Virus record (IMG/VR): IMGVR_UViG_3300025087_000067
Span: 1-60,805 of that record
Length of the DNA stretch: 60,805 nucleotides
Origin: a virus
Reading direction: 5' to 3' (one strand)
The notes below the pieces were generated by a model. It saw nothing but the letters and a program-made list of their open reading frames with translations, was not told the DNA's origin and ran no database searches. Made by a program: the position numbers and the translations under genes. Shown here in pieces: positions 1 through 60,805 of the stretch; the first letter of the stretch is position 1; every line of letters begins with the position of its first letter.

Positions 1-5
1 GGGAA

Positions 6-431
6 GTGGCCACCCGGATGGCAGAGCAAGCCGCCAAATCCGGACCACCCCGAAAACCGAAACCCTACGCCCTGCGCATCGCGCGCCGAATCATTCGGGA
101 GCGAAAGCATCAGGCAGCAACCGAACCCGACACCGAGGACCTGGACGAAACCGAACCGCCACTAGCCACGACGAGCCCGAACCCGCGCGACCAGGCCGCC
201 GAAGCCGAGGAACGCGAACGAGCCCTTCAACCCCTGGCACCCCAACTGAGAGTAATCATTGATATGAAACTGGATGGTTACACACAACAGGAGATAGCCT
301 GCACCCTCGGGCTGACACGGCGCGCAGTGGACCACCGGATGAGGCGGGCGATAAGAAGCCTGAACAACCACCAGCCACCCATTGACACGACGCCCACCCC
401 AGGCGTAGAATGCGACAATAAATCATGCTAA
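6..431 (+). CDS. Sigma-70 region-4-like helix-turn-helix protein
   Basis: A 141-residue protein with a GTG start; an in-frame ATG follows at 18. The upstream frame has no stop in the five bases visible, so the gene may begin before the window. The first 80 residues are charged and look disordered. The C-terminal part (about residues 75-120) has a helix-turn-helix of the sigma region 4 type, with the motif YTQQEIACTLGLTRRAVDHR. It probably binds DNA, as a late-gene activator or a packaging-related protein just before the small terminase. Function is inferred from the HTH only. Confidence 0.6.
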   Translation: MATRMAEQAAKSGPPRKPKPYALRIARRIIRERKHQAATEPDTEDLDETEPPLATTSPNPRDQAAEAEERERALQPLAPQLRVIIDMKLDGYTQQEIACTLGLTRRAVDHRMRRAIRSLNNHQPPIDTTPTPGVECDNKSC

Positions 432-460
432 AAACGACTCCTAACAGTCGCTAGAATATC

Positions 461-519
461 GCGCCGGCGGGAGAGTCCCCCCTCCCCGTCAAACACCCCC
501 ATCTCCTCTCCCCCGGCGC
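461..519. repeat. GC-rich inverted repeat before small terminase
   Basis: The left arm at 461-475 (GCGCCGGCGGGAGAG) pairs with the right arm at 506-519 (CTCTCCCCCGGCGC) apart from one bulged C. The loop is about 30 bases and pyrimidine-rich. It lies in the 112-bp gap before the small terminase gene, which shows no clear Shine-Dalgarno site. It could be an RNA hairpin acting on terminase expression or part of a packaging site; the sequence does not decide. Confidence 0.5.
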
Positions 520-543
520 GCCCATCGGACCGGACCACAAACG

Positions 544-1239
544 ATGAACGCCCAGCCCAAGCCCCAGCCCCAGCCCCACGATGAGCCCCAAGAACCCACG
601 GCGACCGAGGGCGATGATTGGGACTTCCCGGCCACACCCGAGCCCCCAGAACAAAAAAAAATAGTCAACAAACACCGCACAGTAGCTGTAAAACTAACAC
701 AACGCCAAAAAAACTTCTGTGCTGAATATGTGAGCGATCCGCTCCGTAATGCTACGCAGGCATATCTCCGAGCCGGATATAGCCCAGTGGGCGCGGATAA
801 GGTATCTTATCGATTGTTGGATAATGTTGGGGTACAAGCGGAAATTCGCCGATTAGAGGCGAAATTAACCATAAAATCGCCCGTTTCCGCCGAAGAAGTG
901 ATCGAGGGGATCCGAAACACGATCGACCTGGCCGTGCAAGCCGGGATGCTCAGTGTCGCGGTCCGTGGCTGGGAACTGTTAGGCAAAACACACGGAATCT
1001 TCCGGGAAGTGACAGAGACTATAGACAAAACCGACACGGCCAAGCGGTTAACTCGGGCTCACAGTAGATTAGAGAAAATGAAGGGGCAACTGATAGGTAA
1101 TCAGTTGGCCACCGGCGATAAAGTATTGAATATTCAAGACTTACAAAAGCCGAATAGCCTTGATGCAGCAATAATGCAGCATGATGATCCCGATCAGGAT
1201 GAATCGCCCGAGCCCGAGCATGTAGAATCGCCGGGCTGA
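544..1239 (+). CDS. terS: Terminase small subunit
   Basis: A 231-residue protein. Residues about 45-110 match the small-terminase family (Terminase_2 type): LTQRQKNFCAEYV, then NATQAYLRAGYSP and a helix with VQAEIRRLEAKL. This family recognises the packaging site and hands DNA to the large subunit. The N-terminus is Pro/Gln-rich and the C-terminus acidic, probably the oligomer tail that contacts the large subunit. Unusually, the large subunit gene is about 3.4 kb downstream, with a small-gene insertion between them. The ATG start lacks an obvious ribosome site. Confidence 0.85.
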   Translation: MNAQPKPQPQPHDEPQEPTATEGDDWDFPATPEPPEQKKIVNKHRTVAVKLTQRQKNFCAEYVSDPLRNATQAYLRAGYSPVGADKVSYRLLDNVGVQAEIRRLEAKLTIKSPVSAEEVIEGIRNTIDLAVQAGMLSVAVRGWELLGKTHGIFREVTETIDKTDTAKRLTRAHSRLEKMKGQLIGNQLATGDKVLNIQDLQKPNSLDAAIMQHDDPDQDESPEPEHVESPG

Positions 1240-1838
1240 TCCTCCCCTCCCTCCCCACCACCACACCTAGACATGTAAAGTTTCCTGGACCGGGGCCCCA
1301 AACGCACCCCCCACCCCCCTTGAAGGTACCATACCCCAGGGGGCCTCAAGGCCGGGCGGCTCGCCTGGAGATATACATACCTCACCGTATCCGCGTCCTC
1401 CTACTTTTCCGTCACTATCAACCTTTTATTACACTGCTTACTATAGGTGACGCTGCCATATTTTTTATTTTTTCTCTGTGCATACTAGGTACAAAAAATG
1501 GACCTCATGTTGTGGGTTTACTTTCCGGTTGGTTTTGGTGTAAGTTTGGGTCTTTGGGCGTAGCATGTGCGTCCCAGCTTTTCTCCCGGGCGGTCTGGTG
1601 CCTCTACACTGGCCGCCCCTTCCCTTTGTGGGTTCATATTGCGGGGTTATTGCTACTTTTCTTGAATACCCATTGAAGTACGACTTGAAGTACTACTTGA
1701 AGCATAACGCTATGGTAGTGAGTTTTTACACCTATCTGGTTTGCGTTTCTGTGCTTGGTTTACTGTCCGGGTTTGCGTTTCTGGTTGAGTTCAAGTAGTA
1801 TTTTTTGGTAGGTGTAACGGGTAGGAAGGTAACGAGCC
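1240..1838. other. 600-bp stretch without a convincing gene
   Basis: Two overlapping open frames exist here (1320-1676 and 1565-1798), but neither has a good ribosome site. Their translations are rich in W, C, F and L without a family motif. The composition changes from C-rich (1240-1330) to T-rich (1440-1800), unlike the flanking genes. The stretch carries several direct and inverted repeats, annotated separately. It may be a packaging or control region, or a decayed insertion. Confidence 0.55.
1691..1800. repeat. TTGAAGTA repeats with an inverted copy
   Basis: Three TTGAAG-type words follow each other at a 12-bp period between about 1672 and 1705. The 11-mer TACTACTTGAA (1691-1701) has an exact inverted copy TTCAAGTAGTA at 1790-1800. 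Between them a 14-mer, GGTTTGCGTTTCTG, occurs twice (1738-1751 and 1770-1783). Such clusters often mark protein-binding sites, and this one is close to the small terminase gene. Confidence 0.5.
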
Positions 1839-2186
1839 ATGAGTACAACAAACGTGACGGGTAGCACCCCACAACCCGGAGCCGTCGAGTCAGTTATCGA
1901 TAAACACATCGGTAGGCTTGATGAATTAACTGGAAAGTTATTGCGTCTTACGCGGGATCATTTTGAACGGTTGTATGGTCCTGGCCAGCCAACCACAGCG
2001 GGTTCTAAAAAGGAAGAGGTGCCTTGCTGGAATGGTATTTATGGCGGCTGGGAGGAGCGGTTAGGCTATTCGCTTGGTAAATTAAAGCAAGCCATTGACG
2101 AGTTTAATCGTGATGGAAGCGAAGCGCTGGTCGTGCCTGAACCCCCGCTTGGTTTCGGTCGCGCGCATGAAGGTAGCGTGCGGTAG
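1839..2186 (+). CDS. Hypothetical protein, 115 residues
   Basis: The ATG follows a good ribosome site (GGTAGGAAGG). The N-terminus is Ser/Thr-rich, and residues 20-45 form a likely helix (VIDKHIGRLDELTGKLLRL). A conserved-looking WNGIYGGWEERLGYS segment sits in the middle. I do not recognise the family. It heads a run of small genes with near-identical TAGGAAGGTGA-type ribosome sites, so it is likely translated. Confidence 0.6.
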   Translation: MSTTNVTGSTPQPGAVESVIDKHIGRLDELTGKLLRLTRDHFERLYGPGQPTTAGSKKEEVPCWNGIYGGWEERLGYSLGKLKQAIDEFNRDGSEALVVPEPPLGFGRAHEGSVR

Positions 2187-2200
2187 GAAGGTGAATGAAG

Positions 2201-2296
2201 ATGGAGACGGATAATGAGAGGGAAGATTCTGGTGTAAATAATGGATCGGATATCAAATCCTTTGTAAAAGAGGCGGTTGGCGCGACCGCGCTGTAG
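2201..2296 (+). CDS. Small ORF, 31 residues
   Basis: An ATG eight bases after a strong TAGGAAGGTGA site opens an acidic 31-residue peptide ending in TAG. It fills the gap between the 115-residue gene and the next small ORF. No family is recognised. The case for it is the ribosome site and the fit into the gene string. Confidence 0.4.
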   Translation: METDNEREDSGVNNGSDIKSFVKEAVGATAL

Positions 2297-2323
2297 GAAA
2301 GCGAAGGTGGAGCGATGAAATCA
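2284..2323 (+). repeat. Duplicated 40-bp leader, copy 1
   Basis: This 40-bp block, holding the ribosome site AGGAAAGCGAAGGTGG and a GCGATGAAA start, recurs at 28835-28874 with 4 mismatches. The second copy precedes a gene similar to the one at 2410-2598, so the leader and a small gene were copied together over 26 kb. Confidence 0.8.
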
Positions 2324-2413
2324 GCGGACGACCGGTGGTTCCCAATGGTGGGAACCCTCATAAAACGATTAAAGCCCCGACTGTATTTAGCGGGCTTAGG
2401 AGGTGAATTATGA
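2315..2413 (+). CDS. Small ORF, 32 residues, coupled to next gene
   Basis: The ATG lies in the duplicated leader behind AAGGTGGAGC. The basic 32-residue product begins MKSADDRWFP, and its TGA overlaps the ATG of the next gene at 2410 (ATGA), suggesting translational coupling. No family is recognised; it may be a leader peptide or the remains of a gene displaced by recombination. Confidence 0.4.
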   Translation: MKSADDRWFPMVGTLIKRLKPRLYLAGLGGEL

Positions 2414-2598
2414 CGAAAAAGCACGATGACAATCAAGAGGTAATCGCAACGCTCACGGTTCACAACTGGGATAAATTCACGAAGCGGGAACGCGAGCGTT
2501 TCTATTTATGGATGAGAAATCAAATTCTCACCCTATCGAACGATGAGAATTCATTCAGCAAACGCTATACGGCGCGGTTGTTTAGGAAGGTGAAGTGA
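2410..2598 (+). CDS. Small paralogous protein, 62 residues
   Basis: It starts after AGGAGGTGAATT. The C-terminus FSKRYTARLFRK resembles YNRRYTAQLHHSK of the 58-residue protein at 28866-29042, and both have a hydrophobic beta stretch near the N-terminus (VIATLTVH against IATLIIHG). I take them as paralogs with unknown function. The stop overlaps the next start (TGATG). Confidence 0.6.
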   Translation: MTKKHDDNQEVIATLTVHNWDKFTKRERERFYLWMRNQILTLSNDENSFSKRYTARLFRKVK

Positions 2599-3380
2599 TG
2601 AACAGGTTAATCTGCACGGTAGGGCTTCCACGTTCTGGAAAAACAACTTGGGCTAAAGAGCAGGGGTATCCGATTGTAAATCCTGATTAGATCCGACTGG
2701 CGCTTCATGGCAGGGCATTTGAAGCGTTGGCTGAAAAGTTTGTATGGGCGATTGCCCAAGTGATGGTTCGTGCCTTGTTTTTGTCTGGTCACGATACGGT
2801 AATCATTGACGCCACGAACAACACCAAGAAGCGGCGCGACGAGTGGCAATCAAGCGATTGGGAAACCTTATTCAAATGTTTTGATGCTCCTGATTATAAA
2901 TGTAAGGAACGTGCTGTTAAATCTGGACGAGAGGATTTAATTCCAGTAATCGAGCGTATGTGGGCGACCAGAGAGCCCTTGGAGGGAGGTGAAAGACAGA
3001 TTTCTCAGTGCCACGATGAGCGTGGCTGGATTGGTGTTGATCTAGATGGAACTTTGGCAGAATATAATGGATGGCAAGGACCAGATAATATTGGTGACCC
3101 TGTTCCGCTGATGGTCGATCGCGTTAAAAAATGGATCGCAGATGGAAAGCGAGTCAAGATTTTTACAGCGCGGTGCTATTACGGCGCAGAGGCTTCTGAG
3201 ACTATCAAGAAATGGCTTGTTGATAGAGCCAGTCTTCCTCGGCTAGAGGTTACTAACGTAAAAGACTTTAAAATGATTGAACTTTGGGATGATCGTTGCC
3301 GACAAGTCGAAAAGAACACGGGGATGGAGGCGGTGGCGATAGAGAATGTTTCACGTGAAACACCGGAGGGTTACAGATGA
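2598..3380 (+). pseudogene. Polynucleotide kinase/phosphatase with in-frame TAG
   Basis: The reading frame begins at the ATG overlapping the previous stop. Residues 9-17 are a P-loop (GLPRSGKTTW), and residues 28-30 (NPD) followed by IRLALHG match the phage T4-type 5' polynucleotide kinase fold, but codon 31 (2688-2690) is TAG. Downstream the frame stays open to 3380. A HAD phosphatase motif (GVDLDGTLAE, Asp148 and Asp150) and FTARC follow, the 3' phosphatase half of such repair enzymes. The TAG replaces one residue inside the conserved motif with no other damage. A restart could make only the 217-residue part from 2727, which lacks the P-loop. It could be a mutation, a sequencing error or readthrough. 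Confidence 0.75.
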
Positions 3381-3898
3381 CGACAATTATTGTTGACCGT
3401 CGCTCAATGTGCATGGCCGGGGATACGCAGATCGACCTCTGCGATGTTCCGTATCATGGCAAAAAAGTTTTCAGGCTCCCCCATCAAGACGGTGAGATGC
3501 TTATCGGATTTACTGGGAACCTCTACATCATCGACGAGGTATTGAAATGGTTTCGCGATGGGAAGAATCCGAATGATAAACCGAAGGAAGATTGCGGCGG
3601 CCAGTTTTTCGTCTTGCATTCAGATGGACAGATCGAGATATTCAGTAAAACGTGGCAGAGTTTTTTTATCGACTGTGACTACACGGCGATTGGCGGGGGA
3701 AGAGATTTTGCAATCGCGGCCCTCTATCTCGGAAAATCACCCAAGGAATCAATCGAAATTGCATCGGCGCTCGACATTCATACCGGAGGGCCGGTCCAGA
3801 TCGAGTACCTCGGGAATCACGAACATCCGCAGCACCTATGGGGAGCCACGGATCTGGCATCTGGAGCGCGGGGAGATTCAGGAGCGGGAGTATCTTGA
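3377..3898 (+). CDS. HslV/proteasome-like Ntn hydrolase
   Basis: A 173-residue protein, close to the length of HslV. It starts MTTIIVDRRS, as HslV starts MTTI, so Met removal would expose a catalytic Thr. AGDTQ (Asp16) and GKKVFRLP (Lys30) match the HslV Asp17 and Lys33 regions. LIGFTGNL, DGQIEIF and AIGGGRDFAIAAL correspond to later core strands and helices. It is thus predicted to be a threonine peptidase of the proteasome beta fold. The last 30 residues are unlike HslV; in the +1 frame an alternative tail stays open to 3953, so a frameshift near the end is possible. No HslU-like ATPase is in the window. Its place before the head genes allows a role in head maturation or host protein breakdown. 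Confidence 0.75.
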   Translation: MTTIIVDRRSMCMAGDTQIDLCDVPYHGKKVFRLPHQDGEMLIGFTGNLYIIDEVLKWFRDGKNPNDKPKEDCGGQFFVLHSDGQIEIFSKTWQSFFIDCDYTAIGGGRDFAIAALYLGKSPKESIEIASALDIHTGGPVQIEYLGNHEHPQHLWGATDLASGARGDSGAGVS

Positions 3899-3939
3899 GT
3901 TACTGAACGAGATCCAGGGGGATGATAAGCGTCCCGCTA

Positions 3940-3969
3940 TTGACATCCTGTAATGGTATGATGCAGAAT
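3940..3969 (+). promoter_or_regulatory. Possible sigma-70-type promoter
   Basis: TTGACA at 3940-3945 is followed after 18 bases by CAGAAT (4 of 6 matches to TATAAT). It lies just before the gene at 3986 and partly inside the end of a possible alternative tail of the hydrolase. The -10 match is weak. Confidence 0.3.
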
Positions 3970-3985
3970 ATCGCGTGAGGTACCG

Positions 3986-4195
3986 ATGATGAAGAAACAT
4001 GTCTCGAAACCCAGTCCTAAGAAACCAAGCCCCAAGAAGTCGAGTGTGAAATCCATGGTGTCTTCCATGCCTGTGAATGAATCCGTTTCGATACGGAAAA
4101 TCAGTAACGGGTTCATCACCAGTGCCTGGAATTCAAAAACCAACAAGAGTGTCGAGAAGTTCACTCCCGATAATCCGTTAGGAGGTCGATCGTGA
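3986..4195 (+). CDS. Small basic SPKK-repeat protein
   Basis: A 69-residue protein with two adjacent ATGs (3986 and 3989) behind GTGAGG. The N-terminus has PSPKKPSPKKSS, the SPKK type of repeat known from histone H1 tails to bind the DNA minor groove. The rest is Ser/Lys-rich, with a short conserved-looking ISNGFITSAW. It could bind DNA or be a disordered regulator; this is an inference from composition. Its stop overlaps the next start. Confidence 0.6.
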   Translation: MMKKHVSKPSPKKPSPKKSSVKSMVSSMPVNESVSIRKISNGFITSAWNSKTNKSVEKFTPDNPLGGRS

Positions 4196-4518
4196 TACAC
4201 AATCAAAACGGTACGTTTACGGCATCTTGTGATGCCTGCGGCGTGGTAGGTCCCACGGTGGTGCGGCCCGAGTCCCGTGCGGCGTTCCTGGCGTCTCTGG
4301 ACGCCAGCGCCTGGCTGTGCCAGTCAACGCGGGCGGGGGCCAAGAATGCGAGAGTTTTTGTGCTCTGTCCCGACTGCGAGGCGGATGTCAGGGAGAAGTT
4401 ATGTCCCGCTCCCCCGGTTCCCACTCCAGTTCTGGTTCAGCCAGAGATTCCGGTTGCGGAACTCGATCATCTGGAGCAAGAGACGCTTCCCCGGATCAGA
4501 AAACATTCCGGTAAATAA
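4192..4518 (+). CDS. Possible zinc-ribbon protein, 108 residues
   Basis: A GTG start at 4192 follows GGAGG and overlaps the previous stop (GTGA). Two Cys pairs, CDACG near residue 13 and CPDCE near residue 62, could hold one zinc ion. The region between, with SRAAFLASLDASAWLC, looks like the helix of small zinc-ribbon phage proteins. The C-terminus is Pro-rich. It is the last gene before the promoter and hairpin upstream of the large terminase. Its function is unknown. Confidence 0.55.
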   Translation: MIHNQNGTFTASCDACGVVGPTVVRPESRAAFLASLDASAWLCQSTRAGAKNARVFVLCPDCEADVREKLCPAPPVPTPVLVQPEIPVAELDHLEQETLPRIRKHSGK

Positions 4519-4527
4519 TCACAGGAC

Positions 4528-4556
4528 TTGACAGATGGGTTTATTCAGTCAAGAAT
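4528..4556 (+). promoter_or_regulatory. Promoter candidate for the structural operon
   Basis: A perfect TTGACA at 4528-4533 is followed by a 17-base spacer and AAGAAT at 4551-4556 (4 of 6). It lies in the 145-bp gap before the large terminase and upstream of a large hairpin. It could start the late structural transcript with a structured leader of about 100 bases. Confidence 0.45.
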
Positions 4557-4586
4557 TGATTGCAAATCTGGATTTAAACGCGGTAC

Positions 4587-4647
4587 TCTAAGTCAGCCGG
4601 GGCCGCCTGGCATGAGTTAATGTGGGGGTCGGCCCCGGCACCTTAGA
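4587..4647 (+). promoter_or_regulatory. Large stem-loop in the terminase leader
   Basis: TCTAAG (4587-4592) pairs with CTTAGA (4642-4647). Inside that, GCCGGGGCCG (4596-4605) pairs exactly with CGGCCCCGGC (4630-4639), giving 16 base pairs, a small internal loop and a 24-base top loop. No U-run follows, and the ribosome site and GTG of the large terminase come directly after. Possible roles are an attenuator, an RNase III site, an mRNA-protecting structure or part of a packaging site. Confidence 0.6.
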
Positions 4648-4663
4648 ATCCTGAGGTGCAAAC

Positions 4664-6151
4664 GTGGGGAAAAAACGGGTTGAAGATAAGGATTCGCGCG
4701 AGCAAATCCACCAGGACGTAGAGCGGTTCCTGTACGATCCCCTGGGATACGTCATTTGGGCGTTTCAGTGGGGGGAGCCCGATACCCCGTTAGCCGAGTT
4801 TCCGGACGGTCCCGATATTTGGCAAACCGAGTTCCTGGATTACGTAGGCAGAACCTGTCTGGACGCCGAATCCGCGGTTCAGCTGGCGGTGAAATCCGGG
4901 CACGGTGTTGGGAAATCCACGATGGCGGCCTGGATGATTCTCTGGGCCATGTCTACCCGCCCGTATCTGCAAGGGGTTGTCACGGCTAATACCGGACAAC
5001 AATTACGAAGCAAGACCTGGTCGGCCCTGAATAAGTGGCACGATCTGGCAATGAATAGGCACTGGTTTAAGTGGACGCCCACGAAGTTCTATCACGTTCA
5101 GTATCCCGAGACCTGGAAGGTCGATGCCGTGACCTGGTCGCCGGAGAACTCGGATGCGTTTGCGGGTACGCACGAGAAATACGTTTTGATGCTTTTTGAC
5201 GAGGCGTCTCAGATCCACGACAATATCTGGGAAGTGGCGCACGGTGCGCTCACGAGCCCGAAAGCGATCTGGATGGCGTTCGGGAACCCGACCCGGAATA
5301 CCGGGGGGTTTCACGAGTGTTTTGGGACCGGGAAACAGGCGCATCGCTGGAAACAATTCACGGTCGATGCCCGTAAATCCGCGGTTGCGGACCATACCGT
5401 TCACGACCACTGGATCGAGGACTATGGTCTGGATTCAGATTTTGTGAAGGTCAGGGTTCTCGGTGAGTTTCCGGGTCAGGCCTCGGATCAGTTCCTAGCC
5501 ACGGAATACGTGCAGGAATCATTCAAAAGACGGTACCGGGACGAACAGATCCAGCACATGCCGATCGTGCTGGGAGTCGATGTCGCGAGTTACGGGGGTG
5601 ATGAATCGGTCGTGACGGTCAGGCAAGGCCTGGTGGTCCACGAACAGATCGCGGATCGCGGGCTCTCGACGCCCGAGACCTCGGATATGGTCGAGCGCGT
5701 GATACTCCGATACCGGCCTGACGGCATCTGCATCGACTGCGATGGCATCGGCACGGCGGTGGCGGATGAGCTCGCCAAACGCGGGCATGAAATCCATCGC
5801 ATCTACGGGATGGAGAAAGCCCGGAACCCGAAACTCTATTTCAATAAGCGCGCACAGATGTGGGGCGATTGCCGGGAATGCGTGCATCGCGCGCTCTCAA
5901 TCCCTAATTACGACCCGGTTCTTGAATCGCAATTAACCCAACAACAGTACCATACCCGGCGGGGCTCGATTCAATTGATCTCGAAAGCGGATATGCGGGC
6001 GGCGGGCATGGATTCGCCGGACCGCGCCGATTCCCTGGTCTATACCTTCGCAATCAATCCCCAGAAACGCGACGCCGATGATTACGATGAGATCCAGGGC
6101 TCCCGCTATGCCGTGAGCCAGAACACAAGCGTCGGCCTCCTTGGAGCATGA
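4664..6151 (+). CDS. terL: Terminase large subunit
   Basis: A 495-residue ATPase and nuclease that pumps DNA into the prohead and cuts it. The Walker A is SGHGVGKST (residues 78-86) and the Walker B is VLMLFDEAS (Asp179, Glu180). The C-terminal RNase H-like nuclease shows GVDVASYGGDES (Asp306), CDGIG and SPDRADSL (Asp453/Asp456). The length is normal for the family. The start is a GTG behind GAGGTGC after the leader hairpin, and the stop overlaps the portal start (ATGA). Confidence 0.95.
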   Translation: MGKKRVEDKDSREQIHQDVERFLYDPLGYVIWAFQWGEPDTPLAEFPDGPDIWQTEFLDYVGRTCLDAESAVQLAVKSGHGVGKSTMAAWMILWAMSTRPYLQGVVTANTGQQLRSKTWSALNKWHDLAMNRHWFKWTPTKFYHVQYPETWKVDAVTWSPENSDAFAGTHEKYVLMLFDEASQIHDNIWEVAHGALTSPKAIWMAFGNPTRNTGGFHECFGTGKQAHRWKQFTVDARKSAVADHTVHDHWIEDYGLDSDFVKVRVLGEFPGQASDQFLATEYVQESFKRRYRDEQIQHMPIVLGVDVASYGGDESVVTVRQGLVVHEQIADRGLSTPETSDMVERVILRYRPDGICIDCDGIGTAVADELAKRGHEIHRIYGMEKARNPKLYFNKRAQMWGDCRECVHRALSIPNYDPVLESQLTQQQYHTRRGSIQLISKADMRAAGMDSPDRADSLVYTFAINPQKRDADDYDEIQGSRYAVSQNTSVGLLGA

Positions 6152-8271
6152 TGGATACCTTGACCGCCAATCCTGATTTTAACGCCGCTGTGGCCGAAAC
6201 CGAGAAACCGGAAGAGCCACGGAAACGCCGGTCCCTGGACCTCACGATCCTGGATCTCGTGGGCATGGAGAACATTGCGGTCATGCTCGACGAGCGGGGC
6301 GAAAACGGGTTAACAGCCATTGGGTCCCAGGTGGTCGAGGACTACGAAGCCGACCGCGGGAGCCGCCAGGAATGGGAGGATAAGGTCAGGAAAGCTAAGG
6401 AATTGGCGTCCTTGCAGGGTCCCATGACCAGCTCCTTCCCGTTTGTCGGGGCCACGAACCCCAAGATACCGTTACTGGCCGAGGCCTGCACGCAGTTCTC
6501 ATCCCGCGCCATGCCAGGGATTCTGAAAGACGGGGACCCCGTGAAGGGTCGAGTCTGGGGAAACGATGAGGGGGGCAAGAAAGAGGCGCGCAAGAATCGT
6601 ATCCAGGCCTGCATGAATTACCAACTCATGGAGGAGACCGGCGATTGGGTCCGGGGTCTCGATCGATTACTGGTTGAGGAACCCATGGTCGGGTCCGGGT
6701 TCAAAAAAGTCTATTACGACCCGGTCTTGGGCCGGAACGTCAGCGAATTCGTGCCCAGTGAAGACCTCGTGGTCGATTACTACGCCCGGAGCCTGGAGCG
6801 AGCCGCCCGCGTCACGCACGTCTACTACCTGTATCCCTATGAAATTGAACAAAAAATGCGGTCCGGTGAATACCGGGAAACCGATCTCAAGACACTGGGG
6901 ACTTGGGAGTTGCAGGATTCCAAGCCCCGGGACCAGATCCAGGGCGAGGGCCAGGATCCGGGGGGAACCGACGATCGTTCGAAACCCCATGAAATACTGG
7001 AACAACACTGTTGGCTCGATTTGGATGAAGACGGTTTGTCGGAGCCCTACATTGTGTTTGTTCACCGGGAATCCCGGTTTGTGTTCCGGATCACGCCCAG
7101 GTTCCTGGAATCCGGTGTTGATATAGATGCCGCGACCGACAAGGTCCTGAGCGTTGTCCCCGAGCAGTATTTCGTACCCTTTATCTTCCTGGAATCGCCG
7201 GATGGCGGGTTCTACGGCATGGGCTGGGGCACGCAGTACGCATCGATCAATGAGACGATCAACGCTTTGTATAAACAATTGCTCGATGCCGGAATCCTGG
7301 CGAATGCGCCTGGGGGTATCCGTAAGAAGGGGATGCGGATCAAAAACAACGACATGACGATTGTTCCGGGCGAGTGGAAGGAAGCGGAAATCGCTGAAGG
7401 CACTAGACTTGGGGACTATTTCTTCCCATTGCCTGTTAAGGAGCCATCGCCGGTTCTGGCGATGCTGGTTGATAAGTTGATGCAGTACGGGCAGCGCGCG
7501 CTCTCGAACGTGAACGTCATGGCCGGTGAGAGTCCGGGCGCGAATGTCCCGGCCACAACGACTGTGGCTTTGATTCAACAGGCCATGCAGCAGTTCACGG
7601 CGATTTACGGGAGGATTTACCGGGGGCTAGCACTGGAATACAAGCTCCTGGCACGGCTCAATTACCTGTACATGACTCCCAAGCGCTACCGGGAGATCCT
7701 GGATATCCCGGATGCTGATCCGCAGCTGGACTTCAATAGCCAGGACTGCGATGTCATACCCGCCGCCGATCCCCGCTACGCCACAAACGTACAGAAGCTC
7801 TTCATGGCCCAGATTGTGGAATCTTTGTTAGGCAAGGGATACGACGACCAGAAACTCAGAAAACGATTACTGGAATACCTAGGTGTCGAGGATCACGAGG
7901 AACTGTTACCGAAACCTGATACGTTACCCGCGATTGATCCTAGGACGGAAATACAACTCAAGGAACTGGAACTGAAATCCGTGATGGCCCAGATCGAACT
8001 CAAGCGCGTGGAGAACGATAGCATGCGGGTTGGGAACGAGATCGCGAATACCAAGAACAACATGGCGATCGAGATCGAGATGGCGCGCGCCAAGATCGAG
8101 GACATCCAGGCCGATGTCAGGCGTAAGGACCGCCAGTATTCCGTGAAGGACAAGGACGACCAGATTCTGCGGCTGAATGAGGTCCTGAACCAGGCGCTAA
8201 GCGCCATGCAGGACATGGGACTACAGAAACGGATACCGGGACCGGACGTTCCGGGAGCGGAGACAGCCTGA
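6148..8271 (+). CDS. Portal protein
   Basis: A 707-residue protein directly coupled to the large terminase. It fits podovirus-type portals (P22-like size), which form the dodecameric vertex for packaging and ejection. Supporting segments are SSFPFVGATNPKIPLLAEAC, the SEFVPSEDLVVDYYAR part of the wing/clip region and FYGMGWGTQYASINETINAL in the stem. Residues about 600-690 are a long charged helix (LKELELKSVMAQIELKRVEN), matching the barrel or coiled-coil C-terminus of such portals. The exact subfamily is uncertain. Confidence 0.85.
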   Translation: MMDTLTANPDFNAAVAETEKPEEPRKRRSLDLTILDLVGMENIAVMLDERGENGLTAIGSQVVEDYEADRGSRQEWEDKVRKAKELASLQGPMTSSFPFVGATNPKIPLLAEACTQFSSRAMPGILKDGDPVKGRVWGNDEGGKKEARKNRIQACMNYQLMEETGDWVRGLDRLLVEEPMVGSGFKKVYYDPVLGRNVSEFVPSEDLVVDYYARSLERAARVTHVYYLYPYEIEQKMRSGEYRETDLKTLGTWELQDSKPRDQIQGEGQDPGGTDDRSKPHEILEQHCWLDLDEDGLSEPYIVFVHRESRFVFRITPRFLESGVDIDAATDKVLSVVPEQYFVPFIFLESPDGGFYGMGWGTQYASINETINALYKQLLDAGILANAPGGIRKKGMRIKNNDMTIVPGEWKEAEIAEGTRLGDYFFPLPVKEPSPVLAMLVDKLMQYGQRALSNVNVMAGESPGANVPATTTVALIQQAMQQFTAIYGRIYRGLALEYKLLARLNYLYMTPKRYREILDIPDADPQLDFNSQDCDVIPAADPRYATNVQKLFMAQIVESLLGKGYDDQKLRKRLLEYLGVEDHEELLPKPDTLPAIDPRTEIQLKELELKSVMAQIELKRVENDSMRVGNEIANTKNNMAIEIEMARAKIEDIQADVRRKDRQYSVKDKDDQILRLNEVLNQALSAMQDMGLQKRIPGPDVPGAETA

Positions 8272-8528
8272 TGGATGAACTGGAACAGGAATTCAGGGGC
8301 TGGCGCAGTCACGGAATGGCTCAGCTCTTTTTCCAAGCGCTGGCCCGGAAACGGGAGATTGAGGCCCAGGCCATCCTCAGCGGCGGGACCCTGGAATCCC
8401 CGGCGTTCACGGCCCAGAAAATAGGATTCGTACAGGGTCTGGATTGGGTGCTCAATACCTGCGTGCCCGATAGCCCTGTCATCGACGGCGAGACCGCCGT
8501 TTATCTCAATCATGGGAGAAAATCATGA
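8271..8528 (+). CDS. Hypothetical head-module protein, 85 residues
   Basis: It starts at the ATG overlapping the portal stop (TGATG) and ends overlapping the cochaperonin start. It is mostly helical, beginning with an acidic helix, and I do not recognise it. Its tight coupling on both sides makes it a real head-module gene. Confidence 0.6.
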   Translation: MDELEQEFRGWRSHGMAQLFFQALARKREIEAQAILSGGTLESPAFTAQKIGFVQGLDWVLNTCVPDSPVIDGETAVYLNHGRKS

Positions 8529-8833
8529 TTATACCCACGTTATATCGGGTCATTGTAAGGCCCGAAATCGTCGAGGAGACGAAAAAAGGAAGTTCGATTA
8601 TTTTGCCGGAAGAGGTCAGGGACCGGGAACAATTTGGTATCGACCGCGGCACGCTCGTCGCTTGGGGTCCCGAAGCATCGCTCGGTTCCGGGGTATCGTT
8701 CAACAAAGGCGAGCGAGTGATTTACGCCCGGTACGCGGGATGCCTCGTCACGGATGATGACGGCACGGACTACCGGATCATGAACGACAAGGAAGTCCTT
8801 GCATTGGTACGAGCCGAAGAAGGAGTTGGCTGA
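8525..8833 (+). CDS. GroES-like cochaperonin
   Basis: A 102-residue protein with the Cpn10 pattern: PTLYRVIVRPEIVEE at the start, the mobile-loop region KKGSSIILPEE, GTLVAWGP, then GERVIYARYAGCLVTDDDG and a C-terminal NDKEVLALV. Cpn10 caps the GroEL chamber. Phages such as T4 (gp31) encode their own version to fold the capsid protein, and this one sits between portal and scaffold/capsid genes. The loop ends in Ile-Ile-Leu, the usual GroEL-binding motif. No GroEL gene is present, so it would work with host GroEL. Confidence 0.88.
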   Translation: MIIPTLYRVIVRPEIVEETKKGSSIILPEEVRDREQFGIDRGTLVAWGPEASLGSGVSFNKGERVIYARYAGCLVTDDDGTDYRIMNDKEVLALVRAEEGVG

Positions 8834-9732
8834 TGGATACTTTGTTAAATGGGCTAGACGTCCGAAACCTGGAGCCTGAACCCGAGGACACGGATCAGGA
8901 CCAGGATCAAGATCAGGATCAAGAGCCAGATCAAGATCAGGAGCCAGCGGGAGACCGCACGAAGGACCGGGAACCCACGGAAGTTGAGCGCCTGGCGCTT
9001 TCCATGAACTGGGACCCGACTTTGGAGAAAACCGCTGAGGAGTTCATTCGCGATCTCGATCAAGTGCATCGGGAGCAGCGCAAACGAATCCGGCAGAAAG
9101 ACCGGCAGCACGAAGCGCAGATGCGGAAGATGCGCCAGCAACTGGATGATATTCAGGGTAACATGCGCAGCCAGCGTGAGGCCGAGCGCGCACGCGAGAT
9201 CCAGAATCTCGAACGCTCCCGCCAACAAGCGTTTGATGAACAGGATGAAGCGGGATTCCGGGAATACGACCGGCGGCTCCGGGAACTGGAGCGCGGTCAG
9301 GCTCCGGGCCAGACTCGCGATAGCCAGTCGCAACAGCCGGAGATCGATCCCCGCGTTCAGGCCTGGAAAGAAAAGAATCCCTGGTACGATTCCGGCGAGA
9401 ACCCGAGGGAAAAACACATGGCGGATGCCGTCTTTAACGAGAGCCTGGAAGCCGGGTTCTCCGTCACGGAGTGCTTGCAAGCGGTCGATGAGGAACTTAA
9501 GTATTTCAGGGGCCTCAATACTCGCGGGGGCCAGAAACCGAAACTCCCGCTTGTCGGCGGTGGCCGCCCTGGATCGAGCTTTAAACCCAGGGGGCATACC
9601 GTCGCGGACCTGCAACGTGATGATCCTCAAGCGTATGAGGTCATGCGCGCGTACGTGAAAGCCGGGACTCCTGATGGGAATGGCAAACCCATGACTCCTG
9701 AAGCGTATATTAAGGATTACTATGATGAATAA
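8833..9732 (+). CDS. Putative scaffolding protein
   Basis: A 299-residue, highly charged protein placed just before the capsid genes. Residues 18-40 are Asp/Gln repeats coded by a short DNA repeat near 8895-8945. Residues about 75-155 form a long coiled coil (REQRKRIRQKDRQHEAQMRK and following). The C-terminal 100 residues are more folded, with LNTRGGQKPKLPLVGGG. Composition, size and place match head scaffolds, but there is no unique motif. Confidence 0.65.
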   Translation: MDTLLNGLDVRNLEPEPEDTDQDQDQDQDQEPDQDQEPAGDRTKDREPTEVERLALSMNWDPTLEKTAEEFIRDLDQVHREQRKRIRQKDRQHEAQMRKMRQQLDDIQGNMRSQREAERAREIQNLERSRQQAFDEQDEAGFREYDRRLRELERGQAPGQTRDSQSQQPEIDPRVQAWKEKNPWYDSGENPREKHMADAVFNESLEAGFSVTECLQAVDEELKYFRGLNTRGGQKPKLPLVGGGRPGSSFKPRGHTVADLQRDDPQAYEVMRAYVKAGTPDGNGKPMTPEAYIKDYYDE

Positions 9733-10306
9733 ACCAGTGGCGAGCAACCAGAAACCAGATCCGAGCAACGGAATCACTTTAAGCGGGACCCCCGGTCAGC
9801 AAGCCGAGGTTCCGGTGGTCCAGAACGAAGTTGTGTCCGGGAGTACGCCAGGGCGCGACCCCGACCGTCCGAAATACCGATTGGATGAAGAGCTACTCAC
9901 CGCGCGTCCGCGCGTGATTCCTCTCTTCGTGATTCCGGGTTACAAGACCCATATCGTGGCCTACGACCCGAAGAATCCGGGAAGCGTCCAGCAATGGATC
10001 GAGCACGGCTGGGAAGAGATCATGCCCGCGAATGCCGATCCAAGCCAGGCGGTCGAGGAAAACATTAACCGCGGATACGAAATGACCGGCAATCGCTGCG
10101 CTCTCGGCGGTGGTCTCATCGGTATTCCCATGAAACTACCCGAAAAATACTACCAGCTGAGCATGAGGAAACTCGAGGTTTTGAACGACTCCATGCTCGC
10201 AAATATCGACGGGCGAGGTTCGCTGAAAGAAGAGGCGAACGACGACGAATTTTACGGAACCCGCGAGACTAAAGGCCGCGGGGTCAAAATCACAAGAGCC
10301 CGATAA
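9722..10306 (+). CDS. Hypothetical head-module protein, 194 residues
   Basis: It starts at tandem ATGs (9722, 9725) inside the end of the scaffold gene. The first 60 residues are polar and Pro-rich. The core has PRVIPLFVIPGYKTHIVAYD, followed by a long helix (MRKLEVLNDSMLANI). No family is recognised. It lies between scaffold and decoration genes, so a capsid-associated role is likely. Confidence 0.55.
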   Translation: MMNKPVASNQKPDPSNGITLSGTPGQQAEVPVVQNEVVSGSTPGRDPDRPKYRLDEELLTARPRVIPLFVIPGYKTHIVAYDPKNPGSVQQWIEHGWEEIMPANADPSQAVEENINRGYEMTGNRCALGGGLIGIPMKLPEKYYQLSMRKLEVLNDSMLANIDGRGSLKEEANDDEFYGTRETKGRGVKITRAR

Positions 10307-10336
10307 CCCTATGTGGGATCGGGGGAGGATTCAATC

Positions 10337-10939
10337 ATGTCAAACACCAATCGACCCAATGGGTTCACGCCCATCGGTCGCAATGGCGGTGCCTATACCG
10401 GGGAACTCACCCCGTATGCCGTGGCCTCGAACTACGCCACGGAAATCCGCCTGCGCGACCTCGTTAAATTAGCCGGTTCCGCCGATGCCGCGGGACTCCC
10501 CACGGTCGCAAAAGCTGGGGCTACGGATGTCCCGGTCGGTATCGTCTGCGGAGTCGAGAACTCCACGAGCTTGCAATTGGAACGCAAGAGCATCCCGGCC
10601 TCGACCGGCGGAATCGTCTACGTATGCGACGACCCCAACGCATTGGTCGAAGGCCAAATCTCCGGCGCGGTAGCCGCGACCAATTTCGGCCAGACCATGA
10701 ATTTGGTCGATGCCGCGACCACCACTAACGTCAGCGACATGCAGTTCGATTACGATTCGCTCTCGGCTGCGGCCGGAACGTCTGAGGACCGGGTGTTTCT
10801 CTTGGAACGCCTGGTACCGGAACCTGGAAATGAAATGGGCATCTACGCCCGAGTCATCGCAAGCTTCAACCTGCATCAACGCGGTCGCGGCGTTAAAGAC
10901 GCGACTGTTGGCAACGTTGTCGGACAAATCGGCGTCTAG
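10337..10939 (+). CDS. Putative capsid decoration protein
   Basis: The chosen ATG at 10337 follows GGGGGAGG; an in-frame upstream ATG at 10313 has no ribosome site. The 200-residue product starts with NRPNGFTPIGRNGGAYTG, typical of small beta-rich phage head proteins encoded right before the capsid gene. It is rich in Gly, Ala and Val and lacks Cys apart from two sites. The call rests on position and composition. It ends in TAG, showing that TAG is a normal stop in this genome. Confidence 0.5.
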   Translation: MSNTNRPNGFTPIGRNGGAYTGELTPYAVASNYATEIRLRDLVKLAGSADAAGLPTVAKAGATDVPVGIVCGVENSTSLQLERKSIPASTGGIVYVCDDPNALVEGQISGAVAATNFGQTMNLVDAATTTNVSDMQFDYDSLSAAAGTSEDRVFLLERLVPEPGNEMGIYARVIASFNLHQRGRGVKDATVGNVVGQIGV

Positions 10940-10953
10940 AAGGAGATTGAACT

Positions 10954-11868
10954 ATGCCACCAATTACTACCGGCTCAATGAGCAAACTATTGAAGCCCGG
11001 CGTTCAATCCTTCTGGGGCACCTACAAGGACCTGCCCAAGATTGCACGCCAGATATTCGACGTCCGACGTTCGGGTATGAAATTCGAGGAACTGGTCGAA
11101 TTGATCGGGCTCGGTGCGGCACGCCGCAAGTACGAGGGACAGAGCATCGCCTTCGGTACCGCCGAGCAAGGAAATACCACCACGTTCCTGAACCTCACCT
11201 ACGGCCTGGGATTTATCATGACCCGGGAAATGATCGAAGACAATCAGTACCCGACCGAAGGGCCGCGACGCGCCCAGAGTCTCGCGCGGTCCATGGTCGT
11301 GACTGAGGAGACGCTGGGAGCCAACGTGCTGAATAACGCTTTCAGCAGCTCGTATCTCGGCGGAGACGGCGTCTGCCTGGGTTCGGCGTCGCATATCAAT
11401 TCGGTTGACGGCAGTTTATGGAGCAACCTGCTCTCGCAATCGACCGATTTCAGCGAAGGTGGGATCGAACAGGCCTTGATCGAGATCGACGCCTTCACCG
11501 ACCCCCGGGGCCTACACATTAAAGTCAGCCCCAAACAGCTCGTCGTGCCACCCAGCAAGCAATTCATGGCCCAGAAGATTCTGACCACGATGACCACGCC
11601 CTTTACCGGGAATCTGACGAAGAACATCATCGCCACCCAGAATCTCATTCCCGGCGGTGTCGTGAAGTGGAACTATCTGACCAATTCCGTGGCGTGGTTC
11701 CTCACTACGGACGCCCCGGACGGTCTGGTCATGTTCGTGCGCCGCCCGGTCGAGTTCGGTGCAGATAACGACTGGGATAACGAGAACGCGAAGTATAAGG
11801 CCACGATGCGTATCGTGTTCGGCTGGGCCGATCCGCGCGGAATCTTCTGCTCGGCAGGTATCCAGTAA
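10954..11868 (+). CDS. Major capsid protein
   Basis: A 304-residue protein behind a strong AAGGAG site. The position after scaffold and decoration genes, the size and the HK97-fold-like segments support the call: FGTAEQGNTTTFLNLTYGLG, ITREMIEDNQYP-like helix entry, LVVPPSKQFMAQKIL and the C-terminal ATMRIVFGWADPRG. It resembles capsid subunits of the Mu gpT style, though the subfamily is not certain. No separate prohead protease of a standard family is seen nearby. Confidence 0.85.
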   Translation: MPPITTGSMSKLLKPGVQSFWGTYKDLPKIARQIFDVRRSGMKFEELVELIGLGAARRKYEGQSIAFGTAEQGNTTTFLNLTYGLGFIMTREMIEDNQYPTEGPRRAQSLARSMVVTEETLGANVLNNAFSSSYLGGDGVCLGSASHINSVDGSLWSNLLSQSTDFSEGGIEQALIEIDAFTDPRGLHIKVSPKQLVVPPSKQFMAQKILTTMTTPFTGNLTKNIIATQNLIPGGVVKWNYLTNSVAWFLTTDAPDGLVMFVRRPVEFGADNDWDNENAKYKATMRIVFGWADPRGIFCSAGIQ

Positions 11869-11885
11869 TGAAAGGAGAGAGAATC

Positions 11886-12653
11886 ATGAAACGATTACCT
11901 ATCCTTGCATTGCTACTCACCACGCTGTTGCTGGGATTCGCGCACGCTGAAGTCACACGATTCCCCGGTGGTGTCAGCACCGGCGATATCGGTAGCCTCT
12001 GGCAGAACTTTACGGTTCCCCAGTTCACGCGCGCGCATACCTACTTCGACGACTTCGATCGCTACAGTGCCGACGACTGGTCGATCACCACGACGGCCTA
12101 TGTCTCGACACCGGGATCGACGCTCAGCGATGCCGATAAAGGCCTTCTGAACACCACAAATGTCAACGGCATCGGTGGCGTGCAGATTCACCAAGGCACG
12201 GCCGAGACCTTCTTGTTTGAAAGTGGCAAGGAACTCTGGTTTGAGGCCCGTGCCTCGGTGGTCAACGTCACGTCATGTACCGCCGTGGTCGGTCTCTGCC
12301 AGACCTCTTCCTACGATTACATCGGCCAGCAGGTGGCTCTGTTCGTGAAACCCCCGACCACGTCCTCGACGCTGTTTGTCGTGCGTGCCGCGGACAACAC
12401 GAGCGCTGCCAGCACGACCGTTGCAACCGGTATCGACACGGTCGCCGAAGCGACGGCCGTGACCTACGGCTTCTATTACAACGGCGTCTCGACCATTACC
12501 TACTATGTCGATGGCGTTCTAACCGGAAGCGTGGTGAACACCACGATGCCGACTCTGGAGGTCGCGCCAACGTTCGGCATTATCTCCGATGTCACGGGAA
12601 GCGCCACGAATCAGCTCAATGTTGACTACATCTTCGTAGCCAAGGAACGATAG
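11886..12653 (+). CDS. Signal-peptide protein behind the capsid gene
   Basis: The start at 11886 (AGGAGAGAATC before it) gives a clear signal peptide: MKRLPILALLLTTLLLGFAHA, with likely cleavage after AHA. The mature part, about 234 residues, is beta-rich, with FDDFDRYSADDWSIT and a jelly-roll-like body (YYNGVSTITYYVDGVLTGSV) resembling concanavalin-like lectin folds. A secretion signal on a protein made from the middle of the head operon is unusual. It might be exported during infection or lysogeny, or the leader might be kept and serve assembly. Confidence 0.65.
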   Translation: MKRLPILALLLTTLLLGFAHAEVTRFPGGVSTGDIGSLWQNFTVPQFTRAHTYFDDFDRYSADDWSITTTAYVSTPGSTLSDADKGLLNTTNVNGIGGVQIHQGTAETFLFESGKELWFEARASVVNVTSCTAVVGLCQTSSYDYIGQQVALFVKPPTTSSTLFVVRAADNTSAASTTVATGIDTVAEATAVTYGFYYNGVSTITYYVDGVLTGSVVNTTMPTLEVAPTFGIISDVTGSATNQLNVDYIFVAKER

Positions 12654-12659
12654 GATAAC

Positions 12660-12694
12660 GGGAGTGGCGTGGCCCTCGCGGTTGCGCCACTCCC
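12660..12694 (+). terminator. Stem-loop between 12653 and 12713
   Basis: GGGAGTGGCG (12660-12669) pairs exactly with CGCCACTCCC (12685-12694) around a 15-base loop. No U-run follows, so it is either a weak terminator or an mRNA processing or stability element. Confidence 0.5.
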
Positions 12695-12712
12695 TGATTC
12701 CGGGAGTCGATC

Positions 12713-13033
12713 ATGGCCGGTCTGCCACAGACGCACTACGTGCCCGGAGACGCGAATTACAGCTGTCCGCGTTGCGGGTTCCAAGTCAAGCACTCGACAA
12801 CCAGACGGGAATGGACGAGAACCCGTGTATGTGCCCGGTGCTGGGACCCGATGCCGGTACAGTACAAGCCGGGGTACGGTTATGTCTATAACCGGAATCG
12901 GATACTGGAACCGAGTCCGGAACCCGAACCACTGTACGTCGAGGACATCGTGGCCGCGGATGAACTGGAAGGCATTATCTACCCGGACGATCAATACGTC
13001 GGGACGCCGGATGGCGATAGATTTGGCTGGTAA
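12713..13033 (+). CDS. Zinc-ribbon protein in the tail module
   Basis: A 106-residue protein. CPRCGFQVKHST and CARCWDPM give a four-Cys zinc ribbon in the first 45 residues, followed by a Pro/Glu-rich stretch and an acidic tail. Similar small zinc proteins sit between the capsid and tail genes of many phages. A role in the connector is possible but not shown. Confidence 0.55.
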   Translation: MAGLPQTHYVPGDANYSCPRCGFQVKHSTTRREWTRTRVCARCWDPMPVQYKPGYGYVYNRNRILEPSPEPEPLYVEDIVAADELEGIIYPDDQYVGTPDGDRFGW

Positions 13034-13035
13034 TC

Positions 13036-13968
13036 ATGGCAACTTCAGGCTCGACCGATTTTAAGATGACGTGTAGCGAGATCGTGCAGGACGCGATGCA
13101 GAAGATTGGTGTCGTGGGAGCCACGGAAACGCCGAGTAACGCCGACATGGATACGGGCCGCAAGGTCCTGAACATGATGGTGAAGGCCTGGCAGAACAAG
13201 GATGTCGGGATGTGGTTCCTACAGGAAGCGAATCTGTTCCTGCAATACGGGCAGCGGGCCTATTCCCTGGGACCATCCGGCGATCACTGCACGCTCTCTT
13301 ACGTGCGGTCCGCGTTAGCGGAAGCGGCTGAAGCCACGGACACGACCCTGTATTTGGATGCCAGCGATATGAGCACCGGGGATTATATCGGCATCGTTCT
13401 GGACGACGGGACCCTGGATTGGAAAACTTTGGATACCACGCACACGGCTACGGACGCGGTCATTACCGAGGGCCTGTCCGGGGACGCGGCTGCCGGGAAC
13501 TACGTGTTTGCGTACAGCACCAAGATTCAACGACCGGTCGATGTTTTGGACGCGCGGTTCGATGTCCTGGATGGGGGCCAGCAGCCGGAGATCGAATTCG
13601 TCAACCGCTCCGATTTTTTCAAACTCTACGACCGGGTCGCGCGCGGTCAATTGATCCGCGCTTACTACGATCCGCAGCTCACCAATTCCCGTATCTGGGT
13701 CTGGCCGACGGCGGATAACGTGAACCATACCGTGAAACTCACACTTCAGGTCCGGGTCGAAGACCTGGACGCATTGACGGACGACATTCAGTTTCCCAGC
13801 GAATGGCTCGAAGCCCTGACGTACAACCTGGCGAAACGGCTCTGCCCGTATTTCCTGAAACCGGTTCCGCCGGACATCGACGAGTTTGCCCGCACGGCCT
13901 TTAACGATGCTTCGATGAAAGACGAGGACAGCTCGCCGTTTAGAATGGGGGTGCGCTGGGATGGCTAG
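13036..13968 (+). CDS. P22 gp4-like tail accessory factor
   Basis: A 310-residue protein at the head-tail joint. Its helical N-terminus (TCSEIVQDAMQKIGVVG, then LNMMVKAWQNKDVGMW) and the C-terminal FPSEWLEALTYNLAKRLCPYF match P22 gp4-type adaptors, which bind under the portal to close the packaged head. It is longer than P22 gp4 because of a beta-rich middle. The gene overlaps the next, as expected for a gp4-gp10 pair. Confidence 0.75.
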   Translation: MATSGSTDFKMTCSEIVQDAMQKIGVVGATETPSNADMDTGRKVLNMMVKAWQNKDVGMWFLQEANLFLQYGQRAYSLGPSGDHCTLSYVRSALAEAAEATDTTLYLDASDMSTGDYIGIVLDDGTLDWKTLDTTHTATDAVITEGLSGDAAAGNYVFAYSTKIQRPVDVLDARFDVLDGGQQPEIEFVNRSDFFKLYDRVARGQLIRAYYDPQLTNSRIWVWPTADNVNHTVKLTLQVRVEDLDALTDDIQFPSEWLEALTYNLAKRLCPYFLKPVPPDIDEFARTAFNDASMKDEDSSPFRMGVRWDG

Positions 13969-15880
13969 GGCTGTTAAATCCAGTTGGAACATCATGGGCG
14001 GGGCCTATCAAGGCCAGTCCCTGGATGCCAATTCCCAGGAATGTGTGAATCTGTATCTGGAAACGGATCGCGCGGGAGGGCGCACGGCTCTGATCGCCAC
14101 GCCTGGATTGCAGGGGAAATTCATTCTCTACGACGCGAACGGGATTTGCCGGACGCAGGCAAAATCAGGGGCTGGGACTCTCTTGTGTAACGGAGAATTA
14201 TACGGCCAGGGATTCGCCAACGACTTCTATCTCATGGTCCGGTCCACGGGAAACGATTCGGGAGTAACGTTCAGTATCACGGGGATCGATCGCGCCGGCG
14301 CCCAGGTCACGGACTCGTTCTTAGGGTCCGATAGCGGTGTCGCTTACAGCACAGAAACGTTCTATTCCATTGTCAGCATCTCGGTCTCGGGAGCCCTGGC
14401 GGGATCCGTCACGATCGGGGCCTCGGCGCTCGCCACGCTCCCGGCCTGGTTCAGGGGCACTGAAATTCGGTGTCTCAGGGATCTCGACGGCGTGCTCTAT
14501 GCCGTGATTGGGAACCTTCTGGTCTCCATCACGACCGGCGGGATCGTCACGGCCTTAAACGACCATGCGATGAATACCTGGCAAGGGATTGTTACCGCCG
14601 ACGACAACGGCCGTCAGATCATGTTCTGCGACGGAACCCTGCATCTCGCGTATCTCTACGATGCCAGCGACTCGACGTGGACGCGTTTGAACGAGAGCGA
14701 CTACGAGTTTTTGGGTGGGGGCAGCGTCACGTATTTCAACGGCTATTTCCTAAGTCACGAACCCGGAACCAATAAAGTGTATTTCTCAGGATTCACAGAC
14801 GAGTTGTCGGACGGCCTGGTGTGGGACGCCCTGGATTACCTGGAAGCGAATTCCAACAGTTCCGATATCGTCCGGGTCCTGACCGACCGCCGTGAACTCT
14901 GGGTATTCAAGACCGATATCACGGAGATATTTTACAGCACGGGGGATGCTGATGCGCCTTTCGCGCGGCGGCCCGGCGGTTCGCTGGATGCCGGATGCCT
15001 GGCCGTGGGGTCCCCCGTGGTAGCGGACAACTCCGTGTTCTGGCTCGCACACGACAGGACAGTGCGGAGAGCCACGGGGTACAACCCGCAGGTCATTAGC
15101 ACGCCGGGCATCGCGTACCGGATCGGGCAGTACCAGGATGCGAGCGATGCTGTCGGATACTCGTATTCCCTGAACGGGCGCATCCACTACATGCTGGTTT
15201 TCCCCACGGGAGACGATACCTGGAGTTTTGAGTCAGAGGCCGGGAACTGGATACGCCGGGCTTCGTACGTCACGGATACGGATCGAGACGGGCGGTATCG
15301 CGGGAATGCCTACACGGAGTTTAATAACTGGAACCTGGTCGCCGATTACGAGAACGGCATTATTTACGAACTGCGTTCCGATGTCTATACCGAGAACCTG
15401 AAACGCCGGAACTGGCTGAGACGCGCGCAGGTGATTCAGAGCCAGAACAATATGATTTTCTACGGGTCACTGGAAATCGAGTTTGAATCCGGTGTTGGAC
15501 GCTCCACGGGCGTGAGGCTCCAGGATGTGATGGATACCTGGAATGAAGTGCTGACTGGTGAAAGCACGGGCACGGACTACACGGGGGACGGCTCAATCAC
15601 TTTAGACGACGTGACAGCGGCTTGGGCGTTGTACCAGATCAATAGCGCCGGTCCCTGTGCCCAGCCTCGTGCGGCGCTCCGGTACTCGAATGATGGGGGC
15701 CACACCTGGGTCAGCGAAGGGTGGCGTGAGATCGGCAGAACCGGGGAATACAGCCGGGGTGTCCGGTTCGATCGCTTGGGGTCCGCGAAACACCGGGTGT
15801 TCGAGATCCACGGCGGCGATCCGGTCAAAACCGTGATACTGGGCACGACCCTGCGGGCCGAAGGAGGCCTGGACTCATGA
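13961..15880 (+). CDS. P22 gp10-like DNA stabilisation protein with EF-hand insert
   Basis: A 639-residue beta-propeller-like tail protein. It opens with QGQSLDANSQECVNLYLE and ends with ALRYSNDGGHTWVSEGW, RVFEIHGGDPV, the pattern of P22 gp10 (packaged-DNA stabilisation), which is shorter at about 470 residues. Between ESGVG and PRAALRYSNDGG there is an extra stretch of about 50 residues (513-566) containing DYTGDGSITLDD at 539-550. This is an EF-hand-like calcium loop of the dockerin type, preceded by a similar helix. The insert could bind calcium or a host-surface partner. Confidence 0.8.
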   Translation: MARAVKSSWNIMGGAYQGQSLDANSQECVNLYLETDRAGGRTALIATPGLQGKFILYDANGICRTQAKSGAGTLLCNGELYGQGFANDFYLMVRSTGNDSGVTFSITGIDRAGAQVTDSFLGSDSGVAYSTETFYSIVSISVSGALAGSVTIGASALATLPAWFRGTEIRCLRDLDGVLYAVIGNLLVSITTGGIVTALNDHAMNTWQGIVTADDNGRQIMFCDGTLHLAYLYDASDSTWTRLNESDYEFLGGGSVTYFNGYFLSHEPGTNKVYFSGFTDELSDGLVWDALDYLEANSNSSDIVRVLTDRRELWVFKTDITEIFYSTGDADAPFARRPGGSLDAGCLAVGSPVVADNSVFWLAHDRTVRRATGYNPQVISTPGIAYRIGQYQDASDAVGYSYSLNGRIHYMLVFPTGDDTWSFESEAGNWIRRASYVTDTDRDGRYRGNAYTEFNNWNLVADYENGIIYELRSDVYTENLKRRNWLRRAQVIQSQNNMIFYGSLEIEFESGVGRSTGVRLQDVMDTWNEVLTGESTGTDYTGDGSITLDDVTAAWALYQINSAGPCAQPRAALRYSNDGGHTWVSEGWREIGRTGEYSRGVRFDRLGSAKHRVFEIHGGDPVKTVILGTTLRAEGGLDS

Positions 15881-16482
15881 GCGCTCCTCTACCGTCCGTT
15901 CCGAATACGCCAGAGATGTTCGACGACAAAGGCCAGATGGTTCCGACCTGGCGCGGATTCTTTGATACCTGGCGCTCGGTTCTGAACCCTATTTACGATG
16001 CGGTCCAGGCGCATTCCGGGAGTATCAGCGACCTGGATTCACTCCTGGGGTCCGTGAAACCCATGCCCGGCGGCGATATCGTGGGGACCACCGACGTGCA
16101 GACCGTCACGAACAAGACGATACAAGACTCCACGATTGACGCCTCGAACGCGATTGATCTTGGTGAAGGGATTACGGTAGTTAATCCTGATGTGCGATGG
16201 AACTACGCATCGCATACCTATACGGCATCGCCCGAGACGTGGACGCTATCTGATACGGAATCGAGTGCCCTATTGCTACTGATTCCCATCGCACTTGCCG
16301 GGGCTAAAATCGTGGCTCCGTATGAAGAAGGACGTGTCTATATCGTGACTAATAATGGTGCCAATGATGTGTGGTTCTGGACCACGGCTGCCCAGACTGC
16401 CCACGTGGTCGTGACGGCGGGTACCAGTATTATTATCTATCATAATGCCACGGCTTATGCCGCTGCGACCGGTACATTCTAA
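15877..16482 (+). CDS. Hypothetical tail-module protein, 201 residues
   Basis: It overlaps the gp10-like gene (ATGA). The N-terminus has VPTWRGFFDTWRSVLNPIYD, then a Val/Thr-rich beta part with VQTVTNKTIQDSTID, a motif often found in phage fibre and needle proteins, and a C-terminal beta domain. It is probably a virion protein of the tail tip, but the family is not certain. Confidence 0.6.
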   Translation: MSAPLPSVPNTPEMFDDKGQMVPTWRGFFDTWRSVLNPIYDAVQAHSGSISDLDSLLGSVKPMPGGDIVGTTDVQTVTNKTIQDSTIDASNAIDLGEGITVVNPDVRWNYASHTYTASPETWTLSDTESSALLLLIPIALAGAKIVAPYEEGRVYIVTNNGANDVWFWTTAAQTAHVVVTAGTSIIIYHNATAYAAATGTF

Positions 16483-16955
16483 TGAACGAAGAACGCTTGA
16501 ACGAGATAGCCAGGGAGTTAATGCCGTTGCTCAAGAACGATGCCTGGGCGGTACGGTTCTGCGTGCAGTGGATCCGGGTCTGCCAGTTCTGGGACGATCT
16601 CATTGATAAGGACTGTCCATTCGATAACGCCAGGATTCATCTGTGCATGGAAACGGCGGTTCTGGATATCCCCGAGAATCCATTCTTCCAAGCCCACGCC
16701 CTGCAACTGCTACCGATGATGCGGAACGCCGTGTTGTGCTGGAAAGACAGCAACGATATGGAGCGCCGGGACTCGGAACACGCGCGGGTCCTCGCATTCG
16801 GACTCCGATCCGCGTACACGGAGATACTGAACTATGTGGCGTATCTTGTAGGCGGCATGGACTGGGCCGAAAAAGTGGGACCGGCTCTACGGCTTTTGAA
16901 CGACGAAACGATCCAGGATTACTGGGAGGATCACGACGATGTGCTTCAACGATAA
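16482..16955 (+). CDS. Helical tail-module protein, 157 residues
   Basis: It starts at the ATG overlapping the previous stop (TAATG). The product is mostly helical and rich in Trp, Leu and Asp (FCVQWIRVCQFWDDLIDKDC). I recall similar small proteins next to P22-like ejection genes, without a known function. Confidence 0.55.
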   Translation: MNEERLNEIARELMPLLKNDAWAVRFCVQWIRVCQFWDDLIDKDCPFDNARIHLCMETAVLDIPENPFFQAHALQLLPMMRNAVLCWKDSNDMERRDSEHARVLAFGLRSAYTEILNYVAYLVGGMDWAEKVGPALRLLNDETIQDYWEDHDDVLQR

Positions 16956-17598
16956 TACCGCTAAGGCGGCTGGAAAAGCCAAAAAAGAATATAAAAAAGC
17001 CATGGAGGAAATTCGTGGCTGGCTCTCCCCCTTCGTGACCGGTGGTCAAGCAGGATTCGAGGAGTTCGTGCGCCGGGCCTTTGCCGGTCCCGGAGAATTC
17101 ACGGCATCGCCGGGATACGAATGGGCCAAGAAAGAGGCTCTGGATTCCCTGAACGCCAAGGCGTACGCCAGCGGTACCGGGGGCGGCGCGCTCCAGAAAT
17201 CACGGATGCGGTACGCTGAAGGGCTGGCTAGCCAGGAATACGGGAATTGGTTGAACGAACATTATGCGTCTTTAAATCCTTTCATGCAGATATCGCAGAT
17301 CGGCCTCAATGCCGCGAACCAACTCAGCGGGTTTCGGCAGAACACGGCACAGGGCGTGGCCAACATGCTCCTGACCCAGGGGCAGGCGAAGGACGCGAAT
17401 ACGATGGGTTGGCTGAATACCGGGATAGGTCTTGCAGGGCTGGGTCTTGGAGTTGCCGGACTTGCCAAAGCCGCTCCGGCAGCCGCCGCTACGACTACGG
17501 GCGGTGGGTTGAATAGTGCTTTTGCGCTTCCGGCCAATAGCGGGATATCGAACTTCACGCCACAGTTTTCACAGAATATCGGCCCCTCATTATTCTAA
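16939..17598 (+). CDS. DNA transfer (ejection) protein, P22 gp7-like
   Basis: A 219-residue protein, started by an ATG with GGGAGG before it inside the previous gene. Residues 20-110 carry the pattern of podovirus injection proteins (FTASPGYEWAKKEALDSLNA, then GGGALQKSRMRYAEGLASQE). Residues about 155-190 are a Gly/Ala/Leu-rich hydrophobic stretch (GIGLAGLGLGVAGLAKAAP) suited to membrane insertion during ejection. Confidence 0.7.
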   Translation: MCFNDNTAKAAGKAKKEYKKAMEEIRGWLSPFVTGGQAGFEEFVRRAFAGPGEFTASPGYEWAKKEALDSLNAKAYASGTGGGALQKSRMRYAEGLASQEYGNWLNEHYASLNPFMQISQIGLNAANQLSGFRQNTAQGVANMLLTQGQAKDANTMGWLNTGIGLAGLGLGVAGLAKAAPAAAATTTGGGLNSAFALPANSGISNFTPQFSQNIGPSLF

Positions 17599-17610
17599 CA
17601 GGAGTCCATC

Positions 17611-18528
17611 ATGCCTCAGTATTTTACAGGATTATCGCCAGAGCAATACACGGCCCCACTCTCCGCGTACGTCGAGGGGCGCAAGGCGCGGCAGGATATT
17701 CGTCTCGGTGAGAACCGCGTGAAATTAAGCGACTTGACCACCAAGTGGATGGAGGAGGACCGGCCCTACGAGGTCGAGAAGCTGAAGCGGGATAAAACGC
17801 TTGGGGATCAGCAAGTCACACTCGGCGGGCTCGGCTTGAAACAAGCCGGGCGTGAAGAAGAAATCGGTGCCTCCACGTTCGAGAAGCAGAAAGAATACGC
17901 GATCAATCTCCTGGAATCCCGGCTATCGAAACTCAATACCGATCAGAAAGCCGAAACCATTGCCATGTACGGAGACGCTGCCGGAATGTTGCAGAAAGCC
18001 TTGCCGTACATGGAAAAACTCGAACAGTACAATAATTTTGTGGACAAGATCAATGGTTTTATCGGCGACACGGGATTACCGACGTTTCAGAACTTCTCGG
18101 GGACACCCGAGGAATTTCCAACATTCAGAGACAGTCAGAATAAATTGATCTCCGAGGTTGGAGCACAGTTTCAGAAGTACGTGAAGCAGACCGACTACAT
18201 GACCGGGGCTTTGAAGACTCGGGAGGCGAATAAGACGGCGGAGATGAAGAAGCGTGGGGGCCAGGGCTCAGCGCCGAAAGCAGAAGACACGGTCAAGCAG
18301 CCGACCGTGAGCGAGCGGGCTTCGGCGCTCAGGCTGGCGAAGGATGAACTGACTCTCGATCCGCAGGTTCTACCCACAAAGGAAGATATCGAACGTCGCG
18401 CCCTCGAAATTCTTCAGGACCGATACCCGAATTGGAACCCCAAGGGCGTTCGGGTTGGCGGCAAAACGGAAGAACAACAATTGGCCGATGAGGATTGGCG
18501 CACCTGGAAAAAGCCACGGGGTATGTAA
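17611..18528 (+). CDS. Putative internal virion protein, 305 residues
   Basis: A good AGGAG site precedes the ATG. The protein is charged and helical, with a coiled coil around residues 40-160 (TTKWMEEDRPYEVEKLKRDK). It lies between the gp7-like gene and the giant virion gene, where P22-like phages keep ejection proteins. The assignment is by position and composition. Confidence 0.55.
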   Translation: MPQYFTGLSPEQYTAPLSAYVEGRKARQDIRLGENRVKLSDLTTKWMEEDRPYEVEKLKRDKTLGDQQVTLGGLGLKQAGREEEIGASTFEKQKEYAINLLESRLSKLNTDQKAETIAMYGDAAGMLQKALPYMEKLEQYNNFVDKINGFIGDTGLPTFQNFSGTPEEFPTFRDSQNKLISEVGAQFQKYVKQTDYMTGALKTREANKTAEMKKRGGQGSAPKAEDTVKQPTVSERASALRLAKDELTLDPQVLPTKEDIERRALEILQDRYPNWNPKGVRVGGKTEEQQLADEDWRTWKKPRGM

Positions 18529-21500
18529 TGCCTATTCAAGCTTATAAAAACTGGATGCTCGATCCTGAGTACCAACAACTCTCGATCAAAGAGCAGCGTC
18601 GTATTCTCGAAAACTATTTTAACGGCAAAATAGTTGACGATGAGTTTCGCTCATTACCAGAAAACGAGCAGATAGCAATACGCAATAATTTTCTTAAAGA
18701 TCATTTTACACCAGACATTGAGAAGCGTCTTGGTATTGAAATACGCGAACCAATTAACACAAAGCCTAAAGACGCATCGGGACAAGGTGTTGTTGAAAAC
18801 CTTGCTGCTGGGTTCATGCAAGGCGTAAAAGCGCCTACCGCTAGTGTTGTCGGTTTGTTTGATCCTGAAGTTGGCGCTGAGATGCAGCGTGACATCCAGG
18901 AACAGCATCCGTCTGAAGGTGCGGCTGGATTTGTTGGGCAATCCTTGGGTAGTGTTGTTCCATCGGTTTTGGCTTTACCTGCCGGTCCTGCTGCTGCGGC
19001 GGCTGGCCTTGCCGGTTACTACGGTGCGAGTGGTGCTGGTGAAGAACGCATCAAGGCATCTGAGGCGCGTAAAGCCGGAGAGGATATTCCGACAGAGCAA
19101 GAGTTTAAGGCTGCTATTGGAAACGCTTTAATTCAGGGCGGTGGAGAAGCCGCCATGGGTGCGGCCTATGCTAAACTGTTTGGTGCCGGCGGAAAACTAA
19201 CTGGTAAGTTATTACCACGAACGGCGAAGGGTGCCGGTTTAGGTGCAGTGGTTGAGGGTGGGGAGGAATCTATACAACAGACTGCGCAGAATGTTTTAGA
19301 ACGCGAGACTGGCATTGATCCTGACCGTGGAGCGTTTGAAGACGTTCCAGAATCATTCCTGGGTGGTGCAATAGGCGGTGGTTTTCTGGGCGGTGCGGGT
19401 GGTGTCTTGACGCCACAACGCCAAGTTGAGGATGTGCAGCAGGATACTGCACAAGGTATGGAGTTTGCTCCAGTCGGCGTCACGGCAGAGGATATGCTAT
19501 CCGGCATGGAGAACGCGACGGACGCTGATTTGCAGCAGGCACTCGGTCGCGCCCATGAAGCACTCGGGCAAGACCAAGACAACCAGGAAAAGAGAAAAGC
19601 GTTCATTGCCATCAAGCGGGAGATCGAGCGGCGGAACCAGCCACCCCAGCCAGATGTGTTACGAAACCAAGCCAACGATCTTCGCGTGCAACTGGTTAAG
19701 GAACCGGACGAGCAGAAACGCGCCGGGCTACTGGATCAACTGACCAAGGTGGAACAGAAACTCCAGGCGTCCGGGGTGCAGCGCACGGGCATCGGGACTC
19801 CATTGCAGACGCCGGAGACGGTGAAACCAGATACTCGCCCGTCAGCGACCAGTGAACTGGATGTGTTGCGCCAGGAAAGCGAGCGTCTGAATACCGAACT
19901 GGAGGACAGCCACAAGCGCTCTCGCGGGCTGCAGGAAAAAATCGCCGGGACGACCAACGATCACACCAAGCGCATAATCCTGATCGAGCAGCTGGCGGCT
20001 GAGGTCCAGGAATATAAAAGTAAACTCGCACGCCAGGCCGGAATCGAGCTTCGTGCCGGGGAACTCCGTGCTGCCGCAGCACGCAAACAGCTTCCCGCGC
20101 CACCGGAACCAGCGTTGCAATCCGCAGTCGATCCGAATCTGATTACTCCCACTCGCGGCTCCATGGCCGAATCCCAGGTCGAGGCCGGGATGGTCGAAAA
20201 TCCCTTGGAGCGTGGCGGCGTCGAGGCCTCGACGGCCAGGGCCAGGCAACAGCGCACCGTGAGCCAGCCTTCAGCACCAGCCCTGGAAGCTATCGATCTC
20301 GCAACTGATTACGGTGTCCGGGCCGAGACGGAAGCCAAGATTAACTCAATGCCGCGCAAGGAACTGAACGCTCTGGCGAAGTCGTTGGGCGTTGATTCTA
20401 AAGGGAACGTCGGCGAGTTACGCCAGCGGTTACTCAAACGCGGCGTCGATCCGGCAGTCCTTGGAATTGACCGCGACGCAATCCGACAGAAGGTCGAGGA
20501 TGCGTTAAACAACCGCAAACCGCCTCCACCGCCCGCAGGACCCGCTGGCCCATCCGGCCCGGCTCCGACGAAGCCAAAGGGACCGGCACCGGTTAGTCCG
20601 AGTCCACAAGGCACGCTTAATGATGCAAAATCCGCATTAGAGCAATCCGATCTACAGCGTACAGGTATATCAAATATCAGCGGTTCAGAATACTTTGCAG
20701 TTGATCGTGATTATGCTGATAGGCCAGATTACCCAAGGTTACGTGTCTCAGATCATGCGACGACCGGACGAGGCCAATCTGCCGCTATTGAAGTTGGCGA
20801 CCATCAAGATGCCGATTTTGGATTAAACGAGATACCCCAGGCAATAGAGCGGTTAAAACAACTCCATGAACAATGGCGGGAGGAAAATGGATTCAATGAA
20901 GAGAAGGATGATGTAACAACGAATCATATTGAGGATGGAGAAACTCAGGGTACCAAGCGCGTATTAGTCAAGGATTCCGATGGCAAGGTTTTAGGTGAGC
21001 GCATCGTGGTAGTTAATGGCATTCCACTCAGTAAGCGTGATGCTCTGTATAAAAACGCACTACGAGAAATCAATCAGGAGATCAAATCTAAAACGCCAGT
21101 AACCCAGGAGACGATCAATGATACGCAAAACCAAGAGGGGGTACGTGGTGCAGTCCCGCGAGGGCAAGAACCTGGGAGGTCCGTACAAGACCAGGGACCA
21201 AGCCGAGAAGCGCCTGCGCCAAGTGGAGTACTTCAAGCACCGGGACAAGGGGAAGTAGGCGAAGGCACCGTTTCCCGTACGCCCGAGACGACGCAACGTA
21301 AACCTCGTGCGACCAAGCCGGGGAAGCCCCTGCACGACATGAAGTTTAGTACGTGGTTAGCCGACGCTCTTTACAGGATTACTGGCAAGAGAGGGTCCAA
21401 GATCGGTCTTCCGGCTCCTAATGTTCTTGGCAGCCACGAGTTTTGGGCGCACACAGATATCCTCGACCGATACAAACACAACGACGCAAACGCACGGAAT

Positions 21501-24500
21501 AGGCGTAAGGGCGAGTTGTTTATCTCCCCAGCCAGAATCAGGGAATTCACAGGACTGTCGCCATCCCAAGCCAAGCGTAACGGCGATGTTGACATCCAGC
21601 GTATCTATGATGAGTTTCGCGCCGACTTCCCCGGATTCTTCCCCAATGTCGAATCCGAACAAAATTATGGAACGGATTACGAACGGGAAGCCATTAAGGC
21701 GTTCATGGACATCCTGAAGTCCAGTGCTCCGACAATACTTGACGCCGCCAAACAAAATCGTGTTACTATCCTGGATGAATCCATGCTGGCCGATGAGTTG
21801 CTTGCGAAGCACCAGTCGGAAGAGGAAGCAGAGTTTGAAGCGTGGCTCGATGAACACCCCGAAGCGCGCAAGAGGATTGAAGATGAAAAAGCCAAGCGAT
21901 CGAGAGCTGAGAGTTTATCTGAGGAAGAAGCAGCTAAAGAAGGAGCTATTAACGAAGCTCTTGAAGCACTTCAATCAGAGGGGTATCCAGCCGACGCGAT
22001 CGACAGAGACACGGTAGAGATTCTCGTTGACTACGGATACACGACGGATGAAATATTTGAGTCCTTTGCGCGGGATCAAGGAGAACTCGATGCAAGTCTT
22101 AATCCCGATGAATTTGAGGACGCTTTCTCACAAGCCGTCGATGCCTTTCTCGAAGAAAAGGCAAGCCCGAAGCCCGTAAAACCACAGCAAGAAACGCCTG
22201 AGCATCTTGAGCCTCCCGATGCTAAGGGGAATCAACAAAGTACGTTTGTGGATTACGAGGAGGACGATAAGGGACTTCTCGGCGGGCTCTTCTCCCGCAC
22301 CAAGCCCGTGGCCGCTGAAACGATCCTCCAGGAAGCCAAGGATACGCTGGGCACGACGGAGAAACTGACCGAAGCCGGATTTGTGCTGCCTGACGGGACG
22401 CTGATTGTTGTGCCCCAGCGGGGCGGTAAAAAATCGTGGTACACCGCAGGGCATAAATGGATTGCCAGTTTGATACCGAGTCTTCAGGACCGCGTATCGG
22501 CACTCACCGACTTCATGGAAGCCGGGGCTATTCGTATCGACTATCAGCCCGGCGGCGGGAGTACGATCGAGATCAGGGGCGTGCCGACCGCCAAGCAACA
22601 AGCGGTTCTGACGCGCATGATCGAGGGCTCCAAGGGTGCCATCCCGGTTGATATGATCCGCACGCTCCCTGACGGGTCTCTGGATATGTATAGCGGCTGG
22701 TATACCGATTCCAAGACACTGGCTGCCGACGCCAAGAGTTTCGCATCCGGGCGCTTGAAGATGACCGGGAGTTTGATTCAGCAATTCCACCAGTCTGACG
22801 GGACGCACTGGGCCGGGCGGCGGAACAAAGTTCAGGGCATGGGTGTACTGAAGACTGCGCGTGCCGTTGCCCCGCTTGGTTACGAGCTGGAGGTTGTGAA
22901 AACGATTAACGATCTGCCTCCCAGGATGCGGAAGCGTGCTGCGAAACTATCGAGGGATGGCTTCAATATCGAGGGCGCTTACGATCCCGAGACTGGCGTA
23001 GCCTACTTGGTCGCTTCTAACATTTCGAGTGCCAAGCGTGCGGTGGAAGTGGCTCTGCACGAGAGCATTGGTCACGGTGGTTTGCGTGGGGCATTGCGTG
23101 GGAAACTGAATACATTTTTGTCGCGCATGGCGTTGAGTAAAGAGTATCGTGATAAGATCAAATCGCTGTCGAAGGAACTCAAGATTGACCGTCTGGAAGC
23201 GGCAGAGGAGTTTTTTGCCAAGAGCGTTGAAGACGGGACGATTGACCAGTCATGGTGGAGCAAGTTTGTAGGGGCTTTCCGTGCTGCACTGAGGGGTATC
23301 GGGATTGAGTTAGAGTTTACGTCTCAGGACCTGAAGCGTCTGGTCCGCATGGCTCACAAGGCGGCGCAGCTACGGGGGGATACTCGTACCAGTGGTGCGA
23401 GATTTAGCGCCACGAAGCCAGCGACGGAGTACGATCGTCTGTATAACGGCCTGCTGGAGGGTGGCGCGACGCCTGATGAAGCCGCACGCTGGGTTGAGGA
23501 GATGGGCGTTACCAAAGACACCCCGCTCAGCAAACCGGCAGAGGCGACGGAGACAACGGGATTTTCAATACCGGAACAAACGGCGTTACAAAAACTTGGG
23601 CAGACGTTTTGGAATAAGTTTAATCGCCTAGAGCAAATTCAAGACATCATTGGCAAGGTCGCAGAAGATCAAGATGCCGTGATGGCTAATGAGTTATTGC
23701 CTGGGCGTTCCGGCAATGAAATCCTCGACTTTAGCAAGAAAGTTATCGACCCGATTCTGAAGCGTCTCGCGCACGCTAAACTAACACTCGATGATCTAGG
23801 CGTATTTCTCTATGCCAAGCACGCCAAGGAACGCAACGAGCACATTGAACGTAAATGGGCTGATATTGAAAAGATTCCCAAGAAGTACCGTGAAATCATT
23901 GATGTCATACGGACTCAGGGTTCTGGTATGACCAATGAGGAAGCTCAGGCCATTCTTGACCTGTATAAAGATGACAAGGTTATACAGGAGTTAGCTAAAG
24001 AGGTTTGGGCCTACGAGCAAAAGAATAGGGATCGTCGTCTGGATGCCGGATTGTTGACGGAAGAAGAACACCATGTTTTGAGTACGATGTTCGATTTTTA
24101 CGTTCCGCTCAAGCGGGACAAAAACGGCAAGAGTCGTATGCGTACCGGAAAGGGATTGTCGGTTTCCGGTCCCGAGATCATTCAAGCGTGGGGGCGCACG
24201 ACACCGGCACAGAATCCATTCGTGCAATCAACGCTCGATACTGTTGAAGCCATTGTCCGGTCTGAGAAGAATCAGGCCATCGAATCGCTTGCAAAATTGA
24301 TCGAAGCGAATCCTAACGAAGATTTATGGACGATCCACGAGCAGAAGTATATCCCATATTACAATGAGGGTGGCGAGTTTCAGGGTACGCACCCATCGCA
24401 CATTATCAATGAGAATCAAGATGTTGAATTTAAGCGGAATGGCAAGCAGTTTATCATCAAAATTCACGACGAAGCGTTGGTACGTGCATACAAAAATCTT

Positions 24501-26156
24501 GGAGTGGACCAAGTCAAAAAGTGGATACAAGTTTTACAAAAGTATAATGGTTTATTACGTAAGTCAATCACGACCTGGAGCGTGCAGTTTGGGCTGACGA
24601 ACTTCGAGCGAGACTTTCAGACCGCGATGATTCACTTAGCCGGTGAGATCGACCCCAAGATTGCCAAGGCTGTCGCTAAAGATATTCGTAAAGCCATGCG
24701 TGGTGTATGGCGCAACGTTCGTGATAAATCCACACAGGATGAATGGTCTAAAGCTTATGACGAACTACGAAAACTTGGTGGTGTGACCGGATGGTTTGCT
24801 TACGATAACTTCGAGCAAAAGGTAAAGCGACTTGAAAACGAACTGAAACAATTTAACGAAAGTCCCACAAAGGCCATACCTCGAAAGCTATTAAAGCCGC
24901 TGGGGCAATTGCTTGAAGATTATAACCAGAGTATTGAAAATGCGGTTAGGTTATCGGCATACGTTCATCTGGTAAAAAATGGGTACAGCAAACAGAAAGC
25001 CGCGCAGTATGCAAAAAACGTCACAGTAAACTTTGATAAGAAGGGACTGGCAACCAACACCAGTGGAGCGCTGTATCTCTTTTCTAACGCTGCAATCGGT
25101 GGGGCAATGAGAAGCTTACTGTCTCTTGCAAAACACAAGGGGACCCGAAAGATTGTTGCGGGCATCACGGCCACGGCGTTCCTGTCTACTCTATTGAATC
25201 GCTTGGTTGATGACGATGACGAGTACGATAAGATCACTCCATATAACCGAGATATGAATCTTTTGATTCCTGTGCCTGGCTTGAAGAAGCATGTTGCTAT
25301 ACGGGCTTCATACGGCTACAACGTGTTTAATGCGCTTGGTAACGTCATGGCCGATATGCTGGTTGGTAAAGAAACTGTAATGGGTGGGGCAAAACGTGTT
25401 CTGCGGTCCGTGGATCAGGGATTTAATCCGCTGGGGGCCGGTAGTTTGATACAGACTGTTATTCCCACGATTGGCGACCCATGGGTCCAGATTTTAGAAA
25501 ACAAGAACTTTGCAGGCAACCCAATTTATAAGGAACAGCCTCCCTACCAACCCAAGGTTCCTGATAGCGAACTGTACTTCAAATCGGCCAGAACGCAGAC
25601 AGTCGCGCTAACCAAATGGCTCAACGCTGTCACTGGCGGAAGTGAGAAAGTCAGTAAATTTATTGACATCAATCCAGAGGTATTAGATCACTTGCTGGAT
25701 TCCTATACCGGTGGAGTCGGTAAACTTATGGGTGATACTGTCGATACGTTAGCTACCTTTGCGAAGATGGAGCTGCCCGAAGCGCATAAGGCTCCCATTC
25801 TGCAAGTCATGGTTAAAGGTCCATCGGCCTCGTTCGCACGTAGCCGGGCGCTGGATACGCTGGCGGAATCGGGCCGCACGATCTTCGGCGAGATCGACAC
25901 CCAGCGGTTCCGGGATGATATGAAGTATGCGTTTGAAAAGAAAATTATAACCGCCGAACAGTATTCCAATTACTTGAGGCGATTCACTAAAAACCAAGCT
26001 GAAGCGAAAGCCAGCCTGGGTAAAATCAAGAGCGAGCGCAAACAAGAACGTCCGGCACAGCCTGAGCGCACGGAGCGCCGGGACCGTCCCGAGCGTCCCA
26101 CGAGAAAGATCGGTCTCGGCATGAGGCCGCCCGTTACAATCGGATCGTTTGCATGA
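18528..26156 (+). CDS. Giant polyvalent internal virion protein
   Basis: The ATG at 18528 overlaps the previous stop (TAATG), giving 2542 residues. Parts in order: a Gly/Ala-rich hydrophobic stretch (about 143-240); a coiled coil (440-520); a SAP-like DNA-binding motif (about 605-640, MPRKELNALAKSLGVDSKGN); a Pro-rich linker (663-695); low-complexity linkers; a beta part with AGFVLPDGTLIVV (about 1284); VALHESIGHGGLRG, with His1511-Glu1512 and His1516, like a zinc-protease helix but with three rather than two spacer residues; and a long helical region (about 1700-2345) resembling the large polyvalent-protein domain LPD38. A hydrophobic helix (ATAFLSTLLNRLV) follows and the tail is basic. Such proteins enter the host with the DNA. 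Confidence 0.75.
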   Translation: MPIQAYKNWMLDPEYQQLSIKEQRRILENYFNGKIVDDEFRSLPENEQIAIRNNFLKDHFTPDIEKRLGIEIREPINTKPKDASGQGVVENLAAGFMQGVKAPTASVVGLFDPEVGAEMQRDIQEQHPSEGAAGFVGQSLGSVVPSVLALPAGPAAAAAGLAGYYGASGAGEERIKASEARKAGEDIPTEQEFKAAIGNALIQGGGEAAMGAAYAKLFGAGGKLTGKLLPRTAKGAGLGAVVEGGEESIQQTAQNVLERETGIDPDRGAFEDVPESFLGGAIGGGFLGGAGGVLTPQRQVEDVQQDTAQGMEFAPVGVTAEDMLSGMENATDADLQQALGRAHEALGQDQDNQEKRKAFIAIKREIERRNQPPQPDVLRNQANDLRVQLVKEPDEQKRAGLLDQLTKVEQKLQASGVQRTGIGTPLQTPETVKPDTRPSATSELDVLRQESERLNTELEDSHKRSRGLQEKIAGTTNDHTKRIILIEQLAAEVQEYKSKLARQAGIELRAGELRAAAARKQLPAPPEPALQSAVDPNLITPTRGSMAESQVEAGMVENPLERGGVEASTARARQQRTVSQPSAPALEAIDLATDYGVRAETEAKINSMPRKELNALAKSLGVDSKGNVGELRQRLLKRGVDPAVLGIDRDAIRQKVEDALNNRKPPPPPAGPAGPSGPAPTKPKGPAPVSPSPQGTLNDAKSALEQSDLQRTGISNISGSEYFAVDRDYADRPDYPRLRVSDHATTGRGQSAAIEVGDHQDADFGLNEIPQAIERLKQLHEQWREENGFNEEKDDVTTNHIEDGETQGTKRVLVKDSDGKVLGERIVVVNGIPLSKRDALYKNALREINQEIKSKTPVTQETINDTQNQEGVRGAVPRGQEPGRSVQDQGPSREAPAPSGVLQAPGQGEVGEGTVSRTPETTQRKPRATKPGKPLHDMKFSTWLADALYRITGKRGSKIGLPAPNVLGSHEFWAHTDILDRYKHNDANARNRRKGELFISPARIREFTGLSPSQAKRNGDVDIQRIYDEFRADFPGFFPNVESEQNYGTDYEREAIKAFMDILKSSAPTILDAAKQNRVTILDESMLADELLAKHQSEEEAEFEAWLDEHPEARKRIEDEKAKRSRAESLSEEEAAKEGAINEALEALQSEGYPADAIDRDTVEILVDYGYTTDEIFESFARDQGELDASLNPDEFEDAFSQAVDAFLEEKASPKPVKPQQETPEHLEPPDAKGNQQSTFVDYEEDDKGLLGGLFSRTKPVAAETILQEAKDTLGTTEKLTEAGFVLPDGTLIVVPQRGGKKSWYTAGHKWIASLIPSLQDRVSALTDFMEAGAIRIDYQPGGGSTIEIRGVPTAKQQAVLTRMIEGSKGAIPVDMIRTLPDGSLDMYSGWYTDSKTLAADAKSFASGRLKMTGSLIQQFHQSDGTHWAGRRNKVQGMGVLKTARAVAPLGYELEVVKTINDLPPRMRKRAAKLSRDGFNIEGAYDPETGVAYLVASNISSAKRAVEVALHESIGHGGLRGALRGKLNTFLSRMALSKEYRDKIKSLSKELKIDRLEAAEEFFAKSVEDGTIDQSWWSKFVGAFRAALRGIGIELEFTSQDLKRLVRMAHKAAQLRGDTRTSGARFSATKPATEYDRLYNGLLEGGATPDEAARWVEEMGVTKDTPLSKPAEATETTGFSIPEQTALQKLGQTFWNKFNRLEQIQDIIGKVAEDQDAVMANELLPGRSGNEILDFSKKVIDPILKRLAHAKLTLDDLGVFLYAKHAKERNEHIERKWADIEKIPKKYREIIDVIRTQGSGMTNEEAQAILDLYKDDKVIQELAKEVWAYEQKNRDRRLDAGLLTEEEHHVLSTMFDFYVPLKRDKNGKSRMRTGKGLSVSGPEIIQAWGRTTPAQNPFVQSTLDTVEAIVRSEKNQAIESLAKLIEANPNEDLWTIHEQKYIPYYNEGGEFQGTHPSHIINENQDVEFKRNGKQFIIKIHDEALVRAYKNLGVDQVKKWIQVLQKYNGLLRKSITTWSVQFGLTNFERDFQTAMIHLAGEIDPKIAKAVAKDIRKAMRGVWRNVRDKSTQDEWSKAYDELRKLGGVTGWFAYDNFEQKVKRLENELKQFNESPTKAIPRKLLKPLGQLLEDYNQSIENAVRLSAYVHLVKNGYSKQKAAQYAKNVTVNFDKKGLATNTSGALYLFSNAAIGGAMRSLLSLAKHKGTRKIVAGITATAFLSTLLNRLVDDDDEYDKITPYNRDMNLLIPVPGLKKHVAIRASYGYNVFNALGNVMADMLVGKETVMGGAKRVLRSVDQGFNPLGAGSLIQTVIPTIGDPWVQILENKNFAGNPIYKEQPPYQPKVPDSELYFKSARTQTVALTKWLNAVTGGSEKVSKFIDINPEVLDHLLDSYTGGVGKLMGDTVDTLATFAKMELPEAHKAPILQVMVKGPSASFARSRALDTLAESGRTIFGEIDTQRFRDDMKYAFEKKIITAEQYSNYLRRFTKNQAEAKASLGKIKSERKQERPAQPERTERRDRPERPTRKIGLGMRPPVTIGSFA
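21118..21258 (+). CDS. Nested 46-residue protein, out of frame in the giant gene
   Basis: An ATG seven bases after AGGAG opens a +1-frame ORF ending in TAG. The basic product reads MIRKTKRGYVVQSREG, then KNLGGPYKTRDQAEKRLRQV and EYFKHRDKGK. That is the pattern I know from a widespread family of tiny phage and bacterial proteins (YVV-SE-GK-LG-YKT-EAEKRLRQVE-FKH). In the giant protein's own frame this stretch is a low-complexity Gln/Pro/Gly linker, which suits double coding. Function is unknown. Confidence 0.6.
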   Translation: MIRKTKRGYVVQSREGKNLGGPYKTRDQAEKRLRQVEYFKHRDKGK

Positions 26157-26162
26157 GAGGTC

Positions 26163-27482
26163 ATGATGGCTGATACCAATATCACCGCACGTTTTGTCCC
26201 GAATCCCGTCCCACAGTTCTTTGCCACTGACGGCACTCCAGCCGCGGGGTATAAACTGTACCATTTCAATACGGGGTTGACGACCGACAAAGATATTTGG
26301 ACCGAGGAAGTCGATACCAGCGATGAGGCTCACAAGCACGCGCAGCCGATTGTCCTGAACTCCCGTGGGGAGGTTCCGGGCGGCATGTTCGGGACCGGGA
26401 AATACACGTTCGTGCTCATCCCCCCCACTGGCCCAGCAGATGATGATTACAGCGACGCGATCTGGACGATCAACGATGTTGATGCCGTTACGATCCAGGA
26501 CTACGTCAGGGAGACGATCTTCGCCTGTGCGGACGCCGCTGCGGTTCGATCCGCTCTCGGCTTAAACGATGCCGCGCTTTTGGATGACGTGCAGGGCGAG
26601 GCTGGCAATGTCGTGGTCTACGATGAGAATGGGCGATACCCGGCAGAGGATGGGCGGAATATCGAGAATGTGGTCACGGTCGTTAGTGGTACTTGGACTC
26701 CGACGCCGCCTTTGCCACGATCCTATTTGGCGGGATTGAAGATCACGCGGGCGAGTGCTGTGTCTATTACCGTTGAGGTCGGGGTCTGCCGTGACGTCGA
26801 TGATGGCGCAAACATTGAAGTGACGACCCCGATCACGAAATTAACGAATGCCGTGTTTGCCGAGGGGAATAATGCGGGAGGAACATTGGGTGGGGCGGCA
26901 GGTGCGGATACCTGGTACCACGTGTTCCTGATTAAAAAGAGTTCCGACGGTACGGTCGATGTTGTTTTCTCCAGTAATGCGACACTTCCGACGCCACCAA
27001 CGGGATTCGACATCAAGCGCCGGATCGGCGCGTTCATGACCGACGCCACGCCAGAAGTGCTGGATTTCACACAACGCGGGGATTATTTTTGGTTTAATGC
27101 GATTCAGGAAGACGAATCCGCAAAAAGTGTTGGTACTAGCGACACGACAATCACGCTAGATTTTGTTCCAACAACCGTATTGTGTGATGCCATATTAAAT
27201 GTACTGCTAGATAAAACTGCGTCTGCTGATATATCTTTAATGGTGTTTCCAACCACGATGACTGCCGAGACGCCATCTGGAATTTCGACTACTGCACCTG
27301 ATGCCCATGTATCGCCTGGATTCACCTTTAGTTCGGATACAACTGGAGATCAGCCATGCGGAGGACAAATTATTATTCCATTAAATTCCAGTAAGCAATT
27401 TACTGTCCGTGCATCTGAAGCGAGTTGTTATTTTTATGTCTGGACACTCGGCTGGATCGACCGCCGGGGCCGGGACGATTGA
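26163..27482 (+). CDS. Tail fibre/spike-type protein
   Basis: A 439-residue protein behind GAGAGG. The N-terminus has the head-binding pattern of podovirus tail proteins (NPVPQFFATDGTPAAGYKLY, then LNSRGEVPGGMF and YTFVLIPPTGPADDDY). The rest is beta-rich and Thr/Val-rich with a C-terminal domain. It follows the ejection genes and is the best receptor-binding candidate. No enzymatic motif is seen. Confidence 0.7.
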   Translation: MMADTNITARFVPNPVPQFFATDGTPAAGYKLYHFNTGLTTDKDIWTEEVDTSDEAHKHAQPIVLNSRGEVPGGMFGTGKYTFVLIPPTGPADDDYSDAIWTINDVDAVTIQDYVRETIFACADAAAVRSALGLNDAALLDDVQGEAGNVVVYDENGRYPAEDGRNIENVVTVVSGTWTPTPPLPRSYLAGLKITRASAVSITVEVGVCRDVDDGANIEVTTPITKLTNAVFAEGNNAGGTLGGAAGADTWYHVFLIKKSSDGTVDVVFSSNATLPTPPTGFDIKRRIGAFMTDATPEVLDFTQRGDYFWFNAIQEDESAKSVGTSDTTITLDFVPTTVLCDAILNVLLDKTASADISLMVFPTTMTAETPSGISTTAPDAHVSPGFTFSSDTTGDQPCGGQIIIPLNSSKQFTVRASEASCYFYVWTLGWIDRRGRDD

Positions 27483-27494
27483 GGAATTATCAAA

Positions 27495-28310
27495 ATGAGA
27501 ATCTTCAATGCCTTACTGATCCTGCTTCTTACTACCGGACTGTCGTTCGCGCAGATCCTCAAGATTGATGACGCGACGACGGCTGAGGGGGTGGATGGGA
27601 CAGAAAACATCCCAATCTCGAAACTCCCGGCAGGCGGGAACAAGCGGGTGCCGCGTAAGATGACGCCCCAGCAGATTCTCGATGCGGGACTCGACGCCAC
27701 ATTCGGCGATCTCGATCTCCAGGATCTTACCGTTGCGGGGCTCCCGTATAACGCCACTTATTTTACCGAGTTAATCAATGGATCGACCACAACGCTTCAT
27801 GCTCACGATTTCAGGTCCCAGGTTGAGGCTGATGTTACTTCTTATGTCGATTCACTTAACTTGAGTTCTTTGTACGTCCAACGATGGTTAATACTTCCGG
27901 GAGTCTCTACCTTCACGGGGGTGCTGAACGACAGTACGCAGCGGATCAAATACGCCTGGCTTTCGATCTATGGCCGGGAATTCGATTACGACGATCTGTC
28001 AAAACCGCGAGCCTCTAACGACTCGGTCTTCCAGGCGCTGGGGCCGGGCAATGGTACGCATTTCGGGGTCCAGGTCTCGATGGATTACCCATGGTTGAGT
28101 ACCGACGCATCGACACGTCAAACCCTGGGGCAACCCGAGTATATTCTGGCTACCCTGATCTATGCGCTACAAGGTGCTGGTGAACCGGATTACGGGACGG
28201 TATTCTGGCTGTCGTCCCTATCGACAATCACGGTATCCGGTAGTACTATCGAGGTTGATAACATGCAGCCCTTTACATTCTGGAGCCAGGAAACGATGAG
28301 GTTGTACTGA
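27495..28310 (+). CDS. Signal-peptide protein, 271 residues, fibre-like
   Basis: The N-terminus MRIFNALLILLLTTGLSFA is a clear signal peptide with likely cleavage before QILKIDD. The mature part includes a segment with GLDATFGDLDLQDLTVAGLP, like fibre-core repeats, then a Tyr/Trp/Ser-rich beta domain. It is coupled to the next signal-peptide gene (ATGA). A secreted or periplasmic fibre-like protein is unusual in a phage tail region. Confidence 0.6.
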   Translation: MRIFNALLILLLTTGLSFAQILKIDDATTAEGVDGTENIPISKLPAGGNKRVPRKMTPQQILDAGLDATFGDLDLQDLTVAGLPYNATYFTELINGSTTTLHAHDFRSQVEADVTSYVDSLNLSSLYVQRWLILPGVSTFTGVLNDSTQRIKYAWLSIYGREFDYDDLSKPRASNDSVFQALGPGNGTHFGVQVSMDYPWLSTDASTRQTLGQPEYILATLIYALQGAGEPDYGTVFWLSSLSTITVSGSTIEVDNMQPFTFWSQETMRLY

Positions 28311-28654
28311 TGAAAAATCCATTACTACGCATTTTATTCCAATATCTGCTCGTGCTCTGTGTATGGGACGTTCTCGCTGTCGCGGTTTTTGCCGACGAAC
28401 CCACGACCATCGTACGCCATCGCGGCAAGGCCGGACTGGCGGAGCGTGTTGAGTCGAAAGGCAAGAGCGCGAAGGAAAACACGGTGCGCGTCCGCTTTGG
28501 CAAGACTATCGGCGACGTGGTGATTCAGGAGCGAGTGGTGGTGAAGGGCGTGGATGTTTTCGAGTCCAAGCCGACGAAAGAACGAAAAGAAACGGCGAAA
28601 GAGCGACCGCAACCGGCGAGCGTTAAGCCTCTGAAAGCGAAGGTGCCAAAATGA
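28310..28654 (+). CDS. Small exported basic protein
   Basis: A 114-residue protein with a long hydrophobic N-terminus (LLRILFQYLLVLCVWDVLAV) and likely cleavage after VFA. The mature part is strongly basic (RHRGKAG, ESKPTKERKETAKERPQ). It could bind nucleic acid or an anionic cell surface after export. No family is recognised. The ATGA overlaps on both sides support translation. Confidence 0.55.
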   Translation: MKNPLLRILFQYLLVLCVWDVLAVAVFADEPTTIVRHRGKAGLAERVESKGKSAKENTVRVRFGKTIGDVVIQERVVVKGVDVFESKPTKERKETAKERPQPASVKPLKAKVPK

Positions 28655-28869
28655 ATATCAATGGAGACCTTATATATATTCAGGACTCAGCCCAGCCCTT
28701 GTTGGATTCACCGTCTGAAACTCTCACCAACCTTACGAAGGGATTCAACCGGCGGGAAAGGCGGCTGTCCGAGCGAGGGCGTGAAATTATATCAGACTGC
28801 AAGGGTTCTACTGAGTTTGCACCAAGACCAAGTAGACCGCGATGCAGGAAAGCGAAGGTGGGGCGATGA
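28651..28869 (+). CDS. Hypothetical basic protein, 72 residues
   Basis: This ORF overlaps the genes on both sides by four bases (ATGA at 28651 and at 28866). The product is Arg-rich near residues 33-45 (FNRRERRLSERGREI). No family is recognised. The coupling is the main support, because other frames in this stretch are also open. Confidence 0.4.
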   Translation: MNINGDLIYIQDSAQPLLDSPSETLTNLTKGFNRRERRLSERGREIISDCKGSTEFAPRPSRPRCRKAKVGR

Positions 28870-28874
28870 AACCA
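28835..28874 (+). repeat. Duplicated 40-bp leader, copy 2
   Basis: The second copy of the leader at 2284-2323 (36 of 40 bases identical), again holding the ribosome site and the GCGATGAAA start of a small gene. Confidence 0.8.
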
Positions 28875-29042
28875 ATAGCAACATTAATTATCCACGGACT
28901 TCCTGAGATGAAGAAGTCCGAACTAAAACGTTTACTGATTTGGCTTTCTACGCAAGCTGAAGCAGTTGTATCGAACCCAAAGGAGTATAACAGGCGCTAT
29001 ACGGCGCAGTTGCACCACAGTAAAGCGCAGGTGAGCCGATGA
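28866..29042 (+). CDS. Small paralogous protein, 58 residues
   Basis: The ATG at 28866 is preferred over the upstream ATG at 28842 because the ribosome site AAGGTGGGGC lies just before it and is conserved in the duplicated leader. The product (IATLIIHGLPEMKKSELKRL, then YNRRYTAQLHHSK) resembles that of 2410-2598. Its stop overlaps the next start. Function unknown. Confidence 0.6.
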   Translation: MKPIATLIIHGLPEMKKSELKRLLIWLSTQAEAVVSNPKEYNRRYTAQLHHSKAQVSR

Positions 29043-31834
29043 CCAATCGAACCATAATTTTATTTGTTTTTACAATTTTATTTGCATTAGCCACGCTGGT
29101 GCATGAGGTCTCAGCCGCTCCCGTCCTGCTCGAATCCCAAACGATCAACAACGGCGATGGCACAAAAACTTTTATGACCAGATCTGGCGGATGGTGGCGC
29201 GATGATTCCGGTGCTATCCATGAGACCGTGAGCGAGTTAATAGCAAGCGACGGCGTGTGGGACATTGAGAACATCAGTGCCCCGCACAAAGTCTTTGCGG
29301 CCACGGACGAACCGCGTTGGCGAGTCGATCCCCCGGCAGGTGAAGCCGCTGGGATGGAGATCGCATTCAGCACTGTATCACTCTATTTATTCGACGAGGT
29401 CAATGGCGATGTCGAGAAAACAATCCCATGGACGAGAGCCGGATTGGCCACTACCTACGACGGGACAACCATTAACTATCCTCTGTTTGCAGATACCAAC
29501 TTGTATGTCCTTTCGACTCCCGAAGGATATAAAACAAACTTCTTTGTTGGAGCACCATCCGCAATTCCATCTCCAACCAGCGCAGAGTACTTTGGACCTG
29601 CTGTAGATGTCTCAGATGTTTATTTTGCGATTCGTTACTCGGTATCGAAGTGGCCAGAATCCGCGATGCTCGTAGATGGTGAGCCGTTCGGACCTGGTTC
29701 CATCACGGATGGATATAGCGCCACATTTGGCAATGATCTCTGGATGCTGCCAACCAAAGCCTACCGAAATGTCGAAGGCTTCACTGGTGAGTCGTGGCGT
29801 GATGCAGAGGACGAATCATACGTTTACTATGTATTCGATCGACTGGCTCAAGAGATTCTTGTCCTCGCGCCCTACACGCTGTTTGTAGGCGCTCAGAATG
29901 TAGTCATTGATCCAACGACCTGGACCAGTGGGCAGACGAGCGCTGATGATATGAATGCCTTGAATAGCAACACCACCACGACAAATTACGGAACAGGGGC
30001 TTGGTATGTTGGGTACAATGCATCGGGGCATGAGTGGATAGGGTTGTGTAGATTTTCATCTGTCCCAACGCATTCATACGTTGAGGATGTATCGGCAACA
30101 TTGATATTGAAATATCTAAGTCAGGCTGATACCAGTACGCCTAGTTATCGGTTGAATAGATTGTTGAGGGATTGGTCAGAAACCACATCGACCTGGAACA
30201 TCTATTCAACAGGTAATAACTGGGGTACGGCTGGAGCAAAAAATTCAACGACAGATTATGATGGTGCGGTTTCTAAAACAGGTACGTTTGGAAATGCCAC
30301 GAACTTTGAATTATCAGATGATGCTACGTTCAATGGAATTGTAGAGGGGTGGTTAAATGGGACATACACCAATAATGGATTTGTTATGGCAAACACGTCT
30401 GGTGGCACGAATAATTACAAGAATTTTGGGGCCGACGATGACGCAACATCAACGAATCGCCCTTATTTATCAATCACGTATCGGCGTGGTGCGGGCCTTG
30501 CACAATTTCCTGCCTCAACCAATTTGGACGTTGTAGGAGGATCGCTTGGTTGCAGCATCGTGCTCGATAGTACAACCACTTATTATACTGTTGCCGAAAT
30601 TGCCGATAATGTTTCGGCAACAGTCATAGCATACGATGGTACAGAGTCTCTGGTTGGGGATGGCGCCGATGCGGATTATGCATGGACGGGGCAGTTTGAG
30701 GCAGCGACGATTGCATCAGGCACACAGTATTTTTTGGTCTCCGATATTACGATCAGTGACATTGTATCAGTAGTGCTATCGAACGTTGGTGATATCACAG
30801 AGGACCGTATGTTTGCTATTTCACCAGGTGGCGGGGGCGCAGTCGATCTATCTACGGTAGCTAAAACAACGGAACTAACCGCGGTGCACGATGCGATCCA
30901 ATCCGTCACCACTGATGGCACGTGGGGACTGCCGGCAATCGCTACCCTGGTAGGCAACGCCAGCACGGCGCTAACAGACTGGACTCGATACCAACCGCAG
31001 TCAACTAAGTATCCAATCGTGTGCTATCCCACTGATACCGACATCGGCACGCTGTTTGTGCCCGAGGGCGTGTACTTGCAAGAGGACGCAAGCCTGGAAC
31101 TGCTCGCCTCATTCTCCGCCGATGCCGCTACGCCGGATATGGAAATCAGTGTCAGGAACGATGCGGGAAACGCATTAATTTCATTCAATGCCCGTGATGC
31201 CTATCACGCCGGATCGTGGTCATTCAGCCGTGAGTCCCTGGCGCAGATCGACTCGACGACGCGCTACATCCTGAGAATGCGTTACGAGATTCCATCATCG
31301 GCCTTGACCGCCAGCGGGACCGGAGCCCTGCACGTGATTGGGACGTACCGGAATCCGATGTACGGGACACAGCCGATCAACAACACGGTAGCGATGTACT
31401 CGAAGCAGCTGGAGGGTTCGGAACTCGATGCGGTCCAGGCCTCCATTACCGCCGTCGATGTATCCCTGGCTAGCCTGGATACCGAGATCAATAAGATTAA
31501 CCCGTCGAGCTCGGTAATTTATATGGCGTCCGGTGTGGAGATTCGCGGCGCGACCTGGACGGGTACGCGCTACGAAGCCGCACCGGGGTACTGCAACGTG
31601 GTTACCGGGTGTCCTGCGGTGATCCAGAAGACTTTGGACGATGGTACAAAATGGAATCTGTTCCTGCACTATGAGGAAACGAACCTGAACGTCCCGGTCC
31701 CCGTGGCGTTCGTGGAGGATGGGGCCTGGACGGTGAGCGCCGGAAAAGTTACGGCGGCCAATGCGACCGATGCCGTCCGGGCGACGGGGCAATCGGAAGA
31801 CGTGCTCTGGTACACGGAAGTGAGCGGATTCTAA
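29039..31834 (+). CDS. Large exported protein with DNRLRE-like module
   Basis: A 931-residue protein with a signal peptide (IILFVFTILFALATLVHEVSA). Residues about 295-480 match the DNRLRE/CBM96-type beta module of secreted bacterial proteins: YGTGAWYVGYN, CRFSSVPTHSYVEDVSATL, RLNRLLRDWSETTSTWN, GIVEGWLNGTYTNNGFVM and RPYLSITYRR. The C-terminal half is fibre-like, beta-rich and Ser/Thr-rich. It is probably a cell-surface or secreted polysaccharide-binding protein, or a virion fibre with an export signal. Confidence 0.65.
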   Translation: MTNRTIILFVFTILFALATLVHEVSAAPVLLESQTINNGDGTKTFMTRSGGWWRDDSGAIHETVSELIASDGVWDIENISAPHKVFAATDEPRWRVDPPAGEAAGMEIAFSTVSLYLFDEVNGDVEKTIPWTRAGLATTYDGTTINYPLFADTNLYVLSTPEGYKTNFFVGAPSAIPSPTSAEYFGPAVDVSDVYFAIRYSVSKWPESAMLVDGEPFGPGSITDGYSATFGNDLWMLPTKAYRNVEGFTGESWRDAEDESYVYYVFDRLAQEILVLAPYTLFVGAQNVVIDPTTWTSGQTSADDMNALNSNTTTTNYGTGAWYVGYNASGHEWIGLCRFSSVPTHSYVEDVSATLILKYLSQADTSTPSYRLNRLLRDWSETTSTWNIYSTGNNWGTAGAKNSTTDYDGAVSKTGTFGNATNFELSDDATFNGIVEGWLNGTYTNNGFVMANTSGGTNNYKNFGADDDATSTNRPYLSITYRRGAGLAQFPASTNLDVVGGSLGCSIVLDSTTTYYTVAEIADNVSATVIAYDGTESLVGDGADADYAWTGQFEAATIASGTQYFLVSDITISDIVSVVLSNVGDITEDRMFAISPGGGGAVDLSTVAKTTELTAVHDAIQSVTTDGTWGLPAIATLVGNASTALTDWTRYQPQSTKYPIVCYPTDTDIGTLFVPEGVYLQEDASLELLASFSADAATPDMEISVRNDAGNALISFNARDAYHAGSWSFSRESLAQIDSTTRYILRMRYEIPSSALTASGTGALHVIGTYRNPMYGTQPINNTVAMYSKQLEGSELDAVQASITAVDVSLASLDTEINKINPSSSVIYMASGVEIRGATWTGTRYEAAPGYCNVVTGCPAVIQKTLDDGTKWNLFLHYEETNLNVPVPVAFVEDGAWTVSAGKVTAANATDAVRATGQSEDVLWYTEVSGF

Positions 31835-31846
31835 TCCCGCATGTGA

Positions 31847-32152
31847 ATGGATAAGAAAATGAATGCTGTGGGAAACCGTCGGTCTACGGATAAAAGCGGT
31901 TCAATGATCCGCGAGTGGATCAAAGTGCTGTGGCCGATTATTCTCGTCGGAGCGGCAGCCTATCACTGGATGGGCAGTACCGAGGAACGCCTGACAAATA
32001 TCGGGTTACAGGTCAACGATATCAGTAAACGGCAGATCGAGTTCCTGACCAGTATCGAGCGCTTGAAGACCGATGTCGAGTACCTGAAGAACGATACGGT
32101 ACGGCGTGGAGAGAAATCTGAATTTCAAGCGGATATATCTCCGAAAGGGTAA
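31847..32152 (+). CDS. Membrane protein with coiled coil, holin-like
   Basis: A 101-residue protein with one membrane segment (about residues 27-43, VLWPIILVGAAAYHWMG) and a following coiled coil (RLTNIGLQVNDISKRQIEFL). The layout fits small phage membrane proteins of the haemolysin-XhlA or holin-accessory kind. The call is from topology only. Confidence 0.45.
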   Translation: MDKKMNAVGNRRSTDKSGSMIREWIKVLWPIILVGAAAYHWMGSTEERLTNIGLQVNDISKRQIEFLTSIERLKTDVEYLKNDTVRRGEKSEFQADISPKG

Positions 32153-32634
32153 TGGTAATGAAACAGAGCGTCGCGCTTATCGGCATTCTCGGGTTTGCGG
32201 TCTTCTTGATTGCGGCCAACGAGCAGGTCGAGGCACAGTGGAAAAAGCTCTTCTGGTCGGTCGATGGCAATCTCGGCGGGTACGGTGGGCTTCGCGAAGG
32301 GCGGGACGATATTGACTACAACTTCGGCGGGGATGCCGTGCCGTATTTCAAAGCCTATCAGTTTGGCGAAGTTGAGTCCTCGACGGATGCCATTCAATCC
32401 GCGAGTTTGGAGACGCCGATACTGTTCGTGCCATCCGATTCATTCATCGGATCGGCGACCCCCGATTTCTGCAACCAGTTCGGTCTCTCGGCGGTGGTGA
32501 CGGCCTCCACGACGGACCCGGTGGATATCGAGTCCTGGCCTACGGTGCCGCCGCGCCTGGTGCTCCTGGTCCCTGGAGACGAACCGGCTTACTATCTGGT
32601 GTCGTGCGTCACGGAATACGAGGTGGGGCTGTAA
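32152..32634 (+). CDS. Signal-peptide protein, 160 residues
   Basis: Start at 32152 (ATG GTA ATG) or 32158. The N-terminus KQSVALIGILGFAVFLIAAN is a signal peptide with possible cleavage after VEA. The mature protein is acidic, with two Cys that could form a disulfide. It is coupled to neighbours by TAATG overlaps. No family is recognised. Confidence 0.5.
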   Translation: MVMKQSVALIGILGFAVFLIAANEQVEAQWKKLFWSVDGNLGGYGGLREGRDDIDYNFGGDAVPYFKAYQFGEVESSTDAIQSASLETPILFVPSDSFIGSATPDFCNQFGLSAVVTASTTDPVDIESWPTVPPRLVLLVPGDEPAYYLVSCVTEYEVGL

Positions 32635-32783
32635 TGGACGCAGTTCCGGCGGACGAGCGGCTACAGGATATCCGCGACCTTGCGGTTGAGGTCGAAACCG
32701 AAGTGCGCGAACCGGATGCGCCGATCCCGCCTCCCGATGATGGGCCAGCCGAGACCGTCCCGCCTAACCCGGTATCCCCATGA
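32634..32783 (+). CDS. Small acidic Pro-rich protein, 49 residues
   Basis: It starts at the ATG overlapping the previous stop (TAATG) and ends overlapping the next start (ATGA). The peptide is acidic and Pro-rich (EPDAPIPPPDDGPAETVPP). The two overlaps suggest it is translated; no family is known. Confidence 0.45.
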   Translation: MDAVPADERLQDIRDLAVEVETEVREPDAPIPPPDDGPAETVPPNPVSP

Positions 32784-34522
32784 AACGCTGGCTAACCGCA
32801 TTCATATTACTTATCCCGGTTTATAGTCATGCAACTGATCCCAATGCAACGATCCTGGGATGGTATTGGTCTGATGGCGGAGAGATGGAGGCAGGTTATG
32901 TGAATGACCACATGACTCCTGCCGACCCCAACTCGTGGCATTCATTAACAGATTTTACCCCACTAACCACATGTACATTTGACTATGATTCGGCTCACGC
33001 TGCTGGAGATTATGTTTATGACTCTCCATTACCTGGTGGAGTGCAATACATTGGCGCAATTATAATCGCCCAAGTTTCTGTTTCGATATTCCCTGACCCA
33101 GGCGCAACATTCCGCAACATCCAGATATTTGAAGATATGTCTATTGGAGCGGCTACAAGTTGCGTGACGATAACCACATTCGGGGAATTGGAATACAATG
33201 ATTGGGAGATTGATAGTATTGGTGGAAGAACAGGATCAGGGTTAGGGGACTTTATATTCTACGTTGCTGTCCCAACCTATGAAAATGATGCGTCTATAGC
33301 CTTGGCGGCTTCTGTCTTCATCTCCATCCACTATACAGGATATGCCGGGGGGGATTTTGATCGAACGATTTACGCCGGATCATGGTCGCCAGTCGTTCGG
33401 TTCGACGATGTAACTCCTGAGCCTCCAGCAAACACACCTACTCCAACACAGACCGTTACTCCGACGCCGACCCTCACGCCGACGAGAACCCCGACGCCGA
33501 CCAATACCCCGTACCCGCAGCTCGATACGCCGATAGTGGGAGTTGCCGGAAACCTCAACGTGGATATATTAAAAAATGCCAGTGTTCATTACGACACAAC
33601 ACAGTACGGATTTGTTCAGTTTGCCTATTATGTTTCGACTGATGGAGGATATACTTACGGTTCGCCTTCATACACAACGTTAACATCATTTACGCTCGGA
33701 CCATATTGGGGCGGTTCTATTTGTGTAAAAGTCATCGCAAAGACAAGCGCGAGTTTCCCTGTTTTTGATAGCGATCCTGGCGTGGGGTGCATGACAGTCA
33801 ATACGCCGACCCCGACCTCAACTCCTACCTCCACCAACACCCCGACTTCAACCTCGACTGCGACGAATACCCCGACCTCGACTTTGACGCCAACTCCAAC
33901 TCCTACCGTTCCGCCGATCTATACCCCGACGTGGACACCCACCAGCACGAGCACCCCAACTTCAACGAGCACGTCAACTCCGACCTCGACGAGCACCCCA
34001 ACTTCGACGAGCACGGACACTCCGACCTCGACCAGCACCAACACTCCGACCTCGACCAGCACCAGTACCCTGACTCCGACGCCAACCCCAACGCTCGCGC
34101 CGGGCGCGGATACCCCGACTCCGACTCCGACCTCAACAGTCACGCCAACCAGTACCAGCACCTCAACCCCCACTTCGACTTCAACACCAACGAACACCAG
34201 CACCAGTACCAACACCCCGACCTCCACCAGCACGAGCACGAATACCCCGACCAATACCCTGACTCCGACTCCAACAAACACCCCCGTGGTCATAAACACT
34301 CCCACGAACACGCCCGTGGCGACCTCAACCCCGACCATGACCTCGACCCCGACAAGCACGTCAACGCCCACTTCGACATTGACTCCAACCCCAACCTCAA
34401 CGGGGACGCCTCTGCCGACCTCCACGCCAATCCGCGAAGTATTCGGCTATATTGTTAAGAAGGTCACGGATACCTGGTGGTTATACAAAGTCGAGGGATA
34501 CCGACCGACGCCAACGCCGTAA
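32780..34522 (+). CDS. Exported protein with Thr/Pro/Ser stalk
   Basis: A 580-residue protein with signal peptide MKRWLTAFILLIPVYSHA. A beta domain (about 20-210) is followed by a Thr-Pro linker, a second domain (about 250-335, with an FAYYVSTDGGYTYGSPSYTT segment) and then some 200 residues of Thr/Pro/Ser repeats (TPTSTSTPTS type). It ends in a short folded tail, VFGYIVKKVTDTWWLYKV. Such stalks lift surface domains from the cell and are often glycosylated. The repeat is also a DNA minisatellite (about 33790-34430), so its length may vary between relatives. Confidence 0.6.
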   Translation: MKRWLTAFILLIPVYSHATDPNATILGWYWSDGGEMEAGYVNDHMTPADPNSWHSLTDFTPLTTCTFDYDSAHAAGDYVYDSPLPGGVQYIGAIIIAQVSVSIFPDPGATFRNIQIFEDMSIGAATSCVTITTFGELEYNDWEIDSIGGRTGSGLGDFIFYVAVPTYENDASIALAASVFISIHYTGYAGGDFDRTIYAGSWSPVVRFDDVTPEPPANTPTPTQTVTPTPTLTPTRTPTPTNTPYPQLDTPIVGVAGNLNVDILKNASVHYDTTQYGFVQFAYYVSTDGGYTYGSPSYTTLTSFTLGPYWGGSICVKVIAKTSASFPVFDSDPGVGCMTVNTPTPTSTPTSTNTPTSTSTATNTPTSTLTPTPTPTVPPIYTPTWTPTSTSTPTSTSTSTPTSTSTPTSTSTDTPTSTSTNTPTSTSTSTLTPTPTPTLAPGADTPTPTPTSTVTPTSTSTSTPTSTSTPTNTSTSTNTPTSTSTSTNTPTNTLTPTPTNTPVVINTPTNTPVATSTPTMTSTPTSTSTPTSTLTPTPTSTGTPLPTSTPIREVFGYIVKKVTDTWWLYKVEGYRPTPTP

Positions 34523-34537
34523 TCGGGAAAGCAGAAT

Positions 34538-34858
34538 ATGATGGATGAACGCGGTACAGGGAGCAAGGAAATTGAATTTGGCAAGTTACTTCAGAAGGTC
34601 GATACGATTGGAGATTCCATCGACGATATCTGGTCAAGCCTTAAATCGTATCACTGTGAGTTTCACGCGGGCCTCGACGCCATGGACAAGCGGCGTTTCG
34701 ACGGAGATGAGAAATTGAATAACGAGATTGAGAAAATTAAAACCGAGATGTGGATTCAAAAACTATCGTTGGGTAAAATCATCGGGATACTGATCGCGGT
34801 ACAATCCGTACTTTTGATCGCTATCCAACTCTGGTTAGGCGGGAAGATCAATGTCTGA
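34538..34858 (+). CDS. Small membrane protein, possible holin accessory
   Basis: A 106-residue protein with an N-terminal helical, acidic part and one C-terminal membrane helix (KIIGILIAVQSVLLIAIQLW). It directly precedes and overlaps the endolysin gene, which suggests a role in lysis. It is not a typical two- or three-helix holin. Confidence 0.5.
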   Translation: MMDERGTGSKEIEFGKLLQKVDTIGDSIDDIWSSLKSYHCEFHAGLDAMDKRRFDGDEKLNNEIEKIKTEMWIQKLSLGKIIGILIAVQSVLLIAIQLWLGGKINV

Positions 34859-35402
34859 TTCGATCCAGGGAATGATAGCGGCTCTGATCGAGCGGGAAGG
34901 TGGGTTCTCGAACCACCGGGCCGACAAAGGCGGTCCCACGAAATACGGGATCACTCAGCGGACGCTCAGTATCTATCTGAAACGCCCGGTATCGATTGAT
35001 GAGGTCCGGGGCCTCACAAAAGAAAAAGCCGCTGAAATCTACGAACGATTCTATTACCTCGATCCGCATATTGACTTACTGCCACCGGGCTTCCAAGCAC
35101 AGGTGATGGACATGGCCGTGAACCACGGCGCTCCGGATGGAATTCGATACTTCCAGCAGTTCCTAAATACATTCGGCAGCGGATTGAAGGCGGATGGGAT
35201 CATTGGGCCGAAGACCGCAAAGGCTTGTGCGGTGGTTATCAAGCAACTCGGCAAGATCGAGGCAAACAACAGGCTCGCCGAATTCAGACAAGGTGTTTAC
35301 CTCGGAATCGTCGAAAACGATCCAACCCAGATCGGTTTCAGGAACGGGTGGTTGAAACGAGCCAAGGAATTCATCACCCAGGAAGAAGAGGTCTTTGCAT
35401 GA
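34851..35402 (+). CDS. Endolysin, GH108 family
   Basis: A 183-residue muramidase-type lysin cutting peptidoglycan. The catalytic motif is at the N-terminus: EREGGFSNHRADKGGPTKYG (Glu16). A C-terminal peptidoglycan-binding part shows LKADGIIGPKTAKA. This domain order matches GH108 lysins of phages such as N4 (gp61). No signal peptide is present, so it would need a holin. It overlaps both neighbours. Confidence 0.9.
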   Translation: MSDSIQGMIAALIEREGGFSNHRADKGGPTKYGITQRTLSIYLKRPVSIDEVRGLTKEKAAEIYERFYYLDPHIDLLPPGFQAQVMDMAVNHGAPDGIRYFQQFLNTFGSGLKADGIIGPKTAKACAVVIKQLGKIEANNRLAEFRQGVYLGIVENDPTQIGFRNGWLKRAKEFITQEEEVFA

Positions 35403-36496
35403 GCGTCTCCTGGTACACGGATCGCCGGGCACAGCTCTATAAGCGGCGAAACGAATACATTGCGAGCCTGGCTCAGTGCCAGTCCCGGTACCTGGATATC
35501 CTGCAAAGCATTGGGCTCCCACCTCTGATCGAGCGCTACGGGAAAGATTCGACGTTTCAGACCAACGGCTGGGTATCGCCATGCCCCCGCCTGTTTATTA
35601 AAACTCACGCTCCGATAGGGGTGCAGGACTCGAACCTGGTTTCGGCACACCTGATATACGCCCAGGAAGTCGAGGGTGTGAACGACCATAACCGGAATAC
35701 ACTCAGGATTCTGAAGTCCGGGGACATCTATCAACCCGGATACGGGTTGTTCTGGGCGGGGATCGCCCCATATATGCCAGTCCAGGTTCTGCCGTTCCCC
35801 GTGGACCAGGATGGAGACCTTGCGTTCAATGAGCAGCCTCTAGCGGGCTCCTGGCAGCATATTGCGGAGCGGATCGGACACCCTGGGTATCCAATCAGGC
35901 CCGGAGACGTGATCTGTGCGGAATCCGTCACGGCTCTATTGCGGAAACCTGGCGCGTCAATCTCGTATCCCCCGTGGGTTGAGGGACCCCAGGACGCAGG
36001 AGATGAACAGGCGTTCATCCGGCAGATAACGGACGCCGGGGTGTTCGTGGTTCTTCCGGCGGGGAATGATTATCTATGGGAACAGCCGGATATGGAGCGG
36101 TATCGATCGTTTATCCCCGATGATTATGGGTATCAATCCAGCGGGGCACTTATCGCAACCTGTAACGGCGAGCAACTGATGTACGGTGGCAAGCCCTTTG
36201 GGTGCCGACCCTCTCACTCCCGGACCGTGACAACCCCCATGCGCTATCCCTGTGGGGCGCAAGGCTGGCTCCGGGGCCAACCCGTGGGAACTTCCTGGTG
36301 CGCGCCCCTCGTGGCCGGGACCTTGGTGATGGTCGCCCGTATCTATCAAATCACCCAAGGAACTATTCTTCCGGTCCCAGACTTGCTCCGGGCCGTGACC
36401 TCCGCCCTGACCGTGCAGGAAACCAGTTGGAAGGGCGGGCTGCATCCCGTGGGCCGCCAATGGCGACCGGATCGGATACTGGAATGGTTATTGTAA
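35399..36496 (+). CDS. Divergent subtilisin-like (S8) protease
   Basis: The ATG at 35399 overlaps the endolysin stop, giving 365 residues. All active-site blocks of subtilases are recognisable: GVQDSNL (Asp77), NDHNRNT (His97), VVLPAGND (Asn223, oxyanion hole) and GTSWCAPLVAG (Ser299). GIAPYMPVQVLPF matches the GVAP strand after the His helix. The His block lacks the usual HGTH. There is no signal peptide. Because it sits behind the endolysin it may help open the envelope or process a virion or exported protein. Activity is inferred. Confidence 0.65.
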   Translation: MSVSWYTDRRAQLYKRRNEYIASLAQCQSRYLDILQSIGLPPLIERYGKDSTFQTNGWVSPCPRLFIKTHAPIGVQDSNLVSAHLIYAQEVEGVNDHNRNTLRILKSGDIYQPGYGLFWAGIAPYMPVQVLPFPVDQDGDLAFNEQPLAGSWQHIAERIGHPGYPIRPGDVICAESVTALLRKPGASISYPPWVEGPQDAGDEQAFIRQITDAGVFVVLPAGNDYLWEQPDMERYRSFIPDDYGYQSSGALIATCNGEQLMYGGKPFGCRPSHSRTVTTPMRYPCGAQGWLRGQPVGTSWCAPLVAGTLVMVARIYQITQGTILPVPDLLRAVTSALTVQETSWKGGLHPVGRQWRPDRILEWLL

Positions 36497-36506
36497 ATAA
36501 TCGCTA

Positions 36507-36536
36507 TTGACACTCGTTTTAAAAGAGAGTTATTAT
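36507..36536 (+). promoter_or_regulatory. Sigma-70-type promoter
   Basis: TTGACA (36507-36512), an 18-base spacer and TATTAT (36531-36536; 5 of 6) lie in the gap after the protease gene. The transcript would start about 40 bases before the holin-like gene at 36585. Confidence 0.65.
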
Positions 36537-36584
36537 ATTCTCGACCAAGTTAGAGAGGCGCGTAGAGCCTCGAAGGAGAACGCA

Positions 36585-36833
36585 ATGGATGGTTGGAAAA
36601 ATACCCTGAAAAGCAAAACGGTTCTGGCGGGTATCGTCACGCTGGTCGCTAGCGTCATCGGCATCTTCTGGAAGATCGATCTGACGGAAGACTTGCAGCA
36701 AGCAATTGTCGATCAGATTGCTCTCATTATTACGGCGGTATCCGGTATCGTAGCGATTTACGGGCGCATCACCGCTAAGGCCAAACTGGGCACGCCACCG
36801 GAAACAAATTCGACCACGAACGCAACGGATTGA
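36585..36833 (+). CDS. Holin-like membrane protein, 82 residues
   Basis: The ATG at 36585 follows AAGGAG and the promoter at 36507; the longer frame from 36507 would begin inside the promoter. Two hydrophobic segments (TVLAGIVTLVASVIGIFW and IALIITAVSGIVAIYG) with a short charged link and a polar tail give the usual class II holin layout. Confidence 0.65.
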   Translation: MDGWKNTLKSKTVLAGIVTLVASVIGIFWKIDLTEDLQQAIVDQIALIITAVSGIVAIYGRITAKAKLGTPPETNSTTNATD

Positions 36834-36855
36834 TCTACGAAAGTTGGAACATATT

Positions 36856-37539
36856 ATGAAATTACTGACCTTCATATTAACACTTTTCCTGTGCATCCCA
36901 GCATGGCCTGATGCCGATGGGCCGGGGGTGGATACAACTAAGGCCTGGTTCCCCGGATCGGGATATAGTCTGGATGGCCTCGGCCGATTGAAAGCCGATA
37001 CCGCGCAGTCCCGCCAGAACCTCAATGTGGCACATTACGTGATTGGTAGTGCATCTTCCTACGGCATCCAGGGCTGGTTTGTTGCAACTGTGCCCGGATC
37101 AGTCACGAGTGCTACCGTCACATCGGGAGATATATTGTTTGATTTATCCCCCTACGATCTTGGAAATGACGAACGTGTAACGGTTCAAATCTACGGAGAG
37201 TCTCCTGCTGGCACGATCTTTAGCTCGACCACCGGGACAATCCCCACAATCACGGCCAAGGGGACGCCATTCAATCGGTACTATGGAGATGATGCAAATC
37301 TACCCGCTGCATTGATTGCCGACGCGACGCCTCTGAAGTGTGGAATCAGTCGCATTGATACGCACGGTCTCGCATCCCTTGTACTGAATGTCTCGGCAGC
37401 GGCAGCCTACAGCCAAGTGTATTCAACGACGAACGGGGCTTTGCTTCCAGACACACCGGAAACATTTAGTACGGCACCGGCTTACGTCCCGATGCCTGCA
37501 ACCTATCACGTCTTAATCAGCAATCCGAGGTATCCTTAA
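36856..37539 (+). CDS. Signal-peptide protein, 227 residues
   Basis: The ATG at 36856 gives the signal peptide MKLLTFILTLFLCIPAW, with cleavage probably near PDA; an upstream TTG at 36844 is less likely. The mature part is beta-rich with Thr, Ser and Gly and a segment KAWFPGSGYSLDGLGRLKAD. It has no known family. It sits between the holin-like gene and the spanin-like pair. Confidence 0.5.
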   Translation: MKLLTFILTLFLCIPAWPDADGPGVDTTKAWFPGSGYSLDGLGRLKADTAQSRQNLNVAHYVIGSASSYGIQGWFVATVPGSVTSATVTSGDILFDLSPYDLGNDERVTVQIYGESPAGTIFSSTTGTIPTITAKGTPFNRYYGDDANLPAALIADATPLKCGISRIDTHGLASLVLNVSAAAAYSQVYSTTNGALLPDTPETFSTAPAYVPMPATYHVLISNPRYP

Positions 37540-37542
37540 AAT

Positions 37543-37773
37543 ATGGCAATAAGTACGTGGGTGGGTTTGCTAACGGTTTTAGCATCGCTTGGTGTGGCGG
37601 TATTTACATGGTGGGCCTCTCCGACGAGACGGAGAAAGGACCAAGTGTTAGATATTAGCCGCATTGAGGATGAACATGAGAAAAAACGAATTCACGTCCG
37701 GGATTTGCTGGACAAAGATAAATCAGCGTACACTCAAGAGAGGCTCAAGGGCTTCATACGGAACGATAAATAG
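37543..37773 (+). CDS. Possible inner-membrane spanin (Rz-like)
   Basis: A 76-residue protein with an N-terminal membrane helix (VGLLTVLASLGVAVFTWW) and a charged helical rest (ISRIEDEHEKKRIHVRDLL). The next gene overlaps it in another frame and carries a lipoprotein-like signal, as in Rz/Rz1 pairs. It is short for an i-spanin, so the call is tentative. Confidence 0.45.
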   Translation: MAISTWVGLLTVLASLGVAVFTWWASPTRRRKDQVLDISRIEDEHEKKRIHVRDLLDKDKSAYTQERLKGFIRNDK

Positions 37774-38065
37774 GCTCCTGCGTCGTCGAGGTCTATTCTC
37801 GACGTATTCTCCTATCCTATTCTGCTTGGTCGTGGCCGCACTTATCATGGGGTGCGGCCACGCCACTGTCCGGCCCGTTCTCCCCGCCTTCCCCGATCCA
37901 GCCAACGACCTGAGCGTCACACCCATTGAATCCGAACCAGGTTACTGGAGAATCCATCTCACCGATCTGGATTCTTTGGTGCGCCGGTGCCAGAATGCCG
38001 AGCGCGACCTGGCAGTGTGCCGAAAACTGCTTGAAATAAACCACATTGAGTATGGAGGAAAGTAA
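37676..38065 (+). CDS. Possible outer-membrane spanin lipoprotein (Rz1-like)
   Basis: The ATG at 37676 lies six bases after GAGG inside the previous gene (+1 frame); ATG 37670 is an alternative. A hydrophobic stretch FCLVVAALIMGC ends in a lipobox-like Cys, followed by a Pro-rich segment (VRPVLPAFPDP). Rz1 proteins have the same order. The 40-residue region before the hydrophobic stretch is unusually long. The end overlaps the next start. Confidence 0.5.
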   Translation: MRKNEFTSGICWTKINQRTLKRGSRASYGTINRLLRRRGLFSTYSPILFCLVVAALIMGCGHATVRPVLPAFPDPANDLSVTPIESEPGYWRIHLTDLDSLVRRCQNAERDLAVCRKLLEINHIEYGGK

Positions 38066-38334
38066 TGAATAAAAATAACGTGTTTCTGAATTGGTTTATT
38101 CTATTCGTCGTCCTGTGTCTCATGTTTTTAACCGTGTTCTATAAGATCAATTTAATGATTAAGGATCACGAGCACCGCACCGAGAACCGCGAGAGGATTA
38201 TAATCCCCCCAGATTCAGAGCGGCTGGACTGGCTCATGGATAATATGGTGTTCAAGCAGGATGGGGGAACTAAGACTGCGAACGAATTATATGAAGAGCA
38301 TATTGCCAGCGCGACGGAAACGGAGAAGCAGTGA
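38065..38334 (+). CDS. Single-pass membrane protein, 89 residues
   Basis: It starts at the ATG overlapping the previous stop. One membrane helix (FLNWFILFVVLCLMFLTVFY) is followed by a charged soluble tail. The family is unknown. Its position next to the spanin-like pair suggests the envelope. Confidence 0.55.
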   Translation: MNKNNVFLNWFILFVVLCLMFLTVFYKINLMIKDHEHRTENRERIIIPPDSERLDWLMDNMVFKQDGGTKTANELYEEHIASATETEKQ

Positions 38335-38915
38335 TGAATCTTACTGAACGGCAGAAGTGCGCGACGTTGTTTTACAACGAAGTAAAAAACTTGGTTAGCG
38401 AAATCGAGTTTCCGATTGATACTCATGTGGTATGGGAAGAAGCAGATATGAATATGGATGGTTTATGTCGAGGCACCAAGTCCTATCCATGCCGCAAAAA
38501 TCTTCAGTATTTAGCGAAGTGGCTTGTGTGTCTTGCCAAACAATACGGCCTTGCCGACATCGACCCGTTTATCGACAACGCCTTGGCTGAGATGGAACGG
38601 AAGGGGCACGACTACGCTGACGACGACAACGCATATCAGAACTTCGAGGAGACCGCTGAGATGCTTGGGCTCGCGGTCCCGCAAGTCATCATGGTGTCCA
38701 TGCTCAAGCACTGGGCGGCGCTCAACAACTATAGGAACGGCAAGATCATGCAGGGCGATCCGATTGTGACCAAGTTCATGGATGTCTGTAACTATTGCGC
38801 GATCCTTGACGCCTGGCTCCGAGAGCAATCGGCGAAGGAAAAGAGCCTCTCTTTTTTTGACAGGCCAGGATTGTGCGATACCATGGGAGATGGAGATGGA
38901 GAACATGAATATTGA
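38331..38915 (+). CDS. DUF1599-like all-alpha nucleotide-related protein
   Basis: A 194-residue protein. The part KGHDYADDDNAYQNFEETAE, VPQVIMVSMLKHWAALNNY and FMDVCNYCAILDAWL follows the pattern of DUF1599 (nucleotide modification associated domain 1), all-alpha NTP pyrophosphohydrolase relatives in phages. It may act on nucleotide pools. The N-terminal 90 residues are unassigned. Confidence 0.55.
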   Translation: MMNLTERQKCATLFYNEVKNLVSEIEFPIDTHVVWEEADMNMDGLCRGTKSYPCRKNLQYLAKWLVCLAKQYGLADIDPFIDNALAEMERKGHDYADDDNAYQNFEETAEMLGLAVPQVIMVSMLKHWAALNNYRNGKIMQGDPIVTKFMDVCNYCAILDAWLREQSAKEKSLSFFDRPGLCDTMGDGDGEHEY

Positions 38916-39165
38916 AACGCAGCATAGGATTACCCTAGAACTTCCATTTAAATTCGGAACGTTATTATTTGGCGTAACCAAATTTTTCCACAACCACACC
39001 CCGCACTATCAGACCGTACCGTTACATTTCTGGTCGTATACATTATCAAAACATGGTCTGATGATTCTGGTTGATGAGGATAGATTTACGCATAAGTATC
39101 CGATACAGGATTGCTTTGTAGATCAGGATGAAGCTGATGCGGAGTGCGAGCGCCGAAGCAGATAA
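38896..39165 (+). CDS. Hypothetical protein, 89 residues
   Basis: Several in-frame ATGs (38890, 38896, 38905) follow repeated GGAGATGGAG; I chose 38896. The end (QDCFVDQDEADAECERRSR) resembles that of the protein at 52035-52427 (EDTFHTREEAEAECKRRNR), so the two share a C-terminal module. Function unknown. Confidence 0.5.
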   Translation: MENMNIETQHRITLELPFKFGTLLFGVTKFFHNHTPHYQTVPLHFWSYTLSKHGLMILVDEDRFTHKYPIQDCFVDQDEADAECERRSR

Positions 39166-39182
39166 ACGTGCAGGAGAGAACC

Positions 39183-40376
39183 ATGAGCCTCAACAAAAAA
39201 CGCATCGAGAGCCTGGAGCCGCGTAGTCGCGCTTATATTGCCTGGGATAGTTTGATTCCCGGATTCGGTGTTATCGTCTACCCCAGCGGTCGTAAATCAT
39301 TTTGCATTCAGTTCCGGGACCGCTCCCGTAAATCCAGAAAACACGTTATCGGATCCTGTAGCGTGATGCCGGTAGACGATGCCAGGGCTGAGGCCCGGCG
39401 ATGCCTGGCACTTGCAACGCTGGGCAACACGACGTTCCTGAGGCAGGAGACGGCAACCGGAACCCTACTCTCTGACGTATGGGCGCGGTACGAGCGGGAG
39501 CACGCACAGAGTCTCAAATACAGTACGCGAAAAGAGAACGCTCGTCTCTGGGTTGCCAACATCAGTGACGTGCTTGGTGGTCGGCCCGTGGCAACGATCC
39601 AGAAGCGCGACGTGGCCGATATCCACAACCGTTATTTCGATCACCCGTATCTTGGAAACCGGCTCCTATCGTTGCTGAGTCTCTTGTTTGGCCTCGCAGA
39701 ACGCTGGGGGCTCCGGGACGAGGGGACCAATCCATGTGTAGGGATTCAGAGGTACGGCGAAAAATCCAGAGAGAGAGTTCTGACGGATCGGGAACTGGAA
39801 GCGATCGACCGGGATCTCACATCTGGCCGATACCATCAATCCGTGGTTCTAGCGATCAAACTCCTGTTTGTAACCGGATGTAGGCTCCGGGAGATATTGA
39901 ATATGAAGTGGGAGTACATCGACTGGGATGCCCGGTTGATACGGTTGCCGGATTCCAAGACCGGGGCCAAGACCGTGGATATGAACCCAGCCGTTCAATC
40001 CCTCTTGGCTGATGCCCAGCGATTGGAGGGCAACCCGTATGTGTGTTGGGGATCCGTGCATAGCCAGCCACGAATTCAGATACACCGGCCATGGAAGAAA
40101 CTCTGTGAAGCATGTGAAATCCAAGATGTCCGACTGCACGATATTCGCCATACTTTTGCCAGTACGGCCATCTCTCATGGTGCGAATCTGATTGAGGTCC
40201 GTGATTTACTGGGCCATAGCGACGTTCAGACCACACAGCGCTACGCTCACCTGGAGACCGAGGCCCGGCGAGAGGCGTCCAGGAAAATATCGGGGGTAAT
40301 ACAGAGCGCCATGCAGAGACAGCCAACCGGGACTGAGGGCAAAGTCATCAATCTTAAGATTAACAATCACGATTAA
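39183..40376 (+). CDS. int: Tyrosine integrase
   Basis: The ATG at 39183 follows AGGAGAG; 397 residues. The N-terminal arm-binding part (PRSRAYIAWDSLIPGFGVIV) is typical of phage and island integrases with a DUF4102-like start. The catalytic domain has TGCRLREI (Arg234), HDIRH (His319, Arg322), GHS (His345) and the nucleophile in TQRYAH (Tyr354). All key residues are present. It recombines attP with attB, implying a temperate phage or a derivative of one. A 9-bp inverted repeat lies just behind the gene. Confidence 0.92.
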   Translation: MSLNKKRIESLEPRSRAYIAWDSLIPGFGVIVYPSGRKSFCIQFRDRSRKSRKHVIGSCSVMPVDDARAEARRCLALATLGNTTFLRQETATGTLLSDVWARYEREHAQSLKYSTRKENARLWVANISDVLGGRPVATIQKRDVADIHNRYFDHPYLGNRLLSLLSLLFGLAERWGLRDEGTNPCVGIQRYGEKSRERVLTDRELEAIDRDLTSGRYHQSVVLAIKLLFVTGCRLREILNMKWEYIDWDARLIRLPDSKTGAKTVDMNPAVQSLLADAQRLEGNPYVCWGSVHSQPRIQIHRPWKKLCEACEIQDVRLHDIRHTFASTAISHGANLIEVRDLLGHSDVQTTQRYAHLETEARREASRKISGVIQSAMQRQPTGTEGKVINLKINNHD

Positions 40377-40412
40377 GTTTGCAAACGTAAGTTATTATAT
40401 CGGGCAAACTTA
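40374..40412. repeat. Inverted repeat behind integrase
   Basis: TAAGTTTGC (40374-40382) pairs exactly with GCAAACTTA (40404-40412). The gene stop TAA is part of the left arm. The AT-rich region then runs to about 40480. It could be a terminator, an integrase/excisionase site or part of attP, since attP sites often flank int. No bacterial tRNA end is visible. Confidence 0.45.
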
Positions 40413-40479
40413 GGATAAGTATACCTATAACCACAAATCAGGACTTTAATTTAATTTTAAGATTTTTTTAAGAAAGGTA

Positions 40480-40507
40480 TTGACAGACTCTCGAATCGGA
40501 GTATGAT
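40480..40507 (+). promoter_or_regulatory. Sigma-70-type promoter before HTH gene
   Basis: TTGACA (40480-40485), a 16-base spacer and TATGAT (40502-40507) stand 20 bases before the ATG at 40528. The leader would be very short. No clear operator dyad overlaps it. Confidence 0.6.
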
Positions 40508-40527
40508 TTAGGCAATGAGGCAATGTG

Positions 40528-40785
40528 ATGCAGAAGAAAAAAACAATCTCCTTGTTAGGTGCATGGCTTGAAGACAAACGGAAAGCCATGGTGGTGGGAC
40601 GGGTCGTGTTCTGTATGTGGCTCGGCGTTTCCTACCCCACATATAGCAAGATTCTAAAACCAAAATCCGAGATCAGTCCCAGCACGGTTCGTAAAGTATT
40701 TGCCAGGTTCGGCATGGAGCCGGAAACTGGGATGCTGGCGGTTAAGAAAACGCGGCCACGAAAGCGGAAATCCAATGGTCGATAG
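40528..40785 (+). CDS. Small HTH regulator
   Basis: The ATG at 40528 (GTG at 40525 also in frame) is close behind a strong promoter. The 85-residue product has LGVSYPTYSKILKPKSEISP followed by STVRKVFARFG, a Cro/XRE-like helix-turn-helix, and a basic tail (KKTRPRKRKSNGR). It could be the lysogeny or integrase-linked regulator. Confidence 0.6.
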   Translation: MQKKKTISLLGAWLEDKRKAMVVGRVVFCMWLGVSYPTYSKILKPKSEISPSTVRKVFARFGMEPETGMLAVKKTRPRKRKSNGR

Positions 40786-40969
40786 TCACTCATCCGTGCT
40801 CATTTTTTTTGCCGGGTTTGCGCTCGGCCAACTCGTTAGTACGATCTCAATCGGCGCGCTGCTCCAGCGCGATGCCGAACATCTCACATCCAGCGGGGGG
40901 ACCGAACCACATTCCCCTCCCGAGCCCGACCCCAGTCGGTCCCCCCGCAACGTGGAGCCTTCGCCATGA
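40775..40969 (+). CDS. Small membrane protein, 64 residues
   Basis: The ATG at 40775 lies within the end of the HTH gene. A hydrophobic N-terminal helix (SVLIFFAGFALGQLVSTISI) is followed by a Pro/Ser-rich tail. The TGA overlaps the next start. Function unknown. Confidence 0.5.
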   Translation: MVDSHSSVLIFFAGFALGQLVSTISIGALLQRDAEHLTSSGGTEPHSPPEPDPSRSPRNVEPSP

Positions 40970-41286
40970 ATAAAAAACAGAATTCAACGAGCGGTTCCAT
41001 CGCTCGATCATACCCGAGGCCGGGGGGCGCTCCCCTTTCAGATTCCACACATCGCGCTCGTCCCCCGGTCTCACTCCTCCCTATTGACGAGCACCTGGGT
41101 GCGGCCCAGGAGGCGGCGGACATTGGCGATATTGTTGAGACGCTCGCGAATATCCTCAACGCGTTGGATTGCGAAACTGAGCGGGCGATGCGCGAATGGG
41201 AATCAGGTAATCAAATCGAGGCACTGCGCAACGTGGCACAGACGTGCCGGACATGCGAGAAAATCATACAGGAGGCATGCGGATGA
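40966..41286 (+). CDS. Hypothetical protein, 106 residues
   Basis: It overlaps the neighbours by ATGA on the left and by a few bases on the right. The first 40 residues are polar and Pro-rich; the rest is a helical pair (ETLANILNALDCETERAMRE and ALRNVAQTCRTCEKIIQEA) with three Cys. No family is recognised. Confidence 0.5.
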   Translation: MNKKQNSTSGSIARSYPRPGGAPLSDSTHRARPPVSLLPIDEHLGAAQEAADIGDIVETLANILNALDCETERAMREWESGNQIEALRNVAQTCRTCEKIIQEACG

Positions 41287-41543
41287 ATACTGCGCATGAA
41301 AATTTAATAGCGCTCTGCCGGGAGCGTGGCGTTGAGATCGCGGACGATAACACGTTTCTCGTGCCGTCGTCCGATGGCACGAGAAAATACACGGTACGCG
41401 AAAAACCAAACCCGGATGCGATGGATACGGACATTCATTTATGGGATTGTAACTGCATGGCCGGGCAGCACGGGCGAATGTGCAAGCACGTTCGTCTCGT
41501 TTCGGAGATCGTTGAAATCTACGACGAAACGGCAGGGTTCTAA
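41283..41543 (+). CDS. SWIM-type zinc-finger protein
   Basis: Start ATG 41283, 86 residues. The motif CNCMAGQHGRMCKHV gives CxC-x8-CxH (Cys56, Cys58, Cys67, His69), the SWIM zinc finger that binds DNA or proteins. The N-terminal part looks like a small alpha/beta fold. Its partner is unknown; it lies among small genes before the Rad50-like cluster. Confidence 0.65.
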   Translation: MNTAHENLIALCRERGVEIADDNTFLVPSSDGTRKYTVREKPNPDAMDTDIHLWDCNCMAGQHGRMCKHVRLVSEIVEIYDETAGF

Positions 41544-41544
41544 A

Positions 41545-41709
41545 ATGATTGTCTGGCTACTCGTCGCCGTGGCCGCCATTGAGGCCATCGTAATAAGACA
41601 TCTATTACGGGAGCTCCACGAGAGTTGGAGCAATCAAAATATATTATTGAAACGTATTCGTGCGTTTCAATCCACGGTCGATGAGTTGACAAAAAAAGAT
41701 GGCCCGTAG
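41545..41709 (+). CDS. Small membrane protein, 54 residues
   Basis: The ATG at 41545 follows the previous stop by one base. One N-terminal membrane helix (MIVWLLVAVAAIEAIVI) is followed by a helix (LLKRIRAFQSTVDELTKK). Function unknown. The stop codon is inside the loop of the first hairpin annotated next. Confidence 0.5.
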   Translation: MIVWLLVAVAAIEAIVIRHLLRELHESWSNQNILLKRIRAFQSTVDELTKKDGP

Positions 41710-41735
41710 AACCGGGCCAATAAGCTGAGGCTTAT
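41701..41735 (+). terminator. Two tandem stem-loops
   Basis: GGCCCG-TAGAAC-CGGGCC (41701-41718) is followed directly by ATAAGC-TGAG-GCTTAT (41720-41735). No U-run follows. They separate the small-gene run from the recombination-type gene cluster and could end or process the transcript. Confidence 0.45.
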
Positions 41736-41801
41736 AACATCATCACTACGAGCATCCTGGCACAGATCAGGATTCCCGTCAACGGCGGGACAGGAGAGAT
41801 C

Positions 41802-42833
41802 ATGACTGCAACCAAACCAACCAAACCAACTGAAAAACCAGCGGAAACAAAACAGGAAACGAAACCCCTCACGAGCGCAACCGCACCCGTGAGCGTCCGG
41901 CCCGGCACGGAAATCGTGGAGATGCCGAACTCGAATCTCCAAATCAAACTCGGGCCGGATCACTCATTGATCCTCAGGCACAGCGCGGACGGTACGGTAA
42001 AAAAGGCCGCTTACGCCACCGTGCGGCTGAATCAATCGACCGGCGACATCGCGCAGATCGGCTACGGAGATAAAGCTTCGTGCATGATTTGTGAGAGCGG
42101 ATTTATAAAATTGAATTCCGTTCTCGGTCTCGATTGCAAACCAGCATCAACCGCAGACGCAGGATTCAACCCGAATCCCTATTTAGTGAAGGACGCGGCG
42201 GGCAACGTCTCGGGCGCGTACGTGTGTTACGAGGTTACGGGGCCGGACATGAAGGGGAGTATTGCAACGGTACGCCAGACGTTTTTTTTCAACGTCCGAC
42301 AGTATCTCGTCGAGTCTCTCGTTGGGGCCGCGTTCGATAAGACAAAAAAAGACGGGAGTATATATCAAAAAGCAACGGAAGGCTTTTCCTTCATGTCGCT
42401 ATCTGACTATCTCGCCAACCCCATCCCCGATACACAATACATCCCCATCGATGAGCGTGAGGTACTCGTAATCGAGCGCGGTACTCCCGCTCACAAAATA
42501 TACCTGCAGACCTCGATCAAGCTCTGCAAGGAGGCGGATCGCCGTGCTTCCACAATCTGTCGCCGTCTCGCGTTCTCACGGCATCCCGCGATTGCGCGGA
42601 CGAAACCGGAGAGCGTAATTAATGGGGTCGCGGAAATCAATTTGATCGTCTGGATGGTCGATGATTCGGCGGCGAATAATTCTCCAAAAATCGAACAGGA
42701 ATACACGGACGACGCCGGGACGCTCGGAGATGATGCGTTCGACGAATCGACGATCCCATCGCCAGATACAGTTGATCCCGCAACCGGAGAATTCCTGGGC
42801 GATTCATTATTCGGCGGGGAGGAAACGCTATGA
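41802..42833 (+). CDS. Unknown protein of the Rad50/helicase cluster, 343 residues
   Basis: It starts behind GGAGAGATC. The N-terminal 30 residues are Lys/Pro/Thr-rich. The core (about 40-280) has a zinc-like pair SCMICESG (only two Cys), VRQTFFFNVRQYLVESLVGA and VINGVAEINLIVWMVDD. The C-terminus is very acidic, as in single-strand-binding proteins (DAFDESTIPSPDT). Context with the Rad50-like ATPase and UvrD-like helicase suggests a recombination role such as a strand-annealing or DNA-binding protein, but no motif proves this. Confidence 0.5.
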   Translation: MTATKPTKPTEKPAETKQETKPLTSATAPVSVRPGTEIVEMPNSNLQIKLGPDHSLILRHSADGTVKKAAYATVRLNQSTGDIAQIGYGDKASCMICESGFIKLNSVLGLDCKPASTADAGFNPNPYLVKDAAGNVSGAYVCYEVTGPDMKGSIATVRQTFFFNVRQYLVESLVGAAFDKTKKDGSIYQKATEGFSFMSLSDYLANPIPDTQYIPIDEREVLVIERGTPAHKIYLQTSIKLCKEADRRASTICRRLAFSRHPAIARTKPESVINGVAEINLIVWMVDDSAANNSPKIEQEYTDDAGTLGDDAFDESTIPSPDTVDPATGEFLGDSLFGGEETL

Positions 42834-43588
42834 GTAATTTTAATCGAGTGAAAAAATATTTCTCAAATGCCATCGAATCTGAGTGGATATCTAAAGATGG
42901 AACCTGGCGTCACAAATCGGTATCAATCCCGCAATCCGCGACGCTGGGCGACGAGGTCGTGCTGGGCAACGAGGTCCGGCTGGGCGCCTGGGTCACGCTG
43001 GGCGACAGGGTCGTGCTGGGCGACAGGGTCGTGCTGGGCGACAGGGTCGTGCTGGGCAACGAGGTCGTGCTGGGCGACAGGGTCCGGCTGGACGACAGGG
43101 TCGTGCTGGGCAACGGGGTCGTGCTGGGCGACGGGGTCCGGCTGGGCGTCGGGGTCACGCTGGGCGTCGGGGTCACGCTGGGCGACAGGGTCACGCTGGG
43201 CGACAGGGTCACGCTGGGCGTCGGGGTCACGCTGGGCGACAGGGTCACGCTGGGCGACAGGGTCACGCTGGGCGACAGGGTCACGCTGGGCGACAGGGTC
43301 CGGCTGGACGACAGGGTCGTGCTGGGCGACGAGGTCACGCTGGATCGGCCACCATTCAGCATGATCCAGCTGAGGTACTCCTGTTATTTTTTTGCGCCCG
43401 GCATGATCGGCGTGGGGTGCGATATCCACCCAGCTACGTGGTGGGAGGACGAGACACAATGGCGACGCTGGGCCGACGAACACAATTACACAACAGAGGA
43501 TCGCGCTGATCTGATCGAGGCAATTGGGTTCTGCATCTCCTGGATGTTGCGGCGTGGATTATATAAAATTGCGGAGAAAAAATCATGA
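42830..43588 (+). CDS. Hexapeptide-repeat left-handed beta-helix protein
   Basis: A 252-residue protein with about 23 hexapeptides of the type VTLGDR/VVLGNE at residues about 37-173. This is the pattern of left-handed beta-helix acyltransferases and of some phage proteins. The C-terminal 80 residues (GVGCDIHPATWWEDETQWRR) form a separate domain with no acyltransferase active site that I can see. The repeat is coded by near-identical 18-bp units. The role is unknown, and it is coupled to both neighbours. Confidence 0.7.
   Translation: MSNFNRVKKYFSNAIESEWISKDGTWRHKSVSIPQSATLGDEVVLGNEVRLGAWVTLGDRVVLGDRVVLGDRVVLGNEVVLGDRVRLDDRVVLGNGVVLGDGVRLGVGVTLGVGVTLGDRVTLGDRVTLGVGVTLGDRVTLGDRVTLGDRVTLGDRVRLDDRVVLGDEVTLDRPPFSMIQLRYSCYFFAPGMIGVGCDIHPATWWEDETQWRRWADEHNYTTEDRADLIEAIGFCISWMLRRGLYKIAEKKS
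42938..43348 (+). repeat. 18-bp minisatellite coding hexapeptides
   Basis: About 23 units close to GTCACGCTGGGCGACAGG. Changes cluster in three codons (GTC/CTG kept, ACG or GTG, GAC-AGG or AAC-GAG). It is nearly stop-free in several frames on both strands. Confidence 0.9.
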
Positions 43589-45753
43589 TAATTAATAAAA
43601 TCACGCATGATGGCCTAGGTGCCCACGACGCCGCCTATCCCTGCTCGGGAATCACAATCTGGAACGGCCCCTACGGCGCGGGGAAAACTATCGCGCAAGA
43701 CGCCGTCCGGCTCGCCATGGCCGGTTCGACGCGCGACATAAAAACAATCGGGCGATTGCGCGAAACGATCTGGCGTGCGACGAGTCCACGGGTCATGGCC
43801 TGCGTCGAGATCGACGATGTTGAAATCCAACGAGAATACGCGGACTCGCAGAGTATCGCAATCAATCCCCCTGTACCCGGACTCGGGAAAAATTTGAAAC
43901 TCAATCAATTCTGGATCGACACAAATCTGGGCGGGCCGCCAGTGACGGCGGACCTCCAGGAGATCGATGATCTTTCACCCGAAAAATTCAACGCCTGGAT
44001 TTTGCAAAAAATCGGTGCTGAGGAAATCGACATAGCGGACGCAATCCGAACCCGGATCGACGACGAGACCGCAGACGGTGCGGTAATTGATTGCATCGAG
44101 AAATTACTAGAGAGCAATCGGCAGGGCAATCTCAGCGCCAGTGATTACATCCAAATCCTGGAGGAAAAATCCCGCGAACAGAAAAACGCAACGGTCGCAC
44201 TCCTCCACGATGCTGAGGCCAGCCGCCGCGATAGCTCGCGACTCGCAACCTCAATCCCCGCCATCGCCCAATCGATTGCGGATATGCAACAGCAATATGA
44301 TGCCGCGAAAACTGAGCACGAAGCAACGGTGAAAAATCTTGGCGAACAGGAGGAGCGGAACGCGCGCGTTCTCGCGATTCAAAAACGGATCGCGGACGCT
44401 GAGGCCGAATTGAAATCCCATGCGGAAATCCCAGGCGATTGCAATGTGGAATCGAAACGCGCGGACGCCGAGCGCGTGCAAGCCGCCGTAAAAATCGCGC
44501 GCGATGCCGCGGTAAACGTGGAGCGGGGAATCCAGGATGAGGCCGAGTCGCAAAAAGAGATTGATGATTATCGGGGTGGTATCGACGTATGGCTCGCGCA
44601 TTCTCTGGAGCGCGGGGAGGCGATGCTGGATGAGGCCACGGCCGATCTCGGCGATGCTAACGACCACGCGCTCGAACTCGCAAAACGGGAGGAGATGAAT
44701 CAATGCCCGAAATGTGGGCACAAATTTAAATCAAAAACCGCACAGCAGGAATTTGAGGCCGCGAAACGTAAATGCGAATCGCTCAAAAAACGGCACGCTG
44801 AATGTCTGGCCGCGGTCGAACAGGAACGGCAGGTTCCCGGCGATAGTTTTTTGACCGACAAAGAATTGCTCACGCTGACAAAAATCCGCGAACAGTTGGC
44901 CGCGGCAGAGATGGCTCTCGGAAACATCCGAGACAAGCTCGTGCTCGCACAGCAGAAAGCTGATGCGGCCGCTAAAGCCGTGGTCGATCTCTTGATCGAA
45001 ATTATGGGCGATGAATACAATGCGGCTCCCAACGTTATCGAATATGCAGAGGAGCAGGCAGAGCTCTGGCTATCGACGCTCTCCGCCATTCAATCGCGGG
45101 ACCAGGCGCGAAAAAATAAAGCAGATGCCGAGGCCGAGTTGGCCGGATTAGCGACAGTGAACCTCGATGATTTACGCGAACTCGAATCCATTCAAAAACA
45201 ATCCGGGCGCGTGCTCGAAAAACAGATCGCGGAAAAACAACGCGAACTCGCGAGCGCTCAAAAAATGTTCGGCGATGAGGATCGCATCGCGGCGTTGGAA
45301 TCGCAGGTAGAAACCGAGAAAATAGTTGTCGATATCGCGCAGGCCGTCCGCGCCGATGTTGCGGGAAATGCGCTGCAATCCATGATCGATACGATCAATC
45401 GCATATTAGATTCCGTGAATGTTGGATCGATTGCGATTCTCGACGGCGCATTCACGCTCACGACCCAGGCCGGTACGCGCCAGTGGGCGGCGCTCTCCTC
45501 GGGCGAGCGTGCATTTGTCGGCGTTGCCATCGCCGCCGCGTTCGCCGAAAAACGCGGAGCAAAAAAACTACAATGCATTTCAGTCGATAACGCCGAATGC
45601 GTTGGCCAGGAGCGGCTCTCGGACCTGCTCCAGATGGCGTCGTGCATCTGGAGCACGCTCCACGTCCAGTGTCTGATCGCCGGGCATTTCGATGCCGATC
45701 AACTCGATACCGATCTGCCGGACTGCACAGTGCACGATCTCCTCAGGAAATAA
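43585..45753 (+). CDS. Rad50/SbcC-like ATPase with zinc hook
   Basis: A 722-residue ABC-type ATPase. Walker A is GPYGAGKT (28-35). A long coiled coil has a CPKCGHKF zinc hook in the middle (Cys374, Cys377). The signature motif is ALSSGERAFVGVA (LSSGER at 637-642), and a divergent Walker B is QCISVDNAE (VDNAE for the usual LDEAE-type). Rad50 family proteins hold DNA ends with an Mre11 nuclease. I find no Mre11/SbcD gene beside it, so it may use a host nuclease or the neighbouring unknown protein. Confidence 0.8.
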   Translation: MIINKITHDGLGAHDAAYPCSGITIWNGPYGAGKTIAQDAVRLAMAGSTRDIKTIGRLRETIWRATSPRVMACVEIDDVEIQREYADSQSIAINPPVPGLGKNLKLNQFWIDTNLGGPPVTADLQEIDDLSPEKFNAWILQKIGAEEIDIADAIRTRIDDETADGAVIDCIEKLLESNRQGNLSASDYIQILEEKSREQKNATVALLHDAEASRRDSSRLATSIPAIAQSIADMQQQYDAAKTEHEATVKNLGEQEERNARVLAIQKRIADAEAELKSHAEIPGDCNVESKRADAERVQAAVKIARDAAVNVERGIQDEAESQKEIDDYRGGIDVWLAHSLERGEAMLDEATADLGDANDHALELAKREEMNQCPKCGHKFKSKTAQQEFEAAKRKCESLKKRHAECLAAVEQERQVPGDSFLTDKELLTLTKIREQLAAAEMALGNIRDKLVLAQQKADAAAKAVVDLLIEIMGDEYNAAPNVIEYAEEQAELWLSTLSAIQSRDQARKNKADAEAELAGLATVNLDDLRELESIQKQSGRVLEKQIAEKQRELASAQKMFGDEDRIAALESQVETEKIVVDIAQAVRADVAGNALQSMIDTINRILDSVNVGSIAILDGAFTLTTQAGTRQWAALSSGERAFVGVAIAAAFAEKRGAKKLQCISVDNAECVGQERLSDLLQMASCIWSTLHVQCLIAGHFDADQLDTDLPDCTVHDLLRK

Positions 45754-45755
45754 AA

Positions 45756-47399
45756 ATGGAAATTCAAATGAATAATTTCACCCCCACACCCGAACAGAGG
45801 AGGATTCTCGATGCAATCCGAACAGACAAAACCGTGGTGGTGCAGGCCGATCCCGGATCGGGAAAAACCACAACGCTACTCGCGGCCATCGAACAGGCTA
45901 TTACGGCGGGCACGCCTCCGTCGAGGATCCAGGCGCTCTCGTTCTCGGTTCGGCAATCGCAGGACATGGCAGAGAAACTTGCTGCTCGCGTCCTCGGTAT
46001 CGCTTGCGGCACTTGCCACAGCCTGGCTTATCGGCTGGTGAGCAACAATGCAGAGCGATTGGAAATCCGGCAACCGGTGCGCGTGCATAGCAGCCCGTGG
46101 GATCGCCGGGACCACGATCATCCCCTCTGGACGTTTTGGGTGCGCGCTCTCGAAATTTTTCCCGGCGCTCGTCGCCGTGGTGAAGCCGAAAAACATTTCC
46201 GAGATACGTGCAAGGGGCTGGGCGTGGTGACCTACGATGATCTCATTCAGTTTGCGCTCCTGATTCTGGATCGCGAATGGGATTCCGTCGATGTCGATTT
46301 ATTGTGCGTCGATGAAGCCCAGGATTTTCGGGAACCGGAAATTGAATTGATCGAACGGATCAAATACCGGAACCGTTTAATTCTCGGGGACCGGAACCAG
46401 ACAATCTACTCATGGCGCGGTGCCTCTGATCGCCTGTTCGATCTCCCCGGTACGCACTTGACGCTCTCTGATAATTTCCGGTCGATCAGAGAAATCGTGG
46501 AGATCGCGAACCGATTTATGGGCACGGCCATGCACGCGCAGAATGCCCGGAGATGCCCAGGCTCCTCAGATGGTTGGTCGCATGTCGATGGAGAGAGGGA
46601 TATCGCGCTTGAAACCGAGTGGATATCTCACTATATCTCCGAGGATATAGCGCACAAAAAAACCGTTGCCGTCCTCACTCGCACAAATTATTACGCCGAT
46701 AAAATCCGCGATGGATTGAGGGCGCTCGCCATTGAATGCACGGGCGATGAAATCAGGATGTTCGATGAGCCGTGGTTTCAGCGGTTCCTGGCGGCGTTGC
46801 GACTCTATGAGAATTCGACATCGAACGTCGATTGCGAGTACGTGTATCACCTCACGCCGAATGAAATTAAATGCGCGGTTGAAAACTCCGTTTATTATTA
46901 CGATTCTATCATTGAATTCAGGAATCTCGATCCGCTCTATATCGCCCACGCGCTCGAAGCCTACGAGGCCATCCGATACATGCTCATACAGGCCGTGGGG
47001 GAAAAATTAGCGGCAGAAAAATGGTCGAACGTAAAATACTTATGGAAAACATCTCCGTGTGGGACTGTCGCGGATTTTATCTCGTACATCGAGGACTTGG
47101 CGCGAACTCCCGCGGCGTTGCCGACCGACAAAGTTTTCGTTGGTCCAGTCCACGCGGCCAAGGGGCTTGAGTGGGATGCCGTGATTGTGGCCGGGTGCCA
47201 CGCCGGACATTTCCCGATTCAGAAACGGGGCACGAACCAACTGGAAGAGCGGCGTATTTTTTATGTTGCGATGACGCGCCCGCGATACGATCTCTGCTTC
47301 ACGTGGGCGCGTGAGCAGGATGGCTGGAGCGGGAAATCTCACGAGGTCCAGGCCTCGCCGTATTTCATAGAGATCGAGAGTGTGGAGGTAGGAGCATGA
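45756..47399 (+). CDS. UvrD/PcrA-like SF1 helicase
   Basis: The ATG at 45756 is chosen over an upstream frame inside the ATPase gene (ATG 45768 also possible); 547 residues. Motif I is ADPGSGKTTT (31-40); motif II is LLCVDEAQDF; motif III is LILGDRNQTIYSWRGA; motif IV-V is VFVGPVHAAKGLEWDAV; motif VI is RRIFYVAMTRPRYDL. It is a 3'-5' DNA helicase of repair and recombination, here next to a Rad50-like protein. Confidence 0.88.
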   Translation: MEIQMNNFTPTPEQRRILDAIRTDKTVVVQADPGSGKTTTLLAAIEQAITAGTPPSRIQALSFSVRQSQDMAEKLAARVLGIACGTCHSLAYRLVSNNAERLEIRQPVRVHSSPWDRRDHDHPLWTFWVRALEIFPGARRRGEAEKHFRDTCKGLGVVTYDDLIQFALLILDREWDSVDVDLLCVDEAQDFREPEIELIERIKYRNRLILGDRNQTIYSWRGASDRLFDLPGTHLTLSDNFRSIREIVEIANRFMGTAMHAQNARRCPGSSDGWSHVDGERDIALETEWISHYISEDIAHKKTVAVLTRTNYYADKIRDGLRALAIECTGDEIRMFDEPWFQRFLAALRLYENSTSNVDCEYVYHLTPNEIKCAVENSVYYYDSIIEFRNLDPLYIAHALEAYEAIRYMLIQAVGEKLAAEKWSNVKYLWKTSPCGTVADFISYIEDLARTPAALPTDKVFVGPVHAAKGLEWDAVIVAGCHAGHFPIQKRGTNQLEERRIFYVAMTRPRYDLCFTWAREQDGWSGKSHEVQASPYFIEIESVEVGA

Positions 47400-47689
47400 A
47401 CGCTCAGGAAATGGGGTACCGGTTGATCTGCTTGGAAAAGCAGCTGCGTGAGAAGGATGAACAAATCGAGAAACTGCGCGACGAGATGAAACTAAACGAA
47501 CTGGAAATTGAACGGATCGGATCCGAAATCAGCGCACTCGAAAGCAAATTGGGAAATTGTGGGATCGATCAATTGGATATTGAAAACGGAATTCAGGAAC
47601 TCGAAAAAGAGATCGAGGATATGCGCGATGAAATAAGGGAGTTGGATCGACAGATAGCAGAGATGGGGCAGTGGCATGAAAATCAGTGA
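47396..47689 (+). CDS. Coiled-coil protein, 97 residues
   Basis: It overlaps the helicase stop (ATGA). Almost the whole protein is coiled coil (LEKQLREKDEQIEKLRDEMK). There is no enzymatic motif. It could be an adaptor of the helicase/ATPase cluster. Confidence 0.55.
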   Translation: MNAQEMGYRLICLEKQLREKDEQIEKLRDEMKLNELEIERIGSEISALESKLGNCGIDQLDIENGIQELEKEIEDMRDEIRELDRQIAEMGQWHENQ

Positions 47690-48047
47690 ACGAAATCTAG
47701 AGATTGTGACATCGGAATCGACGGTATGGTTTTCTAAAAAAATATTTACAATCTACACAGTGGGCAATATTGATACCGGGGAACCTGTTTATTCAAGCGA
47801 TGATGATTTGAACCCAAAATCAATTTGCCTCGCCCCGCGAATGCTCCGCCGCCTGAAAGCCCTGCACGCGGCGCTCCAGAAACTCCCGCATACAGCTTTC
47901 GACCCCGATGACGATGACCTGCCAGAGGGGTTTGATATGACCGATACAGAGCAATCAGACGAGTATTGGAGCCAGCAGCCACACGGGCCTGTCAACTGGG
48001 AGATCAGGGAGATCGAGGCAATACTGAGAGAGGCTGGAGAACAATGA
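47676..48047 (+). CDS. Hypothetical acidic protein, 123 residues
   Basis: It overlaps both neighbours. A beta-rich start (SKKIFTIYTVGNIDTGEPVY) is followed by a helix (RMLRRLKALHAALQKL) and an acidic stretch (FDPDDDDLPEG). Family unknown. Confidence 0.5.
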   Translation: MKISERNLEIVTSESTVWFSKKIFTIYTVGNIDTGEPVYSSDDDLNPKSICLAPRMLRRLKALHAALQKLPHTAFDPDDDDLPEGFDMTDTEQSDEYWSQQPHGPVNWEIREIEAILREAGEQ

Positions 48048-48253
48048 ACATTCATGAAGCGCGATTGAAATCGCCAGTAAAAAAAATTCGCCGGGGATTT
48101 GTGGTTATTGATTTCAACCTCGACCCCACGGTAATGATCCACCTGCCCATGGGCGAGATCGTGGCCGACGACTGGGAGCCTGTTTTCCCCGAGAGCGAGA
48201 CTGCCGCGCTTAGTAGCGAGGATATCGAGCGCCGGATCAACACGCGCAACTAA
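48044..48253 (+). CDS. Hypothetical protein, 69 residues
   Basis: ATG 48044 overlaps the previous stop (ATGA). Small alpha/beta protein with KIRRGFVVIDFNLDPTVMIH. It resembles no family I know. Confidence 0.5.
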   Translation: MNIHEARLKSPVKKIRRGFVVIDFNLDPTVMIHLPMGEIVADDWEPVFPESETAALSSEDIERRINTRN

Positions 48254-48325
48254 TCGCGATCCGAGACACGCTCATATCGCTCCGTATTGATTGCAGGCCC
48301 TGGATCGAATTATTAAATTATCTAC

Positions 48326-48340
48326 TCGGCATTTTGCCGA
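48326..48340 (+). promoter_or_regulatory. Small stem-loop before 48362
   Basis: TCGGCA-TTT-TGCCGA is a perfect 6-bp stem in the 108-bp gap 48254-48361. It lies 21 bases before the next start and might affect ribosome access. No gene is seen in the gap. Confidence 0.35.
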
Positions 48341-48361
48341 TAAAATCAGAGGAGAATGATA

Positions 48362-48874
48362 ATGGCTAAACCATCCAACCAACCAATCACGGGAGCGGCG
48401 GCGGAGTGCCAGGAGTTAAAAATATTCCAGCCGTGCGGGCAAACCGACGACGAGAATAACGTCACGTACTCCACGGTAATCGTGGCGAACGTGCGTGATC
48501 TCCGGCTCATCACCATCGACGGCAACGGCGAGCGCCAGGAACAAGAGGCTCCACATGAGGGCGGCTTCGAGCTCGTGCTCACGAGCAAGCGTATCGATTG
48601 CGTTCATCCCATACCCATGTACCCAGCCGTTGAATATCAATCACCGCTGCAACTCATGGAGATGGTTATCGATCTCTATCAGGAGGCACAACGTTACACG
48701 CATAGCATCGCTCAGAACTCGCAGATCGGAGTTGAGGCGCAACAAAACATCGCGAAGGGATTGAAGTATATTGCGGACGCAATCGCGGCATTCGCCGAAG
48801 CGAAAAAAGGTTTGTCGTCCGTAAAACCGGAGCGCGACGAACGGCAGCCACGGCTCCCAGGGTTTGAAAATTAG
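48362..48874 (+). CDS. Hypothetical protein, 170 residues
   Basis: ATG 48362 with GAGGAGAA before it (48356 also possible). A beta-rich first half and a helical second half (YIADAIAAFAEAKKGL), then a basic tail. The C-terminus QPRLPGFEN is an unusual exposed end. Family unknown. Confidence 0.5.
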   Translation: MAKPSNQPITGAAAECQELKIFQPCGQTDDENNVTYSTVIVANVRDLRLITIDGNGERQEQEAPHEGGFELVLTSKRIDCVHPIPMYPAVEYQSPLQLMEMVIDLYQEAQRYTHSIAQNSQIGVEAQQNIAKGLKYIADAIAAFAEAKKGLSSVKPERDERQPRLPGFEN

Positions 48875-48977
48875 CACTTGAGGAAATCTGGACACGCAGG
48901 AGGTGATTGCAATGGGCCGATGTTAAAGGGCCTACGGAAATACAGAGTAAAAACATAACAATTGATTCTGTTACTCA

Positions 48978-49091
48978 GCCCCGCCGACTTCTGGTCTAGG
49001 GATCGAATCTCAGCGGGGCACTAAATACCCCAAACCAAGGGAATGCCAACGATATCCCCCAGCGGTCGCGGTATGGTCCGGGCCGCTGGGG
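48978..49091 (+). promoter_or_regulatory. Two strong stem-loops before the XRE gene
   Basis: GCCCCGC (48978-48984) pairs with GCGGGGC (49013-49019); then CCCCAGCGG (49057-49065) pairs exactly with CCGCTGGGG (49083-49091). They fill the 238-bp gap 48875-49112, which holds no gene of its own. They may end the upstream transcript or form operators for the repressor-like gene starting at 49113. Confidence 0.5.
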
Positions 49092-49112
49092 AGCAGGCAT
49101 CAAGGAGAGAAT

Positions 49113-49445
49113 ATGAAAAACCACGAACGCCCAACGGTTGGCGAGCGCATGAGCATCGCGCGGAAAATACGCGGAATGACGCAGGCGGAACTTGCGCTGA
49201 AAATAAAAGTGCATCCGGCGCAAATTTCAGAATGGGAAATATTCCGGCCCGTGCCGTTGCATCATCTCCCGGCGCTCGCCGAGAAACTCGTGGTGTCCAT
49301 CGAATACCTCATGGGCCAGAGCGATAAACCGTGGCCGTTCCAGGGCGCGGATGCGATTGATGTGCAGGGGCTCACGGCGGCGGACATCGAGTTGCTAAAA
49401 TCTATCGCGCGTGCAATGGCCGAACGAAATAATCCCCATGAATAA
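49113..49445 (+). CDS. XRE/Cro-CI-like repressor
   Basis: A 110-residue protein behind AAGGAGAG. The N-terminal HTH is of the XRE class: VGERMSIARKIRGMTQAELA, IKVHPAQISEWE and LHHLPALAEKLVVSIEYLMG. Such proteins set lysogeny or early gene control. It lies in the plus-strand gene run and overlaps the next gene by eight bases. Confidence 0.8.
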   Translation: MKNHERPTVGERMSIARKIRGMTQAELALKIKVHPAQISEWEIFRPVPLHHLPALAEKLVVSIEYLMGQSDKPWPFQGADAIDVQGLTAADIELLKSIARAMAERNNPHE

Positions 49446-50427
49446 TCCTAAATTAAAATCCCCGTTCCCCTATTTCGGCGGGAAATCCGCCGTTGCGCCA
49501 GAGGTCTGGCGGCGGCTCGGGAACTGTAAAAATTATATCGAGCCGTTTTTCGGATCCGGAGCCATGCTGCTGGCGCGCCCGGACGAACATGAATGGTGGG
49601 ATAATATCGAGACCGTGAATGATATTGACGGCATGATCGCTAATTTTTGGCGTGCGGTGCAGGGTAGCCCCGAGGCTGTCGCGCGGTACGCCGATTGGCC
49701 GGTGAATGAGAACGATCTCCACGCCCGGCACGCCTGGCTACTCGCCGAAAAACAATCTCTCCGGGCACGGCTAGAGGGCGATCCTGAGTGGTTCGATCCC
49801 CGGATTGCGGGCTGGTGGGCGTGGGGGATATCCTGCTGGATCGGCAGCGGCTGGGTATCGGGCGTGGGACCCTGGAATGTGGTGGCCGGTGAACTCAGAA
49901 AATCCGATAAAAACGAGGTGGGAATAAATCGCCAACGTCCCCATTTCGGCGGTGCCGGGCAGGGCGTGCATCGCAAGCTCCTCACGGGCGGACTGCACGA
50001 TTATTTTCAAGCGATGCAAAACCGATTGCGCCGGGTCCGTGTGTGTTGCGGCGATTGGTCGCGCATCACGGGGCCAGCGGTGACGACTAGACGCGGAATG
50101 ACCGGCGTGTTTCTCGATCCACCGTACTCGGTTTTAGCAGCGCGGGTTCCCGGCCTCTACGCCCACGATGATCTGGATGTGGCGAACGATGTCCGTGCCT
50201 GGGCTATCGAGCATGGCGAGAATCCATTGATGCGGATCGCGCTGTGCGGATACGAGGATGAGCACGAGATGCCCAGTGGCTGGGCGTGCTACGAGTGGTC
50301 GGCACAGGGCGGCCTGTCGAATAATTCTAAAATAAAAAATAATAATAAACATCGAGAGCGGATTTGGTTCTCTCCGCATTGCCGCAGCGGGCATCAAAAA
50401 ACAATGTTAGAGGATTCCGATGAATAA
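49438..50427 (+). CDS. D12-class adenine DNA methyltransferase
   Basis: ATG 49438, 329 residues. Motifs: FPYFGGKSAVA (SAM binding start), YIEPFFGSGAML and the catalytic DPPYS (Asp227-Tyr230). It methylates adenine N6 (Dam type), probably to shield phage DNA from restriction. The gene has a large middle domain (residues about 90-200) for target recognition. Confidence 0.85.
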   Translation: MNNPKLKSPFPYFGGKSAVAPEVWRRLGNCKNYIEPFFGSGAMLLARPDEHEWWDNIETVNDIDGMIANFWRAVQGSPEAVARYADWPVNENDLHARHAWLLAEKQSLRARLEGDPEWFDPRIAGWWAWGISCWIGSGWVSGVGPWNVVAGELRKSDKNEVGINRQRPHFGGAGQGVHRKLLTGGLHDYFQAMQNRLRRVRVCCGDWSRITGPAVTTRRGMTGVFLDPPYSVLAARVPGLYAHDDLDVANDVRAWAIEHGENPLMRIALCGYEDEHEMPSGWACYEWSAQGGLSNNSKIKNNNKHRERIWFSPHCRSGHQKTMLEDSDE

Positions 50428-50851
50428 AATGAAACACAGATTCATCCTCCCGATAGCGGCGGTGCCGTGGCAGGCCCCGCTTGTCGGCAGACGCGGCGCG
50501 CGATCGCCGGGAAAATACTCAGCCTACCGGGATGAGATCGCGCTACGAGCCCGGACAATCTACCGCGGCCCGTGCTACGACGGCGTGCCTATCGCCGTGG
50601 AGTATCTGTTCGTGCTGCCGCGAACCACTGGGATGCTGGTACCGTGCGGTCCCCGTGATCCCGATACCGGGAATCTCGAAAAGGGATTAGCAGATTCTCT
50701 GCAAAAAATCACATGGTGCTCAGATAAATGGCTGGTCTCGATTCGCGCGACGAAACGCTACGTCGAGCCTGGCGAGGAACCGTATATCCACGTGGCGTTC
50801 GAGCCCGTGGTGTTTAATTTTACAGAGAAACTCGATGAGGATAAATCATGA
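50420..50851 (+). CDS. rusA: RusA-like Holliday junction resolvase
   Basis: A 143-residue protein with the RusA outline: PDTGNLEKGLADSLQKITW, then SDKWLVSIRATKRYVEPGEE. The acidic pair around PDTGN and the later SD/K motif correspond to the metal site of RusA, though the usual second Asp of PDxDN is Gly here. It may cut branched DNA before packaging. Confidence 0.65.
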   Translation: MNKMKHRFILPIAAVPWQAPLVGRRGARSPGKYSAYRDEIALRARTIYRGPCYDGVPIAVEYLFVLPRTTGMLVPCGPRDPDTGNLEKGLADSLQKITWCSDKWLVSIRATKRYVEPGEEPYIHVAFEPVVFNFTEKLDEDKS

Positions 50852-51069
50852 CCAGCCCAACCCCTACATGCCCGTGGTGCGGAGTGCCAATGCATAAACA
50901 TGAATACTACGATACATGTCCAGACTATGCAGACGATGAAAAACTCGTGTATTCAGTAGTCTGCAAAAATCTGGACTGCCCGGTAAAACCGATAGGCCGC
51001 AAAACTTACGACACCGAACAGCAAGCCCTAGCGGCTGCGAGAAAGGAGCACGGCGATGGTAGTAACTGA
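50848..51069 (+). CDS. Lar-like zinc-ribbon restriction alleviation protein
   Basis: A 73-residue protein with CPWCGVPMHKH, CPDYADD, CKNLDC and the C-terminal YDTEQQALAAARKEH. Order and spacing fit small Lar-family zinc ribbons. It follows the methyltransferase, so anti-restriction is plausible, though Lar relatives are often annotated on weak ground. Confidence 0.5.
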   Translation: MTSPTPTCPWCGVPMHKHEYYDTCPDYADDEKLVYSVVCKNLDCPVKPIGRKTYDTEQQALAAARKEHGDGSN

Positions 51070-51084
51070 AGAGCAAGCAAAAAA

Positions 51085-51259
51085 ATGACATGCGTAAACG
51101 ATGTGGAATATAAATGCCTCGGATCGCAGTGCATGGCATGGCGCTGGTGGAACGCTTGTACCTAACGAACATCGAACTGGGTATTGTGGGTTAGCCGGTA
51201 AGCCGCTGTATTGGAAAAGTGATAAGGATTCTCGACCAGTAGTGGAGGAAAAATCATGA
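51085..51259 (+). pseudogene. Small Cys/Trp-rich phage protein split by a frameshift
   Basis: The first frame from ATG 51085 gives KCLGSQCMAWRWWN and stops at 51165. The frame one base later then continues HRTGYCGLAGKPLYWKS to 51259, where the stop overlaps the next start (ATGA). Small phage proteins I know have CxGxxCMAWRW and GYCGLAGKP on one chain, so this is one gene with a +1 shift in 51145-51160. It may be decay, a sequencing error or recoding. Confidence 0.6.
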
Positions 51260-51594
51260 GCGAGTCTTGTAGAACCTGTTGCTGGTGTTGTGTGAATGAG
51301 ATTGGGACTAGAGGAGTTTGCCAGATCGACCCTCCGGCCTTCGTCGATCCACAGGCTCAATTTTCTTGGGAGCAACCACCGATCTATGATTTAGATAGGA
51401 CTCGATGTTCTCGCCGAGAGCCACTGGTCGAGGAGTTGCTGGGCGCGATAGTGTTCGTGCATTACCCGGATGGGCGCTTGGAAATGCCGATTTATTTTGA
51501 CGATAATATGGCAATTACAGCAAGGCTGAAGTCCGCCATTCCAAGAGGTCATAGTCGAACATTCCGGCTCGTGCCGGTGGAGGAAAAGCGATGA
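51256..51594 (+). CDS. Cys-rich hypothetical protein, 112 residues
   Basis: ATG 51256 overlaps the end of the shifted gene. The N-terminus CRTCCWCCVNEIG has five Cys in a row of eight, suggesting metal binding. A beta-rich C-terminus (AIVFVHYPDGRLEMPIYFDD) follows. No family is known. Confidence 0.5.
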   Translation: MSESCRTCCWCCVNEIGTRGVCQIDPPAFVDPQAQFSWEQPPIYDLDRTRCSRREPLVEELLGAIVFVHYPDGRLEMPIYFDDNMAITARLKSAIPRGHSRTFRLVPVEEKR

Positions 51595-51812
51595 GCACGC
51601 CCATAACTGAAATACCGATCTCAAAATTTGCGTTGGCGCAACTCGTCAGGTTGCAAGGCCACGAGGGCATCGTGTATAGAATCGTGGCTGGTGAATGGAA
51701 TTTTGAAAAAAATACTTGGTACATGAGAATTAGAAACATCCTGGACAAGAACCACGGCGGGACGTTTCCGGAGTCGATGCTGGAGAAAGTTGAGGACGAT
51801 AATGCTGACTGA
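51591..51812 (+). CDS. Hypothetical protein, 73 residues
   Basis: ATGA overlap with the previous gene. The core LVRLQGHEGIVYRIVAGEW looks like a small beta barrel. Function unknown. Confidence 0.5.
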   Translation: MSTPITEIPISKFALAQLVRLQGHEGIVYRIVAGEWNFEKNTWYMRIRNILDKNHGGTFPESMLEKVEDDNAD

Positions 51813-52038
51813 AGCGAAGGCGGTGCGCGGAGTATCAGGTTCGATTTTGGGATACGTAACGCAGGCGGAAAACTGTTTTTTGTGGGAGATGTCGCCGCTG
51901 TGGATATGGATGCTCTACCCCTCATATTATGATGATGGCGGCTGGTGGGGGACAGAAGAGAAATTAACAGACGCAATTGAGCGCGTGCAATATCTGGCGC
52001 TCAAATATAATGCCATTCGGGAGGTGGCAAAGCGATGA
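51802..52038 (+). CDS. Hypothetical protein, 78 residues
   Basis: ATG 51802 after GAGGACGATA overlaps the previous gene. It is rich in Trp, Tyr and Met (FLWEMSPLWIWMLYPSYYDD), with no signal peptide. Unknown. Confidence 0.45.
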   Translation: MLTEAKAVRGVSGSILGYVTQAENCFLWEMSPLWIWMLYPSYYDDGGWWGTEEKLTDAIERVQYLALKYNAIREVAKR

Positions 52039-52427
52039 CTGACATGAACCTGAGCCAACTGCGAGAAATATTGCAGAATGCACTTATTGATGTTGAGTAC
52101 AAATCCCGTCCCGAACGCGGGACGGTCATCATCGACAGTGAGGGCATGACGGTGGTGCCGTTCGAGGTCGGGGATCCGTGTTTTCAAATTGAAAAATGCG
52201 GTACCGAGTGGGAGTTTATATCCTATATTTCCGACGATTACCATCGGTATCTCGGGTGTGAAATCTATGAGAGCGGATTAAATATTACTACGTACGGGCA
52301 CCAAGACGCATACGAAAATCTTGGGTATTTCGGGTGCCCGATAGAGGATACATTCCACACCCGCGAGGAGGCAGAGGCAGAGTGCAAGCGCAGGAACCGG
52401 AGAAAAAGCGATGACCGACTTGATTGA
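52035..52427 (+). CDS. Hypothetical protein, 130 residues
   Basis: ATGA overlap. A first helix (NLSQLREILQNALIDVEY) then a beta-rich body. The end TREEAEAECKRRNR is shared with the protein at 38896-39165. Unknown function. Confidence 0.5.
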   Translation: MTDMNLSQLREILQNALIDVEYKSRPERGTVIIDSEGMTVVPFEVGDPCFQIEKCGTEWEFISYISDDYHRYLGCEIYESGLNITTYGHQDAYENLGYFGCPIEDTFHTREEAEAECKRRNRRKSDDRLD

Positions 52428-52662
52428 TTTGATTTTTGGGCCGAGCAGCCACACGCCGACAGGCAGAATTTTACGACTCGTAATCGTCAGCGCGATTGTT
52501 GCCATTCCGTTTTATGCACATCTTAAAGACGAGATCGGAGATGAACATGATAGCTGGGGCGTAAAAGTCGCGTCATTTTTAACCATTATGTTTATATGTT
52601 TTATTTTCTTCTGCGCCTGCATCGCCGGTTGCGACGCAGGATCGGCGCTATCACGAATGTGA
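52411..52662 (+). CDS. Small membrane protein with two helices
   Basis: An 83-residue protein with segments LRLVIVSAIVAIPFYAH and FLTIMFICFIFFCACIAG, and a Cys-rich end. Small two-helix protein, perhaps exclusion- or envelope-linked; the family is unknown. Confidence 0.5.
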   Translation: MTDLIDLIFGPSSHTPTGRILRLVIVSAIVAIPFYAHLKDEIGDEHDSWGVKVASFLTIMFICFIFFCACIAGCDAGSALSRM

Positions 52663-52669
52663 GAAGACC

Positions 52670-53020
52670 ATGAAAAAGAAATTAAATAACATCCCGGCCT
52701 CATCCGCCATGCCCTGGAGCGAGGGGGTCAAGACGATCCGTGCCTATTTCCAGGGCGACCGCGGGCAGCCGCTGAAGCTCTCGATGGCGTGCTTGCTCCT
52801 CAATCAGGATGTCGAGGTCGCCATTAAATCTACGGGCGAAAACACGGCGATGATTCACGTCCGGCACCACACCACGAGAAACCGAAACGCGCTCGCGACC
52901 CTGATTCTATTGGTCAATCAAGCGTTCGGCGGCAAGGGCCAATGGGAAAAACGATTGATCGGCGACACCCTAAAAATGGACCACGAGCGCGAGTATGCGG
53001 GGATGGAAGTGAGGGTATGA
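52670..53020 (+). CDS. Hypothetical protein, 116 residues
   Basis: Starts after GAGAAGACC. Beta/alpha outline, with CLLLNQDVEVAIKSTGENTA and RNRNALATLILLVNQAFGG. It ends by overlapping both the methyltransferase start (53017) and, directly, the alternative frame (53021). Function unknown. Confidence 0.5.
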   Translation: MKKKLNNIPASSAMPWSEGVKTIRAYFQGDRGQPLKLSMACLLLNQDVEVAIKSTGENTAMIHVRHHTTRNRNALATLILLVNQAFGGKGQWEKRLIGDTLKMDHEREYAGMEVRV

Positions 53021-53889
53021 ATGGCCTGGCTCTATGTACCGGCATTGGGGGAATTGAGCTCGGCTTGTCCATTGCCGTCCCCAGATACCGAAGTGTGTGC
53101 TACGTGGAGAGGGAAGCCTATTGCGCATCCCTACTCGTGGCGCGGATGGCGGAAGCGGCGTTGGACGTCGCGCCTATTTGGTGCGATCTTGCAACCTTCA
53201 ATGGCCGACCGTGGCGTGGCCTTGTGGATATCATCTCTGCGGGACTCCCGTGCCAGCCCTACAGCGTCGCCGGAAAACAACTCGGATGGAACGACCCTCG
53301 ATGCCACGACGTTGTCCCACACGCACTCCGGATCATCGAAGAAGTGCAGCCCTCCATGGTATTCCTCGAAAATGTACCAACCTGGATTACTGGAGGATAT
53401 TTTCGACCAGTCGGAGATCGACTATCAGAATTGGGTTACGCGATTGAGGCAGGATTGTTCTCAGCGGCGGAAGTTGGCGCAAGCCACCGACGAGAGCGAT
53501 GTTTTGTCTTGGGCTACACCGCAGGCGCACGACTGCAAAAATGGGAGCGTGGATCGAGTGGGGAGATTCGGGACGATTGCGGGATGCCGGAACCTGAACG
53601 ACGAGGTGTGGAACACTCCAACCGCGAACGATATGCGTCAACGGGAGGGAACGGCGACGGGAAACAGATTAAATTACCCTGGCCTTTTCCGCCAGGCCCA
53701 GGCGGCGACTGGAACGGAATCGCCGCTGACCTTGAACCCGCAATTTGTCGAGTGGCTTATGGGATTCCCAATCGGGTGGACCGATTGCGAGCGCTCGGAA
53801 ACGCCGTGGTGCCCCTGGTTGCAGCGTATGCGTTTAGAACTCTCGCGGCTGCTGCGGGAATAAAACTATGGGAGATATCTCATGGGTGA
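53017..53889 (+). CDS. C5 cytosine DNA methyltransferase
   Basis: ATG 53017 overlaps the previous stop (ATGA); 290 residues. Motif I is ALCTGIGGIELGL; motif IV is GLPCQPYSVAG with catalytic Cys79; motif VI is ENVP (Glu118); motif VIII is ASHRRERCFVLG; motif X is LRALGNAVVP. All key residues of an m5C enzyme are there. The target-recognition part is short. Another 280-codon frame overlaps almost the whole gene. Confidence 0.9.
   Translation: MNGLALCTGIGGIELGLSIAVPRYRSVCYVEREAYCASLLVARMAEAALDVAPIWCDLATFNGRPWRGLVDIISAGLPCQPYSVAGKQLGWNDPRCHDVVPHALRIIEEVQPSMVFLENVPTWITGGYFRPVGDRLSELGYAIEAGLFSAAEVGASHRRERCFVLGYTAGARLQKWERGSSGEIRDDCGMPEPERRGVEHSNRERYASTGGNGDGKQIKLPWPFPPGPGGDWNGIAADLEPAICRVAYGIPNRVDRLRALGNAVVPLVAAYAFRTLAAAAGIKLWEISHG
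53021..53863 (+). CDS. Overlapping +1-frame protein inside the methyltransferase gene
   Basis: Starting four bases after the methyltransferase start, this frame is open for 280 codons. The second half looks like a protein: NWVTRLRQDCSQRRKLAQAT, SWATPQAHDCKN, VWNTPTANDMRQ and LNPQFVEWLMGFPIGWTDCE. I recall these motifs (W-TP-A-D and LNP-FVEWLMGFP-GWT) from phage proteins annotated beside cytosine methyltransferases. It could be real double coding, or a fusion product by frameshift. The long frame alone is not proof. Confidence 0.45.
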   Translation: MAWLYVPALGELSSACPLPSPDTEVCATWRGKPIAHPYSWRGWRKRRWTSRLFGAILQPSMADRGVALWISSLRDSRASPTASPENNSDGTTLDATTLSHTHSGSSKKCSPPWYSSKMYQPGLLEDIFDQSEIDYQNWVTRLRQDCSQRRKLAQATDESDVLSWATPQAHDCKNGSVDRVGRFGTIAGCRNLNDEVWNTPTANDMRQREGTATGNRLNYPGLFRQAQAATGTESPLTLNPQFVEWLMGFPIGWTDCERSETPWCPWLQRMRLELSRLLRE

Positions 53890-54751
53890 AAACTCGAAAA
53901 TCGAATGGACGCACCATACGTTCAATCCCTGGATCGGGTGCGCGAAAGTTTCCAGTGGATGCAAGAACTGTTATGCGGAGGTCTACGGGAACCGGTTTGG
54001 AATTATTTGGGGGCAGGAAAATAGAAAATTCACGAGTGATAATTATTGGAGCGAACCGTACCGCTGGAATCAAGCGGCGAAGAAGGCCGGTGAGCGGCGT
54101 CGCGTGTTCTGCGGATCGTTGTGTGATGTGTTCGAGCGTGGTGCGATGCAGGATTTATTCCGAGCGAAATTATTCGGGATGATTTATGGCGCGCCAAATT
54201 TAGATTGGCTCTTACTGACCAAGCGTCCGGAAAATATCCCTGAGTGCTTGCCGAGCGGCTGGTCCGATGGTTGGCCGAACGTGTGGCTTGGAACGTCCTG
54301 TGAAAATCAAGCGATGTTTGAACAGCGGGCTGAGTTACTCGGAAAAATACCGGCGACGGTTCGGTTCTTATCCTGCGAGCCGCTGCTGGAATCCATAACG
54401 TTATCCGGCTTCGATCGGTTTAACTGGGTGATCGTGGGCGGTGAATCCGGCCCCAAAGCGCGACCGATGCACCCGGACTGGGTGCGGACGATACGCGATC
54501 AGTGCCAGACCGCGGAAACGCCGTTATTTTTTAAACAATGGGGAGAATGGAATGTGTTTTATGATCGTGATCGGGACGATCCTGATTGGCGTAATATCCC
54601 GAAACTCGATAACCGGCGTGAGCGTTGGTTAAACATGGAAGGTGGGCTTGGGTTCCATGGCGACCGGGTGGTGGCGGTGCGGAATGTCGGCAAAAAAATA
54701 GCCGGGCGAGAATTGGACGGCATAATTTATGGGGAATTCCCAAATCCATAA
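53882..54751 (+). CDS. Gp37/Gp68 family (DUF5131) protein
   Basis: A 289-residue protein. SKIEWTHHTFNPWIGCAKVS with SGCKNCYAE, RVFCGSLCDVFE, NLDWLLLTKRPEN, WLGTSCEN, ATVRFLSCEPLLE and WVIVGGESGPKARPMHP are the hallmarks of the phage Gp37/Gp68 family. The Cys set resembles a radical SAM iron-sulfur motif with altered spacing. The biochemical role is not known to me. Confidence 0.85.
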   Translation: MGENSKIEWTHHTFNPWIGCAKVSSGCKNCYAEVYGNRFGIIWGQENRKFTSDNYWSEPYRWNQAAKKAGERRRVFCGSLCDVFERGAMQDLFRAKLFGMIYGAPNLDWLLLTKRPENIPECLPSGWSDGWPNVWLGTSCENQAMFEQRAELLGKIPATVRFLSCEPLLESITLSGFDRFNWVIVGGESGPKARPMHPDWVRTIRDQCQTAETPLFFKQWGEWNVFYDRDRDDPDWRNIPKLDNRRERWLNMEGGLGFHGDRVVAVRNVGKKIAGRELDGIIYGEFPNP

Positions 54752-56106
54752 TGAAAAAAACAACTCTCCCTCATAGCCTGGAGGCCGAGAAACAGGTAAT
54801 CAGCGCGATGATCCTCGATGAATCGGCGTGCCTGGAAGCGATTGAGAAACTACGCGCCGAACATTTCTACCATCCCCAGCATCGTATTATTTTCACGGCC
54901 CTGCGAGAGATGACCGTAGCAGAATCCGAGATCAATCTAACCACGCTCGCAGCGTATCTCGATCGGCAACAGAGACTCGGTGAGGCTGGTGGGGTCGCGT
55001 ACATCGCCGAGGTCTCCGGGTGTGCATCCACAAGCACGCAGATCAAATCCTATATCGTCATCATCATCGACCGCTATCAACGCCGGGAACTCTGGCGGAT
55101 CGGGGCCGAAATCCAGGAATCGATACAGCAACCGGATGACTCGAACGCATTAATAAATACTGCGGAGTCCCACATCTATTCACTGGCCAACGCCCAGGAT
55201 CATCAACCCGCGGTGAGTGCGGATCGACTGGCCTCACACATGACCGAACATCTCATGGAGATGGAGGCGCTCAATCTCGCTCAAAAAATCACTGGCGTGC
55301 ACTCAGGATTCCCGACCATCGATTCCCAGCTCTATGGCTGGCAGAGACGGCAACTCATTATCTGTGCGGCGCGACCTGGTGACGGAAAAACCAGCTTGGC
55401 GCTGAACATGGCGCTGGCCGCGGCTATCTCCGGATCCCCGGTACTGTTTTTCAGCATCGAAATGACGCGGGAGGAGATTGGTTACCGATTGCTCTCGATC
55501 CTATCGGGCGTGGATTCCAGACACATCGAGCATGGAAAATTGGACCGATGCGAAGCGCAGGAAACCGTCCGGGCCATCTCCCGCCTGGCCGATCTACCGC
55601 TCTACATCGACGACTGCCCGAACATCACGCCCTCCTACATCTGGTCGCGGACCCGGCACTACCAGCACCGTCATAAAATTAAAATAATATTCGTTGATTA
55701 CCTGCAAAAAATAACGCCGGATTCATCGCGCCCGAACCGATACCGGGAGGTCGAGGACATCACGCAAGCGCTACGGATATTGGCAAAAACAACGGATATT
55801 CCCGTGTTTTGCAATGCTCAATTAAATCGCGGTATCGAGCAACGCCGGGGGACCAAGGGCCCGCCACCACGGCCACGCCTGGCGGACCTTCGCGAGTCCG
55901 GGGCCATCGAACAGGATGCCTATATCGTAATGTTTATTCATCAAAAAAATCGAGAGGAGGAAAACGAGACCGATGAAACCACGGAAAAATTTGAACTCAT
56001 CATAGAGAAAAACCGGACGGGACGCCTATTCCCATCGATCCCGTTTGGGTTTACGAAATCGAATCAGCGGATCAGAGAACTGACGACGCGGGAGCCGTGG
56101 GAGTGA
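54751..56106 (+). CDS. dnaB: Replicative DNA helicase, DnaB-like
   Basis: ATG 54751 overlaps the previous stop (TAATG); 451 residues. The N-terminal domain (PHSLEAEKQVISAMILDESA) and RecA-like C-terminal domain are both present, with Walker A CAARPGDGKTSLA (about 205-217), FFSIEMTREEI, IIFVDYLQKI and ADLRESGAIEQDA. The length is normal for DnaB. It unwinds DNA at the fork. Confidence 0.93.
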   Translation: MKKTTLPHSLEAEKQVISAMILDESACLEAIEKLRAEHFYHPQHRIIFTALREMTVAESEINLTTLAAYLDRQQRLGEAGGVAYIAEVSGCASTSTQIKSYIVIIIDRYQRRELWRIGAEIQESIQQPDDSNALINTAESHIYSLANAQDHQPAVSADRLASHMTEHLMEMEALNLAQKITGVHSGFPTIDSQLYGWQRRQLIICAARPGDGKTSLALNMALAAAISGSPVLFFSIEMTREEIGYRLLSILSGVDSRHIEHGKLDRCEAQETVRAISRLADLPLYIDDCPNITPSYIWSRTRHYQHRHKIKIIFVDYLQKITPDSSRPNRYREVEDITQALRILAKTTDIPVFCNAQLNRGIEQRRGTKGPPPRPRLADLRESGAIEQDAYIVMFIHQKNREEENETDETTEKFELIIEKNRTGRLFPSIPFGFTKSNQRIRELTTREPWE

Positions 56107-56130
56107 GGATAAATAACCAACCCGAAGGGG

Positions 56131-56158
56131 TTGACAAATAAATGAAAGTATGCACAAT
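56131..56158 (+). promoter_or_regulatory. Promoter candidate before the replication genes
   Basis: TTGACA (56131-56136), a 16-base spacer and CACAAT (56153-56158; 4 of 6). It lies between the helicase and the small RHH-like gene; the transcript would include the RHH gene and the replication initiator. Confidence 0.45.
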
Positions 56159-56177
56159 GTACGCCAGTGAGGAAAAA

Positions 56178-56363
56178 ATGAATAGAGAACGTAGGGTGCA
56201 TCTCAGGGTAAATGATGCCGAATATGAGGCGTGGATCGTAATCGCGCGATCAAAGGACTTGCCCCTATCTGCGTTGATTCGCCGGTGTATGAATGCGCTG
56301 TCGGCGGGGCTGATTGAGGTCCCGGAAGTTCCGAAGCCGGATAACAAGAAACGGAGGGCGTGA
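56178..56363 (+). CDS. Small RHH-like regulator
   Basis: ATG 56178 with GAGGAA before it; an upstream ATG (56142) would lie inside the promoter. The 61-residue product has RRVHLRVNDAEYEAWIVIAR and PLSALIRRCMNAL, the strand-helix-helix outline of ribbon-helix-helix DNA-binding proteins. It may control its own promoter and the initiator gene. Confidence 0.6.
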   Translation: MNRERRVHLRVNDAEYEAWIVIARSKDLPLSALIRRCMNALSAGLIEVPEVPKPDNKKRRA

Positions 56364-56364
56364 G

Positions 56365-57564
56365 GTGATTGATTCAGCCTTTGGGTCAACTAAACTTGAT
56401 GATTTACGAGACCTGATACAGGAACGCCTGAGCGTTGAGCCTGGCATCGCAAGGGCTATTGCAATTGGAACACTGGAGTCTCTCTGGGTCTTTACCCGGA
56501 CTCAGCGCCCGACTGGAGATGTTGGATCTGTATCAAACTGGCGACTTGCTGAAAAAATGGGATGGACACATGATCCAGAGTGGATCATTAACGCACTAGT
56601 GAAGACACATTGGCTAGATGAAAGTAAAAAACATAGACTAATTGTACACGACTGGTCACAACATTGCAATGATTACGTACATAGGACACTCATAAAACAC
56701 ACACAGTTATTTGCAGATGACACAATTCCGAGACTTACAAAAATTAACAAATCAGACCGGGCCGAAATTTTAGCACGGTATTCGGAAGTCATTGAAAACA
56801 CAGTAGATAAAAACCTTACGCCAGAATGCGCCAATGGGCGCCAGAATGCGCCAATGGGCGCCAATGGGCGCTCACCTAACACCACACCTAACACCACACC
56901 ACACCTCACCTACACCTCACCTACACCAGAATTTCCACTGCGTGAAAATTCCTTGTCGCAAACTACGTTTGCTGGTGATGTTTCAAACACAGATGACAAT
57001 TGGGATTTAACAGATGATCCGGAACCTGATCCGGGATACATCACTGATCCGGACCCAGAATTCGATTCCGAACCTGATCCCCCTACCGAGCCCAGCCCGG
57101 AGCCACCGGCCCCGGAACCTCCAGCGGATCCAAAAAAACCAAAGCGTCAATTCGAAGCGACTCCCGAGGAACGCGCGGTCGCCGAACACTGGCACAGTAC
57201 CAGGCAACGCTGGGCGGACGAGCACGCGCCCGGAGCCTACCTGCCACCGGGGACGATCTCGGCGAAGGACTACCTGGCCGCCCGGACGCTGATGAAGGGC
57301 TTGAGCAAGCGCTCCCCGAGAGATGCAGTCGAACATGCCCGGGACCTGATCGACTGGCTGCACGGAGTCGATGACTTTTGGGCCCCTAACGTCAACACGC
57401 TCCTGGCACTCGCCCGGAAACTCCCGGATGGCAAGTACTACGCAAAATACGCGGCGTGGAAAATGAGCGGGGGCGGGAACGGGAGATGCGGCACGCATCG
57501 GCAGGTCGAGACCCGGCCCGAGGAGCGGCACCGGGCACAATTTCGAGGAGGCGTAAAAATATGA
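56365..57564 (+). CDS. Replication initiator (lambda O-like)
   Basis: A GTG start at 56365 follows GAG and the stop of the RHH gene; 399 residues. The N-terminal part has TLESLWVFTRTQRPTGDVG, WRLAEKMGW and a wing-like HRLIVHDWSQH, an initiator-type winged helix. The middle has DNA iterons, translating to an Asn/Gly/Pro stretch, then Asp/Pro-rich linkers. The C-terminal part (KRSPRDAVEHARDLIDWLHG) may contact the helicase loader. It is coupled to the DnaC-like gene. The assignment is by context and layout. Confidence 0.6.
   Translation: MIDSAFGSTKLDDLRDLIQERLSVEPGIARAIAIGTLESLWVFTRTQRPTGDVGSVSNWRLAEKMGWTHDPEWIINALVKTHWLDESKKHRLIVHDWSQHCNDYVHRTLIKHTQLFADDTIPRLTKINKSDRAEILARYSEVIENTVDKNLTPECANGRQNAPMGANGRSPNTTPNTTPHLTYTSPTPEFPLRENSLSQTTFAGDVSNTDDNWDLTDDPEPDPGYITDPDPEFDSEPDPPTEPSPEPPAPEPPADPKKPKRQFEATPEERAVAEHWHSTRQRWADEHAPGAYLPPGTISAKDYLAARTLMKGLSKRSPRDAVEHARDLIDWLHGVDDFWAPNVNTLLALARKLPDGKYYAKYAAWKMSGGGNGRCGTHRQVETRPEERHRAQFRGGVKI
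56828..56871. other. Iterons, candidate replication origin
   Basis: The dyad GCGCCAATGGGCGC occurs exactly three times (56828-56841, 56848-56861, 56858-56871). The first two centres are 20 bp apart, the last two 10 bp and sharing four bases. A G-free C/A-rich run of about 60 bases (56873-56932) follows. Iterons within the initiator gene are the layout of the lambda origin. Confidence 0.65.
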
Positions 57565-58283
57565 CCGGAACGACCGAACAAAAAACATGCAGCACGCCGG
57601 GTTGCATCAATGGACTGATCGAGATTGAGGAAAACGGCTATCAGGTCATGATTCGATGCGCTGAGTGCCGGGAGCGCCTACGACGGGCCGCGCTCCAGCG
57701 GCGCATCGATTGTTTCACTGAGGTTCTCGGCGAAAACTGGCGGACGCTGCTCGCCCATCCCGAGCGGGCAAAATCCGATCACCCCGCGGCAATCAACGCT
57801 AAGGCCGCGTGGAAGGAAATCCAATACAACCGCCTTGGTTTTCCGGTGGGTGGCGTCATTTTTAAGGGTGATACCGGCACGGGTAAAACATCGGCTATTG
57901 CGCTGCTGTTATCGCTCATGATTCGTAAATGGTTTGAAATAAAACTCGCGGTGTTCAGTCATTCGGATGAGTTCGTTCGGCGTTTTACGTACGACGATGA
58001 AACTAAAGAATTAGTTTCCAGCGCTCATGTTGTGGTTGTCGATAACGTTACGCCGATGAAATTTAAAGATCGGTCGAACGAAAATTGGGTTCGGCAGGCC
58101 ATGCACAAAATCATTGACGATGCCTACGCCAAGCGGTCGCTTGTGATACTCGCTAAATCCTGTACGGATGATGAGATATCGGATTGGCTGCTGGAGGATG
58201 CCATACGAAGGCTCAATATGTTCGGCCCAAAAAGCGGCGTGCCGTTCAATCCAAATTGCGGGTGTCCGTGGAGCGAATCATGA
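57561..58283 (+). CDS. DnaC-like helicase loader ATPase
   Basis: ATG 57561 overlaps the initiator stop; 240 residues. A zinc part (Cys10, Cys15, Cys33, Cys36) is followed by Walker A GDTGTGKTS (103-111) and Walker B VVVVDNVT. It should load the DnaB-like helicase. The Walker B ends in Asp-Asn rather than Asp-Glu, unusual for this family. Ends in CGCPWSES. Confidence 0.75.
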   Translation: MTGTTEQKTCSTPGCINGLIEIEENGYQVMIRCAECRERLRRAALQRRIDCFTEVLGENWRTLLAHPERAKSDHPAAINAKAAWKEIQYNRLGFPVGGVIFKGDTGTGKTSAIALLLSLMIRKWFEIKLAVFSHSDEFVRRFTYDDETKELVSSAHVVVVDNVTPMKFKDRSNENWVRQAMHKIIDDAYAKRSLVILAKSCTDDEISDWLLEDAIRRLNMFGPKSGVPFNPNCGCPWSES

Positions 58284-58504
58284 ACGAAAGACCAATCCCC
58301 AAGCTTTTGTATCCGGGTATGCAGACATTTTACGATGAGTGTTCTGATAACGATGAGTGTTCTGATTTTCCCGCACTCGAATGTTGCAGGAGTATGATTA
58401 GACAGATGGCAGAGATGGAGGAGTTGGAGGAGTTGGTAGAGATGGCAAAAAGGGCAAAGGAGAGGGAACGGAAGAGCAAACTCACGGCTCCCTCCCGTGC
58501 TTGA
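58280..58504 (+). CDS. Hypothetical acidic protein, 74 residues
   Basis: ATG 58280 overlaps the loader stop (ATGA). ECSDNDECSDF contains a short DNA repeat (GATGAGTGTTCTGAT twice), then a Met/Glu/Lys helix (QMAEMEELEELVEMAKRAKE). Unknown. Confidence 0.5.
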   Translation: MNERPIPKLLYPGMQTFYDECSDNDECSDFPALECCRSMIRQMAEMEELEELVEMAKRAKERERKSKLTAPSRA

Positions 58505-58551
58505 GGTTATCGGCTACATGTTTGCAATCGCGCTACAGGTAGGAGAACGCC

Positions 58552-58959
58552 ATGAATGAAAACTCGAAAATTGAAATGACTGACTGGGAAACAGCGTACC
58601 GAGAATTGCTCGCAGGTTTTCATAGTCTCGAGGTCAAAAACTATTCGCTCATGCAAGAGCGAGAGAAACTTGAAGCCGAGAACGCTCATCTCCGCGCTAT
58701 GGTCGAGTGGCAGCCGCTTAGGGACTCGCCGGGAATGATTACATTCTGGCGCAATCATGAAGGAAAACTCTCGATGCCGGAGTATGACGTAAACAAAAAA
58801 ACGCTAACCAAAATTGAGGAACAAATCAAAATCAATAGGTGGAAAGCGTTTTGGCTACTTCCAGTTTGCTTATCAATATTAGATGATGTTGCAAATAATA
58901 AACCGTTTGTTTTTAAATGCGAGGAAGAGGAGACTGCACAGGTAGGAGAAAAAAATTGA
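58552..58959 (+). CDS. Hypothetical coiled-coil protein, 135 residues
   Basis: It starts after AGGAGAACGCC. The N-terminal half is a coiled coil (NYSLMQEREKLEAENAHLRA). The second half has a hydrophobic patch (AFWLLPVCLSIL) and an acidic end. Unknown; coupled to the next gene by a TTGA overlap. Confidence 0.5.
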   Translation: MNENSKIEMTDWETAYRELLAGFHSLEVKNYSLMQEREKLEAENAHLRAMVEWQPLRDSPGMITFWRNHEGKLSMPEYDVNKKTLTKIEEQIKINRWKAFWLLPVCLSILDDVANNKPFVFKCEEEETAQVGEKN

Positions 58960-59627
58960 ACATCAAGCATGAGGTCGAGGTGCTGCAAAATCAAATTGCC
59001 CGGCTGGCGATGGAGGTGAACGCGCTTAAGGCCGCGGCGTGCAAAAACGAAATCGGCTATCACGACGTGACGGACCTGTATGCGCCGGAGGAGGAACGCG
59101 GCCATGGGCCACGGCCACTTTACGAGGTCGGTCAATTTGTTTTTGACATCAGGTGCCTGCCAGCAGCCTCCAGAAACACAATCCCGTACCAAATCACATC
59201 CAGGATGTTTGATGGTAAAGCATGGACATACCGAGTGCATGATTTTATCGAAAATAACCCGCCGGATTCATCGACGGGGTACCCCGAGGCGCGCTTGTGC
59301 GGAGCCGGAGACTGGTACGCCTGCAATCACAAAATTATGAGGGAGTTTTATGCTCCGTGCGGGGATAACAAAATTATGTACATCGATCGTGCCCAAAATA
59401 CCGTCGAACCGGCATGGTGCGTTAACTGTCATAAAATCGGGGATAAAATCTTTGTCGACTCCGTCGAGCTTTATCCCGTAATCGACTTGTACGCCTCGAC
59501 TGCGGGGATCAATGAACTTTATCGAGCGATATGCCAGCGACGTCAGCGGGACGCACAGCTCCTTAAAAAGGAATTGCTTCGCCTGGATCGCTGGTTAGCA
59601 CACAATTTCCCGGAGGAGATACGATGA
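58956..59627 (+). CDS. Hypothetical protein, 223 residues
   Basis: A TTG start at 58956 with GGTAGGAG before it, overlapping the previous stop. The N-terminus is a short coiled coil (EVEVLQNQIARLAMEVNALK), the middle beta-rich with six to eight Cys, and the C-terminus helical and basic. It is the last plus-strand gene. No family is recognised. Confidence 0.5.
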   Translation: MNIKHEVEVLQNQIARLAMEVNALKAAACKNEIGYHDVTDLYAPEEERGHGPRPLYEVGQFVFDIRCLPAASRNTIPYQITSRMFDGKAWTYRVHDFIENNPPDSSTGYPEARLCGAGDWYACNHKIMREFYAPCGDNKIMYIDRAQNTVEPAWCVNCHKIGDKIFVDSVELYPVIDLYASTAGINELYRAICQRRQRDAQLLKKELLRLDRWLAHNFPEEIR

Positions 59628-59630
59628 TAA

Positions 59631-59703
59631 TATCAACCTACTAAAACAGTAGTAATGGAATCGCCTGTAAGCGTTTCGGATGGCCTACCCTACGGTTGAT
59701 ATG
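59631..59703. terminator. Inverted repeat between convergent genes
   Basis: ATATCAACC (59631-59639) has an exact inverted copy GGTTGATAT (59695-59703). It lies in the 148-bp gap between the last plus-strand gene and the minus-strand gene, where both transcripts would end. There is no clear U-run. Nothing else is seen in the gap. Confidence 0.35.
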
Positions 59704-59775
59704 GGTTAGGGGTAGAAAATCGCGTGACGGGCACGGACGGCGGCAAGAATCAAATTCTGGACGGTAGTTATCCCG

Positions 59776-59988
59776 TCATTTAATCCTTGATTCCCTCGCC
59801 AGGCGTTCGAGGGTGGGATGGAACACGGCCGCCGGGGTACGTCCGATGCTCCAGCCCCGGATCGTGTGCGGACTGACCAGGCGATGAAATTCATGTTCGG
59901 CCAGCCACCGGCAGGCCTCGGCATCGGAATCGAGGCCATGGCTGCGGCAAACGTAATCGAGGATCAAACGTAGTTTTTTAGAGTTCAT
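59776..59988 (-). CDS. Small HTH-like regulator (minus strand)
   Basis: A 70-residue protein with CRWLAEHEFHRLVSPHTIRG, WSIGRTPAAVFHPTLERLAR: an HTH-like helix pair with a Trp turn, similar to small Cro-like or excisionase-like proteins. A ribosome site AGGTAGG lies before the start. The opposite strand to the main operons suggests an immunity or early switch role. Confidence 0.5.
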   Translation of the reverse strand: MNSKKLRLILDYVCRSHGLDSDAEACRWLAEHEFHRLVSPHTIRGWSIGRTPAAVFHPTLERLARESRIK

Positions 59989-60048
59989 TGGTTTTATCCT
60001 ACCTCAACAAATTTTGTACACACATCAAACCCACATCCAATTTGATTT

Positions 60049-60087
60049 GGCTCACCGAGCCTGCCGCCACCCCCACAGGTGGGCAGG
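60049..60087 (-). terminator. Stem-loops behind the pentapeptide gene
   Basis: On the minus strand, CCTGCC pairs with GGCAGG (60060-60087) with inner CACC/GGTG pairing. Next to it GGCTC-ACC-GAGCC (60049-60061) makes a small perfect hairpin. They lie 13 bases past the stop of the pentapeptide gene. Confidence 0.45.
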
Positions 60088-60099
60088 ATGAGCGAACAA

Positions 60100-60805
60100 T
60101 TAACATCCCCATTCTCGGGCTTCTTTTCGTGTGATAAAGCAATGAATACCCGGCGCGCACTCGCTGCGGATGTCGTCACAAAAACTGTCCGCGCTTACGA
60201 TTTTGCCAGTCTGGTATTGCAGTTTTTTATCATGATTTGGATTTTCATAAACAGCATCGTCTGATTCTTGCTTCCCATCTGGTGCGTAGATTGCCAGTAC
60301 CTGACAGTACGATACTCGGATTTTTCGCCCGACGAGTGAATTCACACGTTGAGCGTCTTCTGGTATCAGTAGTTTCGCGATGCGTTTACCGGTCAATTTT
60401 TTCCATGCGATAAACGTTCCTTCTTCGGGAACGATTAAAAAATTAGGAAGATCGGCTCCAGAGAGATTGGCCTTGGAGAGATTGGCCCTGGTGAGATCGG
60501 CTCCAGAGAGATCGGCTCCAGAGAGATTGGCCTCGGTGAGATTGGCCTTGGAGAGATCGGCTCCAGAGATATCGGCTCCAGAGAGATTGGCCTCGGTGAG
60601 ATTGGCCTTGGCGAGATTGGCTCCAGAGAGATTGGCTCCAGAGAGATTGGCCCTGGTGAGATCGGCTCCAGAGAGATTGGCCTTGGAGAGATTGGCCCTG
60701 GTGAGATCGGCTCCAGAGATATCGGCTCCAGAGAGATTGGCCTCGGTGAGATTGGCCTTGGCGAGATCGGCTCCAGAGAGATTGGCTCCAGAGAGATTGG
60801 CCTCG
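60100..60805 (-). CDS. Pentapeptide-repeat protein, 5' end outside window
   Basis: On the minus strand the frame is open from the window end to the stop at 60100. The first visible 118 residues or so are pentapeptides (ANLSG, ADLSG, ANLTE, ADISG), about 24 units, forming a right-handed beta helix. Then comes LIVPEEGTFIAWKKLTGKRI, SLVGRKIRVSYCQVLAIYAP and the end ECAPGIHCFITRKEA. This C-terminal domain matches the pattern I know as DUF5758, seen in phage pentapeptide proteins. It might mimic DNA or bind a partner; its true start is not in the window. Confidence 0.75.
   Translation of the reverse strand, partial: EANLSGANLSGADLAKANLTEANLSGADISGADLTRANLSKANLSGADLTRANLSGANLSGANLAKANLTEANLSGADISGADLSKANLTEANLSGADLSGADLTRANLSKANLSGADLPNFLIVPEEGTFIAWKKLTGKRIAKLLIPEDAQRVNSLVGRKIRVSYCQVLAIYAPDGKQESDDAVYENPNHDKKLQYQTGKIVSADSFCDDIRSECAPGIHCFITRKEAREWGC
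60446..60805 (-). repeat. 15-bp minisatellite coding pentapeptides
   Basis: About 24 near-identical 15-bp units. On the plus strand they read GAGATCGGCTCCAGA or GAGATTGGCCTTGGA. Longer blocks recur, such as the run CAGAGATATCGGCTCC near 60565 and 60715. The array runs off the window. Confidence 0.9.

Follow-up and report, generated by a model that had tools for sequence, protein, structure and literature searches.

A phage C5-cytosine methyltransferase locus with two near full-length overlapping frames, probably encoding the two chains of one enzyme

The locus

The window analysed here is a 60,805-nucleotide stretch of viral DNA. It carries two reading frames, alpha and beta, that lie on the same strand and overlap along almost their whole length. 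The features discussed below are these:

53011..53015, + strand: GAGGG, a possible Shine-Dalgarno sequence as judged by its letters, 1 nt before the alpha ATG and 5 nt before the beta ATG
53017..53023, + strand: paired start codons ATGAATG (alpha ATG 53017, beta ATG 53021)
53017..53889, + strand: alpha, C5-cytosine methyltransferase of 290 aa with motifs I-VIII and X and without motif IX (PF00145, AlphaFold, Foldseek)
53021..53863, + strand: beta, +1 frame, 280 aa, with motif IX and target-recognition-like modules (phrog_1008, conserved +1 frame)
53126..53239, + strand: conserved N-terminal segment of beta, residues about 36-73, PYSWRGWRKRRWTSRLFGAILQPSMADRGVALWISS, overlapping alpha between motif I and PCQ (excess conservation, NN/NS)
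53539..53731, + strand: region from motif VIII to motif IX, a linker in alpha and target-recognition-like W-x-T-P modules in beta (substitution ratios, alpha pLDDT <50)
53732..53791, + strand: motif IX of beta, LNPQFVEWLMGFPIGWTDCE (L238, L246, G248 and P250 invariant in 38 sequences)
53740..53814, + strand: motif X block of alpha, AICRVAYGIPNRVDRLRALGNAVVP, sharing bases with beta motif IX (constraint in both frames)
53807..53857, + strand: predicted C-terminal helix of beta, residues 263-279 (AlphaFold, local pLDDT about 75-86, remaining model poor)

The original prediction, made from the sequence, placed both frames exactly: alpha runs from the ATG at 53017 to a stop ending at 53889, and beta runs for 280 codons from the ATG at 53021 to a stop ending at 53863. 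The +1-frame segments that it singled out (WATPQAHDCKN, WNTPTANDMRQ and LNPQFVEWLMGFPIGWTDCE) are all found in the translation. It also held that two conserved motifs share the same bases, and beta GFPIGWTDCER indeed coincides with alpha GIPNRVDRLRA, which runs into GNAVVP (motif X). The methyltransferase frame was said to have all m5C motifs; this is correct for motifs I-VIII and X but not for motif IX, which sits in the +1 frame.

Among the ten neighbours of the pair, Pfam identified phage genes only (D12 adenine methylase, RusA, DUF5131, DnaB, AAA), gave no assignment to five small ones and recognised no restriction gene. The D12 adenine methyltransferase and RusA genes are found upstream, at 49435-50848, and DnaB downstream, marking a phage replication/modification region. 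The DUF5131 gene (PF07505, 1.9e-80; 53882-54751) is directly downstream and overlaps the end of alpha.

Loci for comparison came from two viral scans, which yielded 53 loci by alpha and 75 by beta, and from further scans that added 80 genome contigs and more viral loci found by alpha. The alpha-found set used below comprises 131 viral loci, and beta played no part in picking them.

Alpha, the probable catalytic chain

Alpha matches PF00145 (6.1e-28) over residues 2-173 only, and the motifs PCQ, ENV, HRRER and GNAVVP can be read from its sequence. It has what defines a C5-cytosine methyltransferase (motifs I, IV or PCQ, VI or ENV, VIII and X, and a Rossmann-like catalytic domain), except that a recognition domain and motif IX are not present in the same chain. 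The AlphaFold model (pLDDT 75) is confident at residues 1-175 and about 262-280 and disordered at residues 177-224 and 226-260 (pLDDT <50). This disordered stretch, 177-260, occupies exactly the position of the target-recognition domain in other C5 methyltransferases. The best Foldseek matches of the model are M.HaeIII/M.HhaI (7e-13 to 1e-12), and a profile comparison with canonical enzymes (E 5e-36) aligned over motifs I-VIII only. We infer that alpha is the catalytic (large) domain of a methyltransferase.

The middle of alpha is a spacer: in four loci (L009, L035, L221 and L253) many stops interrupt the alpha frame from motif VIII to motif X, yet the motif X segment and beta are intact. There the motif X piece is kept as a separate small open frame (L009:3788-4057, L221:3671-3943, L035:3311-3613, L253:3320-3652); in L009 and L221 this frame has a Met close to its beginning. 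Alpha and beta of these four loci may make three-piece enzymes.

Beta, the +1-frame chain

The original prediction proposed a database search with the 280-residue translation. This search returned one family, phrog_1008 in PHROG, labelled 'DNA methyltransferase' (2.2e-19), and matched no family in Pfam or NCBIfam. A motif IX-like stretch, LNPQFVEWLMGFPIGWTD, is found in the +1 frame and outside the alpha frame. When compared with canonical motif IX by profile, beta motif IX aligned in register but weakly (E 0.035, probability 1.5%), a match that is not significant alone. All but one of the beta proteins contain 1-9 W-x-T-P modules, mostly 1 to 7, and the window beta contains two.

AlphaFold modelled beta alone poorly (pLDDT 58, pTM 0.29), and a structure search with this model matched no known fold. 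A PDB profile search gave a single match, a likeness to MS2 coat protein over 29 residues, which we attribute to chance, since E is about 1.5 for each stretch taken singly. Beta looks like an enzyme subunit because motif IX and the modules at the recognition-domain site are both in beta and both missing from alpha, and its likely identity is a target-recognition (small) domain with motif IX.

Paired start codons

The start codons of alpha and beta are paired. In the window, the alpha ATG also overlaps the stop of the upstream gene (TGA 53018-53020). Across 121 alpha-found loci with the start visible, beta starts at an offset of -2 (44 loci), +4 (37) or -5 (26) from alpha. When the alpha start was picked without reference to beta, 116/122 loci had a +1 start codon no more than 5 nt away, and 11/122 had one in +2. 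The commonest start form is AUGUG (37 loci), and GUGUG occurs in 5 loci; work in E. coli has shown, both in vitro and in vivo, that either form can start translation in the two frames, according to the Shine-Dalgarno distance (PMC9841429). Local RNA structure at the window starts was not significant relative to shuffles (z -0.97). Our guess, from the sequence, is that alpha is coupled to the upstream gene and beta is started via the Shine-Dalgarno sequence. For this clade, a late internal beta start at ENV, as suggested by M.EcoHK31I and by the shorter frames of loci L078 and L100, was rejected: 119 of the 121 loci already have an open +1 frame at the alpha start, although constraint on beta is weak at residues 1-35 and from 77 to motif VIII.

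Beta sequence could also be reached by a programmed frameshift from frame 0 to +1, producing a fusion of alpha motifs I-VIII to the beta modules and motif IX alongside the alpha product. Such a fusion would place motifs I-VIII, the recognition domain and motif IX in one chain, and locus L126 is a natural frameshifted form. We consider this unlikely, however, as a frameshift needs neither start codons paired within 5 nt (116/122 loci) nor a +1 frame that is open and partly conserved from the alpha start (residues 36-76, NN/NS 0.32), and the fusion product would be without motif X.

Distribution and annotation

Beta is present in the +1 frame in 125/131 alpha-found viral loci. The six without a plain beta are four truncated loci, one locus with a frameshift (L036) and one fragment. 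From the other direction, alpha overlaps in the -1 frame at 171/171 beta-found loci (75 viral, 80 genome contigs and 16 phrog_1008 loci); 74 of the viral and 79 of the genome-contig loci are plain, and two have an additional frameshift. Beta was therefore never seen alone, all 171 loci having alpha one frame behind it. Homologs of the +1 protein in unrelated loci had been named as a test of the dual-coding idea: they occur in unrelated genomes but never apart from an overlapping alpha.

Matches to phrog_1008 were found in 28/399 sampled Pseudomonadota genomes and in none of 14 well-known control genomes. Named phages that carry the pair are Salmonella phage S9-5, Klebsiella phage BUCT711, Acinetobacter phage ABMM1, Stenotrophomonas phage S72, Vibrio phage 1.236.O and Synechococcus phage Ssp-JY39, and plasmid carriers are found in Leptospira interrogans, Acinetobacter baumannii and Shinella. 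E. coli PT62 carries a close relative of Salmonella phage S9-5. The annotation lists alpha alone for Salmonella phage S9-5 and Acinetobacter phage ABMM1, and beta alone, as a hypothetical protein, for Vibrio phage 1.236.O and Synechococcus phage Ssp-JY39 (L295:1505-2203, L296:1478-2593). Hundreds of phages and prophages conserve the two-frame arrangement, which genome annotation mostly overlooks.

Beta might instead be an accessory protein (an inhibitor, a guide or an anti-restriction factor) that merely overlaps a methyltransferase, and the original prediction had suggested a role in guiding or inhibiting either the enzyme or the host restriction system. Anti-restriction proteins do occur in phages, the N-terminal segment of beta (residues 36-76) has no assigned role, and no solved fold matches beta. 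Nothing in our results supports this suggestion, though: alpha has neither motif IX nor a folded recognition domain, motif IX and recognition-like modules are both found in beta, and every locus examined has the two as an obligate pair. In addition, the title of a 1995 paper cited in PMC3404938 states that M.EcoHK31I requires both of its polypeptides. We regard an accessory role as very improbable.

Selection in the two frames

Substitutions were analysed in 45 independent pairs of 75-98% alpha identity, using isolated substitutions only. The ratios below rest on simple weights (transitions counted as four times transversions) and on small counts of changes silent in both frames. Among alpha-silent substitutions, those that make a beta stop occurred once in 476 sites, compared to 1063 in 9167 for other beta-changing substitutions.

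Constraint on the two proteins is split by domain. Upstream of motif VIII, constraint on alpha is strong (NN/SN 0.08-0.12) and that on beta is clear only at residues about 36-76 (NN/NS 0.32, interval 0.19-0.51); in the first 35 residues of beta and from about 77 to motif VIII, constraint is weak or not measurable, except against stops. From motif VIII to motif IX, alpha changes freely (NS/SS 1.56, interval 0.95-2.94) and constraint on beta is strong (NN/NS 0.10, interval 0.08-0.13), with 745 beta-silent changes in 3657 sites and 89 changes altering both proteins in 4314. Both chains are constrained in the IX/X block (alpha NN/SN 0.06, beta NN/NS 0.18). The +2 frame, analysed as a control in the same 45 pairs, showed no such constraint.

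Shuffles constrained by alpha also revealed beta conservation beyond what alpha imposes, with z summed over columns reaching 70 for +1 and 36 for +2. The peaks are at residues about 37-73 (z 2.8-3.9) and at motif IX, which has z 6.7 and in which beta conservation exceeds that of alpha. Beta is therefore under selection as a protein.

Excess conservation could also reflect RNA structure or another constraint at the nucleotide level, with no second protein, and the +2 z of 36 means that part of the signal is not frame-specific. Such a constraint is refuted in the main by the substitution pattern, in which changes between VIII and IX follow codon phase (beta-silent ones free, those altering both proteins rare) and substitutions that would put a stop in beta are avoided; the window's start region showed no more folding than its shuffles. 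We consider it extremely improbable as a replacement for the second protein.

A stop test used shuffles that exchange synonymous codons while preserving the alpha protein and its codon usage. For the window alone, 4.1 and 2.0 stops in +1 were expected in the two halves and 1 and 0 were seen (P 0.017 and 0.10), the single stop being the TGA within ATGA, ahead of the beta start; on its own, the window makes an open +1 frame moderately unlikely by chance. In 39 alpha-found loci, 6 stops were seen against 75 expected from the start to ENV, and 5 against 81 from ENV to X. The +2 frame of these loci had 302 against 305 expected in the second part and a milder deficit, 114 against 156, in the first. 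As a control, 15 canonical single-chain methyltransferases (NgoMIV-associated type) had no deficit (172 seen, 167 expected). The stop deficit across the 39 relatives is decisive against chance opening.

A functionless +1 frame, open by chance or codon bias, would fit the modest P values of the window alone, but at the family level it is already refuted by the stop deficit (11 against 156) beside a clean control, by the protein-level constraint on beta and by the paired start codons, and we give it almost no credence.

The conserved dual-coding pair of the original prediction is therefore upheld: beta relatives occur in hundreds of loci, excess constraint emerged when both frames were checked (in the 45 pairs and in the shuffles preserving alpha), and stops are nearly absent from the +1 frame of relatives (11 seen, about 156 expected).

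Variant relatives

Some relatives are laid out differently. In L128 (L128:917-2710 and L128:1476-2537) and also in L129, a single frame holds both motif IX and motif X (RQLSPQFVEWLMGLPAGW...LLGNGVVP) and the W/L-x-T-P modules are still in +1, a different division of the same parts and possibly an intermediate. In L030 (L030:1252-2613) and L031, beta ends early, and a second copy of motif X lies in alpha beyond beta, without overlapping it. Single-base frame changes shift the end of beta to another frame in L126, L127, L036, L046, L048 and L049; real events and assembly errors cannot be told apart here. A second clade, mainly found by beta (L078, L100, L101, L111), has a beta of about 130-170 aa that opens only near PCQ, and which we take to be closer in size to the beta of M.EcoHK31I.

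Comparison with known systems

The nearest known system is M.EcoHK31I, which recognises YGGCCR and whose beta, of about 176 aa, is encoded inside the alpha gene in another frame from an internal start; M.EaeI is a heterodimeric C5 methyltransferase of the same kind. As published, M.EcoHK31I comprises two polypeptides, alpha with motifs I-VIII and X and beta with motif IX, and its predicted target-recognition domain is assigned to alpha (PMC3404938). It has been employed as a naturally split enzyme (PMC3439449), and the 1995 title mentioned above gives both polypeptides as necessary.

The window pair divides its motifs in the same way, as far as the description of M.EcoHK31I goes, and beta likewise overlaps alpha in another frame (125/131 alpha-found loci). 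Unlike in M.EcoHK31I, beta spans almost all of alpha and the starts are paired, the recognition region between VIII and IX is constrained only in beta, the pair is widespread in phages and prophages, and no restriction partner was recognised among the ten window neighbours, five of which are unassigned. We therefore see this family as a variant of the M.EcoHK31I kind, with the near full-length overlap, the paired starts, the phage context and the recognition region in beta as its new features.

M.AquI is also one active C5 methyltransferase made from two polypeptides, but it is split in the variable region with motifs IX and X both in the small subunit (PMC3404938). In the window, X is in alpha and IX in beta, and two-frame coding of conserved motifs is not described for M.AquI in that source. 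Type I HsdM/HsdS resembles the pair in having one catalytic and one specificity subunit but belongs to an unrelated family, with adenine methylation, a restriction complex and no dual coding. The multispecific C5 methyltransferases of the Bacillus phage SPR/phi3T type are single chains whose variable region holds several recognition modules. They too are phage-borne and modular, whereas the modules here are in a second frame, on a separate protein. Our literature search, which covered neither REBASE nor subscription papers, turned up no account of two-frame coding conserved among phage methyltransferases.

Interpretation

We think it highly probable that the locus encodes a dual-coded heterodimeric C5-cytosine methyltransferase, with alpha as the catalytic domain and beta providing target recognition and motif IX. 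In frame 0, alpha would supply AdoMet binding, PCQ, ENV and motif X, a disordered linker standing where a target-recognition domain would be; in +1, beta would provide the parts missing from alpha, namely the W-x-T-P recognition modules and motif IX. Initiation would occur independently at two start codons 2-5 nt apart, served by one ribosome-binding region in common, which would tie the amounts of alpha and beta together. The two chains would then assemble to one enzyme that methylates the phage genome, probably for evasion of host restriction. We infer translation of beta, assembly of the chains, the setting of specificity by beta and an anti-restriction role. Points that count against the heterodimer are the poor beta model without a fold match, the weak motif IX match, the weak or not measurable constraint on beta in its first 35 residues and from about 77 to motif VIII, and the published placing of the M.EcoHK31I recognition domain in alpha (PMC3404938), opposite to the assignment here.

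A broader reading, to which we give an even chance, is that these loci belong to an extensive phage family that annotation has almost entirely missed, with one enzyme's catalytic and specificity domains encoded in two frames of the same DNA. Beta would be free-standing, modular, possibly multispecific and made from ambiguous paired starts, and some members (L009, L221, L035, L253) would be three-piece. If this is true, the published placing of the M.EcoHK31I recognition domain needs revision.

Same-strand genes that overlap over nearly their full length, each under purifying selection that can be measured, are unusual in DNA phages and bacteria. In this family the overlap joins what would be two parts of one enzyme, and it recurs in hundreds of phages and prophages. 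The family may therefore serve as a test case for ambiguous start codons (PMC9841429), for the sharing of codons by two protein domains and for the engineering of split methyltransferases with exchangeable specificity.
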